A stretch of 64,000 nt of DNA from Acidobacteriota bacterium (GTDB lineage: Bacteria; Acidobacteriota; Vicinamibacteria; Vicinamibacterales; CAVVIG01), in contig QHWB01000049.1 in assembly GCA_003222395.1 (NCBI GenBank), positions 5,232 through 69,231 of the forward strand, written 5' to 3'. A model generated the notes under the pieces. The model worked only from the letters and a program-made list of their open reading frames with translations, ran no database searches and was not told the DNA's origin. The translations under genes were made by a program, and so were the position numbers. Positions 1-64,000 of this stretch are shown here, piece after piece. Position 1 is the stretch's first letter. Every line of letters begins with the position of its first letter.

Positions 1-30
1 AGAATAGCTTACCACTCGGTTTGTTTGTCT

Positions 31-1281
31 ATGCGAAACGGACTGCCACTCAGGTGCAGATTCGCTGCGACGGCGCTCGTGTTTGCCTGCTTCATCGTCT
101 TGACCTCGGGGCAGAGCGGAGACGGCGCTCAGCGATATGACCTGGACGACGGGCGACAGTGGCTCGAATCGGGAGCCGACCTGACGACGAGTTCGCCTGC
201 GCTCCTCCGCGGCGCTGTCGCAACCGCGTTTAATGAGATGGCCACCGCCGAGAGTCTCCTGCGTGGTGTCATTCAGTCGGATCCAAGATCTGACGCCGCA
301 AGTCAGGCACACGAACTTCTCTCGCGGATCTACCTGCGGTCAGGCCAGTACAAACGACTGATCGAAAACCTCGACCGATGGGCGAAGTCCTTCCCCAACC
401 GACGCGAGGTCCAGAATGAGAGGGCTGACGTCGAACAGTTCCGCGGCCTTCCAGACCAAATCAACGGGCCGAGACGCGGCTCGACGCTGCCCCACGATGC
501 CGGCGACGACTTCTCTGTCCCCTTCTTGATCAATGGCAAGTCAGCCACCTACCTGTTGGATACGGGCGCTTGGGTCTCGGTGATGACCGAGTTGGAAGCT
601 GCGAGGCTCGGTCTGGCGATCCGGGCGGGAACAGGCACCCTGGGGGATCCCTCAGGAAAAGGCGTAAAAGTTCGGACTGCCGTCGCGAAGGAGGTGACGC
701 TCGGTTCAATGCGGTTCCGAAACGTGTCGTTCGCCATTCTTCCGAACGACGAGCCTTGGAAGTCGATGCCACCGGGGCACGGAGGCATTCTGGGAATGCC
801 AGTTCTTCTCGCGGTAGGAAGAGTCCAATGGTCGAACGGCGGCACATGGAAGTTGGGCGGAAGACCTGAACCGCGTGACGGAGGTTCTCGGAACGTCGTG
901 TTCTCCGAAAACCATCTGCTGCTCGCGGCGAACGTGTCAGGCAATCGCGTTTTCGGTACGCTGGACACTGGCGCCGTGACGACTGACTTGAACAACAACT
1001 TTGCCACCCAATTCGCGGCCTTGATCCAAAGGAGCGGAACGAAAGAGACCCGTGATATCACCGGGCTTGGCGGAACCGTGTCGGTCGATGCGGTCACGTT
1101 GCCTGAGATCGTCTTTGACATTAGCGGGGTACAGGCCGCTCTTCGACCCGCCGCTGTCACCCTTCAACGGACATCCGCCATTGGCGGGAACTGCTGCGTC
1201 GGGAATTTTGGACGTGACCTGCTGACACAAACGGGCGAATTCACTCTGGACTTGTCTGCGATGACGTTGCATCTGCAGTAG
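31..1281 (+). CDS. Exported aspartyl protease-like (retropepsin-fold) protein
   Basis: The protein opens with a positively charged, hydrophobic signal sequence (about residues 1-30). A helical TPR-like stretch follows (about 40-130), with LLRG...DPRSDAASQAHELLSRIY character. Two retropepsin-like lobes come next, each with a DTGA active-site motif: LLDTGAWVS near residue 177 and GTLDTGAVTTD near residue 312. Paired DTGA lobes in one exported chain are typical of the aspartyl_protease_2 type; the activity is inferred. ATG at 31 is preferred over the in-frame TTG at 25. The stop is followed after 29 bases by the next gene with no attC between them. It may be the first gene of a two-gene cassette. 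Confidence 0.75.
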   Translation: MRNGLPLRCRFAATALVFACFIVLTSGQSGDGAQRYDLDDGRQWLESGADLTTSSPALLRGAVATAFNEMATAESLLRGVIQSDPRSDAASQAHELLSRIYLRSGQYKRLIENLDRWAKSFPNRREVQNERADVEQFRGLPDQINGPRRGSTLPHDAGDDFSVPFLINGKSATYLLDTGAWVSVMTELEAARLGLAIRAGTGTLGDPSGKGVKVRTAVAKEVTLGSMRFRNVSFAILPNDEPWKSMPPGHGGILGMPVLLAVGRVQWSNGGTWKLGGRPEPRDGGSRNVVFSENHLLLAANVSGNRVFGTLDTGAVTTDLNNNFATQFAALIQRSGTKETRDITGLGGTVSVDAVTLPEIVFDISGVQAALRPAAVTLQRTSAIGGNCCVGNFGRDLLTQTGEFTLDLSAMTLHLQ

Positions 1282-1310
1282 GATCTTGCCTGCAATTTCG
1301 ACGGCGGTTC

Positions 1311-2159
1311 GTGACGGTTTCACCATGCCGATACGATCGGGCTCTCTCACACGCAAGAACTCAACCTGTTGTAGTGCACCACGGCGACGTCGGCGAGGCA
1401 GCAGTTCGCAATTGGCTCATAGCGTTTCTGCCGAAACGATATGGTGTGACCGCTGGATATGTCCGCTCACAGGGTGTGCCAGACTCGTTTCAGAGTTCGC
1501 ATTTCGACGTCATCGTTTACGACCAGCTCGAAGCCCCCACGCTATGGACTGAGGAGAACAGAGATAAGTCTCAAGCTGGTCGCGCTCGTATAATTCCGGC
1601 TGAACATGTCGGAGCAATCATCGAAGTGAAGTCGGCGTTTCATCGTCGTTCGGTCGGCGACGCCGCGGCAAAGCTGCGCGAGCTGACTCCTCTGATGACG
1701 GCTGAAGATGCTGTGGGCGAGCGCTATCCAAGGTTCTTGCCCGCAACGGCAGTGCTCGCCATGTTATTTTTCGAGCTACGCGCCGCGGATCGGAACGACG
1801 TGGCCGCGCTCGATCGGTTTCGTGAGATTTCGTTCAATCGACCGTTTTATGGCGGAGTGATCTTGCGAGGTGAGGGGCTGGGCCAAGACGATACTGGGAT
1901 AGTTGGCCCGGCAATTTCCGACGAGCCGATGGAACCACTTATCACCGAGCGGGGGTTACTATGGGGCACGTCGCTCGCCGGCACAATTCAGAAGGACAGC
2001 CAGCTGCTTACTGCTATTTTGATGTGGTCTGATACCAATTTTGCGCGCTTCGCTTTCGATCTCTTGGCATTGCTGAAGGGTACTTATATTCACGGCCGTG
2101 TTTCGAGCTTCCACGGCCTTGATTTTGGCGCGATGATGAAGGACGCAGGACGAAGCTAA
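1311..2159 (+). CDS. DUF6602 family protein, probable PD-(D/E)XK nuclease-like fold
   Basis: Residues about 23-110 match the DUF6602 pattern: an HxGxxGE box (HHGDVGEAAVRNWL), a conserved LPKRYGV segment, a D in SSHFDVIVYD, and a later IIEVKS with E and K. The D...ExK arrangement resembles PD-(D/E)XK nucleases; nuclease activity is inferred, not shown. The start is uncertain: GTG at 1311 is used, but the first 20 residues look unlike the family and an upstream frame (from 1286) could hold the original N-terminus, so a 5' frameshift near 1350 is possible. The gene ends just before the first attC (2168), so it is cassette-borne. DUF6602 proteins are often found near accessory or defence genes, which fits an integron cargo. 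Confidence 0.7.
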   Translation: MTVSPCRYDRALSHARTQPVVVHHGDVGEAAVRNWLIAFLPKRYGVTAGYVRSQGVPDSFQSSHFDVIVYDQLEAPTLWTEENRDKSQAGRARIIPAEHVGAIIEVKSAFHRRSVGDAAAKLRELTPLMTAEDAVGERYPRFLPATAVLAMLFFELRAADRNDVAALDRFREISFNRPFYGGVILRGEGLGQDDTGIVGPAISDEPMEPLITERGLLWGTSLAGTIQKDSQLLTAILMWSDTNFARFAFDLLALLKGTYIHGRVSSFHGLDFGAMMKDAGRS

Positions 2160-2167
2160 CGGATGTC

Positions 2168-2233
2168 GCCTAACCGCAACTGGAGAGGGCGGCCCCTGAA
2201 CGACGGGCCGCGGCTCAGTTGCAGCCGTTAGCC
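2168..2233 (+). other. attC recombination site A (66 bp)
   Basis: R'' box GCCTAAC (2168-2174) and R' core GTTAGCC (2227-2233) bracket an imperfect palindrome. The inner arms GCAACTGGAG and CTCAGTTGC pair with one unpaired G on the left arm, the extrahelical base that sets attC strand choice. It directly follows the DUF6602 gene stop at 2159. Confidence 0.85.
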
Positions 2234-2246
2234 AGACGAGGACTTC

Positions 2247-2846
2247 TTGCTGCGAAACCTTTCGGTTCTCTGGCTCGCGTTCTGGTTGTCGGGACCGTCC
2301 GGTGCCGAGACACCGATCATCCGACAACATCAGATCGGGTCAGTGTCAATCGGACAATCAGCGCAGTCCGTGTACGAGGCTTTCGATCCCGATCACCGTC
2401 GATTGGTCGACTTGAGCCTCGAAGGCTTCCTCTCGCCGGCGCTCGAGCTTACGCTGCCAGGTTCCAAGCGTCGAGCGGGAGTGGTCGCTGAACTCGAGGC
2501 CCGCGGCAACAGACTGGTCGTTTCTCGCATTTCGATTACCGATCCCATGGCCCGTACGGAAAAGGGAATCGGTGTCGGATCGACGGTGGCCGATCTTCGC
2601 GCAGCGTATCCGGTGATCAAGGTCTCGGAGGGTGAACGCGCAATCATGTTGCGGCTCGACGAATTGTCAGCGAGCTTTGGGCTAGGCGAATCAAGTGCGG
2701 GCGGCGACTGGGTAATTCGCGTGCGAGAGTTGAAGGACATTCCGGGTACCGTCAAGATCGCGGCGGTTTTGCTGACTCGGTGTGAACTGGCTAACTTGCC
2801 GCTGCAGCCGACGAGCGGCGCGGACGGAACGGATTACTCGGCGTAG
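2247..2846 (+). CDS. Cassette-encoded exported protein of unknown function
   Basis: A TTG start after site A gives a 199-residue protein with a hydrophobic signal sequence (LSVLWLAFWLSGPSGA) and a mature beta-rich domain. I do not recognise a family. The segment with IGVGSTVADLRAAYP near residue 110 resembles secreted proteins in which a GxT.xdl...Y motif precedes short strands, but this is weak. The last 17 or so residues (from LPLQPTSG) are encoded inside attC site B, so the C-terminus is read through the recombination site. This is common in integron cassettes and means the terminal residues may have no function. Confidence 0.6.
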   Translation: MLRNLSVLWLAFWLSGPSGAETPIIRQHQIGSVSIGQSAQSVYEAFDPDHRRLVDLSLEGFLSPALELTLPGSKRRAGVVAELEARGNRLVVSRISITDPMARTEKGIGVGSTVADLRAAYPVIKVSEGERAIMLRLDELSASFGLGESSAGGDWVIRVRELKDIPGTVKIAAVLLTRCELANLPLQPTSGADGTDYSA

Positions 2847-2887
2847 TGGTGATGCGCCGCTCGCGGCTGAGCGACAGGATGTTAGGC
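2789..2887 (+). other. attC recombination site B (99 bp)
   Basis: R'' GGCTAAC (2789-2795) and R' GTTAGGC (2881-2887). The arms GCCGCTGCAGCCG and CGGCTGAGCGAC pair with a single extra G (CGCTGCAG against CTGAGCG), then a strong inner stem GAGCGGCGC/GCGCCGCTC. It overlaps the 3' end of the preceding gene. The R'' is exactly complementary to the core that starts its own cassette (GTTAGCC at site A), as expected for a circularised cassette. Confidence 0.85.
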
Positions 2888-2964
2888 CGAATCAATATCC
2901 AGCTTGTACCTGAGACAACAGCTGAGGAATTGCGAAGCCGTTTTTGGTGTCGAGCCTGGGCGCA

Positions 2965-4437
2965 ATGATGAAGAAGAGAAGATCGTGGTGGCTTCTCAGA
3001 AGCGTGCCCATCCTGTTCGTGCTCGAAATGATCGCGTGCCAACAGGCTGCTCAGGATTCCGGCCACGTTCAACACATCGAAGACGGTCTGCTGACCGCCA
3101 TTGTGATCCACGGCCAGCCCTCGCCAATGAAGCTGACCGAGCGAATGACATACTACCGCGTGCCGGGTGTGAGCATTGCGATCATTAACAACGGCCAGAT
3201 CGAATGGGCGAAGGGCTACGGCATGGTGGAGGTGCGAGGGACGAAGGCCGTAACTGCCCTGACGCTATTTCAAGCGGCCTCGATCAGCAAGCCGGTGGCG
3301 GCGATGGCGGCACTCTCACTCGTGCAGGCGGGCAAGCTCAGTCTCGATGAAGACGTGAACCTCAAGCTCAAGTCGTGGCAAGTGCCCGACAATCAGTTCA
3401 CCAAGGATCAGAAGGTCACCTTGCGGCGATTGCTCAATCACAGCGCCGGATTGACAGTAAACGACGTGGGAAGTTACGGGGCTGATGAAGCCCTGCCGAC
3501 GTTGGTGCAAGCACTTGATGGGCTCACGCCGGCTCACTCTCAGCCGATTCGCGTAGATGTTGTGCCAGGCACCAAGTGGCGCTATTCAGGTGGCGGCTAC
3601 AGCGTGGTGCAGCAGCTGCTGATCGACGTGACAGCCGAACCGTTTGCTGAATTGATGCAGGAACTCGTGCTTCACAAGATCGGCATGACCCACAGCACCT
3701 TCGATCAGCCGTTGCCCCATGATCGGGAAACCGTTGCCGCCACTGGACATGACGTGAACGGTGAACCGCTCAAAGGCCGTTGGCACATCTTCCCGCAGGC
3801 GGCTGCCGCGGGGCTCTGGACGACGCCCACGGATCTGGCGCAATTTGCCATCGAGCTGCAGGAGTCGTACAAGGGCAAATCGAACCGGGTGTTATCGGTC
3901 GACATGACCAGGCAGATGTTGACGAAGCAACTAGGCGGGTACGGCTTGGGCCTGTGGCTGGGTGGAAGGGAAAAGGTGACGAACTTCAGTCACGCCGGCC
4001 AGAATGAGGGATTCACGTGCATCCTGGTAGCCTATCTCGATACCGGTCAGGGCGCTGTAATCATGACGAATGGCGATCGTGGCAGCGGCCTGTTTAATGA
4101 AATCCTGCGGGCCATTGCCCGCGAATATGGTTGGCCTGATTACCAACCAACTGAAAAGACGGTCGCTGATATCAATCCGGCGGTGTACCGATCGTACGTT
4201 GGTGAATATGACGCGAACGGTATTCGAGCCACGATCAGCACGGATGGAGAGCAGCTGTTTGCGTTCGCATCGCCTCTCGGTCCGCAACGCGTCCGATTGT
4301 ACCCGTCTGCTGAAGATCGTTTTTTCTTGTTGGATCAAGACGTGGATTTGACGTTCGTGAAAGACACGCAGGGACACGTGACTGAAATGCGAGCTCTTGC
4401 TAATGGGCAGGCAGTGACCGCCATAAGAGTGAAGTGA
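2965..4437 (+). CDS. Serine hydrolase, class-C beta-lactamase / DD-peptidase-like lipoprotein
   Basis: The beta-lactamase (PF00144) fold is supported by the catalytic SxxK motif in QAASISKPVA (about residue 110), a YSGGGYS motif (about residue 212) in the YxN/YSN position and a C-terminal HAGQNEGF in the HxG position. A small lipocalin-like domain follows (about 400-490, VGEYDANGIRATI...), common in esterase-type members. The N-terminus is a short positive stretch and hydrophobic core ending in MIAC, a plausible lipobox. ATG at 2965 or 2968 is the best start; TTG/GTG at 2944-2947 also lie in frame. It is the only gene of its cassette (2882-4516). Members of this family include esterases and peptidases as well as beta-lactamases; substrate is unknown, and antibiotic resistance is only one possibility. 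Confidence 0.85.
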   Translation: MMKKRRSWWLLRSVPILFVLEMIACQQAAQDSGHVQHIEDGLLTAIVIHGQPSPMKLTERMTYYRVPGVSIAIINNGQIEWAKGYGMVEVRGTKAVTALTLFQAASISKPVAAMAALSLVQAGKLSLDEDVNLKLKSWQVPDNQFTKDQKVTLRRLLNHSAGLTVNDVGSYGADEALPTLVQALDGLTPAHSQPIRVDVVPGTKWRYSGGGYSVVQQLLIDVTAEPFAELMQELVLHKIGMTHSTFDQPLPHDRETVAATGHDVNGEPLKGRWHIFPQAAAAGLWTTPTDLAQFAIELQESYKGKSNRVLSVDMTRQMLTKQLGGYGLGLWLGGREKVTNFSHAGQNEGFTCILVAYLDTGQGAVIMTNGDRGSGLFNEILRAIAREYGWPDYQPTEKTVADINPAVYRSYVGEYDANGIRATISTDGEQLFAFASPLGPQRVRLYPSAEDRFFLLDQDVDLTFVKDTQGHVTEMRALANGQAVTAIRVK

Positions 4438-4450
4438 CCGGTCCGATTCG

Positions 4451-4522
4451 GCCTAACTTGGCATGCAGTCGACGGCGCTCGGCGCGATCGTAGAGCGCCG
4501 CGGCTGATGCCTGACGTTAGGC
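4451..4522 (+). other. attC recombination site C (72 bp)
   Basis: R'' GCCTAAC (4451-4457) is fully complementary to R' GTTAGGC (4516-4522). The arms GGCATGCAGTCGACGGCGCTC and GAGCGCCGCGGCTGATGCC pair with one extrahelical G on the left arm. The loop is a short GGCGCGATCGTA. It begins 14 bases after the hydrolase stop. Confidence 0.9.
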
Positions 4523-4546
4523 TTACTGAACAACGTTGAATGCCGG

Positions 4547-4678
4547 ATGCGAAAGATATTCCGTTTTTCTTTCAAGCGCGAATCGTACTGGCTCGTCGTT
4601 CTGTACGTCGTTCTTCCCCTGCTTGCGATTCTGCTCTTGATAGTGATTCCTGGCTTGTTGCGCCGCTGGTTTCCGTGA
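4547..4678 (+). CDS. 43-residue cassette-encoded single-pass membrane protein
   Basis: A short ORF starts at ATG 4547 and ends at TGA 4678. The product has a basic N-terminus (MRKIFRFSFKRE), one long hydrophobic helix (about residues 14-37, containing VVLYVVLPLLAILLLIVIPG) and a basic tail LLRRWFP. It is the only convincing coding sequence in the 306-bp cassette 4517-4822 and points the same way as the other cassette genes. No family is recognised. Possible roles such as a small regulatory membrane peptide or a toxin-like peptide are speculation. The clean amphiphilic design (basic-hydrophobic-basic) makes a chance ORF unlikely. Confidence 0.6.
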   Translation: MRKIFRFSFKRESYWLVVLYVVLPLLAILLLIVIPGLLRRWFP

Positions 4679-4752
4679 TTGAACACTGCGGGACGTCGCG
4701 CTCGCTCTCATCTTTGGCGCAACGGTGTAACGTTGTTCGCGGCCCGACAGCT

Positions 4753-4828
4753 GGCTAACCACGGCTTGCAGTCGACGGCGGCTGGTGCGATCCTGAGCCG
4801 CCCGCGGCTGAAGCCGGTGGCGTTAGCA
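4753..4828 (+). other. attC recombination site D (76 bp)
   Basis: R'' GGCTAAC (4753-4759) and R' GTTAGCA (4822-4828), mismatched at the outer base. The arms CGGCTTGCAGTCG and CGGCTGAAGCCGG pair with one extra G on the left (GGCTTGCAG against CTGAAGCC), the same asymmetry as sites A-C. Confidence 0.82.
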
Positions 4829-4833
4829 GACGG

Positions 4834-5400
4834 ATGGTCATGCGAAACGGCGACGGACACAGCATGAAGATGCCCGCAATCATCCTCGGATTGTGCGTTC
4901 TCGGCCTGTGCGTTCTCGGGCTGTTCTTGCTCAAACCGCTCGCGTCCCAAGAACCACGACGAATTGTGTGCGAGTCCAGCCCCACACAGGATCTGTTACC
5001 GACCCTCACTGCGCCGATGACGGGCGCGTCTCCGGTCTGGCTCGTGGACGGCTCTGCGACTTGGCCGGGTGACCTTGTGCCGATTAAGACGCTTTGGGTA
5101 TTGCGACGAACGTCCGACTCGGTTCGCATCTCTGGTCATCGAATGGATGCGCCGGGGACGGCCAAATTGCGTTCTGGCAGCGAGACGCCGTCCGACGTCT
5201 TCTTCGTCGCTAATCCGAGCCGCGACTCAGTGATGCGGGGCGGGTCCCCGGCCGACGCGATGCAGTCATTCGTGTTCTTGCCGTCGCACGTGTTCTACCC
5301 GAGTCCCGGGTGCTGGCTCTTTACGGTTCACATCGCGCAGCAAGAATTTCGGATCGTTCGTGAGCTCAAGACGAAGGGCCTGTTCGATTCAACTCGTTAG
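4834..5400 (+). CDS. Cassette-encoded membrane-anchored or exported protein, unknown function
   Basis: A 188-residue product from ATG 4834; an alternative ATG at 4864 would begin right before the hydrophobic segment (MKMPAIILGLCVLGLCVLG, with a duplicated LCVLG unit). The remainder is soluble and probably periplasmic: PVWLVDGSATWPGDLVPIK, paired VRISGHRMDAPG, and two cysteines (IVCESS and SPGCWLF) that could form a disulfide. The C-terminal GCWLFTVHIAQQEFRIVREL resembles the end of beta-sandwich domains, but I cannot name a family. It fills the cassette 4823-5435 and ends at the degenerate site E. Confidence 0.6.
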   Translation: MVMRNGDGHSMKMPAIILGLCVLGLCVLGLFLLKPLASQEPRRIVCESSPTQDLLPTLTAPMTGASPVWLVDGSATWPGDLVPIKTLWVLRRTSDSVRISGHRMDAPGTAKLRSGSETPSDVFFVANPSRDSVMRGGSPADAMQSFVFLPSHVFYPSPGCWLFTVHIAQQEFRIVRELKTKGLFDSTR

Positions 5401-5441
5401 GTTGAACGACCGCTGCAGCCGGCGAGCGGCAGGCGTTAGCC
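5401..5441 (+). other. Degenerate or shortened attC site E
   Basis: R' core GTTAGCC lies at 5435-5441 and an R''-like GTTGAAC at 5401-5407. Between them CCGCTGCAGCCG matches the left arm of site B closely, but the matching right arm is reduced to CGAGCGG. It looks like an attC that lost about half its length, or a very short functional one. It marks the right end of the array. Confidence 0.55.
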
Positions 5442-5455
5442 AGGTGTCTGAGCCA

Positions 5456-5755
5456 ATGGAAGTGTCAGCAGAAACTCTGCGGAGAGTGAGAGTGCGACTA
5501 GCCGACTCCAAACTGCTCGTGCTGCTTAGCGCGACTGGAGTTCCCAGGATTTACGTGAGCAGGCTCCAGCAGGTTCGTGCGAAGACGCTGGCCGAGCTCG
5601 GCGGGCGCAAAGACCAGTGGCTCGAGGACAGGACATCCTCCAGCGGCGGGGAGGTGAACAATGACTTCAAGTGGTTTCACGTGTTCGGTCACGAAATCAA
5701 CCATAGAGGGCAGATTCGTTGGTCGCGCACACGCGCGACGAGCCGGCCATCATGA
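5456..5755 (+). pseudogene. C-terminal fragment of a DinB-superfamily protein
   Basis: The 99-residue ORF from ATG 5456 contains the C-terminal part of a DinB-like four-helix protein: SAETLRRVRVRLADSK, LQQVRAKTLAELGGRKDQWLE and WFHVFGHEINHRGQIRW, whose HxxxHRGQI segment carries one of the family's metal-binding histidines. The N-terminal half with the first metal histidine is absent, and the upstream sequence is attC site E. It is therefore probably a truncated remnant whose 5' part was lost where the integron array joins the chromosome. A stand-alone function is unlikely. Confidence 0.65.
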
Positions 5756-5797
5756 CAGGCCGCGAATCGCACTGACGCGCGACATGTTCATCCGCTC

Positions 5798-6039
5798 ATG
5801 AAAGCGGCCGTCTACACGCGGTACGGCCCGCCGGACGTTCTCGAAATCAAAGACGTCGAAAAACCGGTCCCCGCGGACAATGAAGTCCTCGTTCGCGTCC
5901 ATGCGACGACCGTCTGCGCGGCCGACTGGAGGATGCGAAAGGCCGATCCGTTCCTCATACGATTGATGAACGGACTTTCGGCTCCGAAGAAGATCCACGT
6001 CCTCGGGATCGAGTTCGCCGGCCGAATCGAATCCGTCGG
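5798..6039 (+). pseudogene. 5' part of a zinc-type alcohol dehydrogenase/quinone reductase, cut by IS66
   Basis: The first 80 codons encode the GroES-like start of an MDR-superfamily NAD(P)-dependent oxidoreductase: [32 protein letters not shown] and [14 protein letters not shown]. The reading frame then runs into the left end of the IS element at 6040 and stops at 6043. Joining this part to 8824-9571, with one copy of the 8-bp duplication removed, restores one frame of 990 nt (329 residues). The gene was thus intact before insertion. The truncated product lacks the nucleotide-binding domain and should be inactive. Confidence 0.92.
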
Positions 6040-6050
6040 GTAAGCGTTCG
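6040..6050 (+). repeat. IS66 left terminal inverted repeat
   Basis: GTAAGCGTTCG, the exact inverse complement of 8805-8815. The adjacent TCCGTCGG at 6032-6039 is the target duplication. Confidence 0.93.
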
Positions 6051-6110
6051 ACGAATCGCGTCTTGAATTGTGCCTGAAGGTCGTCGATTCTTCGCCCCAG
6101 AGGATCGACC

Positions 6111-6434
6111 ATGATCAAGAAACGCACATCTGTGCGGATGGCGCGGCTGGTGAGGCAGTGGCGTCAGAGCGGTGAATCGCAAGCAAGCTTCGCCCGGCAC
6201 CATCAGATCCCGACCTGGACCTTCTGGTATTGGTGCCGCAAGCTGGCGGCCGAGGCGAAACTGACACGCGATGACGTGCCGGCGCCGACATTTGTGCCCG
6301 TGCGGATGGCCGCAGACACACCCGCGCCGGTCATCGAGATCGTGTTGAGCGGTGGGGAGCGCCTGCACATCCGCGCGGAGGCGTCGGCGGATCTGGTACG
6401 GGCCGTGATGACGGCGTTGCGGGCACGATGCTGA
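6111..6434 (+). CDS. tnpA: IS66 accessory protein TnpA (helix-turn-helix)
   Basis: A 107-residue protein with the IS66 TnpA signature: an N-terminal DNA-binding region (MARLVRQWRQSGESQASFARHH, helix-turn-helix about residues 10-35) followed by the WYWCRKL motif near residue 45 and a C-terminal beta part (VRMAADTPAPVIEIVLSGGERL). TnpA is needed with TnpB and TnpC for IS66 transposition. The stop overlaps the tnpB start (6428), implying translational coupling. ATG 6111 lies 71 bp inside the left end. Confidence 0.93.
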   Translation: MIKKRTSVRMARLVRQWRQSGESQASFARHHQIPTWTFWYWCRKLAAEAKLTRDDVPAPTFVPVRMAADTPAPVIEIVLSGGERLHIRAEASADLVRAVMTALRARC

Positions 6435-6778
6435 CGCTGTCGCCGGCAGTCCGCATTTATCTGGCCACAGGTTCGACGGATCTGCGACGATCGATCGACG
6501 GCTTGGCGGCCCTCGTCCGGGAGCGCCTGACGCTCGATCCGCTCTCGGGTCATCTGTTTCTGTTTCGCAATCGGCGCGGCGATCGGCTGAAGGTGCTCGC
6601 GTGGGATCGCTCGGGCTTCTGGATTCTGTACAAACGGCTCGAGCAGGGGACCTTCGCGTGGCCGGCGAACGATGCGGCGGGATCCGTCGAAATGCGCAGC
6701 ACCGACCTGGCGCTGCTGCTCGCGGGGATCGACATCGCGCAGACACGCCGGCGCCGCTGGTACGAACGCGTCGCGTAG
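6428..6778 (+). CDS. tnpB: IS66 accessory protein TnpB (Orf2)
   Basis: A 116-residue protein matching IS66 Orf2: the LATGSTDLRRSIDGLAALV block (about residues 12-30), the LFLFRNRRGDRLKVLAWDRSG block (about 45-65) and the RLEQGTFAWP segment near residue 77. The first ATG (6428) lies 7 bases before the tnpA stop. The role is assisting the TnpC transposase; the biochemical activity in the family is not settled. Full length and frame are intact. Confidence 0.95.
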   Translation: MLTLSPAVRIYLATGSTDLRRSIDGLAALVRERLTLDPLSGHLFLFRNRRGDRLKVLAWDRSGFWILYKRLEQGTFAWPANDAAGSVEMRSTDLALLLAGIDIAQTRRRRWYERVA

Positions 6779-6826
6779 TCGCCGCATGATCTTGTACGGC
6801 TGATCGCCTTCGCGTATCATGTCCGC

Positions 6827-8347
6827 GTGGCTGATGATCGCGCGGTCGACGTCGACGATCTCGCGACCGCGCGCACGCTCATCACTACTCTGCAGAACGA
6901 AGTCACGAAACTGCAGCGCGAGAAGGCCGCTCTCCAGCATCAACTCGACGTTCTCTGCCAGCGCTTGTTCGGCAAGAAATCCGAACGGGTCAGTCCCGAT
7001 CAATTGCGGCTCGCGTTTGCGCAGCTCGCCAACGAGCCGGGCGAGGCGTCCGAGCCGATCGAAATGGATTCGGGTGAGCGGCCGGGCCGCCCGCGGCGCC
7101 GGGCCGCGCCCCCGACGGGGCGCCGCCTGTTGCCGCCCACGTTGCCGCGGCAGCGCGTCGAGATCGATGTGCCGGAGCCGGACAAGATCTGCGCCTGCGG
7201 GCAGACGAAGACGCGGATCGGCGAGTCGGTCTCCGCGAAACTCGAGTACATGCCCGCGAGCTTGCGGGTCATCGAAACGGCGCGGTTCAAGTACGCATGC
7301 CCGCGCTGTCATGACGGCGTCATCGAAGCCTCGGCGCCGCCGCAAGCCGTTGAGAAGTCGCTCGCTGGGGAAGGGCTGCTCGCACACGTCGTTGTCTCGA
7401 AGTACGTCGATCATCTGCCCCTGTACCGACTCGAACGGATCTTCCTGCGCCAAGGCCTGGACTTGTCACGCTCGACCTTGTGCGGGTGGGTCGCGGAGGT
7501 CGCCACGGCACTAACGCCGATCGGCGACGAGTTGCGTCGCCACGTGACCGCCGCGACGTATCTGCAGACCGACGATACGCCGGTGACGATCCTGGAGCCC
7601 GCCGGCGGCAGTCGAAAAGGGCGCCTGTGGACCTACCTGGATCCCATCGGCCGGCAGGTGGTGTTTGACGCGACGCCGACGCACGAGCGGGACGGTCCGG
7701 AGACGTTTCTCGCGTCGTTTGCGGGGGATCTCCAGGCCGATGCGTACACCGGCTACGACGCGCTCTACGCGACCGGCCGGATTCGGGAGATTGGCTGCTG
7801 GGCGCACGCGCGCCGGGGCTTCGTCGAAGCGTTGACCACCGATGTGTGCGCAGCGCTGATGGTCGCCTTGATCCAGCAGCTCTATCAGGTCGAGGGCGTG
7901 GGGGCCGAGCTCGATCCAGACGCGCGTCAGCGCCTCCGGCAGGCGCTGCTCGCGAAAATCGCAGCCGAGCGCGACCGGCTCGCCTGCACCGTGCTGCCCA
8001 AGTCGCCGCTGGGCGAAGCGCTCCGGTATCTGACGAATCAGTGGGCCGCGCTGCAGCGCTTTGTCGACGATGGGCGGCTCGCGATTGATAACAATCGCGC
8101 CGAGAACCAACTCCGCGTGGTCGCCCTTGGTCGCAAGAACTGGCTCTTTGCGGGGAGCTTCGAGGGGGCCCGCCGCGCCGCTCTGCTCTACTCGCTCGTG
8201 CAAAGCTGTGCGCTCGCGGGCGTCCCACCGTTCGAGTACCTGAAGGACGTGCTCATGCGCGTCGCGACCCACCCACATCGGCTGATCGCTCAGCTCACGC
8301 CGCACCAGTGGGCGCAGACCTTCGGTCGTCATCTCGCCGCCGCGTAA
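6827..8347 (+). CDS. tnpC: IS66 family transposase TnpC (DDE)
   Basis: The 506-residue protein starts with a coiled-coil/leucine-zipper-like segment (about residues 12-50, TLQNEVTKLQREKAALQHQLD). A Cys-rich zinc-binding region follows (CACGQTK and YACPRCHDG, about 120-165). The DDE core has D in YLQTDDTPV (about 247), D in QADAYTGYDALY (about 306) and E in NNRAENQLRVVALGRKNW (about 423). The C-terminal IS66_C block (GVPPFEYLKDVLMRV...HQWAQ) is present. GTG 6827 is the start, 48 bases after tnpB. All catalytic residues are in place, so the element should be able to transpose. Confidence 0.96.
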   Translation: MADDRAVDVDDLATARTLITTLQNEVTKLQREKAALQHQLDVLCQRLFGKKSERVSPDQLRLAFAQLANEPGEASEPIEMDSGERPGRPRRRAAPPTGRRLLPPTLPRQRVEIDVPEPDKICACGQTKTRIGESVSAKLEYMPASLRVIETARFKYACPRCHDGVIEASAPPQAVEKSLAGEGLLAHVVVSKYVDHLPLYRLERIFLRQGLDLSRSTLCGWVAEVATALTPIGDELRRHVTAATYLQTDDTPVTILEPAGGSRKGRLWTYLDPIGRQVVFDATPTHERDGPETFLASFAGDLQADAYTGYDALYATGRIREIGCWAHARRGFVEALTTDVCAALMVALIQQLYQVEGVGAELDPDARQRLRQALLAKIAAERDRLACTVLPKSPLGEALRYLTNQWAALQRFVDDGRLAIDNNRAENQLRVVALGRKNWLFAGSFEGARRAALLYSLVQSCALAGVPPFEYLKDVLMRVATHPHRLIAQLTPHQWAQTFGRHLAAA

Positions 8348-8368
8348 TTCTCCGCCTCGACGGTCGCG

Positions 8369-8740
8369 ATGTCGCACGTGTCCCGAGGACGGCCCAAACA
8401 AACGCCGAAGCCAGGTGCGCCTCGAAAGCTCGCCAAGCGTCGCCTCAACCAACTCGTCGAAGAAGCGATCATCGACGCGTACGGCGAGTCCGAACAACGC
8501 GTCGGCCTCCTCGCCACGCTGCAGCTCAAACTAGCGTGCCCGTTCGTCACCGAGATTCTCGGCGTGTCGGTCCGTGTCGACGGCGTGGATGTAAACGATG
8601 CCGACGAGATCGTGGCGATCTGTCGCCGCGGACGGCAGCGGCAGCTGATCCCGATTCTCGACCTCCCACTGCCGTCACCACCGCCGGCTGGGTGGGAGTG
8701 GATTGAGGCGTACCGCCACTGGGCGCGCGGCGGTCGTTAA
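8369..8740 (+). CDS. IS66 passenger gene, small conserved protein of unknown function
   Basis: A 123-residue protein lies between tnpC and the right IS end, in the same direction and only 21 bases after the tnpC stop. It has a basic, proline-rich start (RGRPKQTPKPGAPRKLAKRR), a central helical part (LVEEAIIDAYGESEQRVGLL) and a C-terminal domain with VRVDGVDVNDADEIVAICRRG and IPILDLPLP...WIEAYRHW. Similar short acidic-loop proteins in other genomes are sometimes labelled calcium-binding; I would not assign that here. The position inside the terminal repeats makes it part of the mobile unit. Confidence 0.75.
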   Translation: MSHVSRGRPKQTPKPGAPRKLAKRRLNQLVEEAIIDAYGESEQRVGLLATLQLKLACPFVTEILGVSVRVDGVDVNDADEIVAICRRGRQRQLIPILDLPLPSPPPAGWEWIEAYRHWARGGR

Positions 8741-8804
8741 TCCGGCTTCATGCGGCGCGGTCAAAAGTGGAGCCATCGATGCCTGCCGATGCAACGGTGT
8801 CCGG

Positions 8805-8815
8805 CGAACGCTTAC
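8805..8815 (-). repeat. IS66 right terminal inverted repeat
   Basis: CGAACGCTTAC, the inverse complement of 6040-6050, followed by the second TCCGTCGG target duplication at 8816-8823. Confidence 0.93.
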
Positions 8816-9571
8816 TCCGTCGGCAGGACCGTCACCCGTTTCAGGGAAGGCGACGAAGTCTTTGGCGCGACCGGATTCAAGTTCGGAGCGCATGCCGAGT
8901 ACGTGTGCGTGCCAGCGGACGGCGTCATTGAGATGAAGCCGGCCAACATGACGCTCGAGGAAGCCGCGGCGGTCTTTTTTGGCGCCGTGTCGGCGCTGCA
9001 TTTCCTGAGGAAGGCAGGAATCCGGGCCGGACAGAAGGTGCTCGTCTACGGCGCATCCGGGAGCGTCGGTGTTTTCGCAGTTCAACTCGCGAAGCACTTC
9101 GGGGCGCACGTCACCGGAGTGTGCAGCACCAGAAACGTGGAGCTCGTACGATCCCTGGGCGCTGACGAAGTGGTCGACTATACGAAGGAGGATTTCTCGC
9201 GAGCCGGCCGGGTCTATGACATCGTCTGCGATACGGTCGGCAAGAGCGGTTTCTCGCGCAGCCTGAAATCTCTCGTGCGAGGCGGTGCTTACGTTCTCAT
9301 CGGGTACTCAGGACAACTGCCGTCGTTTCTTGGAGGGTTGGTGCGAGGGATGTGGGCTTCAGCCACCGGCGCAGCGAGAGTCATCGGTGGAGTGGCGCAC
9401 GCGGCCGCCGGAGATGTGACTTTTCTCAAGGGCCTTATCGAGGCCGGAACGCTTCGAACGGTGATCGATCGACGCTATTCACTCGACGAGATCGCTGAGG
9501 CTCACCGCTACGCCGAGGCGGGACACAAGAGAGGCCACGTCGTCATAGTCCTCGAACAAACGAGCCGGTAG
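8816..9571 (+). pseudogene. 3' part of the IS66-interrupted zinc-type alcohol dehydrogenase
   Basis: The frame resumes at the target duplication (SVGRTVTRFREGDEVFGATGF) and carries the rest of an MDR enzyme. The GroES-like domain ends with HAEYVCVPADGVIEMKP. The Rossmann domain has VLVYGASGSVGVFAVQLAKHF (about residue 150 of the restored protein), AHVTGVCSTRNVELVRSLGADEVVDYT and a late SLDEIAEAHRYAEAGHKRGHVVI. The family reduces quinones or oxidises alcohols with NAD(P)H. A start inside this half could only give a fragment without the substrate half, so it is called inactive. Precise loss of the IS would restore the gene. Confidence 0.92.
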
Positions 9572-9599
9572 CGCGGTGCACGTGTTCTTTGCAAGTGTC

Positions 9600-10202
9600 A
9601 TGGCGACGCAGACTGACATCCGGCGACGGGCCTCGACGTTGCAGGTCGTTCTCAAGGTACTGGCGCTGACGATGGTGCTGTTCGTCTGCTTCTCGGTGGC
9701 CGGCGGCGTCGTTGCACAACCCGACGTGCTGCAAACCGCCCCACCGGCTGGTGCTGCGGCGGCGCTGCGCGTCGGTCGCGACGACGTCGCGGCCGAGCGG
9801 CGCAGACGTACATGGCACGCGTCGGTCTCGGTGAACGATCGGGTCAGTACGGAGCGTTTCTGGCAGCCCTCGCGTGGCGGCGTGCCGGTCAGCCCGCACG
9901 TGCGGACGCGGCGCTGGCTGCGGCGGAGGCGGCAATCCCCGAGCGGACGTGGACCGCGTCGGTCCTGCAGTTTCTTCAGGGACGCCTTGATGCGGATCGG
10001 TTAATCGCCGCCGCGAAGATCACCGCTGAAAAAACCGAGGCGCACACCTATGTCGGCTTCAGACAGGTCGCCGGCGGCGCACACGACGCCGCGCGAGCGC
10101 ACTTCAAGTGGGTCGTCCGAGCACGGCGCGAAGAATTACCGCGAGTACACGCTCGCGAGGAACGAGCTCGCACGCCTGGACCATGCTGCGTTGGCGCGAT
10201 GA
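9600..10202 (+). pseudogene. Frameshifted TPR-like exported protein
   Basis: Three reading-frame segments make up one decayed gene. A signal-peptide-like start in frame 0 (from ATG 9600: LQVVLKVLALTMVLFVCFSVAGGVVAQ) is followed, in frame 2 from about 9800, by YGAFLAALAWRRAGQPARAD and HTYVGFRQVAGGAHDAARAHF. After about 10115 frame 0 resumes with EHGAKNYREYTLARNELARL and ends at TGA 10200-10202. The helical content and the closing YREYTLARNELARL fit the C-terminal TPR part of secreted repeat proteins. Two frameshifts in 600 bp argue for a pseudogene; sequencing error is the alternative. Confidence 0.65.
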
Positions 10203-10259
10203 ACCCCTAACGTCCTGCGTGGGCTTCTGCTACGATGCCGGCATTCAGAAGGAGCGACG

Positions 10260-10874
10260 ATGATCCGAACGCGCCTGTATTTGGTGGCAGCAATCCAAGT
10301 CCTCACCCTCGCGTCGGTCGCCGGGCAGGCGCAGCCGCCGGCGGCACGCGGCGGCGCGCCGGCGGCCCCGGCGATGACGCTGACCGTATCCGGATTTCCT
10401 GACGGCGGCGACATCCCGGTGAAGTTCAGTCAGGCGGCGCCGGGCGCCGCGCCCGGCGAAGGCACCTCGCCGTCGATCAGCTGGGCAAACGTGCCTCCGG
10501 GAACGCAGTCGTTCGTGCTGAACATCCGCGACCTCGATGTCGCGCGCAACAAGACGACCGACGATCAGGCGCATTGGGTGGTGTGGAACCTGCCGTCGAG
10601 CACGACGAGCCTCCCCGAAGGCGTGCCGAAGGGGCCGAAGCTCTCGAACGGCGCGTACCAGATCAGCGCAACGGGTCAGGTCTACCGCGGGCCTGGCGCG
10701 GGGGCGAACGGGCCAAAACACCATTACATGTTCGAAATCTACGCGCTCGATTCGACGGTCGACGTCCAGCCGGCAGCCGACGCGTTTGAAACGCGCGCGA
10801 ACGTGTTCAAAGCGATGCAGGGACACGTCCTCGGCAAGGCCGTGTACGGCGGCTTGTTCCGCCGTCCGCAGTAG
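10260..10874 (+). CDS. Exported YbhB/YbcL-type PEBP (Raf kinase inhibitor-like) protein
   Basis: Signal peptide (LYLVAAIQVLTLASVAGQAQ), then an Ala/Gly/Pro-rich linker and a full PEBP domain: GGDIPVKFSQ, SPSISWANVPPGTQSFVLNI, the HWVVWNLP motif near residue 103, YRGPGAGANGPKHHYMFEIYALD and the closing ARANVFKAMQGHVLGKAV-like helix. Bacterial members bind small ligands; no defined pathway is known. A good ribosome site (AGAAGGAG) precedes ATG 10260. A second copy of the same architecture lies at 25946-26560. Confidence 0.93.
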   Translation: MIRTRLYLVAAIQVLTLASVAGQAQPPAARGGAPAAPAMTLTVSGFPDGGDIPVKFSQAAPGAAPGEGTSPSISWANVPPGTQSFVLNIRDLDVARNKTTDDQAHWVVWNLPSSTTSLPEGVPKGPKLSNGAYQISATGQVYRGPGAGANGPKHHYMFEIYALDSTVDVQPAADAFETRANVFKAMQGHVLGKAVYGGLFRRPQ

Positions 10875-10899
10875 ATGCGGCAACGAACCCGAAGCTCAG

Positions 10900-11244
10900 T
10901 TGAGCGAAGACCTCAGTCGGGATCGGCGAACGATTTACCTGGTGCGCGAGTCCGACGGACCGGAAACGGTCAACGAAATCGTCGACGAATACTGGGAGGA
11001 GATTTTCGAGCAAGAGCTCTCCGCCTGGATCATCTCGGCGGACAAGTGGCCGCCGGCACGGACACGCGACATGTTCGACGCGTGGTTCGATGTCGAATTC
11101 ACCGACTCCGTGTGCGATCTGCTGCCTGACGAGTCGCTCACGCAATCGGACGTGGACATCGCAGATCTCCATTCTATCGACGGTCGAATCAGTCTAATCG
11201 CGGACGCGAACGTGGAACCGTCACTCCATGAGTCCCGGACTTGA
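10900..11244 (+). CDS. Small acidic protein of unknown function
   Basis: About 114 residues from TTG 10900; the start is uncertain because no ATG is in frame upstream within reach. The product is strongly acidic and helical: IVDEYWEEIFEQELSAWI, DKWPPARTRDMFDAWFDVEF, LLPDESLTQSDVDIADLH. No family is recognised, though the composition resembles small cytosolic helper proteins. It starts 25 bases after the PEBP gene and its 3' end overlaps the DinB gene by 17 bases, which suggests coupled translation. Confidence 0.55.
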   Translation: MSEDLSRDRRTIYLVRESDGPETVNEIVDEYWEEIFEQELSAWIISADKWPPARTRDMFDAWFDVEFTDSVCDLLPDESLTQSDVDIADLHSIDGRISLIADANVEPSLHESRT

Positions 11245-11749
11245 TCTTGCGGATGCGGTCGCCGCAGCCTGGAAGACGAACAACCGGGTCACGGCCTTCT
11301 TGTTCGAGAACCTTCCTTCGGAACTGTGGCCAATGGCGGTGCCTGGCATGTCACGGCGGACCGTGCGGATGATCGCCGGCCACGTCCATAATGCCCGGTG
11401 CATGTGGATCAAGATGCTGGGGAGACGCCATGGCATCCGGGTACCGAAGAGTGTCAGTCGACATACGGTGACGCGCCGCGAGCTGCTGCCTGCGCTTCAA
11501 CGAAGCAGTGACGGCATCCTGGAGCTCCTTGAACTTGGTATGAGTGAGGGTGGCAGAATCCCCTCGTCTGGCGTGCCGTGGGTGAACCTGCCCTTGGATG
11601 TCGTGCATTTTCTTGCGTACTTCGTGGCGCACGAGGGGCATCATCGCGGCCAGATCGTGCTGCTGGCCCGACAGACGGGTCACCGGCTGCCCGGCGAGAT
11701 CACAGCGGGCCTGTGGCAGTGGTCACAGCGGGCGAAAGAAGCAAAATAA
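11228..11749 (+). CDS. DinB family protein
   Basis: A 173-residue four-helix protein of the DinB/YfiT superfamily. Metal-ligand histidines sit in the usual places: AGHVHNARCMW (about residue 56) and YFVAHEGHHRGQIVLLAR (about residue 140). Family members are metal-dependent thiol-transfer or putative damage-response proteins; the substrate here is unknown. Length is normal and the frame intact. It overlaps the preceding acidic protein gene. Unlike the DinB remnants at 5456 and 21908, this copy looks functional. Confidence 0.88.
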   Translation: MSPGLDLADAVAAAWKTNNRVTAFLFENLPSELWPMAVPGMSRRTVRMIAGHVHNARCMWIKMLGRRHGIRVPKSVSRHTVTRRELLPALQRSSDGILELLELGMSEGGRIPSSGVPWVNLPLDVVHFLAYFVAHEGHHRGQIVLLARQTGHRLPGEITAGLWQWSQRAKEAK

Positions 11750-11811
11750 ATCCAACAAAAACCGGACGGATTCGGCGAAGACGTTCCATTGCGCCGCCAC
11801 GGGAGGCTTCG

Positions 11812-12543
11812 ATGCGACAATCGATTCGTCGTCAGCTCCGATTCCTGCTTGCGTACGCGGCGGCGACGACCCTGATCATCGTAGCGGCCGCGGCATCGGC
11901 GTTCGTGCAGCCGGCGTCGCCGCGCAATCTCGGCGAGATTACGGCCGAGCGGATCAACATCGTCGACGCCGACGGGACGCTGCGGCTCGTGATCTCGAAC
12001 AAGGATCGCATGCATCCGGGAGTCATCGGCGGCAAGGTCCTGCAGCGGCCGCGGCCGTACGCGGGATTGCTGTTCTTCAACGATCAGGGCGACGAAGCCG
12101 GCGGGATGACGCTGACCGGCCGCGAGTCACCTGGCCGGCGCGATGCGGACGCCGGCCTGATGTTCGATCAGCTCGGACAGGACCAGACGATCGGGCTCGA
12201 GTACACGGAACGGAACGGACAGCGGAGCGCCGGGTTCAAGGTGTGGGATCGGCCGGACGCGCCGCTCGCCGATCTGGTCGACGAGCTGAACCGCGCGCGC
12301 GCGATCCAGGATCCCGCCGCGCGTGATGCGGCGGTCGCGCGCGTGCGCGCCGGCGCGCCGAAGGCCGCTCAGCGCGTGTTCGTCGGCAAGACGCCCGACC
12401 GCGTCGCCAGCGTGCTGCTCGCCGACGGGCAGGGGAGGAACCGCCTGGCGCTGAGAGTCGATGCCGACGGCCGTGCGTCCATCGAGTTTCTCGACGCCGA
12501 CGGCAAGGTGGTCCAGCGCGTTGGACCGAACGCGCCGCGGTAA
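11812..12543 (+). CDS. Exported protein of unknown function with internal beta repeats
   Basis: ATG 11812 follows a GGGAGG ribosome site. An N-terminal membrane segment (FLLAYAAATTLIIVAAAASAFV) is followed by a mature domain that repeats a short unit: ERINIVDADGTLRLVISNKDR, then ASVLLADGQGRNRLALRVDADG and SIEFLDADGKVVQRVG. The unit D-x-D/G-G-x-x-R-L-x-L suggests a repetitive beta structure that may sit on the periplasmic side. I do not recognise a named family. It stands alone between the DinB and cupin genes. Confidence 0.7.
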   Translation: MRQSIRRQLRFLLAYAAATTLIIVAAAASAFVQPASPRNLGEITAERINIVDADGTLRLVISNKDRMHPGVIGGKVLQRPRPYAGLLFFNDQGDEAGGMTLTGRESPGRRDADAGLMFDQLGQDQTIGLEYTERNGQRSAGFKVWDRPDAPLADLVDELNRARAIQDPAARDAAVARVRAGAPKAAQRVFVGKTPDRVASVLLADGQGRNRLALRVDADGRASIEFLDADGKVVQRVGPNAPR

Positions 12544-12562
12544 CTGAACGCCTCCTCGCTTT

Positions 12563-12961
12563 ATGCCTCCCTTCGACACCAAACGATTATCCGTCGTGCG
12601 CGATGGTATTGCGCCCGACGGATCGGATGTGCGAGTGCTCCTCGCTCTCGGAGGAGGAAGCATGGCCCATTTCGAGCTTCCGCCGGGACACACGTCGAAA
12701 GCGGTCACGCATCGCACGGTTGAAGAGATATGGTTCTTTCTTTCGGGACGGGGCGAGATGTGGCGGAGGCAGAACGGACAGCCGGAAACGATCGTTGCCG
12801 TCGAATCAGGCGTTTGCCTGACCATTCCGTTGGGTACTCACTTTCAGTTTCGGTCATTGGGCGCCGGGCCCCTTTCAGCCGTCGGCGTCACCATGCCTCC
12901 GTGGCCGGGCGAAGGGGAGGCTGTCGTCGTTCAAGGTAAATGGGAAGCGACCGTACGTTGA
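12563..12961 (+). CDS. Cupin-domain protein
   Basis: A 132-residue single cupin barrel. Motif 1-like residues are ELPPGHTSKAVTHRTVEEIWFFLSGRGEMW with H, E near residues 50-55, and motif 2-like residues are SGVCLTIPLGTHFQFR near residue 90. Such small cupins often bind a metal and act as isomerases, dioxygenases or binding proteins; the ligand is unknown. The start ATG is 20 bases after the previous stop. A second cupin with a signal peptide is at 52463. Confidence 0.85.
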   Translation: MPPFDTKRLSVVRDGIAPDGSDVRVLLALGGGSMAHFELPPGHTSKAVTHRTVEEIWFFLSGRGEMWRRQNGQPETIVAVESGVCLTIPLGTHFQFRSLGAGPLSAVGVTMPPWPGEGEAVVVQGKWEATVR

Positions 12962-13152
12962 GGAAGTAGACGATCATGGAATCCTTCGAGCGCTTCGCCG
13001 AGAGCCACACATCGCCGGCGCTCGTGGCGTAATGTGAGTTTCCGGTGTGCTGACTATCGTAGTCCGCACGACGAATGCCGACGTAGTAGTTGCGGGCAGC
13101 GTCCGCTGCAACCGCGAACTCCATTGGATCGCGCGCCGTTTCGTGTTTCCGC

Positions 13153-13776
13153 ATGAACGAGCCGAACGTGATCGCACCTGAGAACTATCTGACGCTGCTC
13201 GACTGGCGGCGGCGGATCGCAGACATCTACGGCGAAGTTCGCGCGCGGCTCCGTCGAGATCCGATCGGTGTCCACACGTACTGGCGCGACCGCCGGAACG
13301 ATCTGTTCCGCACTCATCCGCAATCGCCGCTTCACGTCGACGTGCGCGCCGGCTTTCCGGGTCTGCGCTGCTTCGAGTACGACGCGCGGTTCGCGTTCAC
13401 GGCGAAGATTCGGCCACTTCCCGAAAAGTGTTTCGCTGTCGACACCAGCACCGGCGGCAAGATTCCTTTCGTGCGCTTCGGTGTTGTGGATCTGCCGGTC
13501 GGGACGCTCGAAGTGATGTGGCTCGACACGTACGGCGGCGGCGTGTTCCTGCCGTTTCGCGATGCGACTTCGGGCAGGACGACGTACGGCGGCGGACGCT
13601 ATCTGCTGGACACCGCGAAGGGCGCCGACCTCGGCGTGCGCAGCGACGAGCTCGTGCTCGACTTCAACTTCGCGTATCACCCGTCGTGCGTCCACGACTC
13701 GACGTGGACGTGCCCCCTGGCGCCGCTCGAAAACCGGCTCGCCGCCCCGATTGACGCCGGCGAGCGGATGCCATGA
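13153..13776 (+). CDS. DUF1684 domain protein
   Basis: ATG 13153 gives a 207-residue protein. Diagnostic DUF1684 segments are WRRRIADIYGEVRARL at the start, WRDRRNDLFRTHPQSPL (about residue 42), FLPFRDATSGRTTYGGGRYLLD (about 132) and the terminal DFNFAYHPSCVHDSTWTCPLAP with conserved cysteines. The biochemical role of DUF1684 is unknown; members are often described as FHA-like or uncharacterised. The 190 bases before it (12962-13152) contain no gene that I can support. Confidence 0.88.
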   Translation: MNEPNVIAPENYLTLLDWRRRIADIYGEVRARLRRDPIGVHTYWRDRRNDLFRTHPQSPLHVDVRAGFPGLRCFEYDARFAFTAKIRPLPEKCFAVDTSTGGKIPFVRFGVVDLPVGTLEVMWLDTYGGGVFLPFRDATSGRTTYGGGRYLLDTAKGADLGVRSDELVLDFNFAYHPSCVHDSTWTCPLAPLENRLAAPIDAGERMP

Positions 13777-13804
13777 CCGCGCGGGAGCCTTGCCCGGCGC
13801 TCCT

Positions 13805-14131
13805 ATGCTGTTCACCAAACGCCTTCGTGAGGGAATCCGGCGCGGGAGGATCAGGTGCAGCGTCCGCATCTGGACGCGTCCGCATGTAAAAGTGGGCGGC
13901 CGTTATCGCATGGACGAGGGGCACATCGTCGTCGATTCGATCGCGCCGATTCGAGTCAAGGACATCAGCTATGAACTGGCCTGCGAATCGGGGTTCGACA
14001 GCGTGGACGATTTGCTCCGGATCGCGAGGCACGGCAGGGGCGACAAGGTCTATTTGATTCGGTTCCACTACTTGCCTCCGGGCGCGTGGGACGGGCCGGT
14101 GTGGAAGCGGCGCCGGAAGATCGAGTCGTGA
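13805..14131 (+). CDS. ASCH-domain protein
   Basis: A 108-residue protein from ATG 13805 that matches a compact ASCH (PUA-like) fold: FTKRLREGIRRGRIRCSVRIW, VGGRYRMDEGHIVVDSI and the ending VYLIRFHYLPPGAW. The family binds RNA or nucleotides and a few members are nucleosidases or ribonucleases; the specific activity here is not known. It follows the DUF1684 gene after 28 bases in the same direction. Confidence 0.78.
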   Translation: MLFTKRLREGIRRGRIRCSVRIWTRPHVKVGGRYRMDEGHIVVDSIAPIRVKDISYELACESGFDSVDDLLRIARHGRGDKVYLIRFHYLPPGAWDGPVWKRRRKIES

Positions 14132-14396
14132 TCGCGACCGCGCCGCCATATTACGCAACCGGATAATCCGAAATCGGAGATCGTCTTTGCCGTATTTCGA
14201 GCGGCGGTTGCGGTTGCGGCTCGCAATTCAAGAGCAGCAGTCGCGACGCATGGTTTGGGCGTTCACCCGGCAGTGTTGCAGTTTCTGTCACGCGATCGTC
14301 CGGCGCCGTGGCAAAAATTGGTCGCGTCGATTGCACACGAATTGAGGTCGCTGTCACGGTCGAACGTGCGGCGACGATGCTACGATCGGCGGCGGC

Positions 14397-14702
14397 ATGG
14401 ATGCGGAAACGCTCGACGCGATTGACTCGTTGCGGAATGAGATTCGGCGGCTCGGGACCTCGGTGAACGCGCGCTTCGATACCGTGGAATCGCGCTTCGA
14501 TAGCCTGGACTCGCGCTTCGATACTCTGGAATCGCGCTTCGATACCCTGGAATCTTCGTTGGCGGCGAGAATCGACGACGCCAAGGCCGACATGAAACGG
14601 CATTTCGACATCGTCGCCGAGAGCACGCACGACGACGTGCGGATCATTGCTGAAGGGCTGGTCGCGTTGAACGCGAAGGTCGACGCCATGCGACGGTCGT
14701 GA
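14397..14702 (+). CDS. Small heptad-repeat coiled-coil protein
   Basis: The 101-residue product is nearly all coiled coil. Residues about 22-55 are four tandem heptads of the form RFDTLES (RFDTVES, RFDSLDS, RFDTLES, RFDTLES), coded by four 21-bp direct repeats at about 14471-14553. A helical tail follows (ARIDDAKADMKRHFDIVAE). The arrangement resembles small bacterial proteins with apolipoprotein-like repeats; function is unknown. Its TGA overlaps the next start (TGATG at 14700-14704). The 265 bases upstream hold no gene that I can support. Confidence 0.75.
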   Translation: MDAETLDAIDSLRNEIRRLGTSVNARFDTVESRFDSLDSRFDTLESRFDTLESSLAARIDDAKADMKRHFDIVAESTHDDVRIIAEGLVALNAKVDAMRRS

Positions 14703-15022
14703 TGCACGACTCGACGTTCGTCACCGTGAAGCTGCATCGCGCGCTCGATGGCCGCGAGCGCTCGCGAGGTGGCGAAGAGGACGACGACGATCCGGTGCAA
14801 AACGGCTCAGCCAAAACCGCGTTGATTTCGCTCGAGCGGTCGGAAGCCGCATGGCGTGTTATCGCGCAGGCGACGTCGCGCGAGGAAGCCGGCTCGCTTG
14901 CCGATGCGGCTCGCGATTTGCGGCGCCTCACGCTCGAAAAGTTTCCGCGCGCGATGTCGTTCATTAGACCGGGCTTCGACGAGCCATGGCGGTGCGCGCC
15001 GCCGTCGCCATCACCCGATTAG
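14702..15022 (+). CDS. Small protein of unknown function coupled to the coiled-coil gene
   Basis: About 106 residues from ATG 14702, which overlaps the stop of the preceding coiled-coil gene. It has a short beta start (DSTFVTVKLHRAL), an acidic loop (GGEEDDDDPVQ) and a helical body (SLERSEAAWRVIAQATSREEAGSLADAARDLRRL). No family is recognised. The coupling suggests the two products work together. It may be a dedicated partner of the coiled-coil protein. Confidence 0.5.
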   Translation: MHDSTFVTVKLHRALDGRERSRGGEEDDDDPVQNGSAKTALISLERSEAAWRVIAQATSREEAGSLADAARDLRRLTLEKFPRAMSFIRPGFDEPWRCAPPSPSPD

Positions 15023-15044
15023 CGTTTCGAGAATCGGCCGCTCG

Positions 15045-15551
15045 ATGATCAGCGTTCGTCTGGAAGAGGACGGAGACGCCGCAGCGATCAGACAGGTGAA
15101 CGTCGCGGCGTTCGGCGGGACCCTCGAGGCCGATCTGGTTGATCTTCTTCGCGACCGCGGCAAGCTCCTCGTCTCGATGGTCGCGCAATCCGATTCCGCG
15201 ATCGTCGGCCACATCGCGTTCAGCCGCGTCGTCATCGAGTCGCACGCCGGGCTTCGTGGCGTCGGGCTCGCGCCGATGGGTGTGCTGCCGCGGATGCAAA
15301 GGTACGGAATCGGCTCCGCGCTCGTTCAGGCCGGGCTGGATCGGTGTGGTCGTCTGCAGTACGAATTCGCCGTGGTCCTCGGCCACGCCGCCTTTTATCC
15401 CCGCTTCGGGTTCGTGCCGGCCGGTCGCTTCGCGCTGAGATGCGCGTGGGATGTGCCTGACGATGTGTTCATGGCGCTCGAGCTGCGCTCCGGCGCGCTC
15501 GCCGGCGTCGCGGGCGTCGTCGCGTACGAGCCCGAGTTCAGCGTAACCTAG
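15045..15551 (+). CDS. GNAT family N-acetyltransferase
   Basis: A 168-residue GNAT fold from ATG 15045. Features include an N-terminal AAIRQVNVAAFGG, strand VGHIAFSRVVI, the acetyl-CoA loop LAPMGVLPRMQRYGIGSALVQ (Q/RxxGxG/A type) near residue 85 and AFYPRFGFVPAGRF near residue 118. The pattern is that of the YhbS-like predicted N-acetyltransferases, whose acceptor is unknown. Length is normal. Confidence 0.9.
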   Translation: MISVRLEEDGDAAAIRQVNVAAFGGTLEADLVDLLRDRGKLLVSMVAQSDSAIVGHIAFSRVVIESHAGLRGVGLAPMGVLPRMQRYGIGSALVQAGLDRCGRLQYEFAVVLGHAAFYPRFGFVPAGRFALRCAWDVPDDVFMALELRSGALAGVAGVVAYEPEFSVT

Positions 15552-15571
15552 TGGCGTTCGAGGTCCACGAT

Positions 15572-15721
15572 ATGATCCGCAAGCTCGCATCCGGCAAGTT
15601 CCGTCTGTATTCGCGTAAGAACGATCCGAAGACTGGGAAGCGCCGCAATCTCGGCACGTTCGCCACCCGTGCCGCCGCAGAGCGCCACGAGCGCGCGGTG
15701 CAGTTCTTCAAGCGACGGTAA
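15572..15721 (+). CDS. 49-residue conserved basic protein
   Basis: A short gene from ATG 15572 to TAA 15721. The product is a lysine/arginine-rich small protein: MIRKLASGKFRLYSRKNDP, then KRRNLGTFATRAAAERHERA and a final VQFFKRR. I have seen this pattern widely as a short hypothetical protein; the function is not known, though the sequence could bind nucleic acid. It sits 20 bases after the GNAT gene and 4 bases before the hydrolase start. Confidence 0.75.
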   Translation: MIRKLASGKFRLYSRKNDPKTGKRRNLGTFATRAAAERHERAVQFFKRR

Positions 15722-15725
15722 GGGC

Positions 15726-16541
15726 ATGAGAACCGCGGCGGTGAACGGAGCGACGCTCGCCTACGACATCACGGGCAGCGGACCGCCGGTCGTGCTGATC
15801 AGCGGAGGCGGCACGCTCGACCGGCGCATGTGGCACGCGCAGGTCGCGGCGCTCGCACCGCTCCAGACGGTGCTCTGCTATGACGTGCGCGGCGTCGGCG
15901 GCTCGTCGCCCCCGGACGATTCGTTCTCTCACAGCGACGATCTCCACGCGCTGCTGCAGTCGATCGGCATCAGGCGCGCGTCGCTGGTCGGCCTCTCCTT
16001 CGGCGCCGGAGTGGCCATCGACTTCTCGCTCGATTATCCAGAGATGGTTCAGGCGCTCGTCCTCGCCGCGCCGGGTCTCAGCAGCGACAAGGACGCGAAC
16101 GTTCAAGCGGCGCTCGCCGCCGCAGAGGCCGCGCGGAAGGAAGGCCTTCCGACGATCGTCGACGCGATCGTGAACAACGACGCCGTGCTCGCCTCGGCTG
16201 GCGACGATGTGCGACGACGTGTCCGGACGATGTACATGGATAACGCGCACGTCTTTGCTTCCGATTTCGCGATGGTTCGCCTGTGGCGGCCCACCGATCC
16301 GCCGGCAGCCCAGCGGCTGTCGACGATTCGAGCCCGGACGCTCATCCTCGTCGGCGATCGCGACACCGCGCACGTTCGCGATACGGTCGACCGACTGACG
16401 GCCCGGATACCATCTGCAGAAGAGAGAGTCTTCAAAGGCGCCGGACATCTCCTCAATCTCGACGCGCCCGACGCCTTCAACGAAGCCATGCTGGACTTCC
16501 TCGCACGAGTGCAGCACGCGCGCGACGACAACGAGCTGTGA
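15726..16541 (+). CDS. Alpha/beta hydrolase
   Basis: A 271-residue alpha/beta hydrolase from ATG 15726. The oxyanion region is VVLISGGGTLDRRMW. The nucleophile elbow GLSFGAG lies near residue 96, the acid is likely D in LVGDRDTAH (about 214), and the base is H in GAGHLLNLD (about 241). CYDVRGVGGSSPP is the strand-4 region typical of the family. Substrate unknown; small-ester or lactone hydrolysis is the usual role. The stop overlaps the start of the tandem 70-bp repeat. Confidence 0.93.
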   Translation: MRTAAVNGATLAYDITGSGPPVVLISGGGTLDRRMWHAQVAALAPLQTVLCYDVRGVGGSSPPDDSFSHSDDLHALLQSIGIRRASLVGLSFGAGVAIDFSLDYPEMVQALVLAAPGLSSDKDANVQAALAAAEAARKEGLPTIVDAIVNNDAVLASAGDDVRRRVRTMYMDNAHVFASDFAMVRLWRPTDPPAAQRLSTIRARTLILVGDRDTAHVRDTVDRLTARIPSAEERVFKGAGHLLNLDAPDAFNEAMLDFLARVQHARDDNEL

Positions 16542-16757
16542 CGTTCTGTCCTGGATACACGCGAGGGCTACGGCCCGAGCGTGTCAGCGCGCGGGTTGAA
16601 ACGCACTGCGACGTTCTGTTCTGGATACACGCGAGGGCTACGGCCCGAGCGTGTCAGCGCGTGGGTTGAAACGCACTGCGACGTTCTGTTCTGGATACAC
16701 GCGAGGGCTACGGCCCGAGCGTGTCAGCGCGTGGGGGTGGGGCCCCACGCGAGATAA
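16540..16757 (+). repeat. Three tandem copies of a 70-bp dispersed repeat
   Basis: Copies begin GACGTTCTGT at 16540, 16610 and 16680. The first two are full 70-bp units and nearly identical. The third diverges after GTGTCAGCGC and ends in the palindrome GTGGGGCCCCAC. Related single copies with the same head and the same palindromic tail lie at 20352-20450 and 46902-47038, and a tail-only copy near 49872-49945. It overlaps the hydrolase stop and ends 4 bases before the methyltransferase start. No gene is visible inside. Confidence 0.9.
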
Positions 16758-16760
16758 GAA

Positions 16761-17387
16761 ATGACCCGCGAGTGGCAGTCTGCCGAGCACGCGGCGGCGT
16801 ATCTCGAGCGAGCCGATCGTGTGCCTCACCGATCGGCCGGCGAGACGACGCTCGTCGATGAAATCCCGGCGATCGTCCATCGTGTTCTGGATCTCGGTTC
16901 CGGCGATGGTCGGTTGCTGGATCTCGTGCTGCGCGCGAGACCGGACGCGCGAGGCGTCGCGCTCGATTTTTCGCCGCCGATGCTCGAACAATTGAACATC
17001 CGCTTCGCCTCCTCGCCGAGAGTCGAGATCGCCAATCACGACCTCGAGCGGCCGCTGCCGGATCTCGGCACGTTCGACGCCGTCGTGTCGAGCTTTGCCA
17101 TCCATCACCTCCCGCACGAGCGGAAGCGGCAACTCTACGAAGAGATCTGGACGGTGTTGGAGTCGGGAGGCGTCTTCTGCAATCTGGAGCACGTCGCTTC
17201 CGTCTCGCCTGGAGCGCACGAACGTTTTCTGGGCGCGATGGGCATCACGGCCGCGGACGAGGATCCCTCGAACAAGCTGCTCGATATGGAGACGCAGCTG
17301 CGATGGCTGCGCGAGATTGGATTCGCCGACGTCGACTGCTACTGGAAGTGGCGCGAACTGGCCCTTCTCGTGGGGCGGAAGCGATGA
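16761..17387 (+). CDS. Class I SAM-dependent methyltransferase
   Basis: A 208-residue Rossmann methyltransferase. Motif I is VLDLGSGDGRLLDL (about residue 43), followed by an acidic end to strand 2 (GVALDFSPPML), motif IV-like TFDAVVSSFAIHHLPHERK (about 112) and LESGGVFCNLEHV (about 135). The HHL post-motif is common in small-molecule methyltransferases; the substrate is unknown. ATG 16761 lies just after the repeat palindrome, so the repeat supplies its whole upstream region. Confidence 0.92.
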   Translation: MTREWQSAEHAAAYLERADRVPHRSAGETTLVDEIPAIVHRVLDLGSGDGRLLDLVLRARPDARGVALDFSPPMLEQLNIRFASSPRVEIANHDLERPLPDLGTFDAVVSSFAIHHLPHERKRQLYEEIWTVLESGGVFCNLEHVASVSPGAHERFLGAMGITAADEDPSNKLLDMETQLRWLREIGFADVDCYWKWRELALLVGRKR

Positions 17388-17414
17388 CGGCGACGCGTTG
17401 CCGGGAGTAACGGT

Positions 17415-17894
17415 ATGGTCGATTTCATCGATTCGCTCGTCACCGCGTACGAAACCGGATCGCTCACCAGACGGCAACTGTTGCAGGCGCTCACGCTGAT
17501 GACCGCACCCGTCGATGGCGCACAATCGCCGAACGCCGGTGCGACGAAGGGACGCATGCTCCATCACGTCAACGTGCAGGTGGCCGACGTCGCGAGATCG
17601 GAAGCGTTCTATCGAAAGCTGTTCGGCCTGCCGCCCTCGCGCGTCGTCCAGGGACCGGACAACCATGGACTCGATCTCCCGGGCGGCGGGCTGATCATTC
17701 TCCAGAAGAGCGAGAATCCGGGGCGGATCGATCATTTCTGCATCGGTGTGGACGACTTCAACGCCGATCGGCTGAGAGCGGCGGCGAAGGCGTCGGGAAT
17801 CGAGCGCGTGCAGGGAACGGCGGGCGACAACTTCTTCGTCACCGATCCGGACGGCCTTCGCGTGCAGCTGTCGGCGGTCGACTGGCCCGCATAG
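17415..17894 (+). CDS. VOC (glyoxalase/dioxygenase superfamily) protein with an N-terminal leader
   Basis: A 159-residue protein with one VOC domain: LHHVNVQVADVARSEAFYRKLFGLP (about residue 50), GLIILQKSENPGRIDHFCIGVDDF (about 95) and FFVTDPDGLRVQLS at the end. The leader (TGSLTRRQLLQALTLMTAP) resembles a weak Tat-like export signal. VOC domains bind metal and act on small molecules; the reaction is unknown. A two-domain protein of similar design is at 58682. Confidence 0.88.
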   Translation: MVDFIDSLVTAYETGSLTRRQLLQALTLMTAPVDGAQSPNAGATKGRMLHHVNVQVADVARSEAFYRKLFGLPPSRVVQGPDNHGLDLPGGGLIILQKSENPGRIDHFCIGVDDFNADRLRAAAKASGIERVQGTAGDNFFVTDPDGLRVQLSAVDWPA

Positions 17895-17997
17895 CCGATG
17901 CAGCAGCCGGACGCTCCCTCGGCGGTGCGATGATCGCCGGGCGTTCGTGAGCCGTCGGCGAACGGGCGCGCGCGTACTGCCTCGAGAGGACCCACCC

Positions 17998-19713
17998 ATG
18001 GCCGGAGACTTTCAGGTCAGCGGAACCAATGCCGCTGCGCTCTTCACCTTGAAAATCCACCGCGGCGACGGGATGGCGCTCGTCGCGATGAACTGGAAGA
18101 AAGGGAAGCCGCCGGCGAATTTCGTCGGATTCGCGATCGAATACAAGGAGCCGGGAGGCACGCAGTTCTTCGCGCTGAAGAATCGCCTGTGCTTCCCCGG
18201 ACCCGGCGGCGCGATCAATCCGAATCAGCTCTCGACGAGGCTTTCGCCGATCCAGAAATTCCGCTGGGTCCATTTCCCGCGCAACGCCCAGCTCTCCGGC
18301 GAATTCGTGTACCGCGTGACGCCGGTCTTCATGAACGACGCCGACGAATTGAGTTACGGCGATTTCCAGGAGGCTTCAATCGAGCTGCGGCGCGAGACGT
18401 ATCCGGGCAAGCTCAACGTGACGTTCACGCGCGGCTTCGTGTCGTCACAGGCGTTCGTCGATCAATACGAGTCGAAAGGCGACATCTCGACGCTGCTGCC
18501 CGACAACGCCGACGCGGGACTCACGTTCAAGCCGACGCATCCGCTGGCCGACGAGGCGCTCGCGTGGATGGGATTCGAAGCGCGTCAGGCGATCCTCGAT
18601 CTCCTCGACGAGGCGATCGCCGACCCGAAAGCGCAGGTCCGCGTCGTCGCCTACGACCTGAACGAACCGGAAGTTGTCACGCGCCTCGAGAAGCTCGGCG
18701 CGAAGGTGAAGCTGATCATCGATGACGACGGGTCGCACGGCCGGAAGGGATCGGCGGAAACGCAGTCGCAGACGCGCGTGGCCGCGTCGGCGGGCACCGC
18801 CAACGTGAAGCGCCAGCACATGGGTCAGCTTCAGCACAACAAGACGATCGTCGTCGACGGTCCGAAGGCGCGGGGCGTCGTCTGCGGATCCACGAATTTT
18901 TCGTGGCGCGGGTTCTTCGTGCAGTCGAACAACGCGATGGTGCTGCGAGGGAAGAAGCCGGTCAAACTGTTCCTCGACGCCTTCAACAACTACTGGAACC
19001 ATGGCGACCCGGCGGGTTTCGGCGGCACGCCATCGGCGATGTGGACCAGCGTCGGGCTGACGGGGATCGACGCCAACGTCGCCTTTTCGCCGCACGCGCA
19101 GAAGAACGCCGCGCTCGCGTCGATTGCCGACGACATCGGCAGGAAGACGACGTCGAGCCTCCTGTACTCGCTCGCGTTTCTCTACCAGACGCCCGGACCG
19201 ATTCTCGACGCGATCAAGAAAGTCACCGCGAACGCCAAGATCTTCGTGTACGGCATCTCCGATCGAAAGGTGGGCGGCCTCGACGTGCAGAAGCCGGACG
19301 GCAACGTCGCGCCGGTGAGTCCGGCGGCGCTCACCGGCAATGTGCCCGAGCCGTTCAAATCGGAGCCGACCGGCGGCAGCGGCGTCCGCATGCACCACAA
19401 ATTCGTCGTCATCGACTTCGACAAGCCGACGGCGCGCGTGTACCTCGGGTCCTACGACTTCTCCGCCGCCGCCGACACCAAGAACGGCGAGAACCTGCTG
19501 CTGGTTCGCGACCGGCGCGTGGCCGTCGCTTACATGGTCGAAGCGCTCCGGATGTTCGACCACTACCATTTCCGCCTCGTACAGCAGGACGCGAAGGAGA
19601 AGAAGCGCGAGCTCGCGCTCTCCAAGCCGCCCCGCAAGAGCGGCGATGTGGCATGGTGGGCCGAGGATTACTCCGACCCGCACAAGATCCGCGACCGCGA
19701 GCTCTTCGCGTAG
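17998..19713 (+). CDS. Phospholipase D-like protein with two HKD-type motifs
   Basis: A 571-residue protein from ATG 17998 after GAGAGGACC. The first 185 residues form a beta-rich region (fibronectin-like) with FVYRVTPVFM. Two PLD half-sites follow: QLQHNKTIVVDGPKARGV with CGSTNFS (about residue 280-300) and MHHKFVVIDFDKPTARVYLGSYDFS (about residue 465-488). The variant HxK spacing in the first site matches PLD-type nucleases and transferases. There is no signal peptide, so it acts in the cytosol or is exported by another route. Substrate (phospholipid or nucleic acid) is unknown. Confidence 0.88.
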   Translation: MAGDFQVSGTNAAALFTLKIHRGDGMALVAMNWKKGKPPANFVGFAIEYKEPGGTQFFALKNRLCFPGPGGAINPNQLSTRLSPIQKFRWVHFPRNAQLSGEFVYRVTPVFMNDADELSYGDFQEASIELRRETYPGKLNVTFTRGFVSSQAFVDQYESKGDISTLLPDNADAGLTFKPTHPLADEALAWMGFEARQAILDLLDEAIADPKAQVRVVAYDLNEPEVVTRLEKLGAKVKLIIDDDGSHGRKGSAETQSQTRVAASAGTANVKRQHMGQLQHNKTIVVDGPKARGVVCGSTNFSWRGFFVQSNNAMVLRGKKPVKLFLDAFNNYWNHGDPAGFGGTPSAMWTSVGLTGIDANVAFSPHAQKNAALASIADDIGRKTTSSLLYSLAFLYQTPGPILDAIKKVTANAKIFVYGISDRKVGGLDVQKPDGNVAPVSPAALTGNVPEPFKSEPTGGSGVRMHHKFVVIDFDKPTARVYLGSYDFSAAADTKNGENLLLVRDRRVAVAYMVEALRMFDHYHFRLVQQDAKEKKRELALSKPPRKSGDVAWWAEDYSDPHKIRDRELFA

Positions 19714-19759
19714 CGGGTCACCAGGCGTACAATCCCCTTTTCATCGGAGGGGGAACACG

Positions 19760-20353
19760 ATGACGCGCCGTCATCCGATCGCGCTCGTCGCGATCTGTTT
19801 CGCGTCGATCGTCTGTTCACCGGCCTTCGCCCAGCAGCGCGCGGCGGACGGTGTCGCGATCAACGAACAGGGGCAGCCGCAGTACTCCACGTTCTCGCTC
19901 TGCGCGATCGATCCGGCGACGGGCCTTTCGGGCGCGGCCGTCACCACGCGCGTGCCGTTCGTCGGACGCGCGGTACCGCACGTGCGCGCCGGCGTCGGTG
20001 CCGTCTGCACGCAGGCCTCCACCGTCGTCGAATACGGTCCGCGCGGGCTCGATCTGCTCGCCAGAGGCGTCGAGCCGCAGGCCGTGCTCGCGCAGCTGCT
20101 CGCCGATCAGCAGCGCGAGTCGAGGCAGGTCGGCGTCATCGACATGAAGGGGCGCGCGGCGGCGCACACCGGAAAACAGAATGGCAACTGGGCCGGCAGC
20201 CGTCAGGGGAAGAACTACACCGTGCAGGCCATCGTCTCGATTACCAGGGCGATCCGCCGGGCTTCGTCGACGGGCGGATGGTCGATGCGCTCCGATCCGC
20301 GTTCGTCGAAAAGAAGAAGAATCAGAGCCGGTGACGTTGGACTTCGTCGGTGA
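19760..20353 (+). CDS. Exported DUF1028 protein, probably C-terminally truncated
   Basis: ATG 19760 follows GGAGGGGG. The signal peptide ends in AFA and is followed by the DUF1028 pattern: QYSTFSLCAIDPATGLSGAAVT, VGAVCTQASTVVEYGPRGLDLL, then QVGVIDMKGRAAAHTGKQN and the WAGSRQGKNYTVQ motif. After that the sequence leaves the family and reads basic residues into the dispersed repeat at 20352. The second DUF1028 gene (25113) keeps the expected GNIL...VVPNAVQAF region, so here the C-terminus is lost or frameshifted. DUF1028 is an Ntn-hydrolase-like fold of unknown role. Confidence 0.72.
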   Translation: MTRRHPIALVAICFASIVCSPAFAQQRAADGVAINEQGQPQYSTFSLCAIDPATGLSGAAVTTRVPFVGRAVPHVRAGVGAVCTQASTVVEYGPRGLDLLARGVEPQAVLAQLLADQQRESRQVGVIDMKGRAAAHTGKQNGNWAGSRQGKNYTVQAIVSITRAIRRASSTGGWSMRSDPRSSKRRRIRAGDVGLRR

Positions 20354-20450
20354 CGTTCTGTTCCGGATACGCGCGAGGGCAGCGCCTGCGGCTCGAGCGA
20401 GCGCGTTTGCGCGAGCGGGGCGAGTGGGCGTGGGGCCCCGCGCGAGAAGA
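20352..20450 (+). repeat. Dispersed repeat copy with head GACGTTCTG and GGGGCCCC tail
   Basis: Starts GACGTTCTGTTCCGGATACG and ends GTGGGGCCCCGCGCGAG, like the tandem copies at 16540. It sits at the junction between the DUF1028 gene and the binding-protein gene and contributes the likely start codon of the latter. Confidence 0.8.
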
Positions 20451-21893
20451 GTTGTTCGCGCCGCCGTCGCCGTTCTGCTGCTCGCGACGCGCGCCGCCGC
20501 CGACGAGATCAAGGTGATGACGTCGGGCGCGTTCACGGCCGCGCATCTCGCCGTCACACCAGAATTCGAGCGGACGACACACCATCATGTCGTCACGGTG
20601 TACGGCGCGTCGATGGGGAACGCGCCGGATTCGATTCCGAACCGCCTGCAGCGCGGCGAGCCGGCCGACGTCGTCATCATGGCGGCGCAGGCGCTCGACG
20701 ATCTGATCAGGCAGGGCAAGGTCATCGCCGGCAGCCGCGTCGATCTCGTGCGATCGCAGATCGGCCTTGCCGTGCGCGCGGGCGCGCCGAGGCCGGACGT
20801 CACGTCGGTCGACGCGCTCAGGCGCGCGCTGCTGCAGGCGAAGTCGATCGCGTACTCGTCGAGCGCAAGCGGCGTGTACCTCTCGACCGAGCTGCTGCCG
20901 CGCCTTGGCATCGCCGATGCGGTGAAGGCGAAGAGTCGGGTCGTCGACAGCGGACCGGTCGGCGCCGTGGTCGCGCGCGGCGACGCGGAAATCGGATTCC
21001 AGCAGGTCAGCGAGCTGCTGCCGGTGGAGGGAATCGATTTCGTCGGACCGCTGCCGGCCGGGGCGCAGCGCGTCACCGTGTTTTCGGCCGGCGTTGCGGC
21101 CTCGTCCAGCGCGCCGGAGGCGGCACGCGCGCTCATCGCGTTCCTCTCGTCGCCGGCGGCCGCGCCGGCGATCAGGAAGACCGGGCTCGAACCGCTCGCC
21201 GACGAGATCACGCTCATCGCGCCCGGTGGAATCCGAACGGCGATCGAGCAGCTGATTCCCGCGTTCGAGCGCAGGAGCGGCTACCACGTCAACGCGACGT
21301 TCGGATCGGGCGGCGGCACGAAGCAGCAGGTGATCCGCGGCGAGGCGTTCGACGTGCCAATCGTCCAGCCGCCGCTCGCCGACGTCGTCTCCTCCGGCCA
21401 CGTCGTCGCGTCGAGCGAAACGCCGCTCGCCACGGTTGCTGTCGGCGTCGCCGTGCGCAAGGGCGCGGCGAAGCCGGACATCTCGACGGCGGATGCGGTG
21501 AAGCGCATGCTGCTCGCGGCGAAAGCGATCTCCTATCCGAACGGCGCGTCGGGAGCGGCGGCAGGTGCGAGCTTCGACAAAACGCTCGCGCAGCTCGGCA
21601 TCACCGCCGAGGTGGAGCCGAAGATCAAGCGCGCGCAGGGCGGCGCCGGCGCGATGACGATGCTCGCCAAAGGGGAAGTCGACATCGGCCTGACGTTTCT
21701 CAGCGAGATGAGCGATCCCCGCGTGGACGTCGTCGGCCCGCTGCCACGCGCGATTTCGACGCCGACGGCACTGGTCGGCTTCGTTTCGGCCCACGCGAAA
21801 TCGCCTGACAGGGCTAGAGCGTTGCTGACGTTCCTGTCGTCGCCGGAAGCGGCGGCGGTGTACCGCGCGTGCGGGCTGCAGCCGGGACGCTGA
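20430..21893 (+). CDS. Periplasmic protein with two tandem ModA-like substrate-binding domains
   Basis: The frame is open from 20181, but the signal peptide (RAAVAVLLLATRAAADEI) starts near GTG 20430, inside the dispersed repeat. Two homologous binding domains follow, each with the type-II periplasmic binding protein order. The first has IKVMTSGAFTAAHLAVTPEFE, DVVIMAAQALDDLI and GAVVARGDAEIGFQQVSELL. The second has GGIRTAIEQLIPAFERRSGY, FGSGGGTKQQVI and GAMTMLAKGEVDIGLTFLSEM. Both resemble molybdate/tungstate-type binders. No ABC permease or ATPase gene is adjacent, so it may be a stand-alone or regulatory receptor. Duplication within one chain is unusual for this family. Confidence 0.85.
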   Translation: MGPRARRVVRAAVAVLLLATRAAADEIKVMTSGAFTAAHLAVTPEFERTTHHHVVTVYGASMGNAPDSIPNRLQRGEPADVVIMAAQALDDLIRQGKVIAGSRVDLVRSQIGLAVRAGAPRPDVTSVDALRRALLQAKSIAYSSSASGVYLSTELLPRLGIADAVKAKSRVVDSGPVGAVVARGDAEIGFQQVSELLPVEGIDFVGPLPAGAQRVTVFSAGVAASSSAPEAARALIAFLSSPAAAPAIRKTGLEPLADEITLIAPGGIRTAIEQLIPAFERRSGYHVNATFGSGGGTKQQVIRGEAFDVPIVQPPLADVVSSGHVVASSETPLATVAVGVAVRKGAAKPDISTADAVKRMLLAAKAISYPNGASGAAAGASFDKTLAQLGITAEVEPKIKRAQGGAGAMTMLAKGEVDIGLTFLSEMSDPRVDVVGPLPRAISTPTALVGFVSAHAKSPDRARALLTFLSSPEAAAVYRACGLQPGR

Positions 21894-21907
21894 TGTTGGC
21901 TTTTTGG

Positions 21908-22064
21908 TGAGCTCCTCGATACCTTCGAGCGGCTACGGATGGAGAGCCTGGCTCGCCTGGGCGAACTGAAGCTGACAGACGCCGACCTGGCAAAGCTCGG
22001 GAGGCATCCGGAGCTCGGCGTAGGGCCCTGGCGGGCGTATCTGTCCATTCTTCGGCGCACCTGA
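21908..22064 (+). pseudogene. DinB-family remnant with an internal deletion
   Basis: The frame ending at TGA 22062-22064 encodes a DinB tail: FERLRMESLARLGELKLT, then DADLAKLGRHPELG and finally VGPWRAYLSILRRT. In complete members the segment between RHPELG and VGPWRAYL contains the helix with the VxHDLxHIxQ metal histidines, and that block is missing. No start codon is nearby except an internal ATG at 21939. I read this as a relic left by an in-frame deletion. Confidence 0.6.
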
Positions 22065-22169
22065 CGGCGCGCTGGACACGACACGCCCGGCTGAATTCAG
22101 GCGCCGCAGGGTGAACGATTCGGGGGACGGTAGAAGAGCGGAACTATTGTTTAAGAAAGAGATTCATCG

Positions 22170-23885
22170 ATGCGTGTCAGATTCATCCTCGGACCGGTGC
22201 TCGCCGCTGCGGCCGCGATCGCGGCCGTCGCGGCCGACCCGACACCGCTCCGCTTCGCGGTTTCATTTCCCGCCTCACGCAGCGCCCAGCCGCTCGACGG
22301 CCGGGTCCTCCTGTTCATTTCCGACGATGGGAAGACCGAGCCGCGCGCGCAGAGCGATCAGTACCGCGCCAACACCACGCGGCCGATCTTCGGCGTCGAC
22401 GTCGACGCGATGAAGCCCGGCGCCGACGTCGTCATCGACGAATCGGTCGTGGGATGGCCGGTGCGCAGCGTGAAGGACATTCCCGCCGGCGATTACTGGG
22501 TGCAGGCGCTCATCAACCGCTACGAGACGTTCCATCGGTCGGACGGTCACACGATCAAGATGCCGATGGATCAGGGTGAAGGGCAGCGCTGGGAAGCGAA
22601 GCCCGGAAATCTGTACAGCAAGCCGGTGAAGCTGCGCGTCGATCCGGCGCGCGGCGGCGACATCAGAGTCGCGATGGATCAGGAGATTCCGCCCGTCAAG
22701 CCGCCGGCCGACACGGCGCAGGTGAAGTACATCCGCGTGCTGAACGATCGGCTGACGAAGTTCTGGGGACGGCCGATGCACCTCGGCGCGATCGTGACGC
22801 TGCCGTACGGATGGGACACGCACCCCAACGCACGCTATCCGATGGTGATCCATCACGGTCACTTTCCGAGAAGCGCCGAGGGCGACGGATGGCGCGAGAC
22901 GCCGCCCGACGCGCGGGCCCGCGACGTGCAGCGCGAGCAGCAGCAGGCGGCGTATCGGTTCTACAAGGACTGGAACGGGCCGGGCTTCGCGCGCATGATT
23001 CACGTGCTCGTCCAGCATCCGACGCCGTACTTCGACGACTCGTACGCCGTCAACTCGGCCAACAACGGCCCGTACGGCGACGCCATCACCCGCGACTTGA
23101 TCCCGTATCTCGAGAAGCAGTTCCGGGGCATCGGCGAGCCGTGGGCGCGCGTGCTGATCGGCGGATCGACCGGCGGGTGGGAGGCCTTCGGCGTCCAGCT
23201 GTTCTACCCCGACGACTACAACGGCGCGTGGGCGCTCTGTCCCGACCCGATCGATTTCCGATCGTATCGCTCGGTGAACATTTACGACGAGCACAACGCT
23301 TACTACTACGAAGACAGCCGCTGGAAGAAAACGCCGAAGCCTGGCTATCGCGACTACCGCGATCATCTCTACTCGACGTTCGAGGATCGCAATCTCGTCG
23401 AGCTCGCCCTCGGCACGCACGGCCGTTCGGCGGGGCAGCACGATGCGTGGGCGTCGGTGTTCGGACCGGTCGGCGACGATGGGTATTACAAGCCGCTGTA
23501 TGACAAGGTGACCGGCGCCATCGATCCCGAGGTGGCGCGCTACTGGCGGGATCACTATGACCTGCGATACATGATGGAGCGCGACTGGAAGACGCTCGGA
23601 CCGAAGCTTCGCGGCAAGATTCACATCACGAGCGGCACGATGGACAACGGTTATCTGAATAATGCTGTCTATCAGATGGAGGAGTTCTTCAAGAAAGCGA
23701 CGAACCCTCCGGCCGACGCGGAGATCGTCTACGGCGAGCGGCGCGAGCACTGCTTCACCGGCGACACCGAGCACTCGAACGTCGTCGGCAGCCGCACGCT
23801 GCACCAGCGCTATATGCCTGCCATGGCGAAGTGGATCATCAAGACCGCCCCGACCGGCGCCGACACCACCAGTTGGGTCTACTAG
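22170..23885 (+). CDS. Exported alpha/beta hydrolase-fold putative esterase
   Basis: A 571-residue secreted protein with a signal peptide (LGPVLAAAAAIAAVAA) and an N-terminal beta domain (about residues 25-185, RVLLFISDDGKTEPR and PAGDYWVQALINRYETFH). The C-terminal half is an esterase-like alpha/beta hydrolase: YPMVIHHGHFPRS, DLIPYLEKQFRGIGEPWARV, the nucleophile elbow GGSTGGWEA (about residue 333) and a late ERREHCFTGDTEH (about 535), where the His may complete the triad. It resembles the PF00756 esterase-D-like group; substrate unknown. The gene touches the next one with only the stop TAG before GTG. Confidence 0.8.
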   Translation: MRVRFILGPVLAAAAAIAAVAADPTPLRFAVSFPASRSAQPLDGRVLLFISDDGKTEPRAQSDQYRANTTRPIFGVDVDAMKPGADVVIDESVVGWPVRSVKDIPAGDYWVQALINRYETFHRSDGHTIKMPMDQGEGQRWEAKPGNLYSKPVKLRVDPARGGDIRVAMDQEIPPVKPPADTAQVKYIRVLNDRLTKFWGRPMHLGAIVTLPYGWDTHPNARYPMVIHHGHFPRSAEGDGWRETPPDARARDVQREQQQAAYRFYKDWNGPGFARMIHVLVQHPTPYFDDSYAVNSANNGPYGDAITRDLIPYLEKQFRGIGEPWARVLIGGSTGGWEAFGVQLFYPDDYNGAWALCPDPIDFRSYRSVNIYDEHNAYYYEDSRWKKTPKPGYRDYRDHLYSTFEDRNLVELALGTHGRSAGQHDAWASVFGPVGDDGYYKPLYDKVTGAIDPEVARYWRDHYDLRYMMERDWKTLGPKLRGKIHITSGTMDNGYLNNAVYQMEEFFKKATNPPADAEIVYGERREHCFTGDTEHSNVVGSRTLHQRYMPAMAKWIIKTAPTGADTTSWVY

Positions 23886-24425
23886 GTGACGTACGTCGCG
23901 TTGTTGAGAGCCATCAATCTCGCGGGTCGCAACCGGGTCGCGATGTCGGCGCTGCGCGAGTTCGCCGAGGCGCTCGATCTCGACGAGCCGCGGACGCTGC
24001 TGCAGAGCGGCAACCTCGTGTTCCGAAGCCGCGCGCGCGCCGGAGCGCTCGAACGGCAGCTCGAGGCCGAAGCGCAGCTGCATCTGGGTGTCGATGTCGA
24101 ATTCTTCGTTCGTTCGGCGAGCGAGTGGGAATCGATCGTCGCGCGCAATCCGTTCAGAAACGAAGCGAAGCGCGATCCAGGCCATCTGGTCGCGGTGTTC
24201 CTCAAGGACTCGCCCGATCGAACGCGTGCAGCGGCGCTGCACGCCGCCATCGTCGGACGCGAGACGGCGCGCGTCGACGGCCGCGAGGCGTATATCGTGT
24301 TCCCCGATGGGATCGGTCGCTCGCGCCTGACGAGCATGCTGATCGAAAAGGCGCTCGGCACCCGCGGCACCGCGCGCAACTGGAACACGGTTCTGAAGCT
24401 CGGCTCGCTGATGGCCGCGATATAA
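23886..24425 (+). CDS. DUF1697 domain protein
   Basis: A 179-residue cytosolic protein with GTG start directly after the esterase stop, an operon-like arrangement. DUF1697 hallmarks are the opening YVALLRAINLAGRNRVAMS, LLQSGNLVFRSRARAGALERQ (about residue 38), EWESIVARNPF (about 82) and the ending GRSRLTSMLIEKALG...TARNWNTVLKL. The family is widespread and has no assigned reaction. Confidence 0.92.
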   Translation: MTYVALLRAINLAGRNRVAMSALREFAEALDLDEPRTLLQSGNLVFRSRARAGALERQLEAEAQLHLGVDVEFFVRSASEWESIVARNPFRNEAKRDPGHLVAVFLKDSPDRTRAAALHAAIVGRETARVDGREAYIVFPDGIGRSRLTSMLIEKALGTRGTARNWNTVLKLGSLMAAI

Positions 24426-24449
24426 GATCGGATCACAAGGAGGCAGTTG

Positions 24450-25073
24450 ATGAAGCGTCATGTGTTTCGCGTCGTATTCGCACTACTTCTCGTCGCTCCG
24501 CTTGCCGCTCAGTCGCCGAAAGGCTGGAAAGTTCGCCCCGACAGCAGCGCCAGCGCATCGGATCCCGACGCTGCCGGCAACATCAAGTTCGTCACGATGG
24601 GCACCGGGTTTCACGCCACGAATCCGCGGGCGGCCGTCTACTGGAATCCGGCGAACACCGCGACGGGCAATTACACGCTGAAAGGAACGTTCACGCTGAT
24701 GAAGCCCAGCGGCCACACGAACTATTACGGCCTCGTCTTCGGCGGCAGCGATCTCGAGGGCCCGAAGCAGAGCTACTTGTATTTCCTCGTCGCGCAGGAC
24801 GGCACGTGGCTCGTCAAACGCCGCACCGGCGAGGAGACCGATGACGTCGCGCCGAAGACGGCCAACGCCGCCGTCAAGAAACCCGATGCGAGCGGAAAAT
24901 CGACCAACGCGCTCGAAGTGCGCGTCGGCGCCGACAAGGTCGACTTCGTCGTCAACGGCACAACGGTGCACTCCATGCCGAAGGCGCGCCTCAAGACCGA
25001 CGGCATCTACGGCATGCGGGTCAATCATCTGCTCGAGGTGCACATCGACGGGTTGGCGGCGACGAAGACGTAA
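24450..25073 (+). CDS. Exported concanavalin/LamG-like protein
   Basis: ATG 24450 follows AAGGAGG. The signal peptide (VFRVVFALLLVAPLAAQ) precedes a beta-sandwich domain with FVTMGTGFHATNPRAAVYW, NYTLKGTFTLMKPSGHTNYYG and SYLYFLVAQDGTWLVKRR, and an end that reads VRVGADKVDFVVNGTTVH. The last part resembles domains that bind sugars or laminin-G-like surfaces, as in DUF1080 proteins. No catalytic residues can be picked out. Function unknown. Confidence 0.75.
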   Translation: MKRHVFRVVFALLLVAPLAAQSPKGWKVRPDSSASASDPDAAGNIKFVTMGTGFHATNPRAAVYWNPANTATGNYTLKGTFTLMKPSGHTNYYGLVFGGSDLEGPKQSYLYFLVAQDGTWLVKRRTGEETDDVAPKTANAAVKKPDASGKSTNALEVRVGADKVDFVVNGTTVHSMPKARLKTDGIYGMRVNHLLEVHIDGLAATKT

Positions 25074-25112
25074 GCTATCCGATCCGCTGCGCCGTTCTGG
25101 AAGCGAAAACGA

Positions 25113-25946
25113 ATGATGCGTGCGGCCGTCGTACTCGCGGTCCTTGCCATCCCGTCGCCGGCGTCCGCCACCTGGTCGATCGTGGCTGTCGATCGCACGA
25201 CGTCCCGGATCGTCATCGCGTCGGCCACCTGCGTGGATCGAGACGACGACTTCCTGAAGGGCGTGCAGGCGGTGATCGTGCCCGGTAAAGGCGTCGCCGC
25301 ATGCCAGGCGGCGGTCGACAACACACATCAGAATCAGATGCTGGTGTTTCAGGAGCTGCAGAAGGGTACCGATCCGAAAGACATCATCAATCTGCTCAGC
25401 AAGGATCCGGCGTATCAGAGCCGGCAGTTCGGCATCGTCGATCTGCAGGGACGTCGCGCCGGCCACTCGGGTCTGACCAACGGTTACGTGTCGCAGGACG
25501 TGCAGGGACAGGTGCCCGGCACGGAGATCTTCTATTCGATCCAGGGCAACATCCTGAGGCCCGGGCGCGTCGTGCCGAACGCCGTGCAGGCCTTCGTTCA
25601 CGCGTCCGGCGCGATCACCGATCGCGTGATGGCCGCGATGGAAGCCGCGGACGGCTCGGGCGGCGACAGCCGGTGCAGCTGTCCGCCATGGCCCGAGGAC
25701 GGCGGCAAGCCGGCGATTCCGTGCGACGGCAAGACGGCGCACGTCGCATACATCCTGATGGCGGAGAAGAGCGACACGAACGGCGACTCGCACAACAACG
25801 GCAAGTACGCGATGTACATCAACGTCTCGCAGCCGGCGCCGGACCATCCAAAGGGGATCGTGGCCGGCGAGAACCTCAATCCGGTCAGGACGCTTCGCAT
25901 GCGGTACGATGCGTGGCGCAAATCGCAGCCGCCGTCCTTCAAGTGA
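25113..25946 (+). CDS. Exported DUF1028 protein (complete)
   Basis: A 277-residue DUF1028 member with a signal peptide ending in ASA. The expected order is seen: TWSIVAVDRTTSRIVIASATC, GVQAVIVPGKGVAACQAAVDN, FGIVDLQGRRAGHSGLTNGY and IFYSIQGNILRPGRVVPNAVQAF. Two cysteines (CSCPPWPEDGG) and CDGK occur in an insert near residue 190. The enzyme-like fold resembles Ntn hydrolases but the reaction is unknown. Its stop overlaps the ATG of the following PEBP gene (TGATG at 25944-25948), so the two are co-translated. Confidence 0.9.
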   Translation: MMRAAVVLAVLAIPSPASATWSIVAVDRTTSRIVIASATCVDRDDDFLKGVQAVIVPGKGVAACQAAVDNTHQNQMLVFQELQKGTDPKDIINLLSKDPAYQSRQFGIVDLQGRRAGHSGLTNGYVSQDVQGQVPGTEIFYSIQGNILRPGRVVPNAVQAFVHASGAITDRVMAAMEAADGSGGDSRCSCPPWPEDGGKPAIPCDGKTAHVAYILMAEKSDTNGDSHNNGKYAMYINVSQPAPDHPKGIVAGENLNPVRTLRMRYDAWRKSQPPSFK

Positions 25947-26560
25947 TGCTATCCGCCATCACACTCGCGTGTGTCGTGTACGGCGTCGTTGGCGCCGGCG
26001 CACAGCGTGGCGCCGTGCCCGCGCCTCAACCGCCGGGTCCAGGACGAGGCGGCGGGCGCGGCGCCGTTCAGGTGATGACGCTCGCGTCGAGCGCCTGGCG
26101 CGACGGCGGCGAGATTCCGATCAAGTACACGCAGGCCGGCGAAGAAGCGTCGCCGCCGCTGACGTGGAGCAACGTGCCCGACGGCGTCGCCAGCTTCGTG
26201 CTGATCGTGCACGACGTCGATGCGGCTGTCGGCAGCGGGACCGACGACATCCTGCACTGGCTGGTCTGGAATATTCCGGCGGCCGCGACGACTCTTGCCG
26301 AACGCGTGTCGAGCATGCCGCAGCTGTCGGATGGTACGCGGCAGATCAGCGCGACCGGCCCCAACTACCGCGGCCCCGGCGCTCCGGCTGCCGGTCCGCC
26401 GCACCACTACACGTTCGAGTTGTTCGCGCTCGACACCACCCTCGACGTGCCAGCCGTCGGCGCGCCGCCGGCGCAGACGCGCGCCGCAATCGTGGCCGCC
26501 ATGGCCGGCCACGTGCGCGGCAAGGGCGTTCTCGTCGGGCTGTTCCATCGGCAACCCTGA
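25946..26560 (+). CDS. Exported PEBP (Raf kinase inhibitor-like) protein, second copy
   Basis: A 204-residue protein starting at ATG 25946 inside the DUF1028 stop. It has a signal peptide (AITLACVVYGVVGAGAQ), a Gly/Pro-rich linker (PGPGRGGGRG) and a complete PEBP domain: GGEIPIKYTQAGEEASPPLTW, SFVLIVHDVDAAV, HWLVWNIP and YRGPGAPAAGPPHHYTFELFALD. It is close to the protein at 10260 in length and order, suggesting paralogy. Ligand unknown. The 170 bases downstream are featureless. Confidence 0.93.
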   Translation: MLSAITLACVVYGVVGAGAQRGAVPAPQPPGPGRGGGRGAVQVMTLASSAWRDGGEIPIKYTQAGEEASPPLTWSNVPDGVASFVLIVHDVDAAVGSGTDDILHWLVWNIPAAATTLAERVSSMPQLSDGTRQISATGPNYRGPGAPAAGPPHHYTFELFALDTTLDVPAVGAPPAQTRAAIVAAMAGHVRGKGVLVGLFHRQP

Positions 26561-26731
26561 GCGCGCCAGCCGATCGCGTCGCCTCGAGTCGAAGCCGGCG
26601 CGAAGGTGTTCCGCCCATTTCGTGCACGGACAGTCAGCATCGCGCTCGTGCCGGACGCGGTCGGCGATAACATGCGCATGCGCGCTCCCGCATGCGCGGC
26701 GCGCTGAACACGCTCACAAACGGAGGTCGTG

Positions 26732-27292
26732 ATGACGGGGCTGACGATGCTGTGGCTGCCCATTCTGGTGGCGGCGGTGCTTGTGTTCGTGGCGAGCTCG
26801 GTGATTCACATGGCGTCGCCGTGGCACAAGAGCGATTACCCGAAGATGCCGCGCGAAAACGAAGTGTTGGACGCGCTCCGTCCGTTCTCGATTCCGCCCG
26901 GCGATTATTTCGTGCCGCGCCCTTCGGGCAGAGAGGAGATGCGATCGCCCGAGTTCGCCGACCGCGTGGCGAAGGGACCGGTGGTCGTGATGACGGTCTT
27001 TCCGCAGGCGCAGATGTCGATGGGCAGAAACCTCGTCATGTGGTTCGCCTACAGCGTCGTCGTCGGCGTCTTCGCGGCATACGTGGCCGGACGCGCGCTG
27101 CCGCCGGGCGCGCAATACGTGCAGGTATTCCAATTCGCCGGTGTGACGGCGTTCATCGGCTACTCGCTCGCGCTCTGGCAGATGTCGATCTGGTACCGCC
27201 GGGCGTGGACCACGACCATCAAGGCGACTGTTGATGGACTGATCTACGCCTTGGTGACGGCTGGCGCGTTCGGTTGGCTCTGGCCGCGCTAA
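26732..27292 (+). CDS. Multi-pass membrane protein of unknown function
   Basis: ATG 26732 follows GGAGG. Four hydrophobic segments are seen (about residues 5-25, 96-118, 125-148, 165-185), with a soluble loop between the first two containing [24 protein letters not shown] and [12 protein letters not shown]. The HKSDY...EVLDAL block is conserved in a family of short bacterial membrane proteins that I know only as hypothetical. Its 3' end overlaps a DUF2834 fragment. Confidence 0.8.
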
Positions 27293-27486
27293 GGCGGCGC
27301 ATCAGCGCCTTCTTCGCGCTCGACGTCATCGTCTCGGCGGTCGTCTTGTGGACGTTCGTGTTCGTTGAAGGATCGCGGCGCGGCGTCAAACGACTCTGGA
27401 TGCCCATTGCTGCATCGCTCATCGTCGGCGTGTCGCTCGCGCTGCCGCTGTTCCTCTATTTGCGCGAGACGCGCGCCGAGAATTGA
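27274..27486 (+). pseudogene. DUF2834 membrane protein lacking its N-terminus
   Basis: The 70-residue reading frame starts with FFALDVIVSAVVLWTFVFVEG and ends with LIVGVSLALPLFLYLRETRAEN, the second half of the DUF2834 protein. Complete members have a further N-terminal helix and a PxxxF motif, absent here. The frame begins inside the preceding membrane gene, so an original start was probably lost by deletion. A TTG at 27274 might still allow translation of the shorter product. Confidence 0.6.
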
Positions 27487-27579
27487 TCGCGCGGTGCACC
27501 GTCCCGAAACATCGGAAAAAATCGAGAAGTTCGATTCGCGCGCAATCGCGATCGTTTTGCGTGGCACACGCCTTGCGAA

Positions 27580-27780
27580 ATGACCGGCATGGCCACATCA
27601 GCTCTCGCCGTCGTCTGCGCGTGGTGCAATCAGGTCGTCACGCCGGCGCCGGCGGGTGCGCCGGTGACTCATACGATCTGCCCGTCCTGCATGGAATGGG
27701 CGTTCGTCCACCGTGGGGCCGCAGCCCCGCCGGAAAAGAAGCGACACGCTCTGCCGGCGAGTTACTTCGGAATTAAATAG
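27580..27780 (+). CDS. 66-residue zinc-ribbon-like protein
   Basis: A small protein from ATG 27580 (or ATG 27589) with two CxxC knuckles: VVCAWCNQVV and TICPSCMEW. They are separated by about 20 residues, as in minimal zinc ribbons. The C-terminus is basic (PEKKRHALPASYFGIK). The likely role is nucleic-acid or protein binding; no partner is evident. It is alone between two damaged loci. Confidence 0.7.
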   Translation: MTGMATSALAVVCAWCNQVVTPAPAGAPVTHTICPSCMEWAFVHRGAAAPPEKKRHALPASYFGIK

Positions 27781-27887
27781 TCGTTGGTCGTTAGTTGGGT
27801 CTCCTGCCGCGCGACGCATGAACCGCGTCTGGCGGGCGTCGTGTTACCATCCCGCCCGCTCTGAAAGCTTCCACCCTCAGGACATCA

Positions 27888-27968
27888 GTGTACGCCGGCT
27901 GGCCCGATCGCTTGTACGTGATCGATCGGCGCGGCCGCATTGCCTACAAGAGCGCCGCAACTACTGAG
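27888..27968 (+). pseudogene. Fragment of an iodothyronine-deiodinase-like redox protein
   Basis: A 26-codon stretch encodes VYAGWPDRLYVIDRRGRIAYK, which matches the conserved C-terminal part of deiodinase-like thioredoxin-fold proteins (YaGwPeRLYvid..GrI.YK). The catalytic part that would precede it is absent, and the frame runs on into the antisense of the DUF3089 gene. I read it as a relic. Confidence 0.5.
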
Positions 27969-29142
27969 ATCTTTTCTTGGACGCGTACGCCTTCGACTCC
28001 TGCGCGACGATGTCGATCAGATTTCCCATCGCCAGGTTGACGTCGATCAGGTGCAGACCCCAGTTCGCCAGCACGTTCGGCGACGCGCCGATGTCACCGA
28101 CGATGTCGTCGACGCGCGGATCCGAGGGGTTGCCGTGCACCGTCACCTCGAGATAGCCCGACGCGTTCTCGTTCGACGTGCACTTCGCCGTCAGCAGTCC
28201 CGGCACGCTGACCCACGGCGTATCGATCGGCTGTTCCGGCGTCACCCATGGTCTGGGCGCGATCGTGTTCGTAATCGTCTTGCCCTTCGCGTCGAGGTAG
28301 GCGTGCAGCTCGCCGCTGCCGCCGCCGAGCGCGGCCGGGTTCGTGCACGCGGCTTCCAGGCTGGGGTCCGGCACCTTGCCGAAGAGCGTGTTCGCCGGCG
28401 GAGCGATGGTCGATCGGAACGACCCGTAGGTGATGACGCATCCGAGCTGCGTCGCCGACTTGCACACCGCGACGTGCTGGAACGATCCGCCGACGTCTTT
28501 GCCTTTCGGCACGGCGATCGTCGTGCCGAGCAGGATCGCCGACAGCATGCGCGACTGGATCGGCTTGCCGTCGATCTCTTCGCGGATCAAACGAGTCAGG
28601 ATGAACGATCCCTGCGAGTGGGCGACGAGGACGAAGCCGCGGCCGCTGTTGTCGTGCTGCAGATAGTAGTTCCACGCATCCTTCACGTCGTCGTACTGTG
28701 GACCCTTTTCGAGCATCTCGCCGCCGCCGCCGCCGGCGAGCAGCCGGCGCAGACCGGCGAGCGTGATCTGACGGTACATCGGCGCGTATGGCTTGCACTG
28801 CGACGCAAAGCGCGCGAACTGCTGCCGGATGACGTTCAGCTCCGCCGGATCCGCGGTCATGTCGCTGTTCGGCGTCTGATCGGTCGACACGGTCGGATAG
28901 ACGTAGAAACAATCGATCGGCGCGTTCGGATTCGCCTTCCACGTCTCGCGCGTCAGCTTGCCGTCGGCCGCGACGATCGTCGTCGTCTCGTCGATGTCGC
29001 AGGCATCGTGTCCGCCCGGGCGACACAGCCACGATTTCGCGTCAGCGTAGTTGTTCGGTTGAACCGGCTCCGTCTGAGCGAGCGCTACGGCGGCCGTCGA
29101 GAACGCTGCCGCACACACGACACCGACCAGAAATCGTTTCAC
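27961..29142 (-). CDS. Exported DUF3089 lipase/esterase-like protein
   Basis: On the minus strand GTG 29142 follows GGAGGGGC. The signal peptide (FLVGVVCAAAFSTAAVALAQ) leads into a DUF3089 domain: CFYVYPTVSTDQTPNSD (about residue 78), RFASQCKPYAPMYRQITLAGL (about 110), the nucleophile elbow VLVAHSQGSFILTRLI (about 175) and YGSFRSTIAPPANTLFG (about 240). The family is an alpha/beta hydrolase with likely secreted lipase or esterase activity. Cysteines in WLCRPGGHDACD could form a disulfide. Substrate unknown. Confidence 0.92.
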   Translation of the reverse strand: MKRFLVGVVCAAAFSTAAVALAQTEPVQPNNYADAKSWLCRPGGHDACDIDETTTIVAADGKLTRETWKANPNAPIDCFYVYPTVSTDQTPNSDMTADPAELNVIRQQFARFASQCKPYAPMYRQITLAGLRRLLAGGGGGEMLEKGPQYDDVKDAWNYYLQHDNSGRGFVLVAHSQGSFILTRLIREEIDGKPIQSRMLSAILLGTTIAVPKGKDVGGSFQHVAVCKSATQLGCVITYGSFRSTIAPPANTLFGKVPDPSLEAACTNPAALGGGSGELHAYLDAKGKTITNTIAPRPWVTPEQPIDTPWVSVPGLLTAKCTSNENASGYLEVTVHGNPSDPRVDDIVGDIGASPNVLANWGLHLIDVNLAMGNLIDIVAQESKAYASKKRSQ

Positions 29143-29186
29143 GAGCGCCCCTCCATCCGTTTTGAGAAAGTCGGACTTTATCACGA

Positions 29187-29684
29187 TCACTCAACGTGGG
29201 CATCGAAGGCGGCGGTCTCGACGCGGCCGGCGCGCTTCACCTGCACGAAGATCCGATAGTCGCCCGGCTCGGGAAATCCGTACGGAAACGTGACCGTCGG
29301 CGGAAGCGTAGCGTGCGTCTCGTGCCCGGCCTGCACCGGCGTGGTTGCGTGACCGATGTGAGTCGGAGCTGCCGCGAGCGCGAGCGACGCCATCGGCGCC
29401 GATCCCGCGGGATGCACGTGCGCGAAGACGCGGCGATCCCTGCGCACGAAAATCGCGTGGCCCGGCATGCCCATGTACAACTCGAGATCGGTCGCTGGCG
29501 CTCCCGACTCGTCGTCGGCGCGGAACGTGAACATCGTCAGTCGCTTCGTCGTCAGCGGCTGCGAGTCGCGGACCCACGCGATGTGACCATTCGACGTCGG
29601 TCCCATCCACTCGCCGTCGTCGCCGGACAACGGCGTGCCGTTGGTCGCCGGCACATCCAGCGATGCCGTCAGCGTTTCCGGCAC
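29187..29684 (-). pseudogene. Secreted-type beta domain fused out of frame to a membrane gene
   Basis: The minus-strand frame after about 29690 encodes TASLDVPATNGTPLSGDDGEW, FTFRADDESGAPATDLELYMG, HAIFVRRDRRVFAHVHPAGSA and a terminal YRIFVQVKRAGRVETAAFDAHV. This looks like a copper- or ligand-binding beta sandwich with HVHP. It has no signal peptide or convincing start (only GTG 29684) and begins right at the end of the membrane protein frame. I infer a deletion that joined two genes with a frameshift, or a frameshift in a single two-domain gene. Confidence 0.6.
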
Positions 29685-30172
29685 GCCGGTTTCATGAACG
29701 CGAGCAGCAGCATCACCGTCCCGAACTCGATGCCGAAGAATCCGGCGGCCAGCACCATGTGCGGCGGGCTGATGATCTTCACGTCGAGCCCGTACGCGTT
29801 GTGCCACCAGTCGTCGAACGGCGCCGACGCGAGCATCGCCACGCCGCCCCACGCGCAGATGAACGCGCCAAGCGGGCCGTAGAGTCCCCAGATGCGTACG
29901 CTGGCTGCGCGCATCGCCCCGCCGGGTCCGAACGTCGTGTTGAAGATCAGGTATGCGGACGCGATGCCGGCGAGGACGCCGCAGGCGTAGATCGCCATGT
30001 GCGGCGCGGTCCAGAACGTGTCGCGGCCGATCGAGCGGTGCCACGCGATGTCCCAGTAGTCGCCGACGTAGGCCGAGGTGATGGCGAGCGCCGCGCACCA
30101 TAAGTACCACGGGATGGCGCTGGCGCGGCGTTCGAGCGCGACGGTTGGTGCGGAAACGGCGAGCGTGCTCAC
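29669..30172 (-). CDS. Multi-pass membrane protein, probably truncated by frameshift
   Basis: A 167-residue membrane protein (minus strand, ATG 30172) with about four helices: IPWYLWCAALAITSAYVG, HMAIYACGVLAGIASAYLIF, GLYGPLGAFICAWGGVAML and PPHMVLAAGFFGIEFGTVML. Conserved-looking loops hold YWDIAWHRSIGRDTFW and FDDWWHNAYGLDVK. The chain ends abruptly after LLLAFM with KPACRKR in the region where the beta domain of the neighbouring frame begins. Family and function are not known to me. Confidence 0.65.
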   Translation of the reverse strand: MSTLAVSAPTVALERRASAIPWYLWCAALAITSAYVGDYWDIAWHRSIGRDTFWTAPHMAIYACGVLAGIASAYLIFNTTFGPGGAMRAASVRIWGLYGPLGAFICAWGGVAMLASAPFDDWWHNAYGLDVKIISPPHMVLAAGFFGIEFGTVMLLLAFMKPACRKR

Positions 30173-30247
30173 GCGCTACAGCGTAGCACCGGCGGACACT
30201 TTGAAGTGATTAGCGCGCTAAGCGTCCGGCAATGGCGCTGGCGCTCC

Positions 30248-30430
30248 TCACTGCGTCCGCATGATGCAGGTACGTGTCGATGGAGCCACGACGACTCGTG
30301 CTTCGATCGTGGTGAGGATGTCGATTCCGAGCACGTGGAGGCGCGCGTAATAGTCGATGACGATTCCCTTATCGAGCACGCGGTCCGTCACGTCGACAAC
30401 TGACAGCTCCGTGCGACGGTCAAGCGGCAT
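30248..30430 (-). CDS. Orphan GvpA/GvpJ-like gas vesicle protein
   Basis: Minus strand ATG 30430 follows GAGGAGGGCC. The 60-residue product contains [20 protein letters not shown] and [16 protein letters not shown]. This is the hallmark GvpA/J helix-strand-strand-helix core (LDRVLDKGxVxD...VGIELL.EARVVV). The C-terminal tail after EARVVVA is short and unlike the usual ETYLKYAEAI. No other gvp genes are in the window, so vesicle formation cannot be inferred. It may be a remnant or an adopted structural peptide. Confidence 0.72.
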
Positions 30431-30672
30431 GGCCCTCCTCAAGGTTACCGCCGATTTGACTTCAAAGAAACGCCGATCAGCTTGAGTCCGGCCGTGGCGA
30501 TTCCGCGCTTCGCGTGGCGGACCAGATTGTCGTCCTCAACTGTTTCAGCACACGAGCCTCACCAGGCCTCATGAGCAAATTCGCGAACGGCCACTGCCCG
30601 GCGACGAACGCGCCGAAGAATGCCAGATCGGCGGCGGCAGCTCGGGAGGAGCGGCCGCCACGTGTGGGTCCG
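30431..30672. other. Intergenic region between the orphan Gvp gene and the basic-protein pair
   Basis: About 240 bases on the leftward side without a supported gene. It must hold the promoter of the Gvp-like gene. A minus-strand frame reads [20 protein letters not shown] for 37 codons but has no start, so it is not called. Confidence 0.4.
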
Positions 30673-30831
30673 CTAGCGCGCGCGACGCTGACGTGCGACC
30701 TTCGAACCCTGCCTGCCGAGCGCCGTGCGCGTCCGTTTCGGAAGATGCGCGATCGTCCGGCGTCGCTTCGCGGCGGCTCCCGCCTTCCTGATGTTCCGCC
30801 GTGCGGCTGTACGCTGACGAGCCGTCGTCAT
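30673..30831 (-). CDS. 52-residue strongly basic protein
   Basis: Minus strand ATG 30831 to TAG 30673. The product is almost entirely basic and alanine-rich: TARQRTAARRNIRKAGAAAK, RRRTIAHLPKRTRTALGRQG and KVARQRRAR. The TIAHLPKRTRTALG core recurs in small uncharacterised proteins of related bacteria; nucleic-acid binding is the natural guess. Its ATG overlaps the stop of the upstream small gene (ATGA at 30828-30831), so the two are co-translated. Confidence 0.7.
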   Translation of the reverse strand: MTTARQRTAARRNIRKAGAAAKRRRTIAHLPKRTRTALGRQGSKVARQRRAR

Positions 30832-31058
30832 CGCGCACCGCCTCTGCGTCCGCCCTTCCGCATCGGCTCGTGGTCTTCGCCTTTGCCGGATCCGCCGCCG
30901 CCGGGCTTCTCGCCGCCGCCGTGCACCTTATTTACAGTCGCCCACGCCCGGCGTTCAGCCTCGTCCTCCGGAACTCCGCGCTCTTCGTACCCTTCTTCGA
31001 TGTGCTCGGCCTGGCGCTTCTGCTTGTCCGTATATAGGCGCTTGTCTCCGCGTGGCAT
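30828..31058 (-). CDS. 76-residue hydrophilic protein, first gene of a coupled pair
   Basis: Minus strand ATG 31058 follows GGAGGATC. The product starts MPRGDKRLYTDKQKRQAEHI and continues with EEGYEERGVPEDEAERRAWATV, a helical segment found in many short plasmid or chromosomal proteins of unknown role. The tail is Gly/Lys-rich (GGGEKPGGGGSGKG). The 4-bp overlap with the basic protein gene suggests they act together, perhaps as nucleoid or stress proteins; this is inference. Confidence 0.72.
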   Translation of the reverse strand: MPRGDKRLYTDKQKRQAEHIEEGYEERGVPEDEAERRAWATVNKVHGGGEKPGGGGSGKGEDHEPMRKGGRRGGAR

Positions 31059-31359
31059 ATTGATCCTCCGTTCAAAACGCCGCAAACGGAATGCCACTGA
31101 TTCCGAAGTTCGGGCTGATGGGTGCGGATGGATTCGAACAACTGATGCGTTACCTCGAGTTCCGCAACGCGATCGAGAAGGAACTGCGGTGAAATCGTTT
31201 GACGCGCCGGCGCGATGGCCGCCGCGGGTTCGTCTGGACGCTCGACCGCGGATCTTCGGTGCGCGCGCTGCCGGCTCGCTGACGAACGCAGACCCCGAAT
31301 CTGGATCGTCAACGGGGCGGACTGGCCGGCGGCACCAGCGAGCGCGACGAGGTGCCCGA

Positions 31360-32196
31360 TCATTGCGGTACCACCGCAGGAATCACGGCGCTGCGGACGG
31401 GCGCTGTCAGAACTGCCCACTCGGCTTCGCCGTTCTCGGCGCACCGCACCTGCGCGATGCGGTCGACGTCCAGTGCAGCCGGCCGCGGCGGCGAAGGAGA
31501 CGTCAGCAGATTGGGTTCGGACGTGACGGCGAGCAACTCGGCGCCGACGACTTCGAACACGATCCATCCGAGCTTCCAGGCCGGTTGATCGGCGGTCTCG
31601 TCCGGCGACCACATGAAGAATTCGATGAAATGACGCGCGGCGCCGGGTGGCCGGCACGCAGCGAGTTCGAGGTGCCGTACGGGCAGGAACGTCCAGCCGA
31701 CGCCGCCGGCGAGGATCGTCGTGTGCTTTCGCGTGCCGTTGTAGGTCACGGTCACGCCGCCGGGGCTGACCACGACCGAATGATTGCGTTCGAGCGCGAT
31801 TGACGTCGACGGCAGGGAACGGTATTCGTCCGTGCTCATCGCGACGCAGAGCGGCGCGAGCGTCGGCGATGCGTTCTGCAGCGCGTGCGCCAGCGTGAGC
31901 GCCTGGTTCGTGAACGGATTCGGCGACCTCGCCGCGCGCAGGAACAGCGGGCAGGCCTGAATCGGATCCATGGCCACGCCCTGGCCGGAGCCGTACAACA
32001 TCGCCATGAAGAACTGCGCGATCGGATCGGGCTGCGGCGCTTCTTCGGCGAGCGGCTGCAGGATGCGCGCCGCCTCGTCGTAGTCGCCGCGAGCGATCGC
32101 GATGACGCCGTCGCGCGTCGTCTGTGCGCTCGCGTCGAGACATCCGAGCAGTACGAACGCAATCAGGAAGCAGCAGGTGCGAATGTGTGGTGACAC
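31360..32196 (-). CDS. Exported protein with an N-terminal Sel1/TPR-like part, unknown function
   Basis: Minus strand, GTG 32196 start with signal peptide (RTCCFLIAFVLLGCLDASAQ, a possible lipobox LLGC). Residues about 30-110 resemble one to two Sel1/TPR repeats: GDYDEAARILQPLAEEAPQPD, FFMAMLYGSGQGVAMDPI and LFLRAARSPNPFTNQA. The C-terminal half is a beta domain with VVVSPGGVTVTYNGTRKHT, HFIEFFMWSPDETADQPAW and LDVDRIAQVRCAENGEAEWAV. No family is recognised. A TMEM175 channel gene lies 152 bases to the right. Confidence 0.65.
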   Translation of the reverse strand: MSPHIRTCCFLIAFVLLGCLDASAQTTRDGVIAIARGDYDEAARILQPLAEEAPQPDPIAQFFMAMLYGSGQGVAMDPIQACPLFLRAARSPNPFTNQALTLAHALQNASPTLAPLCVAMSTDEYRSLPSTSIALERNHSVVVSPGGVTVTYNGTRKHTTILAGGVGWTFLPVRHLELAACRPPGAARHFIEFFMWSPDETADQPAWKLGWIVFEVVGAELLAVTSEPNLLTSPSPPRPAALDVDRIAQVRCAENGEAEWAVLTAPVRSAVIPAVVPQ

Positions 32197-32348
32197 TGGG
32201 ATTGGTGTCAGAACGTGCAATTCGTGCGCCGCGTCACACACGCGCAATGACGCGCAATCCGTGCAGCTCGCCGCGCCGGCGTCGAACGATATGAGACAGC
32301 GATTACAAACCCGAAACAGCGAGAGAATGGGTTTCGTGCTTTTTGCGA

Positions 32349-32927
32349 TCAGACGTGCGTCAGCTGCCGCTCGATCCGTCGATCGGGCACGAACCACATG
32401 ATCGCGACCGCCGCGTACAGTCCCTGCGCGATCCAGTGGCTGACGAACGCGAACGCGATGGCGAACGCGTACAGTGCAATCGACAGCTTGCCCTTCACGT
32501 CCGACCGCACCATCGACGCGAGCCGCGAATGCGGACCTTCCGCGCGGATGATCGTCGTCTGCAGAATCGTGTAGGCGCACGCCGCGAGAATGAGGACGAC
32601 GCCGTAGACGGCCGTCGGCAGCGCGCCGGTCGGGTTGTCGCCCATCCAGTTCGTCACGAACGGCACGAGCGACAGCCAGAACAGCAGATGCAGGTTCGCC
32701 CAGAGCACCGCGCCGTTGATGCGCGTCGTCGCGTGGAGCATGTGGTGATGGTTGTTCCAGTAGATGCCGAGGACGACGAAGCTGAGGACGTACGCGCAGA
32801 AGGTCGGCACGACGGGGCCCAACGCCGCGAGGCTCGAGCCGACCGGCGCGCGCAGCTCGAGCACCATGATCGTGATGAGGATCGCGACCACGCCGTCGCT
32901 GAAGGCTTCGAGGCGCGTCTTGTTCAC
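32349..32927 (-). CDS. TMEM175-type (DUF1211) potassium channel
   Basis: A 192-residue membrane protein with GTG start at 32927 (GTGAACAAG). The signature RLEAFSDGVVAILITIMVLEL (RxxxFSDGV motif) starts at residue 5. Six hydrophobic segments are seen: SDGV helix, VVPTFCAYVLSFVVLGIYW, HHHML...LWANLHLLFWLSLVPF, VYGVVLILAACAYTIL, LSIALYAFAIAFAFVSH and QGLYAAVAIMWF. This is the bacterial single-repeat form, which assembles as a tetrameric K+ channel. Its start overlaps the upstream sortilin-like gene's stop by GTGA, so it is translated from the same mRNA. Confidence 0.92.
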   Translation of the reverse strand: MNKTRLEAFSDGVVAILITIMVLELRAPVGSSLAALGPVVPTFCAYVLSFVVLGIYWNNHHHMLHATTRINGAVLWANLHLLFWLSLVPFVTNWMGDNPTGALPTAVYGVVLILAACAYTILQTTIIRAEGPHSRLASMVRSDVKGKLSIALYAFAIAFAFVSHWIAQGLYAAVAIMWFVPDRRIERQLTHV

Positions 32928-35900
32928 TTTTCTGTGACAGCTTCCAACTTGAGTCTCGTCACCACTTGATTGAATCGCGGCAGGTAGGTCGAGATCACCT
33001 GCTGCAGTTTGTCGGTTTCCGTCCGCAATTCACGCTTCAGGTCGTCGAAGATTGGCCCGGCGTTGCCGGTCGGCCGGCCGTCGCCGGTCTGCACGACGCG
33101 CAGCAGCGACGCGAGGCGGTTGTTCGTCTTGATAGGGAAGTTGAGCGGATCCTGGTTGCTCTGATTGCGGACCTGATACACGGTCTCCTCGACGGCGCTC
33201 AGCTCCTTGATGAACTGATCGCCCAGCTCCTTGACGTCGGCCGTCTGTGCCTTCGACTGGCGATCGAGAATCGCCTGCTTGAGGCGCCGGATCTGCATGA
33301 CGGCGTTGTTCGCTTCGTTCACCTTGTCGCGGATCTGGCTCGCGAGCTCGTACTGCGCGGCCATGTCGGCGTCGGTCACGTCGTGCCACGGGTGCTTCTT
33401 CACACTGAACGATTGCGCCTGTGTGCGGCCATCGACGGTGAGCTTCGCCTGATACGTGCCGGGCAGCACCGCCGGCCCGTTCGTCGTCGCGCCCCAGAAC
33501 ACCATCCCGGGGAAGCTGACGACCGGTTCGGCCTGCAGATCCCACGTGAAGCGCTGCAGTCCGGCGGCGATCGACGTGGTTTGCGGACCGCCGCGCCCGC
33601 GTCCGCCGCCACCTTCTTCTTCGGTCTCGCCGGTCGGCGTGGGACGATCGGCCTGTTCTTCCGCCCGTCCTGAGCCTGCCTGCCCTGAGCCTGTCGTCCC
33701 TCGGCTCGGCTCTGAGCGACCTCCTCGTCCTTCCGCCGGCGCCGCGCCTTTGATCGTTCTCACGGCTTGCCCGCTGGCGTCGACGATCTCGAGCGTCAGG
33801 TTCTGCGCCGGCTTCTTCAGCCAGTAGTCGATGCGCGCGCCGGGCGCCGCCGTACGAACCGCATCGCCCGGCTTGAACAGATACACATCGGACGCGCTCG
33901 TCGCCTGCGATCCGAACTGGCGCAGCGGATTCACGTCATCGAGCACGTAGAAGCCGCGGCCGTGCGTCGCAATCGCGACGTCGTTCGCCTCGATCCAGAT
34001 GTCCGATACCTGCGTGTCCGGCAGATTGAGCCGCAGCGACTGCCAGCGATCGCCGTCGTCGAGCGACAGGTAGAAGCCGTGCTCCGTGCCGGCGTACAGC
34101 ATGCCGCGCCGCACCGGATCCTCACGGACCGACGACACGTAGTCGTTCGCCGCGATGCCGTTGACGATCTTCGTCCACGTGCGGCCGAAGTCGTGCGTGC
34201 GGACGATGTAGGGCGAGAAATCCTCGAGCAGCGGCTTCTTCACCGACACGTACGCGGTCCCGGCGTCGAACGCCGATGCGTCGATCTGGCTGACGCGGCC
34301 GAGATCGGGCATGTCGCGCGGCGTCACGTCCGTCCACTTCCTGCCGCCGTCGCGGGTCACCTGCACGACGCCGTCGTCGGATCCGGCCCAGATCACGTTG
34401 ACGTCCGTCTTGCCGGGTCCGAGCGAGAACACCGTCGCGTAGATCTCCGGGCTGTTCATGTCGTGCGTGATCGGCCCGCCCGAGTCCTGCATCGTCTTCG
34501 GATCGTGGCGGGTGAGATCGCCGCTGATCCGCTCCCACGTTCGTCCGCCGTTCGTCGTCTTCCACACGTGCTGCGAGCAGGTGTAGAGGACGTTCGGGTC
34601 GACGGGAGAAAAGATGATCGGATACGTCCATTGCCAGCGCTCGACGACGGAGGAGGAATTCTCGCCGGAGAAGAAGCGCGGATAGGCGCCGGCTTCCTTC
34701 AGCTCGCCGCTGCGGCGATCGAGGCGCGTCAGAAACGATCCGTTGTTGGCGCCGGCGTAGAAGACGTCCGGATCTTTCGGATCGGGCGCGATGTAGCCGG
34801 GCTCGCCGCCGCCGGCGACGTATGGCGCCACAGAATTGCCGCGTCCACCTCCGCCGCCGCCGCCCCGTCCGCCGAGATTCGTGGTGCTGTCGACGCACAT
34901 CGTCGTGTTGTCCTGCTGCGCGCCACACACATGATAGGGAACGTGCCGGGTCGTGATGACGTGATAGAACTGGCCGGTCGCGTAATCCTGATTGGTCCAG
35001 TGGCGCTGCGGCGCTGCGACGTCGTAGCTGATCGTGCCGCCGCCGTCGTTGCCCAGCATCGCGTGATTGGCGTCGTCGGGATCGATCCACATGTCGTGGT
35101 GATCGCCGTGCGTGCCCTGTCCGATCTGCGCGAGCGTCTTGCCGCCGTCGGTCGATCGGAACGCGCTCGTGTTGAGCGCATACACCGTGTCCTTGTTGTT
35201 CGGGTCGGCGAACACGTGCGTGTAGTAGAACGCGCGCTGCCGGATCGTCCGCGCGGCGTTCACGAGCTTCCACGTCGCGCCCGCGTCGTCGGAGCTGAAG
35301 AGGCCGCCGTTTTCGTTCTCGACGAGCGCGTAGACGCGACTGGAGTCGGCGCCGGAGATGGCGATGCTGATCTTGCCGACGAGCCCCGACGGCAGCCCCG
35401 GATTGCGCGTGATTTCGCGCCACGTCTCGCCGCCGTCGGTCGACTTGAACAGCCCGCTGGCCGGTCCGCCGCTCGACATCTGATACTCGACGCGATACGC
35501 CTCCCACATCGCCGCGAACATGACGTTCGGATTCCTGCGATCGATCTCCACGTCGACGGCGCCGGTCTTGTTGTCGCGGAACAGCACCTTCTTCCACGTC
35601 TTGCCGCCGTCGGTCGTCTTGAACACGCCGCGCTCGTCGCTCGGCGCGCCGTACTTTCCGAAGTCGGCGACGAAGACGATGTTCGGGTTGCTGGGGTGAA
35701 TGCGGACCTTCGAGATCGCGTCCGAGTTGGTGAAGCCGACGTGCGTCCACGTCTTGCCGGCGTCGGTCGACTTGTACACGCCGTCGCCCGGCATGATGTT
35801 GCCGCGGATGCACGATTCGCCGGTGCCGATGAACACGATGTCCGGATTCGATTCCGAGACGGCGACCGCGCCGACCGACGAGGTCGTGATCTGGCCGTCG

Positions 35901-36184
35901 GTGACCGGCGTCCACGACAGGCCGCCGTCGATCGTCTTCCACAACCCGCCGCCGACGGCGCCGAAGTACCCTTCCTTCGGACGCCCTTTCACACCCGACA
36001 CGGCAATCGATCGTCCGCCGCGCAGCGGGCCGATGCTGCGCCAGCGCATGGCGTCGAGGATCGCCTTGTCGATCGTCGATTCGGCGCCCTGCGCCAGCGC
36101 GCGCGCCGGACGAACGCCGGCGCCCCATGCTCCGGCGACGATCAGGAAGACGGCCGAGCTCCAGAAAACGAATCGCTGAAACAT
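32924..36184 (-). CDS. Secreted Asp-box/sortilin (VPS10)-like protein, 1086 aa
   Basis: Minus strand ATG 36184. A signal peptide (FVFWSSAVFLIVAGAWGAG) leads into a large beta-propeller with at least eight Asp-box repeats: KTIDGGLSW, KSTDAGKTW, KTTDGGKTW, KSTDGGETW, SSDDAGATW, RSTDGGKTL, KTTNGGRTW and RDGGRKW. A C-terminal beta domain (about residues 800-960) and a helical tail end in LRVVQTGDGRPTGNAG. Near residue 840 there is a low-complexity Arg/Ser/Gly insert (RSEPSRGTTGSGQAGSGRA) coded by repetitive DNA. Bacterial members are secreted glycosidase-like or binding proteins with no defined role. A paralogue is at 39393. Confidence 0.92.
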   Translation of the reverse strand: MFQRFVFWSSAVFLIVAGAWGAGVRPARALAQGAESTIDKAILDAMRWRSIGPLRGGRSIAVSGVKGRPKEGYFGAVGGGLWKTIDGGLSWTPVTDGQITTSSVGAVAVSESNPDIVFIGTGESCIRGNIMPGDGVYKSTDAGKTWTHVGFTNSDAISKVRIHPSNPNIVFVADFGKYGAPSDERGVFKTTDGGKTWKKVLFRDNKTGAVDVEIDRRNPNVMFAAMWEAYRVEYQMSSGGPASGLFKSTDGGETWREITRNPGLPSGLVGKISIAISGADSSRVYALVENENGGLFSSDDAGATWKLVNAARTIRQRAFYYTHVFADPNNKDTVYALNTSAFRSTDGGKTLAQIGQGTHGDHHDMWIDPDDANHAMLGNDGGGTISYDVAAPQRHWTNQDYATGQFYHVITTRHVPYHVCGAQQDNTTMCVDSTTNLGGRGGGGGGGRGNSVAPYVAGGGEPGYIAPDPKDPDVFYAGANNGSFLTRLDRRSGELKEAGAYPRFFSGENSSSVVERWQWTYPIIFSPVDPNVLYTCSQHVWKTTNGGRTWERISGDLTRHDPKTMQDSGGPITHDMNSPEIYATVFSLGPGKTDVNVIWAGSDDGVVQVTRDGGRKWTDVTPRDMPDLGRVSQIDASAFDAGTAYVSVKKPLLEDFSPYIVRTHDFGRTWTKIVNGIAANDYVSSVREDPVRRGMLYAGTEHGFYLSLDDGDRWQSLRLNLPDTQVSDIWIEANDVAIATHGRGFYVLDDVNPLRQFGSQATSASDVYLFKPGDAVRTAAPGARIDYWLKKPAQNLTLEIVDASGQAVRTIKGAAPAEGRGGRSEPSRGTTGSGQAGSGRAEEQADRPTPTGETEEEGGGGRGRGGPQTTSIAAGLQRFTWDLQAEPVVSFPGMVFWGATTNGPAVLPGTYQAKLTVDGRTQAQSFSVKKHPWHDVTDADMAAQYELASQIRDKVNEANNAVMQIRRLKQAILDRQSKAQTADVKELGDQFIKELSAVEETVYQVRNQSNQDPLNFPIKTNNRLASLLRVVQTGDGRPTGNAGPIFDDLKRELRTETDKLQQVISTYLPRFNQVVTRLKLEAVTEK

Positions 36185-36220
36185 GACGGAGAGTCTAACA
36201 TCGCCTCTGCAGGTGACATC

Positions 36221-36679
36221 GTGGCGAACAGATTGATGCGGATCGTCGGGGTGGCCGCTCTCGCCGCGGCATGCAGTCGTCAGGCGGCGCCGTACACGCC
36301 CGGCCTGGGCGAGATCATGACGCTCACGCAGATGCGTCACGCGAAGCTGTGGCTGGCCGGCGACGCAGGCAACTGGCCGCTTGCCTCATACGAACTCGAC
36401 GAGCTCAAGGAAGGCTTCGACGACGTCGTCGCGTTTCATCCGACGCACAAGGATGCGCCGCTGCCGCTCTCCGAGCTCATTCCGAAGATGATGGACGCGC
36501 CGCTGAAGGATCTGGGGGAGGCGGTCGCCGCGAAGGATCGCGATCGATTCGCGGGCGCGTTCGACGATCTCACGAAAGGATGCAACGGGTGTCATCAGGC
36601 GACGAACTTCGGCTTCAACGTCGTGACGCGCCCGAAGAACAATCCGTACGCGAATCAGAGCTTTCAGTCGCCCCAGTAA
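36221..36679 (+). CDS. Lipoprotein with a single c-type haem motif
   Basis: GTG 36221 (ATG 36236 also possible) starts a short lipoprotein: MRIVGVAALAAACSRQAAPY has a clear lipobox (LAAAC). The mature part is helical: EIMTLTQMRHAKLWLAGDAG, YELDELKEGFDDVVAFHP and LIPKMMDAPLKDLGEAVAAK. Near the C-terminus is GCNGCHQATNFGF with a CxxCH haem-binding motif. It resembles four-helix cytochrome-c-like proteins. It lies divergent from the sortilin-like gene with 36 bases between the starts. Confidence 0.85.
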   Translation: MANRLMRIVGVAALAAACSRQAAPYTPGLGEIMTLTQMRHAKLWLAGDAGNWPLASYELDELKEGFDDVVAFHPTHKDAPLPLSELIPKMMDAPLKDLGEAVAAKDRDRFAGAFDDLTKGCNGCHQATNFGFNVVTRPKNNPYANQSFQSPQ

Positions 36680-36688
36680 AGAGAATTG

Positions 36689-37687
36689 CTAGCGCCTGGG
36701 AAGTAATGCCTTCGGAATCTTCGCGACGACGGTGAAGTTCGGATCGACGACGTTCGCGATCTCGTACTCGCTCGCCTGGCCCATGAACGTCTGTGCGCCG
36801 CGCTCGGTGAAGCCGTAGTCCGCCTGCAGCCACTTCTGCAGCTCCGTCGTCGCATGCTGGAACGCCTCGAGCAGCGGCCGCGCGCTGCCGAGGACGAGGA
36901 TGTGGGTGCTCGTCTCCATGCGCGGCCAGCCGATCGCTTTCTTCTTCACCAGATCGACCGTGAACTCGACGTCCATCGAGGTCTCGAGCCCGGTGCCCAC
37001 CGGCTCCCCTTCGCCCATTCGCGCGTGGCCGTCGCCGAGGAAGAGGAGCGCGCCCGGCTCGTTGACCGGCAGCATCAGCCGTGCGCCCGCACCCATCGAC
37101 GCGTAATCCATGTTGCCGCCCCACGCGCCCGGCGCGGACGTGGAGATCGCTTCCTTGCGGGCCGGCGCGACGCCGATGCAGCCGAGCATCGGCTTCAAAG
37201 GCAACTCGATCCCGCCCGGCTGGATCTCGCCGCCGGCCGTCTGATCCAGCCGCGCCACGCCTTTGGCCTTGTCGATCGTCCACGTCAAGCGCTTCGGCTC
37301 GCGATCGACGCGGGCGGCGATCGCGCCGGGATCGACTGTGTACGGCGCAAGCAGGCTGCTCGAGTAGGCCATCGTCCGGTTCGTTTCGACGCGAACGATC
37401 GTCACGACGAGCATATCGCCCGGCTCGGCGCCGTCGATGTAGAACGGTCCGGTCTCCGGATTGGGTCCCTGCGCCACCGACCTGCCGTTCCAGTCGACGC
37501 CGCCCGCATCGATTGTCTTGGTGACGACGCGGTCGCCGGGCTTGACGTGCAGCGCCGGCGGGTGGGCGGCCGAATAGGTGTTGTAGAAGCGGTCCGGCAC
37601 GTACTGATGCGTGTCGGCGGCGTGAACGGTGAGGCGCGCGACAGCGAGTACGATGACGGCGATGAGCGGGCGGATCGGGCGTGTCAT
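36689..37687 (-). CDS. Exported acetamidase/formamidase family protein
   Basis: Minus strand ATG 37687. Signal peptide (PLIAVIVLAVARLTVHAA), then the FmdA/AmdA fold: LHVKPGDRVVTKTIDAGGVD (about residue 47), GPFYIDGAEPGDMLVVTI (about 82), KPMLGCIGVAPA (about 165), GGNMDYASMGAGARLMLPV (about 190) and FLGDGHARMGEGE (about 218). These cover the metal-site and active-site regions of the family, which hydrolyse short amides. The substrate in the periplasm is unknown. Its start overlaps the start of the divergent glycosyltransferase gene. Confidence 0.92.
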   Translation of the reverse strand: MTRPIRPLIAVIVLAVARLTVHAADTHQYVPDRFYNTYSAAHPPALHVKPGDRVVTKTIDAGGVDWNGRSVAQGPNPETGPFYIDGAEPGDMLVVTIVRVETNRTMAYSSSLLAPYTVDPGAIAARVDREPKRLTWTIDKAKGVARLDQTAGGEIQPGGIELPLKPMLGCIGVAPARKEAISTSAPGAWGGNMDYASMGAGARLMLPVNEPGALLFLGDGHARMGEGEPVGTGLETSMDVEFTVDLVKKKAIGWPRMETSTHILVLGSARPLLEAFQHATTELQKWLQADYGFTERGAQTFMGQASEYEIANVVDPNFTVVAKIPKALLPRR

Positions 37688-39365
37688 GCCGCGGATTATA
37701 GCGATGGCGGGCGGCGCGCTCATCGTTTATCAATGGGCCTTGGCGCGTCCGCTGTGGCTCGACGAAGAGATGATCGCACTCAACCTTCGCGAGCGCGGCC
37801 TCCTCGGTCTCGTGGGACGGTTGTCGCCGGAGATGGTGGCGCCGTACGGCTGGCTCGTCGTCGAGCGCCTGGCACTCGTCGCCTTCGGCACCGGCGAGCA
37901 GGTGCTTCGCTTCTTTCCGATGCTGTTCGGCCTCGCGACGATCGCGGCGGCATTGTGGATCGGCGGGCGCTGGTTGAACGCGGCCGGCGCGTCGATCCTC
38001 GTGCTGCTCTGTTCGTTCGGACAGTGGATCACGTACTTCGAGGTCGAGCTGAAGCACTACTCGGCAGACGCCTGTCTCGCGCTGCTCCTGCCGGCGCTCG
38101 CGGCGGGCGCAATCGAATTGGGTGCCGACACGGACGTCGAACCCGGGTCCGACACGGGTCCAACACGTTTCGGACCCCCGTACGCGTACAGGTACCCGTA
38201 CCTGTACTGGTGGATAGTAGCGGCAGTCGGGCAGTTGTTCGCCAACGGCGCGCTGTTCGTCACACCGGCGTGCGCCGTCGTGATAGTGACGATCGCGATG
38301 CGACGCGGCGGTCCGCGTGCCGCGCTCCGCGCCGCGGTGCCCGGCATCGTGTGGCTCGCCGCCTTCGCGGTGAGCTACATGGTCACGCTCCGTCACGCGC
38401 AAGGCAGCGAATTTCTGCAGGGTTACTGGGCATTCGCGCTCCCGCCCGAATCAGCTGGAACGTTCGGTACCGTTCGCTGGATCGGCGAGCGGCTCTTACC
38501 GTTCGCCGAGAAGCCCGGTGGCGCCGGATTCGGTGTGCTGTTCTGGATTGCCTCGATCGGCGGCTTCGCGGTTGCGAGCGGATCTCAGCGTCTGCTCGCG
38601 CTGACGTGCGCCACCGTCCCGCTTTCAGCGTTCGTGCTCGCCGCCGTCCGCGTGGTGCCGTTCTTCGAACGTCTCGCGCTGTGGGTCGTGCCGGCGTTGT
38701 ACGTCGGCATCGCGCTTCTGGGCGATCGCAGCGTCGCGGCACTTCGCAGCGCCAGAGTCATCCGGCTGAAGCCGGATCGCACTGATGCGGCGTCCGGTTT
38801 CGGGACTCCGATCCAGATCGTCGCCTTGTTAATCGTGGTGGCGGTTTGCGGCGATATCACGTACCACGGCCTCGACGATCTGCGAGTGCGGCCGAAGAAC
38901 GCGAATCACCAGCTCGACGATCGCGCGGCCGTGCGCTGGCTTGCCGCGCAGCAGCGGCCCGGCGACGTGTGGATGACGACTCGTCTCGCGTTGCCGGCGT
39001 TGTGGTGGTATCACGACTCCGGCGCCGACACCATCCTCGAAGCAAAGTACGCACCGCCAGGACCGGATTGCCGTCCTGGAGAGCTGCGCGGCACGGTGAA
39101 AGGCTTCCGCCGCGTCATCGTGTACTTCGGATTCCGGTTCGACGACGTGCCCAGAGGCTTCGACGATCTGCTCCTCGAACGCCTCGGGGATATCGGATCG
39201 CTCGTCGGCTATCGCCCGTTTGCGCAAATGAGCCGTGCGGTCATCGTCGATCTCACCGAGCCGAGCCGTCACGATCGCAATGCGCCGGTCCGCCCGGACG
39301 CTACCGGAGAAGACCTTCGCATCAAGCCCGATGGCTGCATCGCTGTGCAGCCGGCTCGCCGCTGA
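37686..39365 (+). CDS. GT39-like membrane glycosyltransferase
   Basis: ATG 37686 or 37704. The opening ARPLWLDEEMIALNLRERG carries the DE acidic motif of the ArnT/PMT-type fold, followed by EQVLRFFPMLFGLATIAAALW and about ten further hydrophobic segments (for example VPGIVWLAAFAVSYMV, ERLALWVVPALYVGIALL). The last third is soluble (AVRWLAAQQRPGDVWMTTRL), probably periplasmic. Two repetitive inserts are visible: PGSDTGPTRFGPPYAYRYPY near residue 150 and ARVIRLKPDRTDAAS near residue 360, both coded by palindromic DNA. Donor and acceptor unknown. Confidence 0.8.
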   Translation: MPRIIAMAGGALIVYQWALARPLWLDEEMIALNLRERGLLGLVGRLSPEMVAPYGWLVVERLALVAFGTGEQVLRFFPMLFGLATIAAALWIGGRWLNAAGASILVLLCSFGQWITYFEVELKHYSADACLALLLPALAAGAIELGADTDVEPGSDTGPTRFGPPYAYRYPYLYWWIVAAVGQLFANGALFVTPACAVVIVTIAMRRGGPRAALRAAVPGIVWLAAFAVSYMVTLRHAQGSEFLQGYWAFALPPESAGTFGTVRWIGERLLPFAEKPGGAGFGVLFWIASIGGFAVASGSQRLLALTCATVPLSAFVLAAVRVVPFFERLALWVVPALYVGIALLGDRSVAALRSARVIRLKPDRTDAASGFGTPIQIVALLIVVAVCGDITYHGLDDLRVRPKNANHQLDDRAAVRWLAAQQRPGDVWMTTRLALPALWWYHDSGADTILEAKYAPPGPDCRPGELRGTVKGFRRVIVYFGFRFDDVPRGFDDLLLERLGDIGSLVGYRPFAQMSRAVIVDLTEPSRHDRNAPVRPDATGEDLRIKPDGCIAVQPARR

Positions 39366-39392
39366 TAGAATCGGCGAAACCTGGAGCATGTC

Positions 39393-42300
39393 ATGAGCCG
39401 ATTCCGTCTGCTTGCGCTCATAGCCGTTCTCTTCGCCGCGTTCGGCGCGCGGTCGCTCGTCGGCTCCACCTCCGCCAAGGCTACGGTGGACGAGCCCACC
39501 AGCGCCGAGGCTTCGATGGACGGGCCGTTCGACGCGCTGCATTTCCGTCCGATCGGTCCTGCCGCGATGTCGGGGCGCATTTCCGATCTCGCCGTGTACG
39601 AAGCGAACCCCGCGATCTTCTACGTCGGCACCGCGCACGGCGGCGTGTGGAAGACCACGAACGCCGGCACGACGTTCCAGCCGCAGTTTCAGGATCAGGG
39701 ATTGATGTCGGTCGGCGACATCACCGTGTCGCAGAGCAACCCCGATCTCGTGTGGGTCGGCAGCGGCGAATCGAACAACCGTCAGAGCACGTCGTGGGGT
39801 GACGGCGTGTACAAGTCGACCGACGGCGGCAAGACGTTCGTCAACATGGGACTCCGCACGTCGCGCTACATCAATCGCATCGTCATCGATCCGCGCAATA
39901 CCGACGTCGTGTTCGTCGCGGCAACCGGGAGCCTGTGGGGGCCGGGAGGCGAGCGCGGCATCTACAAGACGACCGACGGCGGAAAAACATGGAAGCAGGT
40001 GCTGAAGGTCGACGACGACACCGGCGCGAACGATCTCGTCATGGACGCAACCAACGATCAGATCCTCTACGCGTCGACGTATCAGCGCCGCCGCACGGCC
40101 TGCTGCATGAACGGCGGCGGACCCGGCAGCGGTATCTGGAAGTCGACCGACGGCGGCGAAACGTGGACGCGTCTCCACCCCACCGCGCAAAGTCCGCGCG
40201 GTGGGGACCCCCGGCGGGGAAATGGGCTGCCGGACGGTCCGCTGGGCCGGATCGGACTCGACGTCTACCGTCGGCGGCCCAACATTATTTATGCGCTCAT
40301 CGAAGGCCCCGCGCCGGCAGGCGGCCGAGGCGGCGCGGGACGAGCCGCCGCGCCCGAGCCGGAAGAAGCGACGGCGCCGCAGGGCGGCGGGCGCAACATG
40401 GCCACAGGGGTGAATCCCAATACAGCGACCGGCCTGTATCGATCCGACGACGCCGGCGCCACGTGGAAGAAAGTCAACAACGAAAATCCGCGGCCGATGT
40501 ACTTCAGCCAGGTGCGCGTCGATCCCAACGATCCTGATGTCGTCGTCTACGGCGGCGTCGGCCTGCACTTCTCGAGCGACAGCGGCAAAACGGTCCATAC
40601 CGACATCGCCGCGTCGACGCACGACGACGTGCACGCGATCTGGATCGACCCGTCGAACTCGAACCACATGATCATCGGCAACGACGGCGGGGTCGCGGTG
40701 AGCTACGACCAGGCGAAGACGTGGGTGTTCCTGCCGAATCTGCCGGTCGGCCTCTTCTATCACGTCAGCTACGACATGGCGACGCCGTATCACATCTGCG
40801 GCGGCATGCAGGACAACTACGTGTGGTGCGGGCCGAGCGCGGTGCGCGGATCGGCCGGCATCGCGAACTTCCAGTGGCAGACGATGCAGGGCGGCGACGG
40901 GTTCGTGGCGCTGCAGGATCCGACCGACTTCCGCGTCGCGTACAGCGAATCGCAGGACGGCAACATGGTGCGCATCGATCGCGTCACCGGCGAGACGGTG
41001 TCGATTCGCCCGCAGGCGCAGCCCGGCGAGCCGCCCGTGCGATGGAACTGGGACACGCCGCTCGTCATGTCGCCGCACGATCCGAAGATCATCTACGCCG
41101 TTGGCAACAAGGTGTTCCGGTCGTCGAATCGAGGCCTGACGTTCGAAGCGGCGAGCCCGGACCTCACCACCAACGCAAACCGCGACGACGCGGTGACGAT
41201 GGGGCTGAAAGGCAGCGACATCACGATCGCGAAGAACGACGGCATCCAGGCGTGGCCGACGATCGTGTCGTTCGCCGAGTCGCCGAAGCGTCAGGGAATT
41301 CTCTACGCCGGCACCGACGACGGCAACGTGCAGGTGTCGCGCGATACCGGACGCTCGTGGACGAACGTCACCGACAGGATTTCAGGGCTTCCGAAGGGCG
41401 TATGGGTTTCGGAGGTCGCACCGTCTCGCTTCGACGAAGGAACGGTCTACGCGACGTTCGACGCGCATCGGCAGAACGACTTCGAGTCCTACATCTTCGT
41501 CAGCCGCGACTACGGTCAGTCGTGGCAGTCGGCGAACGGGAATCTGAAGGGCGAGGTCGTCAAGACGATCACCGAGGACGTGAAGAATCCCGACGTGCTG
41601 TACGTCGGCACCGAAACCGGACTGTTCGTGTCGCTCGATCGCGCGAAGACGTGGACGCGCGTGAAGGCCAATCTGCCGACGGTCCGCATCGACGAGATCG
41701 CCATCCATCCGCGCGACAACGCGATGATTCTGGCCACGCACGGCCGCGCGATCTGGATCCTCGATCACCTCGAACCGATTCAGGAGTACGCGGCGGCGCA
41801 GGCGGCGTCGGCTGACGCAAAGCTGTTTTCGCCGTCTCCATCGGTGATGTACCGTCGTCCGTCGCGCGATCGCAACTACGAGTTCTGGGGCGACCAGACG
41901 TTCTACGGCGAGAACCCGCCGCAGGCGGCGGTCGTTTCGTGGCTGAACAGGAAGCCGGTCGGCGAAGTGAAGCTGAAGATCACGGACGCCGTGGGCCACG
42001 AGGTGCGGGAAATCTCGGGATCCGTGCTCGCCGACCGCAACAAGGCGGGCATCCAGTCCGCGTGCTGGGATCTGCGCGTGCAGCCTGCGCCCGCGGCGCC
42101 GACTGCGGCTCGCGGCCGGAGCGGAGGGCAGACCGAGGGTCAGGCTCGGGGTCAGACTGAGGGTCAGATTCGAGGTCAGACCTCGGGTCAGACTGAAGGT
42201 CAGACTGCGGGCCCGAGTGAAGCACAGCAGCAACACAGTCCGTTCGGCGCGGGGTGCGAATCGCCTGGGCAAGGTGGAGGCGGCGGATTCTTCGGCGGCG

Positions 42301-42932
42301 GCAACAACACGGCCGGACCGTGGGTGCTCGCCGGCATTTACACAATCGCGCTCGTTGTCGACGGCAAGACGGCGGACACCAAACCGCTGCGCGTGACCGA
42401 CGACCCGGAGGTCGCCTTGACCTCGGCCGACCGCAGGCGGATGTTCGATCTCGCCACCGAGATGCACGATCTGCAGAAGCGACTCGTCGAGGCGCAGACG
42501 GCGCTCGCGTCGCTGAACCGGCAGTTGACCGAGCTCGCCGACGCGATCGGCAAGCGTACGGATTTGCCGGCCGATGTAAAGACGTCGTTCGACGCGGTGA
42601 AGAAAGACGTCGACGCGCTCACGCCGAAGCTCACCGCTCCGGCCGGACGCGGCTTCGGCGGCGCGGGACGCGGCGACAATCCGAGCATCGTTACGCGCAT
42701 CACGCAGGCGAAGAACGGCTACACCGCGGGAATGCCGGTCACCGAAGGCACGACGCGCGCGTATACGGAAGCGAAGAATCAGGCGCCGAAGGCGGTGGCC
42801 GATCTGAACGCGGCGATCGCGAAGGCGGCGGCGCTCAGCACCACGCTCGCGCGCTACGACCTGACGCTGAACGTCCCGCAGCCGGTGAAACCGATCGAGG
42901 CAGCGGCGCCGGTAAAACGATCGTCATTGTAG
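39393..42932 (+). CDS. Secreted Asp-box/sortilin (VPS10)-like protein, 1179 aa
   Basis: Signal peptide (FRLLALIAVLFAAFGARSL), then an insert STSAKATVDEPTSAEASMDG coded by palindromic repeats. A long beta-propeller with Asp boxes follows: KTTNAGTTF, KSTDGGKTF, KTTDGGKTW, KSTDGGETW, RSDDAGATW, RSSNRGLTF, RDTGRSWTNV and RDYGQSWQS. A C-terminal beta domain and a coiled tail (MFDLATEMHDLQKRLVEAQ) close the protein. Near residue 915 a low-complexity tract of GQTEGQARGQTEGQ type is coded by tandem 12-15-bp units (about 42124-42222). It is a paralogue of the protein at 32924. Confidence 0.92.
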   Translation: MSRFRLLALIAVLFAAFGARSLVGSTSAKATVDEPTSAEASMDGPFDALHFRPIGPAAMSGRISDLAVYEANPAIFYVGTAHGGVWKTTNAGTTFQPQFQDQGLMSVGDITVSQSNPDLVWVGSGESNNRQSTSWGDGVYKSTDGGKTFVNMGLRTSRYINRIVIDPRNTDVVFVAATGSLWGPGGERGIYKTTDGGKTWKQVLKVDDDTGANDLVMDATNDQILYASTYQRRRTACCMNGGGPGSGIWKSTDGGETWTRLHPTAQSPRGGDPRRGNGLPDGPLGRIGLDVYRRRPNIIYALIEGPAPAGGRGGAGRAAAPEPEEATAPQGGGRNMATGVNPNTATGLYRSDDAGATWKKVNNENPRPMYFSQVRVDPNDPDVVVYGGVGLHFSSDSGKTVHTDIAASTHDDVHAIWIDPSNSNHMIIGNDGGVAVSYDQAKTWVFLPNLPVGLFYHVSYDMATPYHICGGMQDNYVWCGPSAVRGSAGIANFQWQTMQGGDGFVALQDPTDFRVAYSESQDGNMVRIDRVTGETVSIRPQAQPGEPPVRWNWDTPLVMSPHDPKIIYAVGNKVFRSSNRGLTFEAASPDLTTNANRDDAVTMGLKGSDITIAKNDGIQAWPTIVSFAESPKRQGILYAGTDDGNVQVSRDTGRSWTNVTDRISGLPKGVWVSEVAPSRFDEGTVYATFDAHRQNDFESYIFVSRDYGQSWQSANGNLKGEVVKTITEDVKNPDVLYVGTETGLFVSLDRAKTWTRVKANLPTVRIDEIAIHPRDNAMILATHGRAIWILDHLEPIQEYAAAQAASADAKLFSPSPSVMYRRPSRDRNYEFWGDQTFYGENPPQAAVVSWLNRKPVGEVKLKITDAVGHEVREISGSVLADRNKAGIQSACWDLRVQPAPAAPTAARGRSGGQTEGQARGQTEGQIRGQTSGQTEGQTAGPSEAQQQHSPFGAGCESPGQGGGGGFFGGGNNTAGPWVLAGIYTIALVVDGKTADTKPLRVTDDPEVALTSADRRRMFDLATEMHDLQKRLVEAQTALASLNRQLTELADAIGKRTDLPADVKTSFDAVKKDVDALTPKLTAPAGRGFGGAGRGDNPSIVTRITQAKNGYTAGMPVTEGTTRAYTEAKNQAPKAVADLNAAIAKAAALSTTLARYDLTLNVPQPVKPIEAAAPVKRSSL

Positions 42933-43043
42933 GGGGCCCCTTTCTGGGCCGCCAATCGCGGGCCTGAAAGGCCCGCGCCACCTGTCACGCTGTAGCGCGA
43001 GCCTTTTGGCTGTAGCGCGAGCCTTTTAGGCGAGCGAATCTAT
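42933..43043. repeat. Palindromic and short direct repeats
   Basis: A hairpin GCGGGCCTGAAAGGCCCGC at about 42958-42977 is followed by two near-identical copies of TGTAGCGCGAGCCTTTT. A related hairpin GCAGGCCTAAAGGCCTGC is at 44209-44226 and a similar sequence near 50945. These look like extragenic palindromic elements and do not read as a gene. Confidence 0.7.
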
Positions 43044-43637
43044 ATGGATCAAATGTATCTCCCCGAAATCGAACAGCACGCTGGCAGCGGACCGTGGGCC
43101 GACGCCGTCCGCCAGATGCGGGAAGCCGGCCAGCCGGTACCGCAGATCATGCATCTCTTCGCGTACAAGACGGATCGCACCGAGCACCTCGCGCGCTTCA
43201 CGCAGGGAGTGATGCGCGGACCGTCGCCGCTGCCGCCGGGGATCCGCGAGCTGATTGCGGCGTTCACGTCGCGCCGCAACGACTGTCCGTTTTGAATCGG
43301 CTCTCACGCCGCGGTCGCGGCGGAGCTCGTCGGCGACAGGCCGATGGTCGACGCGGTGCTCGATGACTACCGCACGGCGCCGATTGACGATCGGCACAAG
43401 GCGCTCTTCGCGTTCATCGAGAAGATGAACGCGCAGTCGAATCTGATTCGCCGCGATGATGTCGATTGCCTGAAGGCCGCCGGCTGGACCGAAGAGGCGA
43501 TCTACGATGCGATTACCGTCTGCGCGCTGTTCAAGTTCTACAACGCGTGGATCGACGCCACCGGCGTCCACGATCTGCCCGCCGGCGCGTACGTGATGAG
43601 CGGCAAGCGGATGGCCGCGCAGGGGTATGTTCGGTGA
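43044..43637 (+). CDS. Probable selenoprotein: AhpD/carboxymuconolactone decarboxylase-type peroxidase
   Basis: One frame runs from ATG 43044 to TGA 43637, interrupted only by TGA at 43293-43295. Around it the protein reads RRNDCPF-U-IGSHAAVAAEL. In the AhpD fold this is the active site CxxC...H, where the second Cys is peroxidatic and a His follows four residues later; here that Cys is replaced by UGA. Upstream and downstream segments (IMHLFAYKTDRTEHLARF, HKALFAFIEKMNAQSNLIRR, GWTEEAIYDAITVCALFKFYNA) are typical of peroxidase-related CMD proteins and show no decay. A hairpin 11 bases behind the UGA supports selenocysteine insertion. The alternative is a nonsense mutation. The product would reduce peroxides in the cytosol. 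Confidence 0.85.
43296..43325 (+). promoter_or_regulatory. Candidate bacterial SECIS hairpin
   Basis: Directly after the in-frame UGA, CGCCGC (43307-43312) pairs with GCGGCG (43317-43322) around a GGTC loop (43313-43316). The loop starts 17 bases after the UGA. A short GC stem with a GGU-type apical loop at this distance is what SelB recognises in bacterial selenoprotein mRNAs. Confidence 0.7.
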
Positions 43638-43703
43638 TCGGGTGATCGGGTAATCGGGTGATCGGGTAATTGGGTAATTGGATAATTGGATAATTGGATA
43701 ATT
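43634..43703. repeat. Simple tandem repeat of GATCGGGTAAT type
   Basis: Alternating GATCGGGTGATCGGGTAAT units drift into repeated GGATAATT units over about 65 bases. The low-complexity block lies between the selenoprotein stop and a palindromic repeat. Confidence 0.85.
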
Positions 43704-43790
43704 TGATGAACTCGTGGCGTCCGGCTTCCGCCTTCGCTGAAGCTCCGGCGGACCACTGTCGCCTTTGGGCGAAGGTGGTTAGCCGGACTA
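43704..43790. repeat. Palindromic repeat (REP-like) before the DUF4440-like gene
   Basis: The sequence CCGCCTTCGCTGAAGCTCCGGCGGA and the following GTCGCC...GGCGA pair as hairpins. Comparable sequences occur inside the sortilin-like gene near 39463. It occupies the place where the next gene's start should be. Confidence 0.65.
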
Positions 43791-43793
43791 CTT

Positions 43794-44189
43794 TTGATCG
43801 CGGTGTCGACGGCGGCGCAGTCGCCGATCGATGAGCTCACCGGGCTCGAGCGCGTCTGGAACGAGGCGCACATTCGCGGCGACGCCGCCGCGCTCGACGC
43901 GCTGTTCGCCGACGACATCGTCATCACCGTCCCCGGAATGGCGATGATGGGGAAGTCGGCGTCGCTCGGCGTGTTTCGGACTGGGCGCATGAAGTTCGAT
44001 CGGTACGAAACGTCCGACGTGCAGGTGCACGCGTACGGCGAATCGGCCGTCGTCACGGGACGGCTGCAGCGCTCGCGTACGAACAATGGCCGGACGTTCG
44101 AAGACGACTGGCGCTTCACGAAGACGTACGTCCGGCGCGGCGGACCGTGGAAGGTCGCCGCGTTCCATGCTTCGGAGACGCCTCGATAG
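43794..44189 (+). CDS. NTF2-like (DUF4440/SnoaL) protein with a damaged signal sequence
   Basis: A 131-residue NTF2-fold protein: IDELTGLERVWNEAHIRGDA, LDALFADDIVITVPGMAM, RYETSDVQVHAYGESAVVTGR and the ending WRFTKTYVRRGGPWKVAAFH. The family contains ketosteroid isomerase-like enzymes and binding proteins. The only start is TTG 43794, but the codons before it (RRWLAGLLLIAVSTAAQ) form a signal peptide without an ATG or GTG; a palindromic repeat has replaced the start. The gene may be silent or use a weak start. Confidence 0.75.
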   Translation: MIAVSTAAQSPIDELTGLERVWNEAHIRGDAAALDALFADDIVITVPGMAMMGKSASLGVFRTGRMKFDRYETSDVQVHAYGESAVVTGRLQRSRTNNGRTFEDDWRFTKTYVRRGGPWKVAAFHASETPR

Positions 44190-44258
44190 CATCACGCCGC
44201 AATCGCGGGCAGGCCTAAAGGCCTGCGCGAGGTATCTCAGCGCAAGCGCCGTCTGCGA

Positions 44259-46880
44259 TTAATCCTGGCGCAGCGCCTGCATCGGATCGATTCGAGCGGC
44301 GCGCCGCGCCGGCAGATAACACGCGAAGAGAGACGCACACGCGAGCACGGCGATCACGCCGAGGTAGGTTGGACCGTCCGTGGGCGTGACGCCGTAGAGC
44401 CACGCGCGTGCGCCGCGCGCGGCGACGAGGCTGAGGGCGACGCCGATCGCCAGGCCTGCAGCGGTCAGCCGCCATCCTTCGCCGACGACCGACGCGAGAA
44501 TGTCCCGCGACGAGGCGCCCAGCGCCATGCGGACGCCGAACTCGCGCACGCGGCGGCGCGTCGCGAACGTCATCGCCGCGTACTGACCGATCGCTGCGAT
44601 GAGCAGCGATCCGCCGGCGAACAGCGTCAGAAGAATCGTCAGCGCGCGCACGAGCCAGAGGATGCTGTCGAGCTGCCACTCCATCGTTCGCACGTACACG
44701 ATCGGCGCGCGCGGCTCCACCGTCCGAAGCGCGCGGGAAATCAACGGCGCGACGAGATCGAGATTGCCGGCGTGCCTGACGTGAAACGTGATCTCGCCCG
44801 GCGGCATCAGGCTTTGGCGCGCGGACAGGAACACGAAGTTCGGAGCCGCCTCACGCCGGTACCCGCTGAAATACCCGTTGGGAATGACCGCCGTGACGCG
44901 GACCGGATCGGGTCGCGACGCAACAATGACCGTGCGTCCGACGGCGTCTTCGCCCGGCCACAGCGTCTCGGCGAGATGTCTGTTGATCGCGGCCGCCCGG
45001 ATCGTTTGCGCCTCGTGCTGTTCGAAGGCGCCGGCAATCGGCGTCACGCCGAGCGCGTCGAAGTAGCCCGGCCCGACGTCGTTGCGTTCGGCGACGACAG
45101 GTTTGTCGGATCCGCGGAGTTGCAGGCGCTCGGTGGCCCACGATTCCTGAGGCGGCCGCCGCGCGAACGACGCCGACGTGACGCCCGGCACGCCGCGGAC
45201 GGCGTCGAGCATCCTGTCGAGCAGCGCGATATTCGCCGCCGGCGTCGCCGCGGCTCCCGTGGAGCTGATCGTCACCAGCAGAAGATTGTTCCGGTCGAAT
45301 CCGAGTTCGGCCGCGTCGATCACCGACAGCGATCGGAAAGCCAGCCCCGCGCTCGTCAGCAGCAGCACGGAGAATGCGAGCTGCAGGACGACGAGCGTGT
45401 TCGACACCGCCGAGCGCCCCTGAACGACGCCCAGCTCGCCCGACTTCAGCGCGGGCAGCAGCTCTTGCTGCCACGCCCGCAGCGCGGGCGCGGCGCTGAA
45501 CATGATCGTGCCCGCGATGGCCAGAACCATCGCGTAGCCGATAACCGTCCAGTCGGGCGTGAAGTCGAACGTCATCGACGTGCCGCTGCCGGCGCCCTGC
45601 GGAATCAATCGGACGACGGTCTTCGACATCCAGAACGCCAGCAGGCTTGCGACCATCCATGCGGTGACCGCGATGACGAGTCCCTCGGCGACGAAGATGC
45701 GGACGATGCGGCTGCGCGATGCGCCGAGCGATTGTCGGACGGCCATCTCGCGCTGCCGGACCACGGCACGGCCCAGCATCAGATTGGCCACGTTGGCGCA
45801 GACGATCAGCAGCGTCAGCGCCGTGACGACGGAAAAGATCTGGAGGAAGTGCGGCCCCTGGGCCGCCACGAGGCTGTCGCCGGCCGCAGTTGCCGAATAC
45901 GGGAACAGGACAACCGTCTTGCCCTTGTTGGTGTTTGTATACGCGTCCTGCAGCCGCTGCGCGATCGTGGTCAGCTCCGCCTGTGCCTCGGACAGAGACA
46001 CTCCGGACCGCAATCGTCCGACCATCGCGATCGCTCCGCCCGATCGGTCGGTCAATGCCGCTTCGCGCCCCTGCAGCCGCGCGTAGGCGAGCATCGGAAT
46101 CCAGACGTCCGCCGATTCGTTCAGCCACACGCCCTGAAACCGCGGCGGAGCGACGCCGACGATCGTCGCCGGGTGACCGTTCAACAGCATCGGTCGTCCA
46201 ACGATGTCTTCGGCGCTCTCGAAACGCTCCTGCCAGAGCCGATAGCTGATCACGGCGACAAGGCCTGAGGCATCCAGCCGCGCTTCCTCCGGCGTGAAGG
46301 AGCGTCCCTTGGCGAGACGCAGGCCCAACGTGTCGAAATAATTCGTCGACACCTGTCCGCCGTGAATCGCGTAACTGCCGTCGTGAAGCGTCAGCGTGAA
46401 TCGATCGAATTGAAACGCGAGCAGCGACGACAGCGTCCGGCTCTGCGACGCCACGTCGACGTAGTTCGGATAGCTGTCGGCGGGATGAACCTGTTGCTTG
46501 TCGACGATCCAGCCGAGCGACACGAGGCCTTCGGCGGCGATGCCGGGAGCCGGTTTGGTGAGCAGCGCGTGGACGATCGAGTAGATCGTCGTGTTGCCGC
46601 CGATGACGAGCGCAATCAGCGCCACGGCCGTCGCGCTGAATCCGGGCGACTTCGTCAGGACGCGGGACGCCCCGCGCAGATCCTGCAGCAGCTGATCGAG
46701 CCAGATCGAGCGATGCGACTCGTAGAAGCATTCCGCGACGCGCGTCACGTTGCCGAACGCGCGGCGCGCCGCGAGCCGCGCCAAGTCGGGCGTCATCCCT
46801 TCCGCGATCAGCCGATCCGCTTCGATCTCCAGGTGCGAGTCGATTTCGTCGTGGAGATCATCTTCGGTGCGACGTGCCAT
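44259..46880 (-). CDS. ADOP-type ABC transporter permease (MacB/FtsX-like)
   Basis: Minus strand ATG 46880 (MARRTEDDLHDEIDSHLEIE). The N-terminal helical domain (about 1-75, with DEIDSHLEIEADRL) is the feature of acidobacterial duplicated orphan permeases. Two MacB-type repeats follow, each with a periplasmic MacB_PCD domain and an FtsX core of helices: LLIVCANVANLMLGRAVVRQ, then ALGASRSRIVRIFVAEGLVI in the first, and LLTLFAGGSLLIAAIGQYAA with ALGASSRDILASVVGEGW in the second. It ends ARIDPMQALRQD, typical of the family. The cognate ATPase is not adjacent, as usual. PadR lies divergent to the right across a dispersed repeat. Confidence 0.93.
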   Translation of the reverse strand: MARRTEDDLHDEIDSHLEIEADRLIAEGMTPDLARLAARRAFGNVTRVAECFYESHRSIWLDQLLQDLRGASRVLTKSPGFSATAVALIALVIGGNTTIYSIVHALLTKPAPGIAAEGLVSLGWIVDKQQVHPADSYPNYVDVASQSRTLSSLLAFQFDRFTLTLHDGSYAIHGGQVSTNYFDTLGLRLAKGRSFTPEEARLDASGLVAVISYRLWQERFESAEDIVGRPMLLNGHPATIVGVAPPRFQGVWLNESADVWIPMLAYARLQGREAALTDRSGGAIAMVGRLRSGVSLSEAQAELTTIAQRLQDAYTNTNKGKTVVLFPYSATAAGDSLVAAQGPHFLQIFSVVTALTLLIVCANVANLMLGRAVVRQREMAVRQSLGASRSRIVRIFVAEGLVIAVTAWMVASLLAFWMSKTVVRLIPQGAGSGTSMTFDFTPDWTVIGYAMVLAIAGTIMFSAAPALRAWQQELLPALKSGELGVVQGRSAVSNTLVVLQLAFSVLLLTSAGLAFRSLSVIDAAELGFDRNNLLLVTISSTGAAATPAANIALLDRMLDAVRGVPGVTSASFARRPPQESWATERLQLRGSDKPVVAERNDVGPGYFDALGVTPIAGAFEQHEAQTIRAAAINRHLAETLWPGEDAVGRTVIVASRPDPVRVTAVIPNGYFSGYRREAAPNFVFLSARQSLMPPGEITFHVRHAGNLDLVAPLISRALRTVEPRAPIVYVRTMEWQLDSILWLVRALTILLTLFAGGSLLIAAIGQYAAMTFATRRRVREFGVRMALGASSRDILASVVGEGWRLTAAGLAIGVALSLVAARGARAWLYGVTPTDGPTYLGVIAVLACASLFACYLPARRAARIDPMQALRQD

Positions 46881-46901
46881 GACGACATTTGTGGCGATGG
46901 T

Positions 46902-47038
46902 GACGTTCTGTTCTAGATACGCCCGAGCGCGGCGCCAGCGGCCCGAGCGAGCGCGAACGCGCGAGCGGGCGTCGGGCCGCGCGAGCAGTGAACGAAGCCG
47001 CGAGGGCGTCAGCGCGTGGGCGTGGGGCCCCACGCGTA
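46902..47038 (+). repeat. Dispersed repeat copy between the ADOP permease and PadR
   Basis: Begins GACGTTCTGTTCTAGATACG and ends GTGGGGCCCCACGCG, matching the head and palindromic tail of the tandem copies at 16540. It separates two divergently transcribed genes and probably interrupts their original shared promoter region. Confidence 0.8.
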
Positions 47039-47045
47039 ACTAGGG

Positions 47046-47074
47046 TTGACATTCTACGGGAAGCAGTGTATTCA
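47046..47074 (+). promoter_or_regulatory. Candidate sigma-70-like promoter of padR
   Basis: TTGACA (47046-47051) and TATTCA (47069-47074) are separated by 17 bases. The PadR start ATG 47087 lies 13 bases after the -10 element, so the leader would be very short. The -35 is perfect; the -10 is weak. Confidence 0.5.
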
Positions 47075-47086
47075 CACTCGGGTCGA

Positions 47087-47449
47087 ATGTCTATACGAAA
47101 ACGGTCCGACCGCGAGTACAGCGCGCACCTGCAGGGAACGCTCGACCTGCTCATTCTTCGCACGCTCATCTTCGGCCCGCAGCACGGTCAGGGCATCGCG
47201 CGCGCCATCCAGCGCGAGTCCGACAACGTGCTCATCGTCGATCACGGGTCGCTGTATCCGGCTCTGCAGCGCCTCGAGGAGCGCGAACTCATCGACGCCG
47301 ACTGGGGCACCTCCGAGAACAACCGGCGCGCGCGCTTCTACACGCTGACGCGCAAAGGGCGCAAGGAGCTCGTCCACGAGGAGAGCGAGTGGCGGCGCAT
47401 CGCGGCGGCGATCATGCGGATTCTCGGAAAGGCCCACGGCCGGGCATGA
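47087..47449 (+). CDS. PadR family transcriptional regulator
   Basis: A 120-residue PadR winged helix from ATG 47087: [54 protein letters not shown] and [18 protein letters not shown]. The short length and the closing [13 protein letters not shown] helix fit the PadR-s1 form. Such regulators lie beside ADOP-type permease genes in related genomes and are taken to repress them; the divergent layout here fits. Effector unknown. Confidence 0.93.
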
Positions 47450-47494
47450 CCTCGAAGACTTCGCTTCAACGTGCCGGATGAGGAATCAGGAATC

Positions 47495-47878
47495 ATGCTC
47501 GAAGTGCGAACGCCCGAACCGATTCCGAGTCGCATCGGCCTGCTGACCGTTTGGCTGCCGCGCGTCGCGGTCGCGCTGCTCTTCGTGGCGGTTGGCTTTT
47601 CCAAGTTCAGCGATCCGATGTGGGTGCGGCTCTTCGGCCGGATTGGATTCGGCCAGTGGTTCCGATACTTCACCGGCGTGATGCAAATCGCCGGCGGCGT
47701 TCTCGTGCTGGTGCCGAAGCTCTCCCTCGTCGGCATCGCGATGCTCGCATGCACGATGGCTGGCGCGGTAATCACGTGGATCGCGTTCGGCCTCGCGCTG
47801 AACGCACCGATCCCCGGGGCGCTGCTCCTCGTCCTGCTGGCCGTCGGTTGGAGCGAATACAACCGGTCGCGGGGATGA
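47495..47878 (+). CDS. DoxX-like membrane protein
   Basis: ATG 47495 (GTG 47471 is also in frame). The 127-residue protein has four hydrophobic segments: LPRVAVALLFVAVGFSKFSD (first helix with the GxxKF feature), WFRYFTGVMQIAGGVLVLVP, LVGIAMLACTMAGAVITWI and GALLLVLLAVGW. The pattern is that of the DoxX/SURF4-like family of small membrane proteins linked to redox stress in some bacteria. It follows PadR by 45 bases and may share its transcript. Confidence 0.82.
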   Translation: MLEVRTPEPIPSRIGLLTVWLPRVAVALLFVAVGFSKFSDPMWVRLFGRIGFGQWFRYFTGVMQIAGGVLVLVPKLSLVGIAMLACTMAGAVITWIAFGLALNAPIPGALLLVLLAVGWSEYNRSRG

Positions 47879-47900
47879 TCGCGCCGACGGCCGGAGAACC

Positions 47901-48809
47901 TCAATATCCCGCCTCGAAATCGACGCGATGCCGCAGCGGCTGGCCGGCGGCGAAGCGTCTGTAGTTGTCGATGAAGACCGGCGCGATGTCTTCGGGAGCG
48001 CTCAATGCGGCGGTGTGCGACGTGATGAGGACGTTCGGCGTGCGCCAGAGAACGTGATCGGGCGGCAGCGGCTCCTGCTGGAACACGTCGAGCACGGCGC
48101 AGGCGAGTCGTCGCGATTGCAGCGCGTCGGCGAGCGCCGATTCGTCGACGGCCGCGCCGCGCCCCGGGTTGACGAATACCGCGCGCGGCGGCAGCGCGGC
48201 GAGCAGCTCGGCGTCGACGAGCCGCCTGGTCCCCGACGTGTTCGGCACGATGCAGACCAGGTAATCGAGATCACGCGCAAAAGCGATCCGTTCGGCGCCG
48301 TGGAAGTATTCGTCGACGTCGGCGCAGCCTTCGCTCGACCGCGTGTATCCCTTTACGCGCATGCCGAAATGCTTCGCGGTCCTCGCCAGCGCGGCGCCGA
48401 TCGAGCCGACGCCGAGGAGCCCGATCTGCTTTCCTTTCAGCGTGCCCGGCGGCGCCGCATCCCAGCGTCCCTCCCGCTGCGCCGCGTGCTTTCGAAAGAT
48501 CATCCGCTCATGCGCGAGCAGATACCCGAACACGTACTCCGACATCAGTCCGCCAAAGACGCCGCGCGCGTTGGTGAGCACGTAGTCGCGCCGCAGCGCC
48601 GGATCGAGCAGCGGCTCGACGCCAGCCCAGGTCGACTGCACCCAGGTGATCGACGACAGCCGTCCGATGGCCGGCGCGATGAGCGACGGCTCGCCGAGCG
48701 CGACATCGCAGTCGTCGGACGGGACGATTTCGAGATCCGGCAGCCGCTCGGCGTCGATTAAACGGCGGTAGGCGTCGGCGTGTCGGGAGAGGATCAGCAA
48801 CCGGTGCAC
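47901..48809 (-). CDS. D-2-hydroxyacid dehydrogenase
   Basis: Minus strand, 302 residues. The NAD-binding GVGSIG motif lies near residue 132 in LLGVGSIGAALARTAKHFG. Catalytic residues fit the family: R in NPGRGAAVDESAL (about 218), E in FQQEPLPPDH (about 247) and H in SHTAALSAPED (about 268). The substrate loop holds TWVQSTWAGVEPLL. The short length and substrate region resemble glyoxylate/hydroxypyruvate reductases of the GhrA type; the substrate is not certain. It ends 9 bases after the arylamine acetyltransferase gene starts its own transcript to the left. Confidence 0.92.
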   Translation of the reverse strand: MHRLLILSRHADAYRRLIDAERLPDLEIVPSDDCDVALGEPSLIAPAIGRLSSITWVQSTWAGVEPLLDPALRRDYVLTNARGVFGGLMSEYVFGYLLAHERMIFRKHAAQREGRWDAAPPGTLKGKQIGLLGVGSIGAALARTAKHFGMRVKGYTRSSEGCADVDEYFHGAERIAFARDLDYLVCIVPNTSGTRRLVDAELLAALPPRAVFVNPGRGAAVDESALADALQSRRLACAVLDVFQQEPLPPDHVLWRTPNVLITSHTAALSAPEDIAPVFIDNYRRFAAGQPLRHRVDFEAGY

Positions 48810-48818
48810 GGACCGAGA

Positions 48819-49688
48819 TCAACTCGAGACGAGGGCCCCGCATTCCATATCGAATACGAGAGGACCGTCGGGCAGCTCGACGCCGAACAGCTCGCGTGCG
48901 ACGCGCGGCAGTTGCGCGCGATCGATCGGTTCTTCGGTCATCCATCCGTCGCGATACCGCGTCAACATGCTGCTGCGCAGGATGACGCGTTCGTGGCGGC
49001 CGCTGCGCTGAATGGTCAGCGTGCGGCGGAACACCGACTCGGGGTGCGTCGACGTGAAATGATTCGCGACCTCGACGTCCCAGGACGTCTGCGGGTCGTC
49101 GCTGAACTCGTACAGGTCCATCGCGTCGCCGCTCGCGTCGCGCATCGACAGCACCCACAGATGACCGTCGCGCCGCAGTGTGTACTCGATCCCGCCCTGC
49201 AGAGACGAGGCGCCGTCGCGCAGCGGAATCGGCTCGAGCAGGCCCAGACCGCCGAAGCCGACGTCGGCCAGCCAGCACTCGTCATCCGGCCCCGCTGCAC
49301 TCTGCATCCGTGCACGCTGCACCGCGGTCCCCTGCCCCCCTGCACCACGCACCTTCAACACCATGTGCGTTCGGCACCAGCGCTCCGGCGGTCCGCGGCG
49401 CACACGTCCGAGCAGTGTGACCGGTGCGAAGCCGGCGTCGGCGAGGGCGGCCGCGAACAAGGTGTTGTGCTCGAAGCAGTAGCCGCCGCGTCGCTCGTCG
49501 AGGAATTTCCGCTCGAGATCCGGCAGCCTCACGCTGACGGCGCCGCCGGTCTGGATGGAGAGGTTCTCGAACAGGAACGTCTCGCGATGCGCGACGTGCA
49601 TCCGCGACAGTCTTGCGAACGGCGTTTCGCGCGCCGCATTCGCCGTTTCGTCGAGGCCGATTCGCGTCAAGTAGTCAGCCAGACGCAC
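48819..49688 (-). CDS. Arylamine N-acetyltransferase with an internal low-complexity insert
   Basis: Minus strand, 289 residues. Catalytic Cys is in RRGGYCFEHNTLF (about residue 70), His in WCRTHMVLKV (about 108) and Asp in WLADVGFGGLG (about 142). MHVAHRETFLFENLSI near residue 30 is the N-terminal NAT segment. Between His and Asp a tract GAGGQGTAVQRARMQSAAGP is coded by repetitive CTGCAC-type DNA (about 49285-49350) and is unlike the family. The enzyme transfers acetyl groups from acetyl-CoA to aromatic amines or hydrazines. It is probably co-transcribed with the dehydrogenase. Confidence 0.9.
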   Translation of the reverse strand: MRLADYLTRIGLDETANAARETPFARLSRMHVAHRETFLFENLSIQTGGAVSVRLPDLERKFLDERRGGYCFEHNTLFAAALADAGFAPVTLLGRVRRGPPERWCRTHMVLKVRGAGGQGTAVQRARMQSAAGPDDECWLADVGFGGLGLLEPIPLRDGASSLQGGIEYTLRRDGHLWVLSMRDASGDAMDLYEFSDDPQTSWDVEVANHFTSTHPESVFRRTLTIQRSGRHERVILRSSMLTRYRDGWMTEEPIDRAQLPRVARELFGVELPDGPLVFDMECGALVSS

Positions 49689-49702
49689 TGTGTGTTAAGC
49701 TT

Positions 49703-49792
49703 ATGGCCGAAATGCGTCCGGTGACCACAAACTCGCTGCTTAGCCTCGTCCTTATTTTGGTCGGCATTCGTGTGCCGACCTGCAGCGGGTGA
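49703..49792 (+). CDS. Possible 29-residue hydrophobic peptide
   Basis: A short ORF from ATG 49703 to TGA 49792 reads MAEMRPVTTNSLLSLVLILV followed by GIRVPTCSG. It could be a small membrane peptide. It lies in the short interval that ends in a strong terminator, so this stretch is likely transcribed. No ribosome site is evident, and the same DNA may instead be non-coding RNA. Confidence 0.3.
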   Translation: MAEMRPVTTNSLLSLVLILVGIRVPTCSG

Positions 49793-49824
49793 TGTAGCCG
49801 AACACAAATTCAGGGGTTTGCAAA

Positions 49825-49856
49825 GGGCCATCACTCGCAGGAGTGATGGCCCTTTT
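49825..49856 (+). terminator. Strong rho-independent terminator
   Basis: A perfect 12-bp stem GGGCCATCACTC / GAGTGATGGCCC with a GCAG loop is followed by TTTT. It lies on the plus strand after the 49703 peptide and before a dispersed repeat. Confidence 0.92.
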
Positions 49857-49871
49857 GATTTGGCGCCTGCG

Positions 49872-49945
49872 GCCATGCCAGCGGGCGCAAGCGCGTAGCG
49901 CGCAGCGCACGCGAGGCATCAGCCGAGCGGGGGTGGGGCCCCGCG
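49872..49945 (+). repeat. Partial dispersed repeat (tail only)
   Basis: GC-rich sequence ending in GGGGGTGGGGCCCCGCGAG, the palindromic tail of the repeat family at 16540, 20352 and 46902. The GACGTTCTG head is absent. Confidence 0.6.
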
Positions 49946-49970
49946 AGGAACGTCAGAAAAGGGAACCGCC

Positions 49971-50111
49971 ATGACGACGCCACCGACCACACAGCCGAGT
50001 CCCGTGAAGGTCCAACAGCCCGCGGTGCCGCGTCCCGAGACGCGCCAGGCGGCGCCGCCGCCCGAAGACGCGCAGCCGAACGAAGAGCCCGGCTACGGAC
50101 ACGGAGTGTAG
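49971..50111 (+). CDS. 46-residue proline-rich peptide
   Basis: A short ORF from ATG 49971 to TAG 50111. The product is rich in Pro, Gln and Thr: TTPPTTQPSPVKVQQP, then RPETRQAAPPPEDAQPN. A purine-rich AAAAGGGAA lies 6 bases upstream. It ends with YGHGV. Composition is consistent with an unstructured small protein; function unknown. Confidence 0.4.
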   Translation: MTTPPTTQPSPVKVQQPAVPRPETRQAAPPPEDAQPNEEPGYGHGV

Positions 50112-50118
50112 ACGACGC

Positions 50119-50328
50119 GTGGATATACGCGCACGACGCGCGCGCGCGACGGGGGTGGGACGCTGGGCGTTCTTCGCGCTCGTCGCGCTCCTGCTGCTTG
50201 CGTACTTTTCGAGCCTCGGCGGCAGCGCGCCGCCGTCGGTCGCCGTGCTCGCGACGGTCGCGCTGATTGGCGCGGCGATCATATTCGTGATGGCCTGGTG
50301 GGTCGATCGCCATCGCGTTACGGTATGA
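50119..50328 (+). CDS. Small two-helix membrane protein
   Basis: A 69-residue protein with GTG start 7 bases after the previous stop. Basic N-terminus (RARRARATGVGR), hydrophobic WAFFALVALLLLAYFSSL, a short loop GGSAPPS and a second helix VAVLATVALIGAAIIFVMAWW with a basic tail. Topology suggests a small integral membrane protein. Its 3' end overlaps the convergent gene by 11 bases. Confidence 0.65.
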   Translation: MDIRARRARATGVGRWAFFALVALLLLAYFSSLGGSAPPSVAVLATVALIGAAIIFVMAWWVDRHRVTV

Positions 50329-50833
50329 GGCCACCCGGCTGAACGAACCCGCACGGCAGCGGCCGGCGCAGGTTCTGCCAGCTGAGAACTTCCGGCGTGA
50401 CGTCGATGGCGCGGCACTGCGGCGCCGCGTCCTTGCGCGTCGCAATCTTCCTGATATCCATCGTCCATTTCACGCCGCCGTCGTCGCGCAGCGTCGCGAC
50501 GTCGTTGACGCCGCAGAGTCCTTCGGGACCCTCGGTGCTGACCCATTGCCCGCCCGCCTGCTTGCGGAAGACGCGATCGTACCGGTTCGTCGTGATGAGG
50601 CACGTGTCGGCCGGAGCGCCGGACGTCGTGAGAAACACCTGCTGGAACCGGCACGTCATCGTCGTGCCGGCGCGGTTCACGTCGCACTCGCCGCCCTGGA
50701 AGTCGAGAGCGCCCGGACGCGTGGCGTTGGCGAGGAACGGGATCGTCACGTGCGCGGTCTGAGCGCGCCCGTTCGCGGCGATACCAATGAGCAGCACCAC
50801 GGTGCACGCTGCGCGGATCGGAAGAGATGCCAT
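50318..50833 (-). CDS. Exported protein of unknown function
   Basis: Minus strand ATG 50833, 171 residues. Signal peptide (IRAACTVVLLIGIAANGRAQ) and a mature beta domain with six cysteines (GGECDVNRAGTTMTCRFQQV, TCLITTNRYD, EGLCGVNDV, QCRAIDV, LPCGFV), suggesting disulfides. No family recognised. The 257 bases to the right (50834-51090) hold a palindromic repeat near 50945 (AGCCCTTTAGGCCTGCC) and no gene. Confidence 0.72.
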   Translation of the reverse strand: MASLPIRAACTVVLLIGIAANGRAQTAHVTIPFLANATRPGALDFQGGECDVNRAGTTMTCRFQQVFLTTSGAPADTCLITTNRYDRVFRKQAGGQWVSTEGPEGLCGVNDVATLRDDGGVKWTMDIRKIATRKDAAPQCRAIDVTPEVLSWQNLRRPLPCGFVQPGGLIP

Positions 50834-51090
50834 TGATCGATGCTCCTGCGCTCGCGATCTCGCGCACACGGAATCGATACGCTCGAGGCGCGACGCGACT
50901 GCCACGCGATTAATCCCCTAGGACGCTTGCGTTTGAGTACGTCGCGCAGCCCTTTAGGCCTGCCGCGCCGCGAGTGGCAGCGCTGAAGAGTGCGACTTGG
51001 AAAGACAGTTCCATCATAACAGGTCCGGCGAACCAGACTGGTGTTCGCGCCGCCGCGCCACGATAATCGCGCCGGTTCCACGGAGGCGCG

Positions 51091-51843
51091 ATGGTCTTCG
51101 AGGTCCATGGCATCCAACTCCATTGGGAAGAGACCGGCGAGGGCGAGCCGCTGCTGTGGCTGCACGGCGGCATGGGCGCCGGCGCCGACTGGAAGTACAT
51201 CTTCGAGGACCCGCCCGAGGGGTACCGCCTCATCGCGCCCGATCTGCGAGGCCACGGCGCCACGGCCAATCCCTCGGGCGCGTTCACGTTCCGTCAGTGC
51301 GCGCTCGACGTGCTCGCGCTCGTTCGGCATCTCGGCATCCCGCGCATCAAGGCGATTGGGCTGAGCGGCGGCGGCATCACCCTGCTTCACGCCGCGACGC
51401 TGCAGCCGTCGGCCGTCGAGTCGATGGTCGTGATCAGCGCGCCGCCGTATTTTCCGCCCGAAGCGCGCGTCACGATGCGTCAGTTCTCCGAGACGGCAAT
51501 CGGCGAAGCCGAAATGGCGCGTATGCGGCAACGGCACAAGTACGGGGACGCGCAGCTGCGGCAGCTCGTCTCGATGGCGCGCGGCTTCGCCGACAGCTAC
51601 GACGATGTGAACTTCACGCCGCCCTATTTGTCCACGATCGCGGCCGAGACGTTGATCGTGTTCGGCGATCGCGATCCACTGTACCCGGTGTCGCTGGCAA
51701 TCGAGCTGCGCCGCGCGATTCCTCGCTCGTACTTGTGGGTTGTTCCCAACGGCGGCCACGGCCCGGTGTTCGGCGATCTTGCGCCGCGGTTCCGGGAAAC
51801 CGCTCTGGCGTTTCTGCGGGGGGAATGGCGACAAAAAGGGTGA
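51091..51843 (+). CDS. Alpha/beta hydrolase
   Basis: A 250-residue alpha/beta hydrolase. Oxyanion region LLWLHGGMGAGADW, strand LIAPDLRGHGATANPSG, nucleophile elbow GLSGGGITLLHAA (about residue 90), acid in VFGDRDPLYPVS (about 192) and catalytic His in VPNGGHGPVFGD (about 219). The short cap domain resembles haloperoxidase or esterase-type members; substrate unknown. Start ATG follows GGAGGCGCG. Confidence 0.93.
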   Translation: MVFEVHGIQLHWEETGEGEPLLWLHGGMGAGADWKYIFEDPPEGYRLIAPDLRGHGATANPSGAFTFRQCALDVLALVRHLGIPRIKAIGLSGGGITLLHAATLQPSAVESMVVISAPPYFPPEARVTMRQFSETAIGEAEMARMRQRHKYGDAQLRQLVSMARGFADSYDDVNFTPPYLSTIAAETLIVFGDRDPLYPVSLAIELRRAIPRSYLWVVPNGGHGPVFGDLAPRFRETALAFLRGEWRQKG

Positions 51844-51918
51844 CTGCGCTACGATGGCGCCCTCACGGCTTCGACGCATCGCGTGACGCGGTGCCGTCCT
51901 TCTTGAAGGAGTGCGCCC

Positions 51919-52359
51919 ATGTCGCTGAACAGGAAGTCTCTTGGCTGGTTGGCGATCGTCTTTCTTGCCGGTCTCGCGGTCGGCCGCGTACTGCCGTCGG
52001 CGCCGGTCGCGCACGCGCAGGGCGATCGTCGCGTGTTCGAGCTGCGGACGTACACGGCGCCGGAAGGCAAGCTGCCCGAGCTGCAGGCGCGGTTCAGGAA
52101 CCACACGATGCGCATCTTCAACAAGCACAACATGACGAGCATTGGCTATTGGGTGCCGCAGGACGCCCCGAATTCGCAGAACACGCTCATCTACGTGCTC
52201 GCGCATCCGAGCCGCGAAGCGGCGAAGAAGAACTGGGCCGACTTCCAGGCCGATTCCGAGTGGCAGAAGGTGAGCACTGAATCGCAGGTGAACGGCCGCA
52301 TCGTATCGAAGGTGGAATCGGTGTTCATGGATCCGACTGATTATTCGCCGATTAAATAA
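51919..52359 (+). CDS. Exported NIPSNAP family protein
   Basis: ATG 51919 follows GAAGGAG. A leader with a Leu-rich core (LGWLAIVFLAGLAVGRVLPS) precedes one NIPSNAP domain: RVFELRTYTAPEGKLPELQA, NHTMRIFNKHNMTSIGYWVP and WADFQADSEWQKV. The ferredoxin-like domain is widespread and has no defined enzymatic role. It begins the run NIPSNAP-cupin-M20-M20-VWA. Confidence 0.9.
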   Translation: MSLNRKSLGWLAIVFLAGLAVGRVLPSAPVAHAQGDRRVFELRTYTAPEGKLPELQARFRNHTMRIFNKHNMTSIGYWVPQDAPNSQNTLIYVLAHPSREAAKKNWADFQADSEWQKVSTESQVNGRIVSKVESVFMDPTDYSPIK

Positions 52360-52462
52360 ATCTGCTGGGGTGAGGGCTGGTTGCTGGGTCCGGGGGCTGG
52401 GCTTGCCGCGCCGACGCTCGCCCCGGATCAAACGAGCGAAGGCGGGTTGATGGAGGTTCGAT

Positions 52463-52879
52463 ATGAAACGCATCGCACTTGCGCTGTGGCTCGCGCTCGC
52501 GTTGATTGTGTCGACACGTTGGACCGGCGCGCAGCAGCGGACGGGAGCGCCGATCTTTACCGGAAAGGTGGATGCTCTCGACGCCAAGGATATCAGCGCC
52601 GGCCGCCGCCGTTTCGAAGCCGCCGCACGCGCCGCATGGCACAGCCATGACAAGGGCCAGCTGCTGTTCGTCGAGAAGGGACGCGGCCGCGTGCAGCGGC
52701 GCGGCGAGCCGATTCGCGATCTGAAGGAAGGCGAGAGCGACTACACCGCGCCGAACGTCGTCCATTGGCACGGCGCCGCGCCGGATCAGGAGCTCGTGCA
52801 GGTCAATATCGGCTTCGGCGGCGAGACGAAGTGGTTCGACAAGGTCACCGACGAGGAATACAACGGGAAGAGAAAATGA
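52463..52879 (+). CDS. Exported cupin-domain protein
   Basis: A 138-residue cupin with a signal peptide (ALALWLALALIVSTRWTGAQ). Metal-ligand histidines are visible: AAWHSHDKGQLLFVEKGRGR (about residue 60), and NVVHWHGAAPDQELVQVNIG (about 100). The order HxH...E...H fits mononuclear iron or manganese cupins of the mandelonitrile-lyase-like type. Its TGA overlaps the M20 start by ATGA (52876-52879). Confidence 0.9.
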   Translation: MKRIALALWLALALIVSTRWTGAQQRTGAPIFTGKVDALDAKDISAGRRRFEAAARAAWHSHDKGQLLFVEKGRGRVQRRGEPIRDLKEGESDYTAPNVVHWHGAAPDQELVQVNIGFGGETKWFDKVTDEEYNGKRK

Positions 52880-54333
52880 TGCGTTGGGTTGCGCTCGCGT
52901 TCATGGTAGGGGCCGAGCTTGCTCGGCCCGCAGCGACTGAAATCGCACGGCCCGCGGCGACGGCGATCGCCCAGGGCGGAGCGAGCTCCGCCCCTGCGAT
53001 TGACTGGAAGACCGTCGAAGAAGAGACGATGCGTCATTTTCAGGCGATCGTCCGGTTCGACACGACCGCGAAGGAGCGGCCGGCGGCGGAATACATCAAG
53101 AAGGTTCTCGATGACAACGGCATACCCGCGCAGATGTATTCGCTCGAGCCCGATCGCCCGAGCGTCGTCGCGCGGCTCAAGGGCAACGGCAGGAAACGTC
53201 CGCTGCTCATCATGGGGCACACCGACACGGTGACGGTCGATCTGTCCAAATGGAAGTTCGGTCCGTTCAGCGCCACCCGCGACGGCGGATACGTGTACGG
53301 CCGCGGCGTCATCGACGACAAGGACAACGCCACCGCCGCGCTGATGACGATGCTGGTGCTGAAGCGGAACAGCGTGGCGCTCGATCGCGACGTCATCTAT
53401 CTCGCCGAATCGGGAGAAGAGGGGAACGCGCGAGTCGGCATCGGCTACCTGGTCGCGCAGCACTTCCCGGAGATCGACGCGGAGTACTGCATCGCCGAGG
53501 GAGGCGACGTGATCCGCGAGAATGGCGCCGTGAAGTACGCCGAGGTGGAGACGGTCGAAAAGATTCCGTACGGCATCGAGCTCGTCGCGCACGGCATTTC
53601 CGGACACGGATCGATTCCGCTGAAATCGAACGCGATCGTTCACCTCGGCGCGGCCGTCGGCCGCATCGGCGCGTGGCGACCCGACATCAAGCTGAACGAG
53701 ACCACAGCGACGTATTTCCGAAAGCTGGCGACCATCGCGCCGCCCGAGCAGGCGAAGTACTACCGCGACGTGCTGTCGCCCGATCCGAAAGTGGCGCGCG
53801 CCGCCGACGACTGGCTGTTCGAGAACGAGCCGCGCCACTCGTCGATGCTGCGGACGTCGGTCTCGCCGAACATCATCCAGGGCGGCTATCGCTCGAACGT
53901 GATCCCGTCGGAAGCCAAGGCGACGCTCGACGTGCGAATGGTTCCCGACGAGGACCGTCCGGCGTTTCTGGAGCAGGTGAAGAAGATCGTGAACGATCCG
54001 GCCGTGGACGCGCACTTCGCCACTGCGGGCGCCGAGCGGCCGGCGCCGGGAGCGGCGCGGCTCGACTCGGAACTGTTCAGGGCGGTCGAAACGGCGGTGA
54101 CGAAGATCTACAACACGGTGACGCTGCCGTCGATGAGCACCGGCGCCACCGACATGGCGCAGGTGCGCACGAAGGGAACGCAGTGCATCGGCATCGGGTC
54201 GGCGATCGACGTGGAGGATCAGGCGAAGGGATTCGGCATGCACAGCGATCAGGAGCGGCTGCTCGAGAGCGAGCTGCACCGCTTCGTCCGCTTCAACTGG
54301 GAGATCGTCAATGCGTTGGCTCGCGCTCGCTAG
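52876..54333 (+). CDS. M20 family metallopeptidase, first of a tandem pair
   Basis: ATG 52876, 485 residues. A hydrophobic start (MRWVALAFMVGAELARPAA) contains a tract ELARPAATEIARPAATAIAQ coded by palindromic DNA at 52910-52929 and 52974-52993. The M20 core follows: LLIMGHTDTVTVD (metal His, Asp), GRGVIDDKDNATAALMTML (bridging Asp), YLAESGEEGNARVGIGYL (Glu-Glu) and a lid with HGISGHGSIPL (His). MHSDQERLLESELHRF supplies the last metal His. Likely exported di- or aminopeptidase with a two-zinc site. A near-identical gene follows and overlaps by 23 bases. Confidence 0.93.
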   Translation: MMRWVALAFMVGAELARPAATEIARPAATAIAQGGASSAPAIDWKTVEEETMRHFQAIVRFDTTAKERPAAEYIKKVLDDNGIPAQMYSLEPDRPSVVARLKGNGRKRPLLIMGHTDTVTVDLSKWKFGPFSATRDGGYVYGRGVIDDKDNATAALMTMLVLKRNSVALDRDVIYLAESGEEGNARVGIGYLVAQHFPEIDAEYCIAEGGDVIRENGAVKYAEVETVEKIPYGIELVAHGISGHGSIPLKSNAIVHLGAAVGRIGAWRPDIKLNETTATYFRKLATIAPPEQAKYYRDVLSPDPKVARAADDWLFENEPRHSSMLRTSVSPNIIQGGYRSNVIPSEAKATLDVRMVPDEDRPAFLEQVKKIVNDPAVDAHFATAGAERPAPGAARLDSELFRAVETAVTKIYNTVTLPSMSTGATDMAQVRTKGTQCIGIGSAIDVEDQAKGFGMHSDQERLLESELHRFVRFNWEIVNALARAR

Positions 54334-55750
54334 CATGTGCATCGCAGGGGCCGAGCTTGCTCGGCCCGCAGCGATGGCGATCACACGTTCGGCGGCGATC
54401 GTCCAAGGTGGCACGATCGATTGGAAGAACGTCGAGGACGAGACGATGCGCCATTTTCAGGCGCTCGTTCGCATCGACACGACCGCGAAGGAACGTCCGG
54501 CGGCGGAGTACATAAAGAAAGTCCTCGACGACAACGGCATCGCCGCGCAGCTGCTCTCGCTCGAACCAGACCGGCCGAACGTGCTCGCTCGTCTGAAAGG
54601 AAACGGCACGAAGCGTCCGCTGCTGATCATGGGCCATACGGATACCGTAAGCGTCGACGCCGCGAAGTGGAAGTTCCCGCCCTTCAGCGCGACGCGCGAC
54701 GGCGGCTGGGTGTACGGCCGCGGTACGATCGACGACAAGGACAACGCCACGGCGGCGCTGATGACGATGTTGATGCTGAAGCGCGGGGGCGTGCCGCTCG
54801 ACCGCGACGTGATCTATCTGGCCGAAGCGGGCGAAGAGGGCAACTCGCGCGTCGGCATCGGCTATATGATCGCGCAGCACTTCTCCGAGTTCGAGCCGGA
54901 GTACTGTCTCGCCGAAGGCGGCAGCGTCAATCGTCAGAAGGGAGAGGTGCGCTACGCCGAGGTGCAGACGAGCGAGAAGATTCCGCGCGGCATCGAGCTC
55001 GTCGCGCACGGGATCTCCGGACACGGATCGATTCCGCTGAAATCGAACGCCATCGTGCACCTCGCCGCCGCCGTCGGACGCGTCGGCGAATGGCGGCCCG
55101 ACGTCAGGCTGAACGAGACGACCGGCACCTATTTCCGCCGGCTCGCGGCGATCGCGCCGCCGGAGCAGGCGAAGTACTATCGGGATGTGCTGTCGCCCGA
55201 TCCGAAGATCTCGCGTCCCGCCGACGACTGGCTGCTCGAGCACGAGCCGCGCTACAGCTCGATGCTGCGCACCTCCGTTTCGCCCAACATCATGCAGGGC
55301 GGCTATCGCTCGAACGTGATCCCCTCGGAGGCAAGGGCGACGCTCGACGTGCGCATGCTGCCCGACGAGGACCGGAACGCGTTTCTCGATCAGGTGAAGA
55401 AGATCGTCAACGATCCCGCCGTCGACGTGCGCTTCGCCGCGAACGCGAGCGAGCGCCCGCCGGCCGCCGCGGCGAAGCTCGATTCGGAAGCCTTCAAGGC
55501 GCTCGAAGCGGCGGTGCAGAAGATCTACAGCGCCGTCACGCTGCCGACGATGAGCACCGGCGCCACCGACATGGCGCAGCTGCGCTCCCGCGGCGTGCAG
55601 TGCTTCGGCATCGGCCCCGCCACCGACTTCGAGGATGGACCGAAAGGCTTCGGCGCGCACAGCGATCAGGAGCGGCTCCTCGAAACCGAACTGCACCGCT
55701 TCGTGCGCTTCAACTGGGAGATTGTCAATGCGCTGGCTCGCGCTCGTTAG
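54311..55750 (+). CDS. M20 family metallopeptidase, second of a tandem pair
   Basis: ATG 54311 lies inside the 3' end of the first M20 gene. The 479-residue product has the same motifs: LLIMGHTDTVSVD, GRGTIDDKDNATAALMTML, YLAEAGEEGNSRVGIGYM, HGISGHGSIPL and AHSDQERLLETELHRF. The two copies are similar along the whole length, so they arose by tandem duplication. The start MRWLALASMCIAGAELARPA again includes the palindrome-coded tract (GGGCCGAGC...GCTCGGCCC at 54348-54367). Its own 3' end overlaps the VWA gene in the same manner. Confidence 0.93.
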   Translation: MRWLALASMCIAGAELARPAAMAITRSAAIVQGGTIDWKNVEDETMRHFQALVRIDTTAKERPAAEYIKKVLDDNGIAAQLLSLEPDRPNVLARLKGNGTKRPLLIMGHTDTVSVDAAKWKFPPFSATRDGGWVYGRGTIDDKDNATAALMTMLMLKRGGVPLDRDVIYLAEAGEEGNSRVGIGYMIAQHFSEFEPEYCLAEGGSVNRQKGEVRYAEVQTSEKIPRGIELVAHGISGHGSIPLKSNAIVHLAAAVGRVGEWRPDVRLNETTGTYFRRLAAIAPPEQAKYYRDVLSPDPKISRPADDWLLEHEPRYSSMLRTSVSPNIMQGGYRSNVIPSEARATLDVRMLPDEDRNAFLDQVKKIVNDPAVDVRFAANASERPPAAAAKLDSEAFKALEAAVQKIYSAVTLPTMSTGATDMAQLRSRGVQCFGIGPATDFEDGPKGFGAHSDQERLLETELHRFVRFNWEIVNALARAR

Positions 55751-56804
55751 CGTCGCCGCGATCGTAGGCGGTCACATCGCAGGGGCCGAGCTTGCTCGGC
55801 CCGCTGCAACCGAGATGACGTCGCCCGCCGCGGTTGTCCAGGGCGGAGCAAGCTCCGCCCCTACCCAGCCGCCGACGTTTTCAACGGGGAACCGCACCGT
55901 TGCCGTCTACGCGACGGTGACGACGCCGGAGGGGCGCATCCTGACCGATCTCGAGCGAGACAAGTTCGAGATCGAGGACAACTCGAAGAAACAGGAGATC
56001 ACGCAGTTCGCGAACGACACGCAGCCGATCACGGTCGTGATGATGCTCGATCGCAGCGGCAGCATGCGCGCGAACTTCGAGCTGGTGGAGAAGGCGGCGG
56101 AAGCGTTCGTCAACGCGATGCTGCCCGGCGACAAGGCGCGCATCGGGAGCTTCTCGAACCGGATTCAGGTCGATCCGCAGGAGTTCACGCCGGATCGCGA
56201 GGAGCTGCTGAAGATTCTGCGCACGCAGCTCCAGGAAGAAGGGCCGACGCCGCTGTGGAACGCCGTGAACGTCGGCATCACGTCGCTGCTGCACGAGCAC
56301 GGGCGGCGCGTCATCCTCGTCTTCACCGACGGCGTCGACATGCCGATGAACTTCAGCAACAACAACAGCTCGCTGAAGGACGTGATGAAGCGCGCCGACG
56401 AATACGACGTGATGGTGTACGCGATCGGCCTCGCCGGCCAGAACGGGCCGCAGGGATTTCGCGGCGGCGGCGGCGGGTTCGGCCGCGGAGGCTTTGGCCG
56501 CGGCGGCTTCGGGCGCGGCGGTTTCGGCCGACCCGGCCGTTTCCAGATGGACGACAAGCCAGACGAGGGCTTGCCGAAACTCGCGGCGGCGACCGGCGGC
56601 GGCTACTTCGAGCTGACGTCGACCGCGGACATCGCGACGACGTTCAGGCGCGTGGCCGACGAGCTGCATCAACAGTACTTGATCGGTTTCAGTCCTCAGC
56701 TGCTCGACGGCAAGATGCACGCGCTGACGCTGCGCGTGTCGGCGTCCGGCGCCCTGGTCCGCGCGCGAAAGAGCTATCTCGCGCGGAAAGTGTACGGCTC
56801 GTGA
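55728..56804 (+). CDS. Secreted VWA-domain protein (acidobacterial VWFA-related type)
   Basis: ATG 55728 is inside the end of the second M20 gene. The start MRWLALVSVAAIVGGHIAGA is followed by the tract AELARPAATEM and QGGASSAPT coded by palindromes. The body starts with TVAVYATVTTPEGRILTDLE, typical of the VWFA-related acidobacterial family. The MIDAS motif is VVMMLDRSGSM (about residue 107), with further metal residues in LWNAVNVGI and VFTDGVDMP. A Gly/Arg/Phe repeat GFGRGGFGRGGFGRGGFG interrupts the domain near residue 255. Probably binds protein partners outside the cell. Confidence 0.93.
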   Translation: MRWLALVSVAAIVGGHIAGAELARPAATEMTSPAAVVQGGASSAPTQPPTFSTGNRTVAVYATVTTPEGRILTDLERDKFEIEDNSKKQEITQFANDTQPITVVMMLDRSGSMRANFELVEKAAEAFVNAMLPGDKARIGSFSNRIQVDPQEFTPDREELLKILRTQLQEEGPTPLWNAVNVGITSLLHEHGRRVILVFTDGVDMPMNFSNNNSSLKDVMKRADEYDVMVYAIGLAGQNGPQGFRGGGGGFGRGGFGRGGFGRGGFGRPGRFQMDDKPDEGLPKLAAATGGGYFELTSTADIATTFRRVADELHQQYLIGFSPQLLDGKMHALTLRVSASGALVRARKSYLARKVYGS

Positions 56805-56920
56805 TTCCGCACGGCGTGACGACGACCGCATGGTCGCTGGAGGGATACGCAACGGAAGTGATGCAGGGCGTGACCGAGGCGCTCTGCTACGGCGCCGCGG
56901 TCATCGTGTCGAAGCCGTAG
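56801..56920 (+). CDS. Possible 39-residue remnant or peptide
   Basis: GTG 56801 overlaps the VWA stop by GTGA. The frame reads VIPHGVTTTAWSLEGYATEV and then MQGVTEALCYGAAVIVSKP before TAG. It resembles the end of a larger protein rather than a complete one. I do not recognise it with confidence. Confidence 0.3.
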   Translation: MIPHGVTTTAWSLEGYATEVMQGVTEALCYGAAVIVSKP

Positions 56921-56936
56921 GCAGACAATCCCGCCA

Positions 56937-58328
56937 GTGAGCGATCCGCCCGTCGAACTCAAACGTGAGCTCGGGCTGACCGATCTCGCCCTCACGCAGA
57001 TCCTCTTCATCGTCGGGCTCCCGTGGGTGGGCGTCGCGGCGAAGCTCGGTTCGGCGCACGTCGTCTTCTGGCTCGCGGCGATCGTGTTCTTCTACATCCC
57101 GTCGGCGATCGTCGTCATCTACCTGAATCGCCTGATGCCGCTCGAGGGCGGCTTGTACCAATGGGCGAAGCTCGGGTTCAACGAGCTGACCGGGTTCCTC
57201 GTCGCGTGGAACCTGTGGCTGTTCGCCATCCTCAATACCTCCGACACGGGACTGCAGGTCACGCAGTACATCGTCTACATCCTCGGGCCGCGCGGCGAGC
57301 GGCTCACCGGCAGCTACTGGTTCGTGCTGCTGGTGAGCGTGACGTTGATGACGGCGCTCGTCGTGGTGGCCATTCTCGGGCTCGGCGTGGGCAAGTGGAT
57401 CCACACCGCCGGCGCCGTGCTGATGCTCGCCACGTTCGCCGCGCTTCTCGCGCTGCCGTGGCTGAACGTCGCGCGCGGATCGCTGCGCGGGTTTCATCCG
57501 CTCGCGACGACGATGCCGGTGATGTCGGCGATGAGCCTGAATCTCCTGGGGAAGATGGGGTTCGGCGCATTCGGCGGGTTCGAGTACGTCGCGATTCACG
57601 CGGGCGAGTGCAGGAACCCGATCCGCACGATCGGCGCATCGGTCGCCATCGCGGCGCCGATCATCGGCCTGATGTTCATCCTCGGCACGAGTTCGGTGCT
57701 CGCGCTGGTTCCGATCGATCGGATCGACCTCATAGCCCCGATCCCGCAGGTGCTCGCCGAAGGGTTCAGATCGTTCGGCGGCGGAAGCGCGATCGCGATC
57801 GTTCCGACGCTGACGATCGTCGCGCTCGCGGTGGTCCGCGTGGCGCAGGCGAGCGTGATGTTCACCGGTACGACCCGGCTGCCGATGGTGGCGGGGTGGG
57901 ACGGCCTCCTGCCCGGCTGGTTCACGCGGCTGCACGCGCGTCACCGCACGCCGGCGAACTCCATCGTGTTCGTCGGCGCCGCGACGCTGGCGCTGAGCGC
58001 CGCCGGCATGATCGGCGTCGGCCGCCAGGAAGCGTTTCAGCTGCTGTGGAATTCGTCGGCGATCTTCTATGCGCTGACGTATCTGGTGATGTTCGCGGTT
58101 CCGCTCGTGGGTATCCGGAGCCCGTCATGGGTTCGCGTCGCCGCGCTCTCGGGCTTCCTGATGACGCTCGTCGACGTCGTGCTCTCGATCGTACCGATCG
58201 TACAAGTCGAGAGCCGGCTGATCTTCGCGCTCAAGATCTCATCGCTCGTGTTGGTGACCAACGCGATCGGCTTCGCGATCTTCAAGATGGAGCGGACCCG
58301 TGCTCGAGAGCTGCCGATCGCCGGTTGA
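56937..58328 (+). CDS. APC superfamily amino-acid/polyamine permease
   Basis: A 463-residue permease with GTG start and about 12 hydrophobic segments. The first is LALTQILFIVGLPWVGVAA, the second FWLAAIVFFYIPSAIVVIYL, then EGGLYQWAKLGFNELTGFLV typical of APC transporters (xGGxYxWxxxgFG). Later landmarks are FGAFGGFEYVAIHAGECRNP and RLPMVAGWDGLLPGWFTRLH with ANSIVF. It imports or exchanges an amino acid or amine; the substrate is unknown. It follows the VWA locus but need not be functionally linked. Confidence 0.92.
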   Translation: MSDPPVELKRELGLTDLALTQILFIVGLPWVGVAAKLGSAHVVFWLAAIVFFYIPSAIVVIYLNRLMPLEGGLYQWAKLGFNELTGFLVAWNLWLFAILNTSDTGLQVTQYIVYILGPRGERLTGSYWFVLLVSVTLMTALVVVAILGLGVGKWIHTAGAVLMLATFAALLALPWLNVARGSLRGFHPLATTMPVMSAMSLNLLGKMGFGAFGGFEYVAIHAGECRNPIRTIGASVAIAAPIIGLMFILGTSSVLALVPIDRIDLIAPIPQVLAEGFRSFGGGSAIAIVPTLTIVALAVVRVAQASVMFTGTTRLPMVAGWDGLLPGWFTRLHARHRTPANSIVFVGAATLALSAAGMIGVGRQEAFQLLWNSSAIFYALTYLVMFAVPLVGIRSPSWVRVAALSGFLMTLVDVVLSIVPIVQVESRLIFALKISSLVLVTNAIGFAIFKMERTRARELPIAG

Positions 58329-58336
58329 GCGCGATC

Positions 58337-58534
58337 TCAGGGAACCTGTGGCTCTTCGTGCCCGCACTCGAAGCAATACCACAGCGGCCCGCGATTCATC
58401 GGCGCCTTCCTGCGATCGCCGTCTTCCGGGTCGTCCGGGATATGGGCCGAAATCACCGTCATCTCACCGCACTTCGGGCATCGTTTCGCCCCAGCCTTCG
58501 TGAGAAAGCTCGCCCAGTCAGCGCTGATGTTCAT
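58337..58534 (-). CDS. 65-residue zinc-ribbon protein
   Basis: Minus strand ATG 58534 follows GAGGAG. Two knuckles KRCPKCGEM and WYCFECGHE with conserved Trp and Tyr give a zinc ribbon. The N-terminus ISADWASFLTKAGA is helical. Similar small proteins are of unknown role. It is convergent with the permease gene, with 8 bases between the stops. Confidence 0.78.
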   Translation of the reverse strand: MNISADWASFLTKAGAKRCPKCGEMTVISAHIPDDPEDGDRRKAPMNRGPLWYCFECGHEEPQVP

Positions 58535-58681
58535 CGGCTCTCCTCGGCCACTGTAAGGCAAGGGCGCTGCCTGCACCGGTCGGCTCGCGGCTGCACACGA
58601 TTGCGGGCGCCGGCGTTTCAATCCTGGTCACGAGCATGTGCCCGGACCGATCACTTATGACGGTAGCGGAGCGGCCGGCTT

Positions 58682-59707
58682 TCAGCCGAGCGGCGGACAC
58701 ACGTTGCCCAACACTCCTGATCCGCCGCAGTAGCGGACGTCCTGCAGCTGCACGAGGATGCCGTCGGGATCGGTGAAGTACAGCTCCGGCGTGCCTTCCT
58801 TCGCGCCGCCGCGGTTCTCCATCCGCATGCTGATGTAGTGGCGCATCGGACCGACGGGTCCCGTCTGGTTCTCGCGCGGCTTGATCCCGTAGCTCTCGAG
58901 CGTGCTGATGATGCCGTCCGCGTCGAAGCGTTCGAGGCTCATGCAGAAATGATTGATGCTCGCGGCGCGCGGCCGCGGGCCGGCCGCGGCGCCTCTGCCC
59001 GCTCCGCCGCCCGCGAACATCAGGAACTCGACGCCCGCTCCGATGGCGAGCGTCGGCGAGGTCGGTCCCTGATACGACCGGAACGGCATGCCGAAGAGCT
59101 GTTGATAGAACGCATTCGATCGCTGCGCGTCGCTCACGAACACGGTGCAGTGGCTGTAGCCATTCAGCGCGATCAACCCTTTTTGGGGCGACGCCTGCGG
59201 CGCGGCGCATCGGTTGCCGAGCGGACCGGCGCCGCCGCAATACGACGGATCCTGCAGCTGGAACGCGATGCCGTCGGGATCGCCGGCGTAGATCAGCTGT
59301 GCGCCATCCCGGACGCTCACCTGCACCTTCATCGGTCCGCGCTCGTCGCTCCGCACCACGCCATGATCGGCCAGCGCCTTCACGACGCGATCGACGTCGA
59401 AGCTCTCGACGCCGAAACAGAAATGGTCGATCCGCGGCGTGCGATCGGGGCGATCGGTCGTCAGATCCAGATTCGTCCCGGGCGCGATTCTCAGGCTCGC
59501 ATCGAGCGTCCGGTCGTGTTTCTCCTGCGCGAGACCGAAGAGGCCCTGATAGAAGTCGATCGATCGCTTCAGATCGGAAACGACAATCGTCACGTGGTTG
59601 AAGCCGCGAATCTTCAGCTGCCGCCCGGTCTGCGCGAGCGCGCGCGGCGCGGCGAGCAGCGCCGGAACCGACATCAGAAAGCGGCGGCGATCGATGGGTG
59701 CGGTCAT
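58682..59707 (-). CDS. Exported protein with two tandem VOC domains
   Basis: Minus strand ATG 59707. Tat-like leader (RRRFLMSVPALLAAPRALAQ) then domain 1 (HVTIVVSDLKRSIDFYQGLF, RIDHFCFGVESFDVDRV, AGDPDGIAFQLQDPSYCGG) and domain 2 (HCTVFVSDAQRSNAFYQQLF, INHFCMSLERFDADGI, FTDPDGILVQLQDVRYCGG). Each ends in QLQD..YCGG, showing internal duplication. A loop rich in Gly/Ala (GGGAGRGAAAGPRPR) is in domain 2. VOC folds bind metals and catalyse isomerisation or dioxygenation; the substrate is unknown. Confidence 0.9.
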   Translation of the reverse strand: MTAPIDRRRFLMSVPALLAAPRALAQTGRQLKIRGFNHVTIVVSDLKRSIDFYQGLFGLAQEKHDRTLDASLRIAPGTNLDLTTDRPDRTPRIDHFCFGVESFDVDRVVKALADHGVVRSDERGPMKVQVSVRDGAQLIYAGDPDGIAFQLQDPSYCGGAGPLGNRCAAPQASPQKGLIALNGYSHCTVFVSDAQRSNAFYQQLFGMPFRSYQGPTSPTLAIGAGVEFLMFAGGGAGRGAAAGPRPRAASINHFCMSLERFDADGIISTLESYGIKPRENQTGPVGPMRHYISMRMENRGGAKEGTPELYFTDPDGILVQLQDVRYCGGSGVLGNVCPPLG

Positions 59708-59806
59708 GGTGCGGCATACGTTACCATCTCCGCCGGTGCGCGGATCAATTTGCGCGCTGGGGTCGCCGCCGCGATTGAGGAAGATTGGGCCCGCACGCGA
59801 TAGTAA

Positions 59807-60319
59807 ATGATCGTTGATTACGATCCGCTGTGGCCCCTCGACTTCGAGGCGGAGCGGCGCCGCATCGCGGCGGCGCTCGGCGATCTCGCGGTCCGCATAG
59901 AACACAACGGATCGACGGCCGTTCCCGGTCTCGCCGCCAAACCGATCATCGACATCCAGGTATCCGTTCCGTCGCTCCAGCCGCTCGCGCCGTTCGTCGA
60001 CACACTCGGGTCGCTCGGCTACGTCCACGTGCCGCACGCCGACGATTCGTTCTGTCCGTTCTTTCATCGTCCGGCGGCGTGGCCGCACACGCATCACGTG
60101 CATCTGGTGCGCGCCGGCGGATCCGAAGAGCAACGTACGCTCGCGTTCCGAGATTATTTGCGTGAGCACGCCGACGCCGCGCGCGAGTACGCGCGGTTGA
60201 AACGGCAGCTTGCGGCGGCGATCGATGGGATCGATTCCAACTCGCGCGAACAGTACGCGCGCGGAAAAACCGAGTTCATCGAAAGGATTATCAATGCAAG
60301 TCGTCAGGCTGGCGATTGA
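59807..60319 (+). CDS. GrpB family (UPF0157, nucleotidyltransferase-like) protein
   Basis: A 170-residue GrpB protein: IVDYDPLWPLDFEAERRRIA, the diagnostic RIEHNGSTAVPGLAAKPIID (about residue 28) and THHVHLVRAGGSEEQRTLAF (about 97), ending in KTEFIERIINAS. The GSTAVPG...KPxIDI pattern is shared with nucleotidyltransferase folds. One acidic site (IIDIQV) is present. Role unknown; some relatives are fused to dephospho-CoA kinase. Confidence 0.94.
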   Translation: MIVDYDPLWPLDFEAERRRIAAALGDLAVRIEHNGSTAVPGLAAKPIIDIQVSVPSLQPLAPFVDTLGSLGYVHVPHADDSFCPFFHRPAAWPHTHHVHLVRAGGSEEQRTLAFRDYLREHADAAREYARLKRQLAAAIDGIDSNSREQYARGKTEFIERIINASRQAGD

Positions 60320-61572
60320 CACGCGGCCAGGCGCCTGGTCAGGAACCGCCGTTCCGGTTCGGTACCGGCGAGCGTGAGCGCTGACCGGAACGCCTCGGCC
60401 GCCTCGGTGCGTCTGCCCAGATCGAGCAGCAGCTGCCCGCGGACGGCCAGCAGCAGGTGATAGTGACGCAGTTTCGGATCGTGCTCGATCGGCGCGATTG
60501 CGGCGAGGGCGTCGGCCGGACCGTGAACCTTCGCGAGCGCCACGGCCCGGTTCAACCGCACCACGGGCGAGGCGTTGATTGCAAGCATCTGGTCGTAGAG
60601 CGTGAGGATGAGCGGCCAGTCGACCGACGAGGGGTCGAGCGCGCGCGCGTGCGTCGCGGCAATCGCCGCCTGCACGTGATACTCGGACACGTCGTCACCG
60701 GTCATCGACCGATCGAAATGATGAAACCCGATCGCGATGAGCCGCTCGTCCCAGCGCGACCGATCCTGATCCTCGAGCAGCACCAGATCCCCGGCCGCGT
60801 CGACGCGGGCGGGCAGCCGTGCGCCCTGCAACGCCATCAGCGCGACGAGCGCGTGCACGCGCGGCGTTGCGATCGACGCCGATGCCACGAGGCGCCCGAG
60901 CCGCAGCGCCTCGAGACAGAGATCCTGCCGGATCAGATCCTCGCCGGCCTGCGCCCCGTACCCCTCGTTGAACATGAAGTAGAGGACTTCGAGCACCGAG
61001 TCGAGCCGTGCGGCCACCTCGCCGGCGGCCGGCATGTCGAGCGTCAGCCGCTGATCGCGAATCTGCCGCTTCGCGCGCACGAGCCGCTGCGCGATCGCCG
61101 CCTCGTCGGCGAGGAACGCTCGCGCGATCTCGCGCACGCCGAAGCCGCCGACGGTCTTCAGGCTGAGCGCCACGCTCGCGTCGCGCGACAGCGCCGGATG
61201 ACAGCACATGACGATCATGCGCAGCTCGTCGTCCCGCAGCTGTTCTTCCGTGTCCGGTTCGGTCGGGGTGCGTGCGGCCGATCGCGTCAGCTCCGAGACG
61301 ATCGCGTCAGTTTTGTCGCCGAAAGTCTTGTCGCGGCGGATCGCGTCGATGGCGATGTGGTGCGCGACGCGGAAGAGCCACCCGGCGGGATTGTCCGGCG
61401 CGCCCTCGTACGGCCACGACTGGAGCGCGCGGACCATCGCCTCCTGCACCGTCTCCTCGGCGAGCGCGACGTGAGCCGGTCCGAGCAGCCGTGTCAGGCG
61501 GGCCACCATGCGGCCCGCCTGATGCCGGAACAGGTGTTCGAGGAGCAGCCCGGTATCGGGACGCGCGGTCAC
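60304..61572 (-). CDS. ECF42-type RNA polymerase sigma factor with C-terminal TPR-like domain
   Basis: Minus strand GTG 61572. Region 2 is HQAGRMVARLTRLLGPAHVA with ETVQEAMVRALQSWP and GWLFRVAHHIAIDAIRRDKT. Region 4 is LSLKTVGGFGVREIARAFL with EAAIAQRLVRAKRQIRD. A long C-terminal helical domain (about residues 195-415, for example LYDQMLAINASPVVRLNRAV) follows, as in ECF42 factors, which lack a membrane anti-sigma factor and occur with DGPF/YCII proteins. That partner is the next gene upstream and overlaps by GTGA. The GrpB stop overlaps its 3' end by 16 bases. Confidence 0.93.
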   Translation of the reverse strand: MTARPDTGLLLEHLFRHQAGRMVARLTRLLGPAHVALAEETVQEAMVRALQSWPYEGAPDNPAGWLFRVAHHIAIDAIRRDKTFGDKTDAIVSELTRSAARTPTEPDTEEQLRDDELRMIVMCCHPALSRDASVALSLKTVGGFGVREIARAFLADEAAIAQRLVRAKRQIRDQRLTLDMPAAGEVAARLDSVLEVLYFMFNEGYGAQAGEDLIRQDLCLEALRLGRLVASASIATPRVHALVALMALQGARLPARVDAAGDLVLLEDQDRSRWDERLIAIGFHHFDRSMTGDDVSEYHVQAAIAATHARALDPSSVDWPLILTLYDQMLAINASPVVRLNRAVALAKVHGPADALAAIAPIEHDPKLRHYHLLLAVRGQLLLDLGRRTEAAEAFRSALTLAGTEPERRFLTRRLAACQSPA

Positions 61573-61907
61573 GATCGGAATAGCTGCCTCACTTCGATCG
61601 TGCCGCCGTACTCGAGGTGCGGATGATCGGAGGCGCGCTGCACCGCTTCGTCGTAGTTGGCGGCCTCGATCAGGTAGAAGCCGCCGAGCACTTCCTTCGT
61701 CTCGCTGTAAGGGCCGTCGGTCGCGCGCGGCTTGCCGTTCTGCGATCGAATGACTTTTCCGACGTCCTCGCCGAGCCGCTTGCTGTCGACGTTGAACGGC
61801 TTCTTCGTCCATGCCATGTACTTCTCGATCGCCTTCTGCATGTCTTCGGGTCCGAGCTTCTGCCATCCTGTCGGATCGTCGTAGAGCAGGAGCATGTACT
61901 GGGGCAT
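61569..61907 (-). CDS. YCII/DGPF-domain protein, partner of the ECF42 sigma factor
   Basis: Minus strand ATG 61907 (ATG 61919 also possible). The 112-residue product carries the DGPF motif as RATDGPYSETKEVLGGFYLI and starts with MPQYMLLLYDDPTGWQ. It has a ferredoxin-like YCII fold. In ECF42 pairs the protein is thought to sense a signal or act as the regulon member; this is known from the group. The stop overlaps the sigma factor start. Upstream is a short CAGTTGCTGGTTGCTGG simple repeat. Confidence 0.92.
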   Translation of the reverse strand: MPQYMLLLYDDPTGWQKLGPEDMQKAIEKYMAWTKKPFNVDSKRLGEDVGKVIRSQNGKPRATDGPYSETKEVLGGFYLIEAANYDEAVQRASDHPHLEYGGTIEVRQLFRS

Positions 61908-61957
61908 GTGCGTCTCCATCTGCCAGTTGCTGGTTGCTGGTTGCTTCGTTCCTTGAT

Positions 61958-62431
61958 CTAGCGCACGCGCGCGTAGCGCGCCCGTTCGGTCATCGTCGCC
62001 TTGCCGTTCCCGTAGACCTGCCACTCGGTCTCGATGTGGTTCGCATCGACGAACCGGATCGTTGTCCTGTGCATGTGGCCGGCTGCGGCGCTCGACAGGT
62101 TCGTCGCGTAGAGGAATTCAAATGCGAGCTCGTTCGCGGACGGCGTCGAACGGCTTCGCCTGCATCCCTGGCTGATTGCCCTCCCTGCAGTAGTGCGTCA
62201 GCACCAGCCGGTTCCCGTCGCGATGATACAGCGTGAGCATCGTCGGACGCCCCGCGTCGGCCTCGCGCTCGGCGAGCGCCGTGCCGCCCGCGACGAGCTC
62301 GTCGGTGAGCGACTCCGTGGCGTCCTCGGTCTTCCATTCTTCGACGAGCGTCTTCAGGCGGGCGAATGCCCGACCTCGGTGACGGCGCCGAACGCGAAAA
62401 ACAGGCTGATTGCGAGAATCCGAGTCCTCAT
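61958..62431 (-). pseudogene. Frameshifted exported DUF1579-like protein
   Basis: Minus strand. ATG 62431 begins a signal peptide (RTRILAISLFFAFGAVTEVG). A different frame continues with ARLKTLVEEWKTEDATESLT and LTLYHRDGNRLVLTHYCREG, and a third ends NELAFEFLYATNLSSAAAGH, VDANHIETEWQVYGNGK and stops at TAG 61958. The order signal-W-E...LTHYC...RF.d.nhi...W is that of small secreted lipocalin-like proteins of DUF1579 type. Two shifts in about 450 bp point to a pseudogene, unless the read has errors. Confidence 0.65.
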
Positions 62432-62520
62432 ATCGTCTCCTTTCGACATCAGAGACGAACGAGGCGCGTGGAAATCGACGTAGGCAGGACGAGCGGGACA
62501 GGCAGGAGAGTGGACGCGCT

Positions 62521-64000
62521 CTACTCGTATCTGAGCGCCTGCATCGGATCGACCTGCGACGCGCGGTGCGCGGGGACGAAGCCGGCGCCGAGCGCGACGA
62601 CGCTGAGGGCAGCCGCGGCCGAGACGAGGACGACCGGATCGTACCCTTTCATCTCGAACAGCAACGACTGCGCAAGGCGTCCGAGCCAGATGGCCGCGGT
62701 GAGGCCGATGACGCCGCCGACGATCGTCATGACGCCGACCTGCCGCAGCACCATGCCGCGCACGCGCGACGGCGCGGCGCCGAGCGCCATGCGCAGGCCG
62801 ATCTCGCGCGTCCGTTGCGAGACGGTGTACGCGAGGACGCCGTAGAGGCCGATCGCCGCCAGCAGCGTCGCGAGGCCGGCGAACGCCGCCGACAGCACGC
62901 TGATCATCCGATCCAGAAACACGTTCTGCCGGATCTGCTGCGGCATCGTCCGCAGATCCTCGACCGGAAGGTTCGCGTCGAGCTTCGCCACGACCTTCGG
63001 CACGTTCGGGAGGAACTGCTCGGGGTCGAGCGATGTGCGGACGTAGAAGGTGATGTTGCCGAGCCGATCGTCCTGACGATACGGACGGAAGAAGAGCGGC
63101 GGCACCTCGCGCTTCACCTCGCTGTACTTCGCGTTCTGCACGAGGCCGACGATCTGGGTGTCGAGCCCCTCCTTGTCGCCGCGGTTGCCGATCCGTCTCC
63201 CGACCGCGTCGCGTCCGAGATTGAACTTCTTCGCGAACGCCTCGTTGACGATCGCCACCTTCGGCGCGCCGGCGCCGTCGGCGCGCCTGAACTCTCGCCC
63301 GGCGATGAGCGGAACGCCGAGCGTCCGGAAGTAGTCGGGGCCGACCTCGTTGAAGCGCGAGTTGGTATCGGTGTCGGGACCGGCCGGGAATCCTTCGACG
63401 GCGACGTCGTTCCCCCAGTTGCTCCCGCCGAGCAGCGGCACAAGAGCGCTGGTCACGCCGTTGACGCCGGGAAGCGCGGCGAGCTCCTCTTCGAGGCGCT
63501 CGAACAGCTGCTTCGTGCGCGCGGGCGTGTAGCCGTTCAGCTCCGGCGACAGGCCGAACATGATCACGTTGTCGACCTTCACGCCGAGATCGACGCGGCT
63601 GACGTTCATCAGGCTCTTCGTGAACAGCCCCGCCGAAACGAGCAGCGCCATCGACAGCGCGATCTGCGCCGTCGCGAGCGACGTGCGGAAGCGCGCCGCC
63701 GCGCGCGCGCCCGACGGCTGGCCCGCCTGCCCTTTGAGCGACGACACCAGATCGGGACGCGTGCTGTGAATGGCGGGGAAGAGGCCGAAGAGCAGGCCGG
63801 TGCCGATCGTCAGCGCCGCACCGAAGAGCATCGCCGTACGATCGACGTGGAAGTCGAGCGTGGTCGCCGCGAAGTTCGGCAGCAGCGAGGCGATGAGGTC
63901 GAGCGTCCACTGCGCGACGAACATGCCCGCGATGCCGCCGAGCACGGCGAGCAGGAGCGACTCGGTCAGCAGCTGGAAGACGAGGCGGCCGCGGCTCGCG
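62521..64000 (-). CDS. ADOP-type ABC transporter permease, C-terminal part (runs off the right edge)
   Basis: Minus strand, 5' end outside the window. The visible part has a first-half core with LLTESLLLAVLGGIAGMFVA, then QWTLDLIASLLPNFAATTLD and FGLFPAIHSTRPDLVSSLKG, a periplasmic MacB_PCD-like domain (LGVPLIAGREFRRADG, DAVGRRIGNRGDKEG) and a last FtsX core: GLATLLAAIGLYGVLAYTVS, ALGAAPSRVRGMVLRQVGVM and VDPMQALRYE at the end. It is about half of a full-length ADOP and a paralogue of 44259-46880. No ATPase gene is seen nearby. Confidence 0.92.
   Translation of the reverse strand, partial: ASRGRLVFQLLTESLLLAVLGGIAGMFVAQWTLDLIASLLPNFAATTLDFHVDRTAMLFGAALTIGTGLLFGLFPAIHSTRPDLVSSLKGQAGQPSGARAAARFRTSLATAQIALSMALLVSAGLFTKSLMNVSRVDLGVKVDNVIMFGLSPELNGYTPARTKQLFERLEEELAALPGVNGVTSALVPLLGGSNWGNDVAVEGFPAGPDTDTNSRFNEVGPDYFRTLGVPLIAGREFRRADGAGAPKVAIVNEAFAKKFNLGRDAVGRRIGNRGDKEGLDTQIVGLVQNAKYSEVKREVPPLFFRPYRQDDRLGNITFYVRTSLDPEQFLPNVPKVVAKLDANLPVEDLRTMPQQIRQNVFLDRMISVLSAAFAGLATLLAAIGLYGVLAYTVSQRTREIGLRMALGAAPSRVRGMVLRQVGVMTIVGGVIGLTAAIWLGRLAQSLLFEMKGYDPVVLVSAAAALSVVALGAGFVPAHRASQVDPMQALRYE

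Follow-up and report, generated by a model that had tools for sequence, protein, structure and literature searches.

The window, a stretch of 64,000 nucleotides from an Acidobacteriota genome, carries at 43044-43637 on its forward strand a gene that, judged from its reading frame, its profile matches and its full-length relatives, very probably encodes an AhpD/CMD-fold selenoprotein of 197 aa. The frame runs through 197 codons to a terminal TGA (43635-43637), and its sole internal stop is the TGA at 43293-43295, codon 84, in the context RRNDCPFU-IGSHAAVAAE, exactly the single frame broken only by UGA that the initial annotation had described. At this codon, the second active-site Cys of a CxxC motif would be replaced by selenocysteine (C81-P-F-U84), with His88 downstream. 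The codons of the putative catalytic core, E-x11-C-xx-U-xxx-H, lie at 43248-43250 (Glu69), 43284-43286 (TGT for Cys81, the partner of Sec84), 43293-43295 (UGA84) and 43305-43307 (CAC for His88), all on the forward strand; the UGA does stand, as had been proposed, within CPFU, at the column of the second Cys of the AhpD/CMD core, with the His four residues on. A candidate SECIS hairpin follows at 43307-43322 of the same strand.

The standard ORF listing splits this frame into pieces of 83 aa (43044-43295) and 97 aa (43344-43637), the cut in two that had been foreseen for automatic gene calls. The NCBIfam model TIGR01926 ("peroxidase-related enzyme") gives 95 bits on the read-through protein against a cut-off of 81.8, but no match on the front half and 59.1 bits, below the cut-off, on the back half, and Pfam CMD (36.5 bits, cut-off 23) is matched only by the read-through protein. 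Since both matches need read-through, the frame goes beyond what chance would give. The genome of the window (7.74 Mb, 118 contigs, 99.3% complete, 3.0% contamination) has four CMD places, and only the one at 43044-43637 contains a stop, the TGA.

The genes around it, between 39393 and 49688 of the window, belong by Pfam to a Sortilin/Vps10-BNR propeller protein, DUF4440, a DoxX-like protein, a 2-hydroxyacid dehydrogenase, an arylamine N-acetyltransferase-type protein, a MacB/FtsX permease and, on the opposite strand, a PadR regulator. When ORFs within at most 3 kb of 22 relatives and of the window gene were clustered, no conserved operon partner was found: the largest clusters comprised four loci, the neighbours of the window gene were in none of the clusters of three or more loci listed, and several clusters were overlapping antisense frames. 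Just before the gene, at 42989-43027, lie two copies of a 20-base unit, GCTGTAGCGCGAGCCTTTTG, preceded by an inverted repeat, GGGCCTGAAAGGCCC, and from the stop codon on, an 8-base tandem array (43633-43703) drifts from GGTGATCG to GGGTAATT.

Codon 84 in relatives

Relatives were collected from 396 genomes of the phylum, of which 103 gave matches at E<=1e-10, and by a separate scan of genome contigs with six peptide patterns, which yielded 22 loci (L050-L071); none of these patterns requires TGA, and the one spanning codon 84 specifies Cys there. Among loci whose alignment covers this codon, 52 were read; L004 and L020, which are the window gene itself, are excluded from the counts. The codon is TGA in 32 (L021-L029, L039 and all 22 loci of the contig scan), TGC or TGT in 20 (L002, L030-L038 and L040-L049) and TAA or TAG in none. 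The TGA loci are 49-82% identical to the window protein, except for L039 (35%), and all 32 keep Cys81 and His88; two of them, L021 from a genome of the window's order and L055 from a record labelled Acidobacteriota, have an identical gene sequence. The alignment to CMD proteins proposed in the initial annotation thus has a Sec codon or Cys in this column.

Behind the UGA, the sequence is maintained as protein. Against eight relatives, dN/dS (Nei-Gojobori, with several dS values near saturation) is 0.11-0.26 over codons 1-83 and 0.12-0.31 over codons 85-180, and the latter range indicates that the stretch downstream is kept under selection. The good preservation noted initially on both sides of the UGA is therefore borne out as purifying selection of similar strength before and after it. 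Instead of another residue and a decayed downstream sequence, against which the initial annotation had warned, close homologues have retained the UGA or, within a nested side branch, have Cys, and the downstream part is well preserved.

These observations bear on the simplest alternative, that a nonsense TGA, acquired by decay or by sequencing error, interrupts an ordinary Cys-type CMD gene and has a hairpin behind it by chance. The window gene has one internal stop only, and its hairpin lies within the range of synonymous recodings (see below), both of which would be compatible with such an accident. However, TGA recurs in 32 relatives' loci while TAA and TAG never occur at codon 84, selection is alike on the two sides, the hairpin is tied to UGA across homologues, and the genome has the full Sec machinery, so that we regard a pseudogene or an error as extremely improbable.

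A second sample consisted of 40 CMD loci picked for a listed stop inside the match, which was TGA in 39 and TAA only in one. All 39 TGA loci have TGA at the codon-84 column (L078 duplicates L039), and 29 of them have a CHYU or CFYU motif. The locus with TAA (L107) was considered as a counter-example and set aside, as its residues at columns 84 and 81 are Cys and Thr, respectively, and the TAA falls close to where the alignment ends. A double-Sec motif, UxxU, was suspected from matches with two TGA codons and was likewise rejected, since in the six such loci read (L098-L103) the TGA of the motif is only at codon 84; where the second TGA falls within the aligned part, it is at column 177 or 180 (L101 and L102). 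L079-L117, from other genomes of the phylum, make up a more distant AhpD/CMD set, mostly with CHYU or CFYU, that is found in many genomes and has a different hairpin-like word behind the UGA, for example ACGGGGAGGATCTCCGT.

The hairpin behind the UGA and the selenocysteine machinery

The candidate SECIS element is composed of the stem strands CGCCGC (43307-43312) and GCGGCG (43317-43322) enclosing the loop GGTC, or GGUC in RNA (43313-43316). The stem begins 11 bases and the loop 17 bases after the UGA, and the small apical loop containing G is of the type expected of bacterial SECIS elements. UGA84 would be decoded by SelB and Sec-tRNA(Sec) under the direction of this GGUC-loop hairpin 17 bases behind it.

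Taken alone, the hairpin is unremarkable: the stretch is GC-rich and codes largely for Ala and Val, and when the window gene was recoded synonymously 300 times, 45.7% of the versions had a stem at least as long, and none of 31 UGA rows has a stem length at p<=0.05 against its recodings. Folding energy relative to recodings has a mean z of -1.08 in the UGA rows (extremes -2.01 and +0.87) versus -0.11 in the 20 Cys rows. Because the lone hairpin is within chance, the SECIS assignment rests on conservation across homologues. When each set of sequences without differences in the region compared was taken as one, as was also done for the recodings, all six stem pairs were present in 25 of 31 distinct UGA sequences versus none of 20 Cys sequences, and five of the six in the other 6 of 31 (one mismatch in the assumed register) versus 1 of 20. 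At least five pairs are therefore kept in 31/31 UGA and 1/20 Cys sequences (Fisher p 4e-13, uncorrected for kinship). Compensatory changes, on both sides of a pair, are seen in L022, L025 and L026, and the four nearest Cys homologues (L030-L033) keep three or four stem pairs. Synonymous conservation agrees with this: among 90 columns of four-fold or higher degeneracy, codons 89, 91 and 90 hold ranks 1-3 and codons 92-93 are within the top 8 (counting a tie), and codons 89-93 make up nearly all of the hairpin stem and loop. The initial argument from the hairpin thus stands as to position (11 and 17 bases) but has little weight as an argument from a single sequence, and becomes strong only with the homologues. 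A scan of the genome for TGA-N8..14-GCNGCGGTCGCNGC returned three places, one of which is the window gene, versus one for the reversed control.

The genome also possesses the enzymes and the tRNA for this decoding. SelA (contig C64, 542 bits), SelB (contig C14, 314 bits) and SelD (contig C26, 344 bits, with one in-frame TGA) are each over the cut-off, and a tRNA-Sec with the anticodon tca is on contig C55 (62.5 bits); a second place over the tRNA-Sec cut-off was discarded as a tRNA-Ser by ARAGORN. The search for selA, selB, selC and selD, proposed initially because a lack of selB or selC would speak against the Sec reading, thus found each of them. The in-frame TGA of SelD (L075, on contig C26 of genome G000) belongs to a CAGU motif and is followed by a hairpin-like stretch, and on this account SelD itself appears from its sequence to be a selenoprotein.

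Read-through of the UGA as another residue, through a genome-wide code change or through insertion of Trp or Cys, would satisfy the frame, which by itself requires only that the UGA be read through. Against this, the window gene itself ends in TGA, tRNA-Sec, SelA, SelB and SelD are encoded in the genome, homologues have Cys at column 84, and a conserved hairpin would be unexpected; the chance that the residue is other than Sec is accordingly judged to be minute.

Machinery was further compared in 30 relatives from the 103 matching genomes, 29 represented by loci L021-L049 plus G139. selA and selB are both over the cut-off in all 10 genomes in which the best match has UGA versus 3 of 20 in which it has Cys, the codon of 19 Cys genomes being taken from the main reading and that of G139 being read separately. 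The 17 Cys genomes without selA and selB are all from a single family, f19; kinship therefore exaggerates this contrast, and the Cys genomes do not amount to 20 independent events. The one UGA genome tested in that family, G023, has UGA together with both selA and selB. In each of the three Cys genomes that have selA and selB (G086, G368 and G334), a further AhpD/CMD gene carries TGA in the codon-84 column (L121, L122 and L113). In G086, the Cys form (L030) stands beside selA, selB and the UGA-bearing AhpD gene (L121), a case of Sec-to-Cys change without loss of the machinery.

Predicted fold and putative activity

The AlphaFold model is all-helical (pLDDT 96.5, pTM 0.92). Its top fold matches in the PDB are the AhpD-like "peroxidase-related" structures 2pfx, 6k40, 3c1l and 2prr (query TM 0.73-0.79), followed by 2oyo and then by other AhpD/CMD proteins. 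The debrominase Bmp8 and Sestrin2 are weak matches, and M. tuberculosis AhpD structures match poorly (1gu9 and 1lw1, TM 0.39-0.48). The first five structures, which are matched by sequence as well, share the fold with the window protein (TM 0.72-0.79) but are Cys-type, with Cys for Sec, and are 23-28% identical to it in the fold alignments; in the alignments of 2pfx and 6k40, Cys is at both motif columns. Across 38 aligned sequences, the columns of Glu69, Cys81, Cys/Sec84 and His88 do not vary. The predicted fold and the alignment together give an AhpD fold with an E-x11-C-xx-C/U-xxx-H core, and the window protein is predicted to be an AhpD/CMD-fold oxidoreductase of the TIGR01926 "peroxidase-related" subfamily.

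By analogy with AhpD, whose chemistry we presume to apply here, Sec84 would attack a hydroperoxide or other oxidant and Cys81 would resolve it as a selenenylsulfide. Glu69 and His88 would relay protons, and a cellular dithiol would re-reduce the Sec84/Cys81 pair. We infer from the sequence that Sec is incorporated at residue 84, and the substrate and the reductant are proposed by that analogy. A peroxidase function, by analogy, is fairly likely. A genuine UGA-Sec protein may instead catalyse some other reaction of redox partners or electrophiles, such as a reductive dehalogenation or the reduction of disulfides. The functions of CMD families are diverse, the AhpD fold includes non-peroxidases (the debrominase Bmp8 shares it, as a weak match), three of the five proteins matched by sequence in the PDB bear the name "uncharacterized peroxidase-related protein", and no conserved neighbour gene gives a hint. 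The spacing of E-x11-C-xx-U-xxx-H, however, fits the M. tuberculosis AhpD core, which we take to be E118, C130, C133 and H137, and its four columns are the invariant ones, so that a non-peroxidase activity seems rather unlikely.

Known AhpD-like selenoproteins and spread of the family

AhpD-like selenoproteins are already known, as the initial annotation had rightly assumed, and the gene at 43044-43637 adds another member. A 2026 review lists an AhpD-like CxxU selenoprotein family under TIGR01926 (PMC13188914), a 2022 review lists such a family with COG2128 (PMC9312934), and both name additional selenoprotein families of the AhpD or CMD type. The Sargasso Sea set contains an AhpD-like selenoprotein for which a SECIS element is predicted (PMC1088965). 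AhpD-like families are also listed in PMC1794560, which gives four selenoproteins of three families for Acidobacteria, and three known selenoprotein genes are counted in one Acidobacteriota genome (PMC12013277). The CxxU family, as described in the reviews, shares with the window gene the TIGR01926 subfamily, CxxU and a G in the small-loop hairpin behind the UGA but differs in host lineage. AhpD_rel_CFYUT (NF041238), an alkylhydroperoxidase-related (seleno)protein, has a related CMD core and is given as CxxU in the table of the 2026 or 2022 review; it is a model of 357 positions, whereas the window protein has 197 aa with CPFU and reaches only 31.6 bits against a cut-off of 175. In the partially covered literature searched, no paper title concerned this particular AhpD selenoprotein clade, and for the phylum the papers searched gave only selenoprotein counts. 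What the window adds is a well-supported selenoprotein gene that routine gene calling would split; knowledge of selenocysteine insertion is left unchanged.

In a midpoint-rooted tree of 51 rows (without L069 and L071, which are cut short where their contigs end), L030-L033, which have Cys, branch from within the Sec forms (100/95 and 99/95 at the forks), and Sec to Cys is therefore the likely direction of change in the clade, as judged from these sequences; the placement of long-branch rows such as L039 is unsure. As Sec and Cys forms occur side by side, and as G086 has a Cys form together with selA and selB, the family is reasonably suited to studying what makes a lineage retain Sec or give it up. 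Records of the clade are labelled Acidobacteriota, Gemmatimonadota, Myxococcota, Planctomycetota and Bacteroidota; among the 22 loci of the contig scan, the labels are Gemmatimonadota (10), Acidobacteriota (6), "Deltaproteobacteria" (3) and Bacteroidetes, Gemmataceae and Archangium (1 each). The gene was found at E<=1e-10 in none of six sampled genomes of the window's own family, which fits transfer or frequent loss.

Tentatively, these relatives may represent a distinct, mostly CPFU-type AhpD selenoprotein clade spread across several phyla, in which Sec is ancestral, with a replacement by Cys in a single side branch, and in which the SECIS 16-mer (CGCCGCGGUCGCGGCG) is almost frozen. If so, this would suggest that a shared element, strictly recognized by SelB, travels together with the gene, and Acidobacteriota would be unusually rich in undescribed AhpD selenoproteins. 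The 16-mer CGCCGCGGUCGCGGCG recurs in AhpD paralogues that are only ~34-35% identical (L039 and L083). Of 199 genomes of the phylum, 9 have a match to NF041238 that passes the cut-off, with one TGA inside each match, and the best match of the window's genome is below it.
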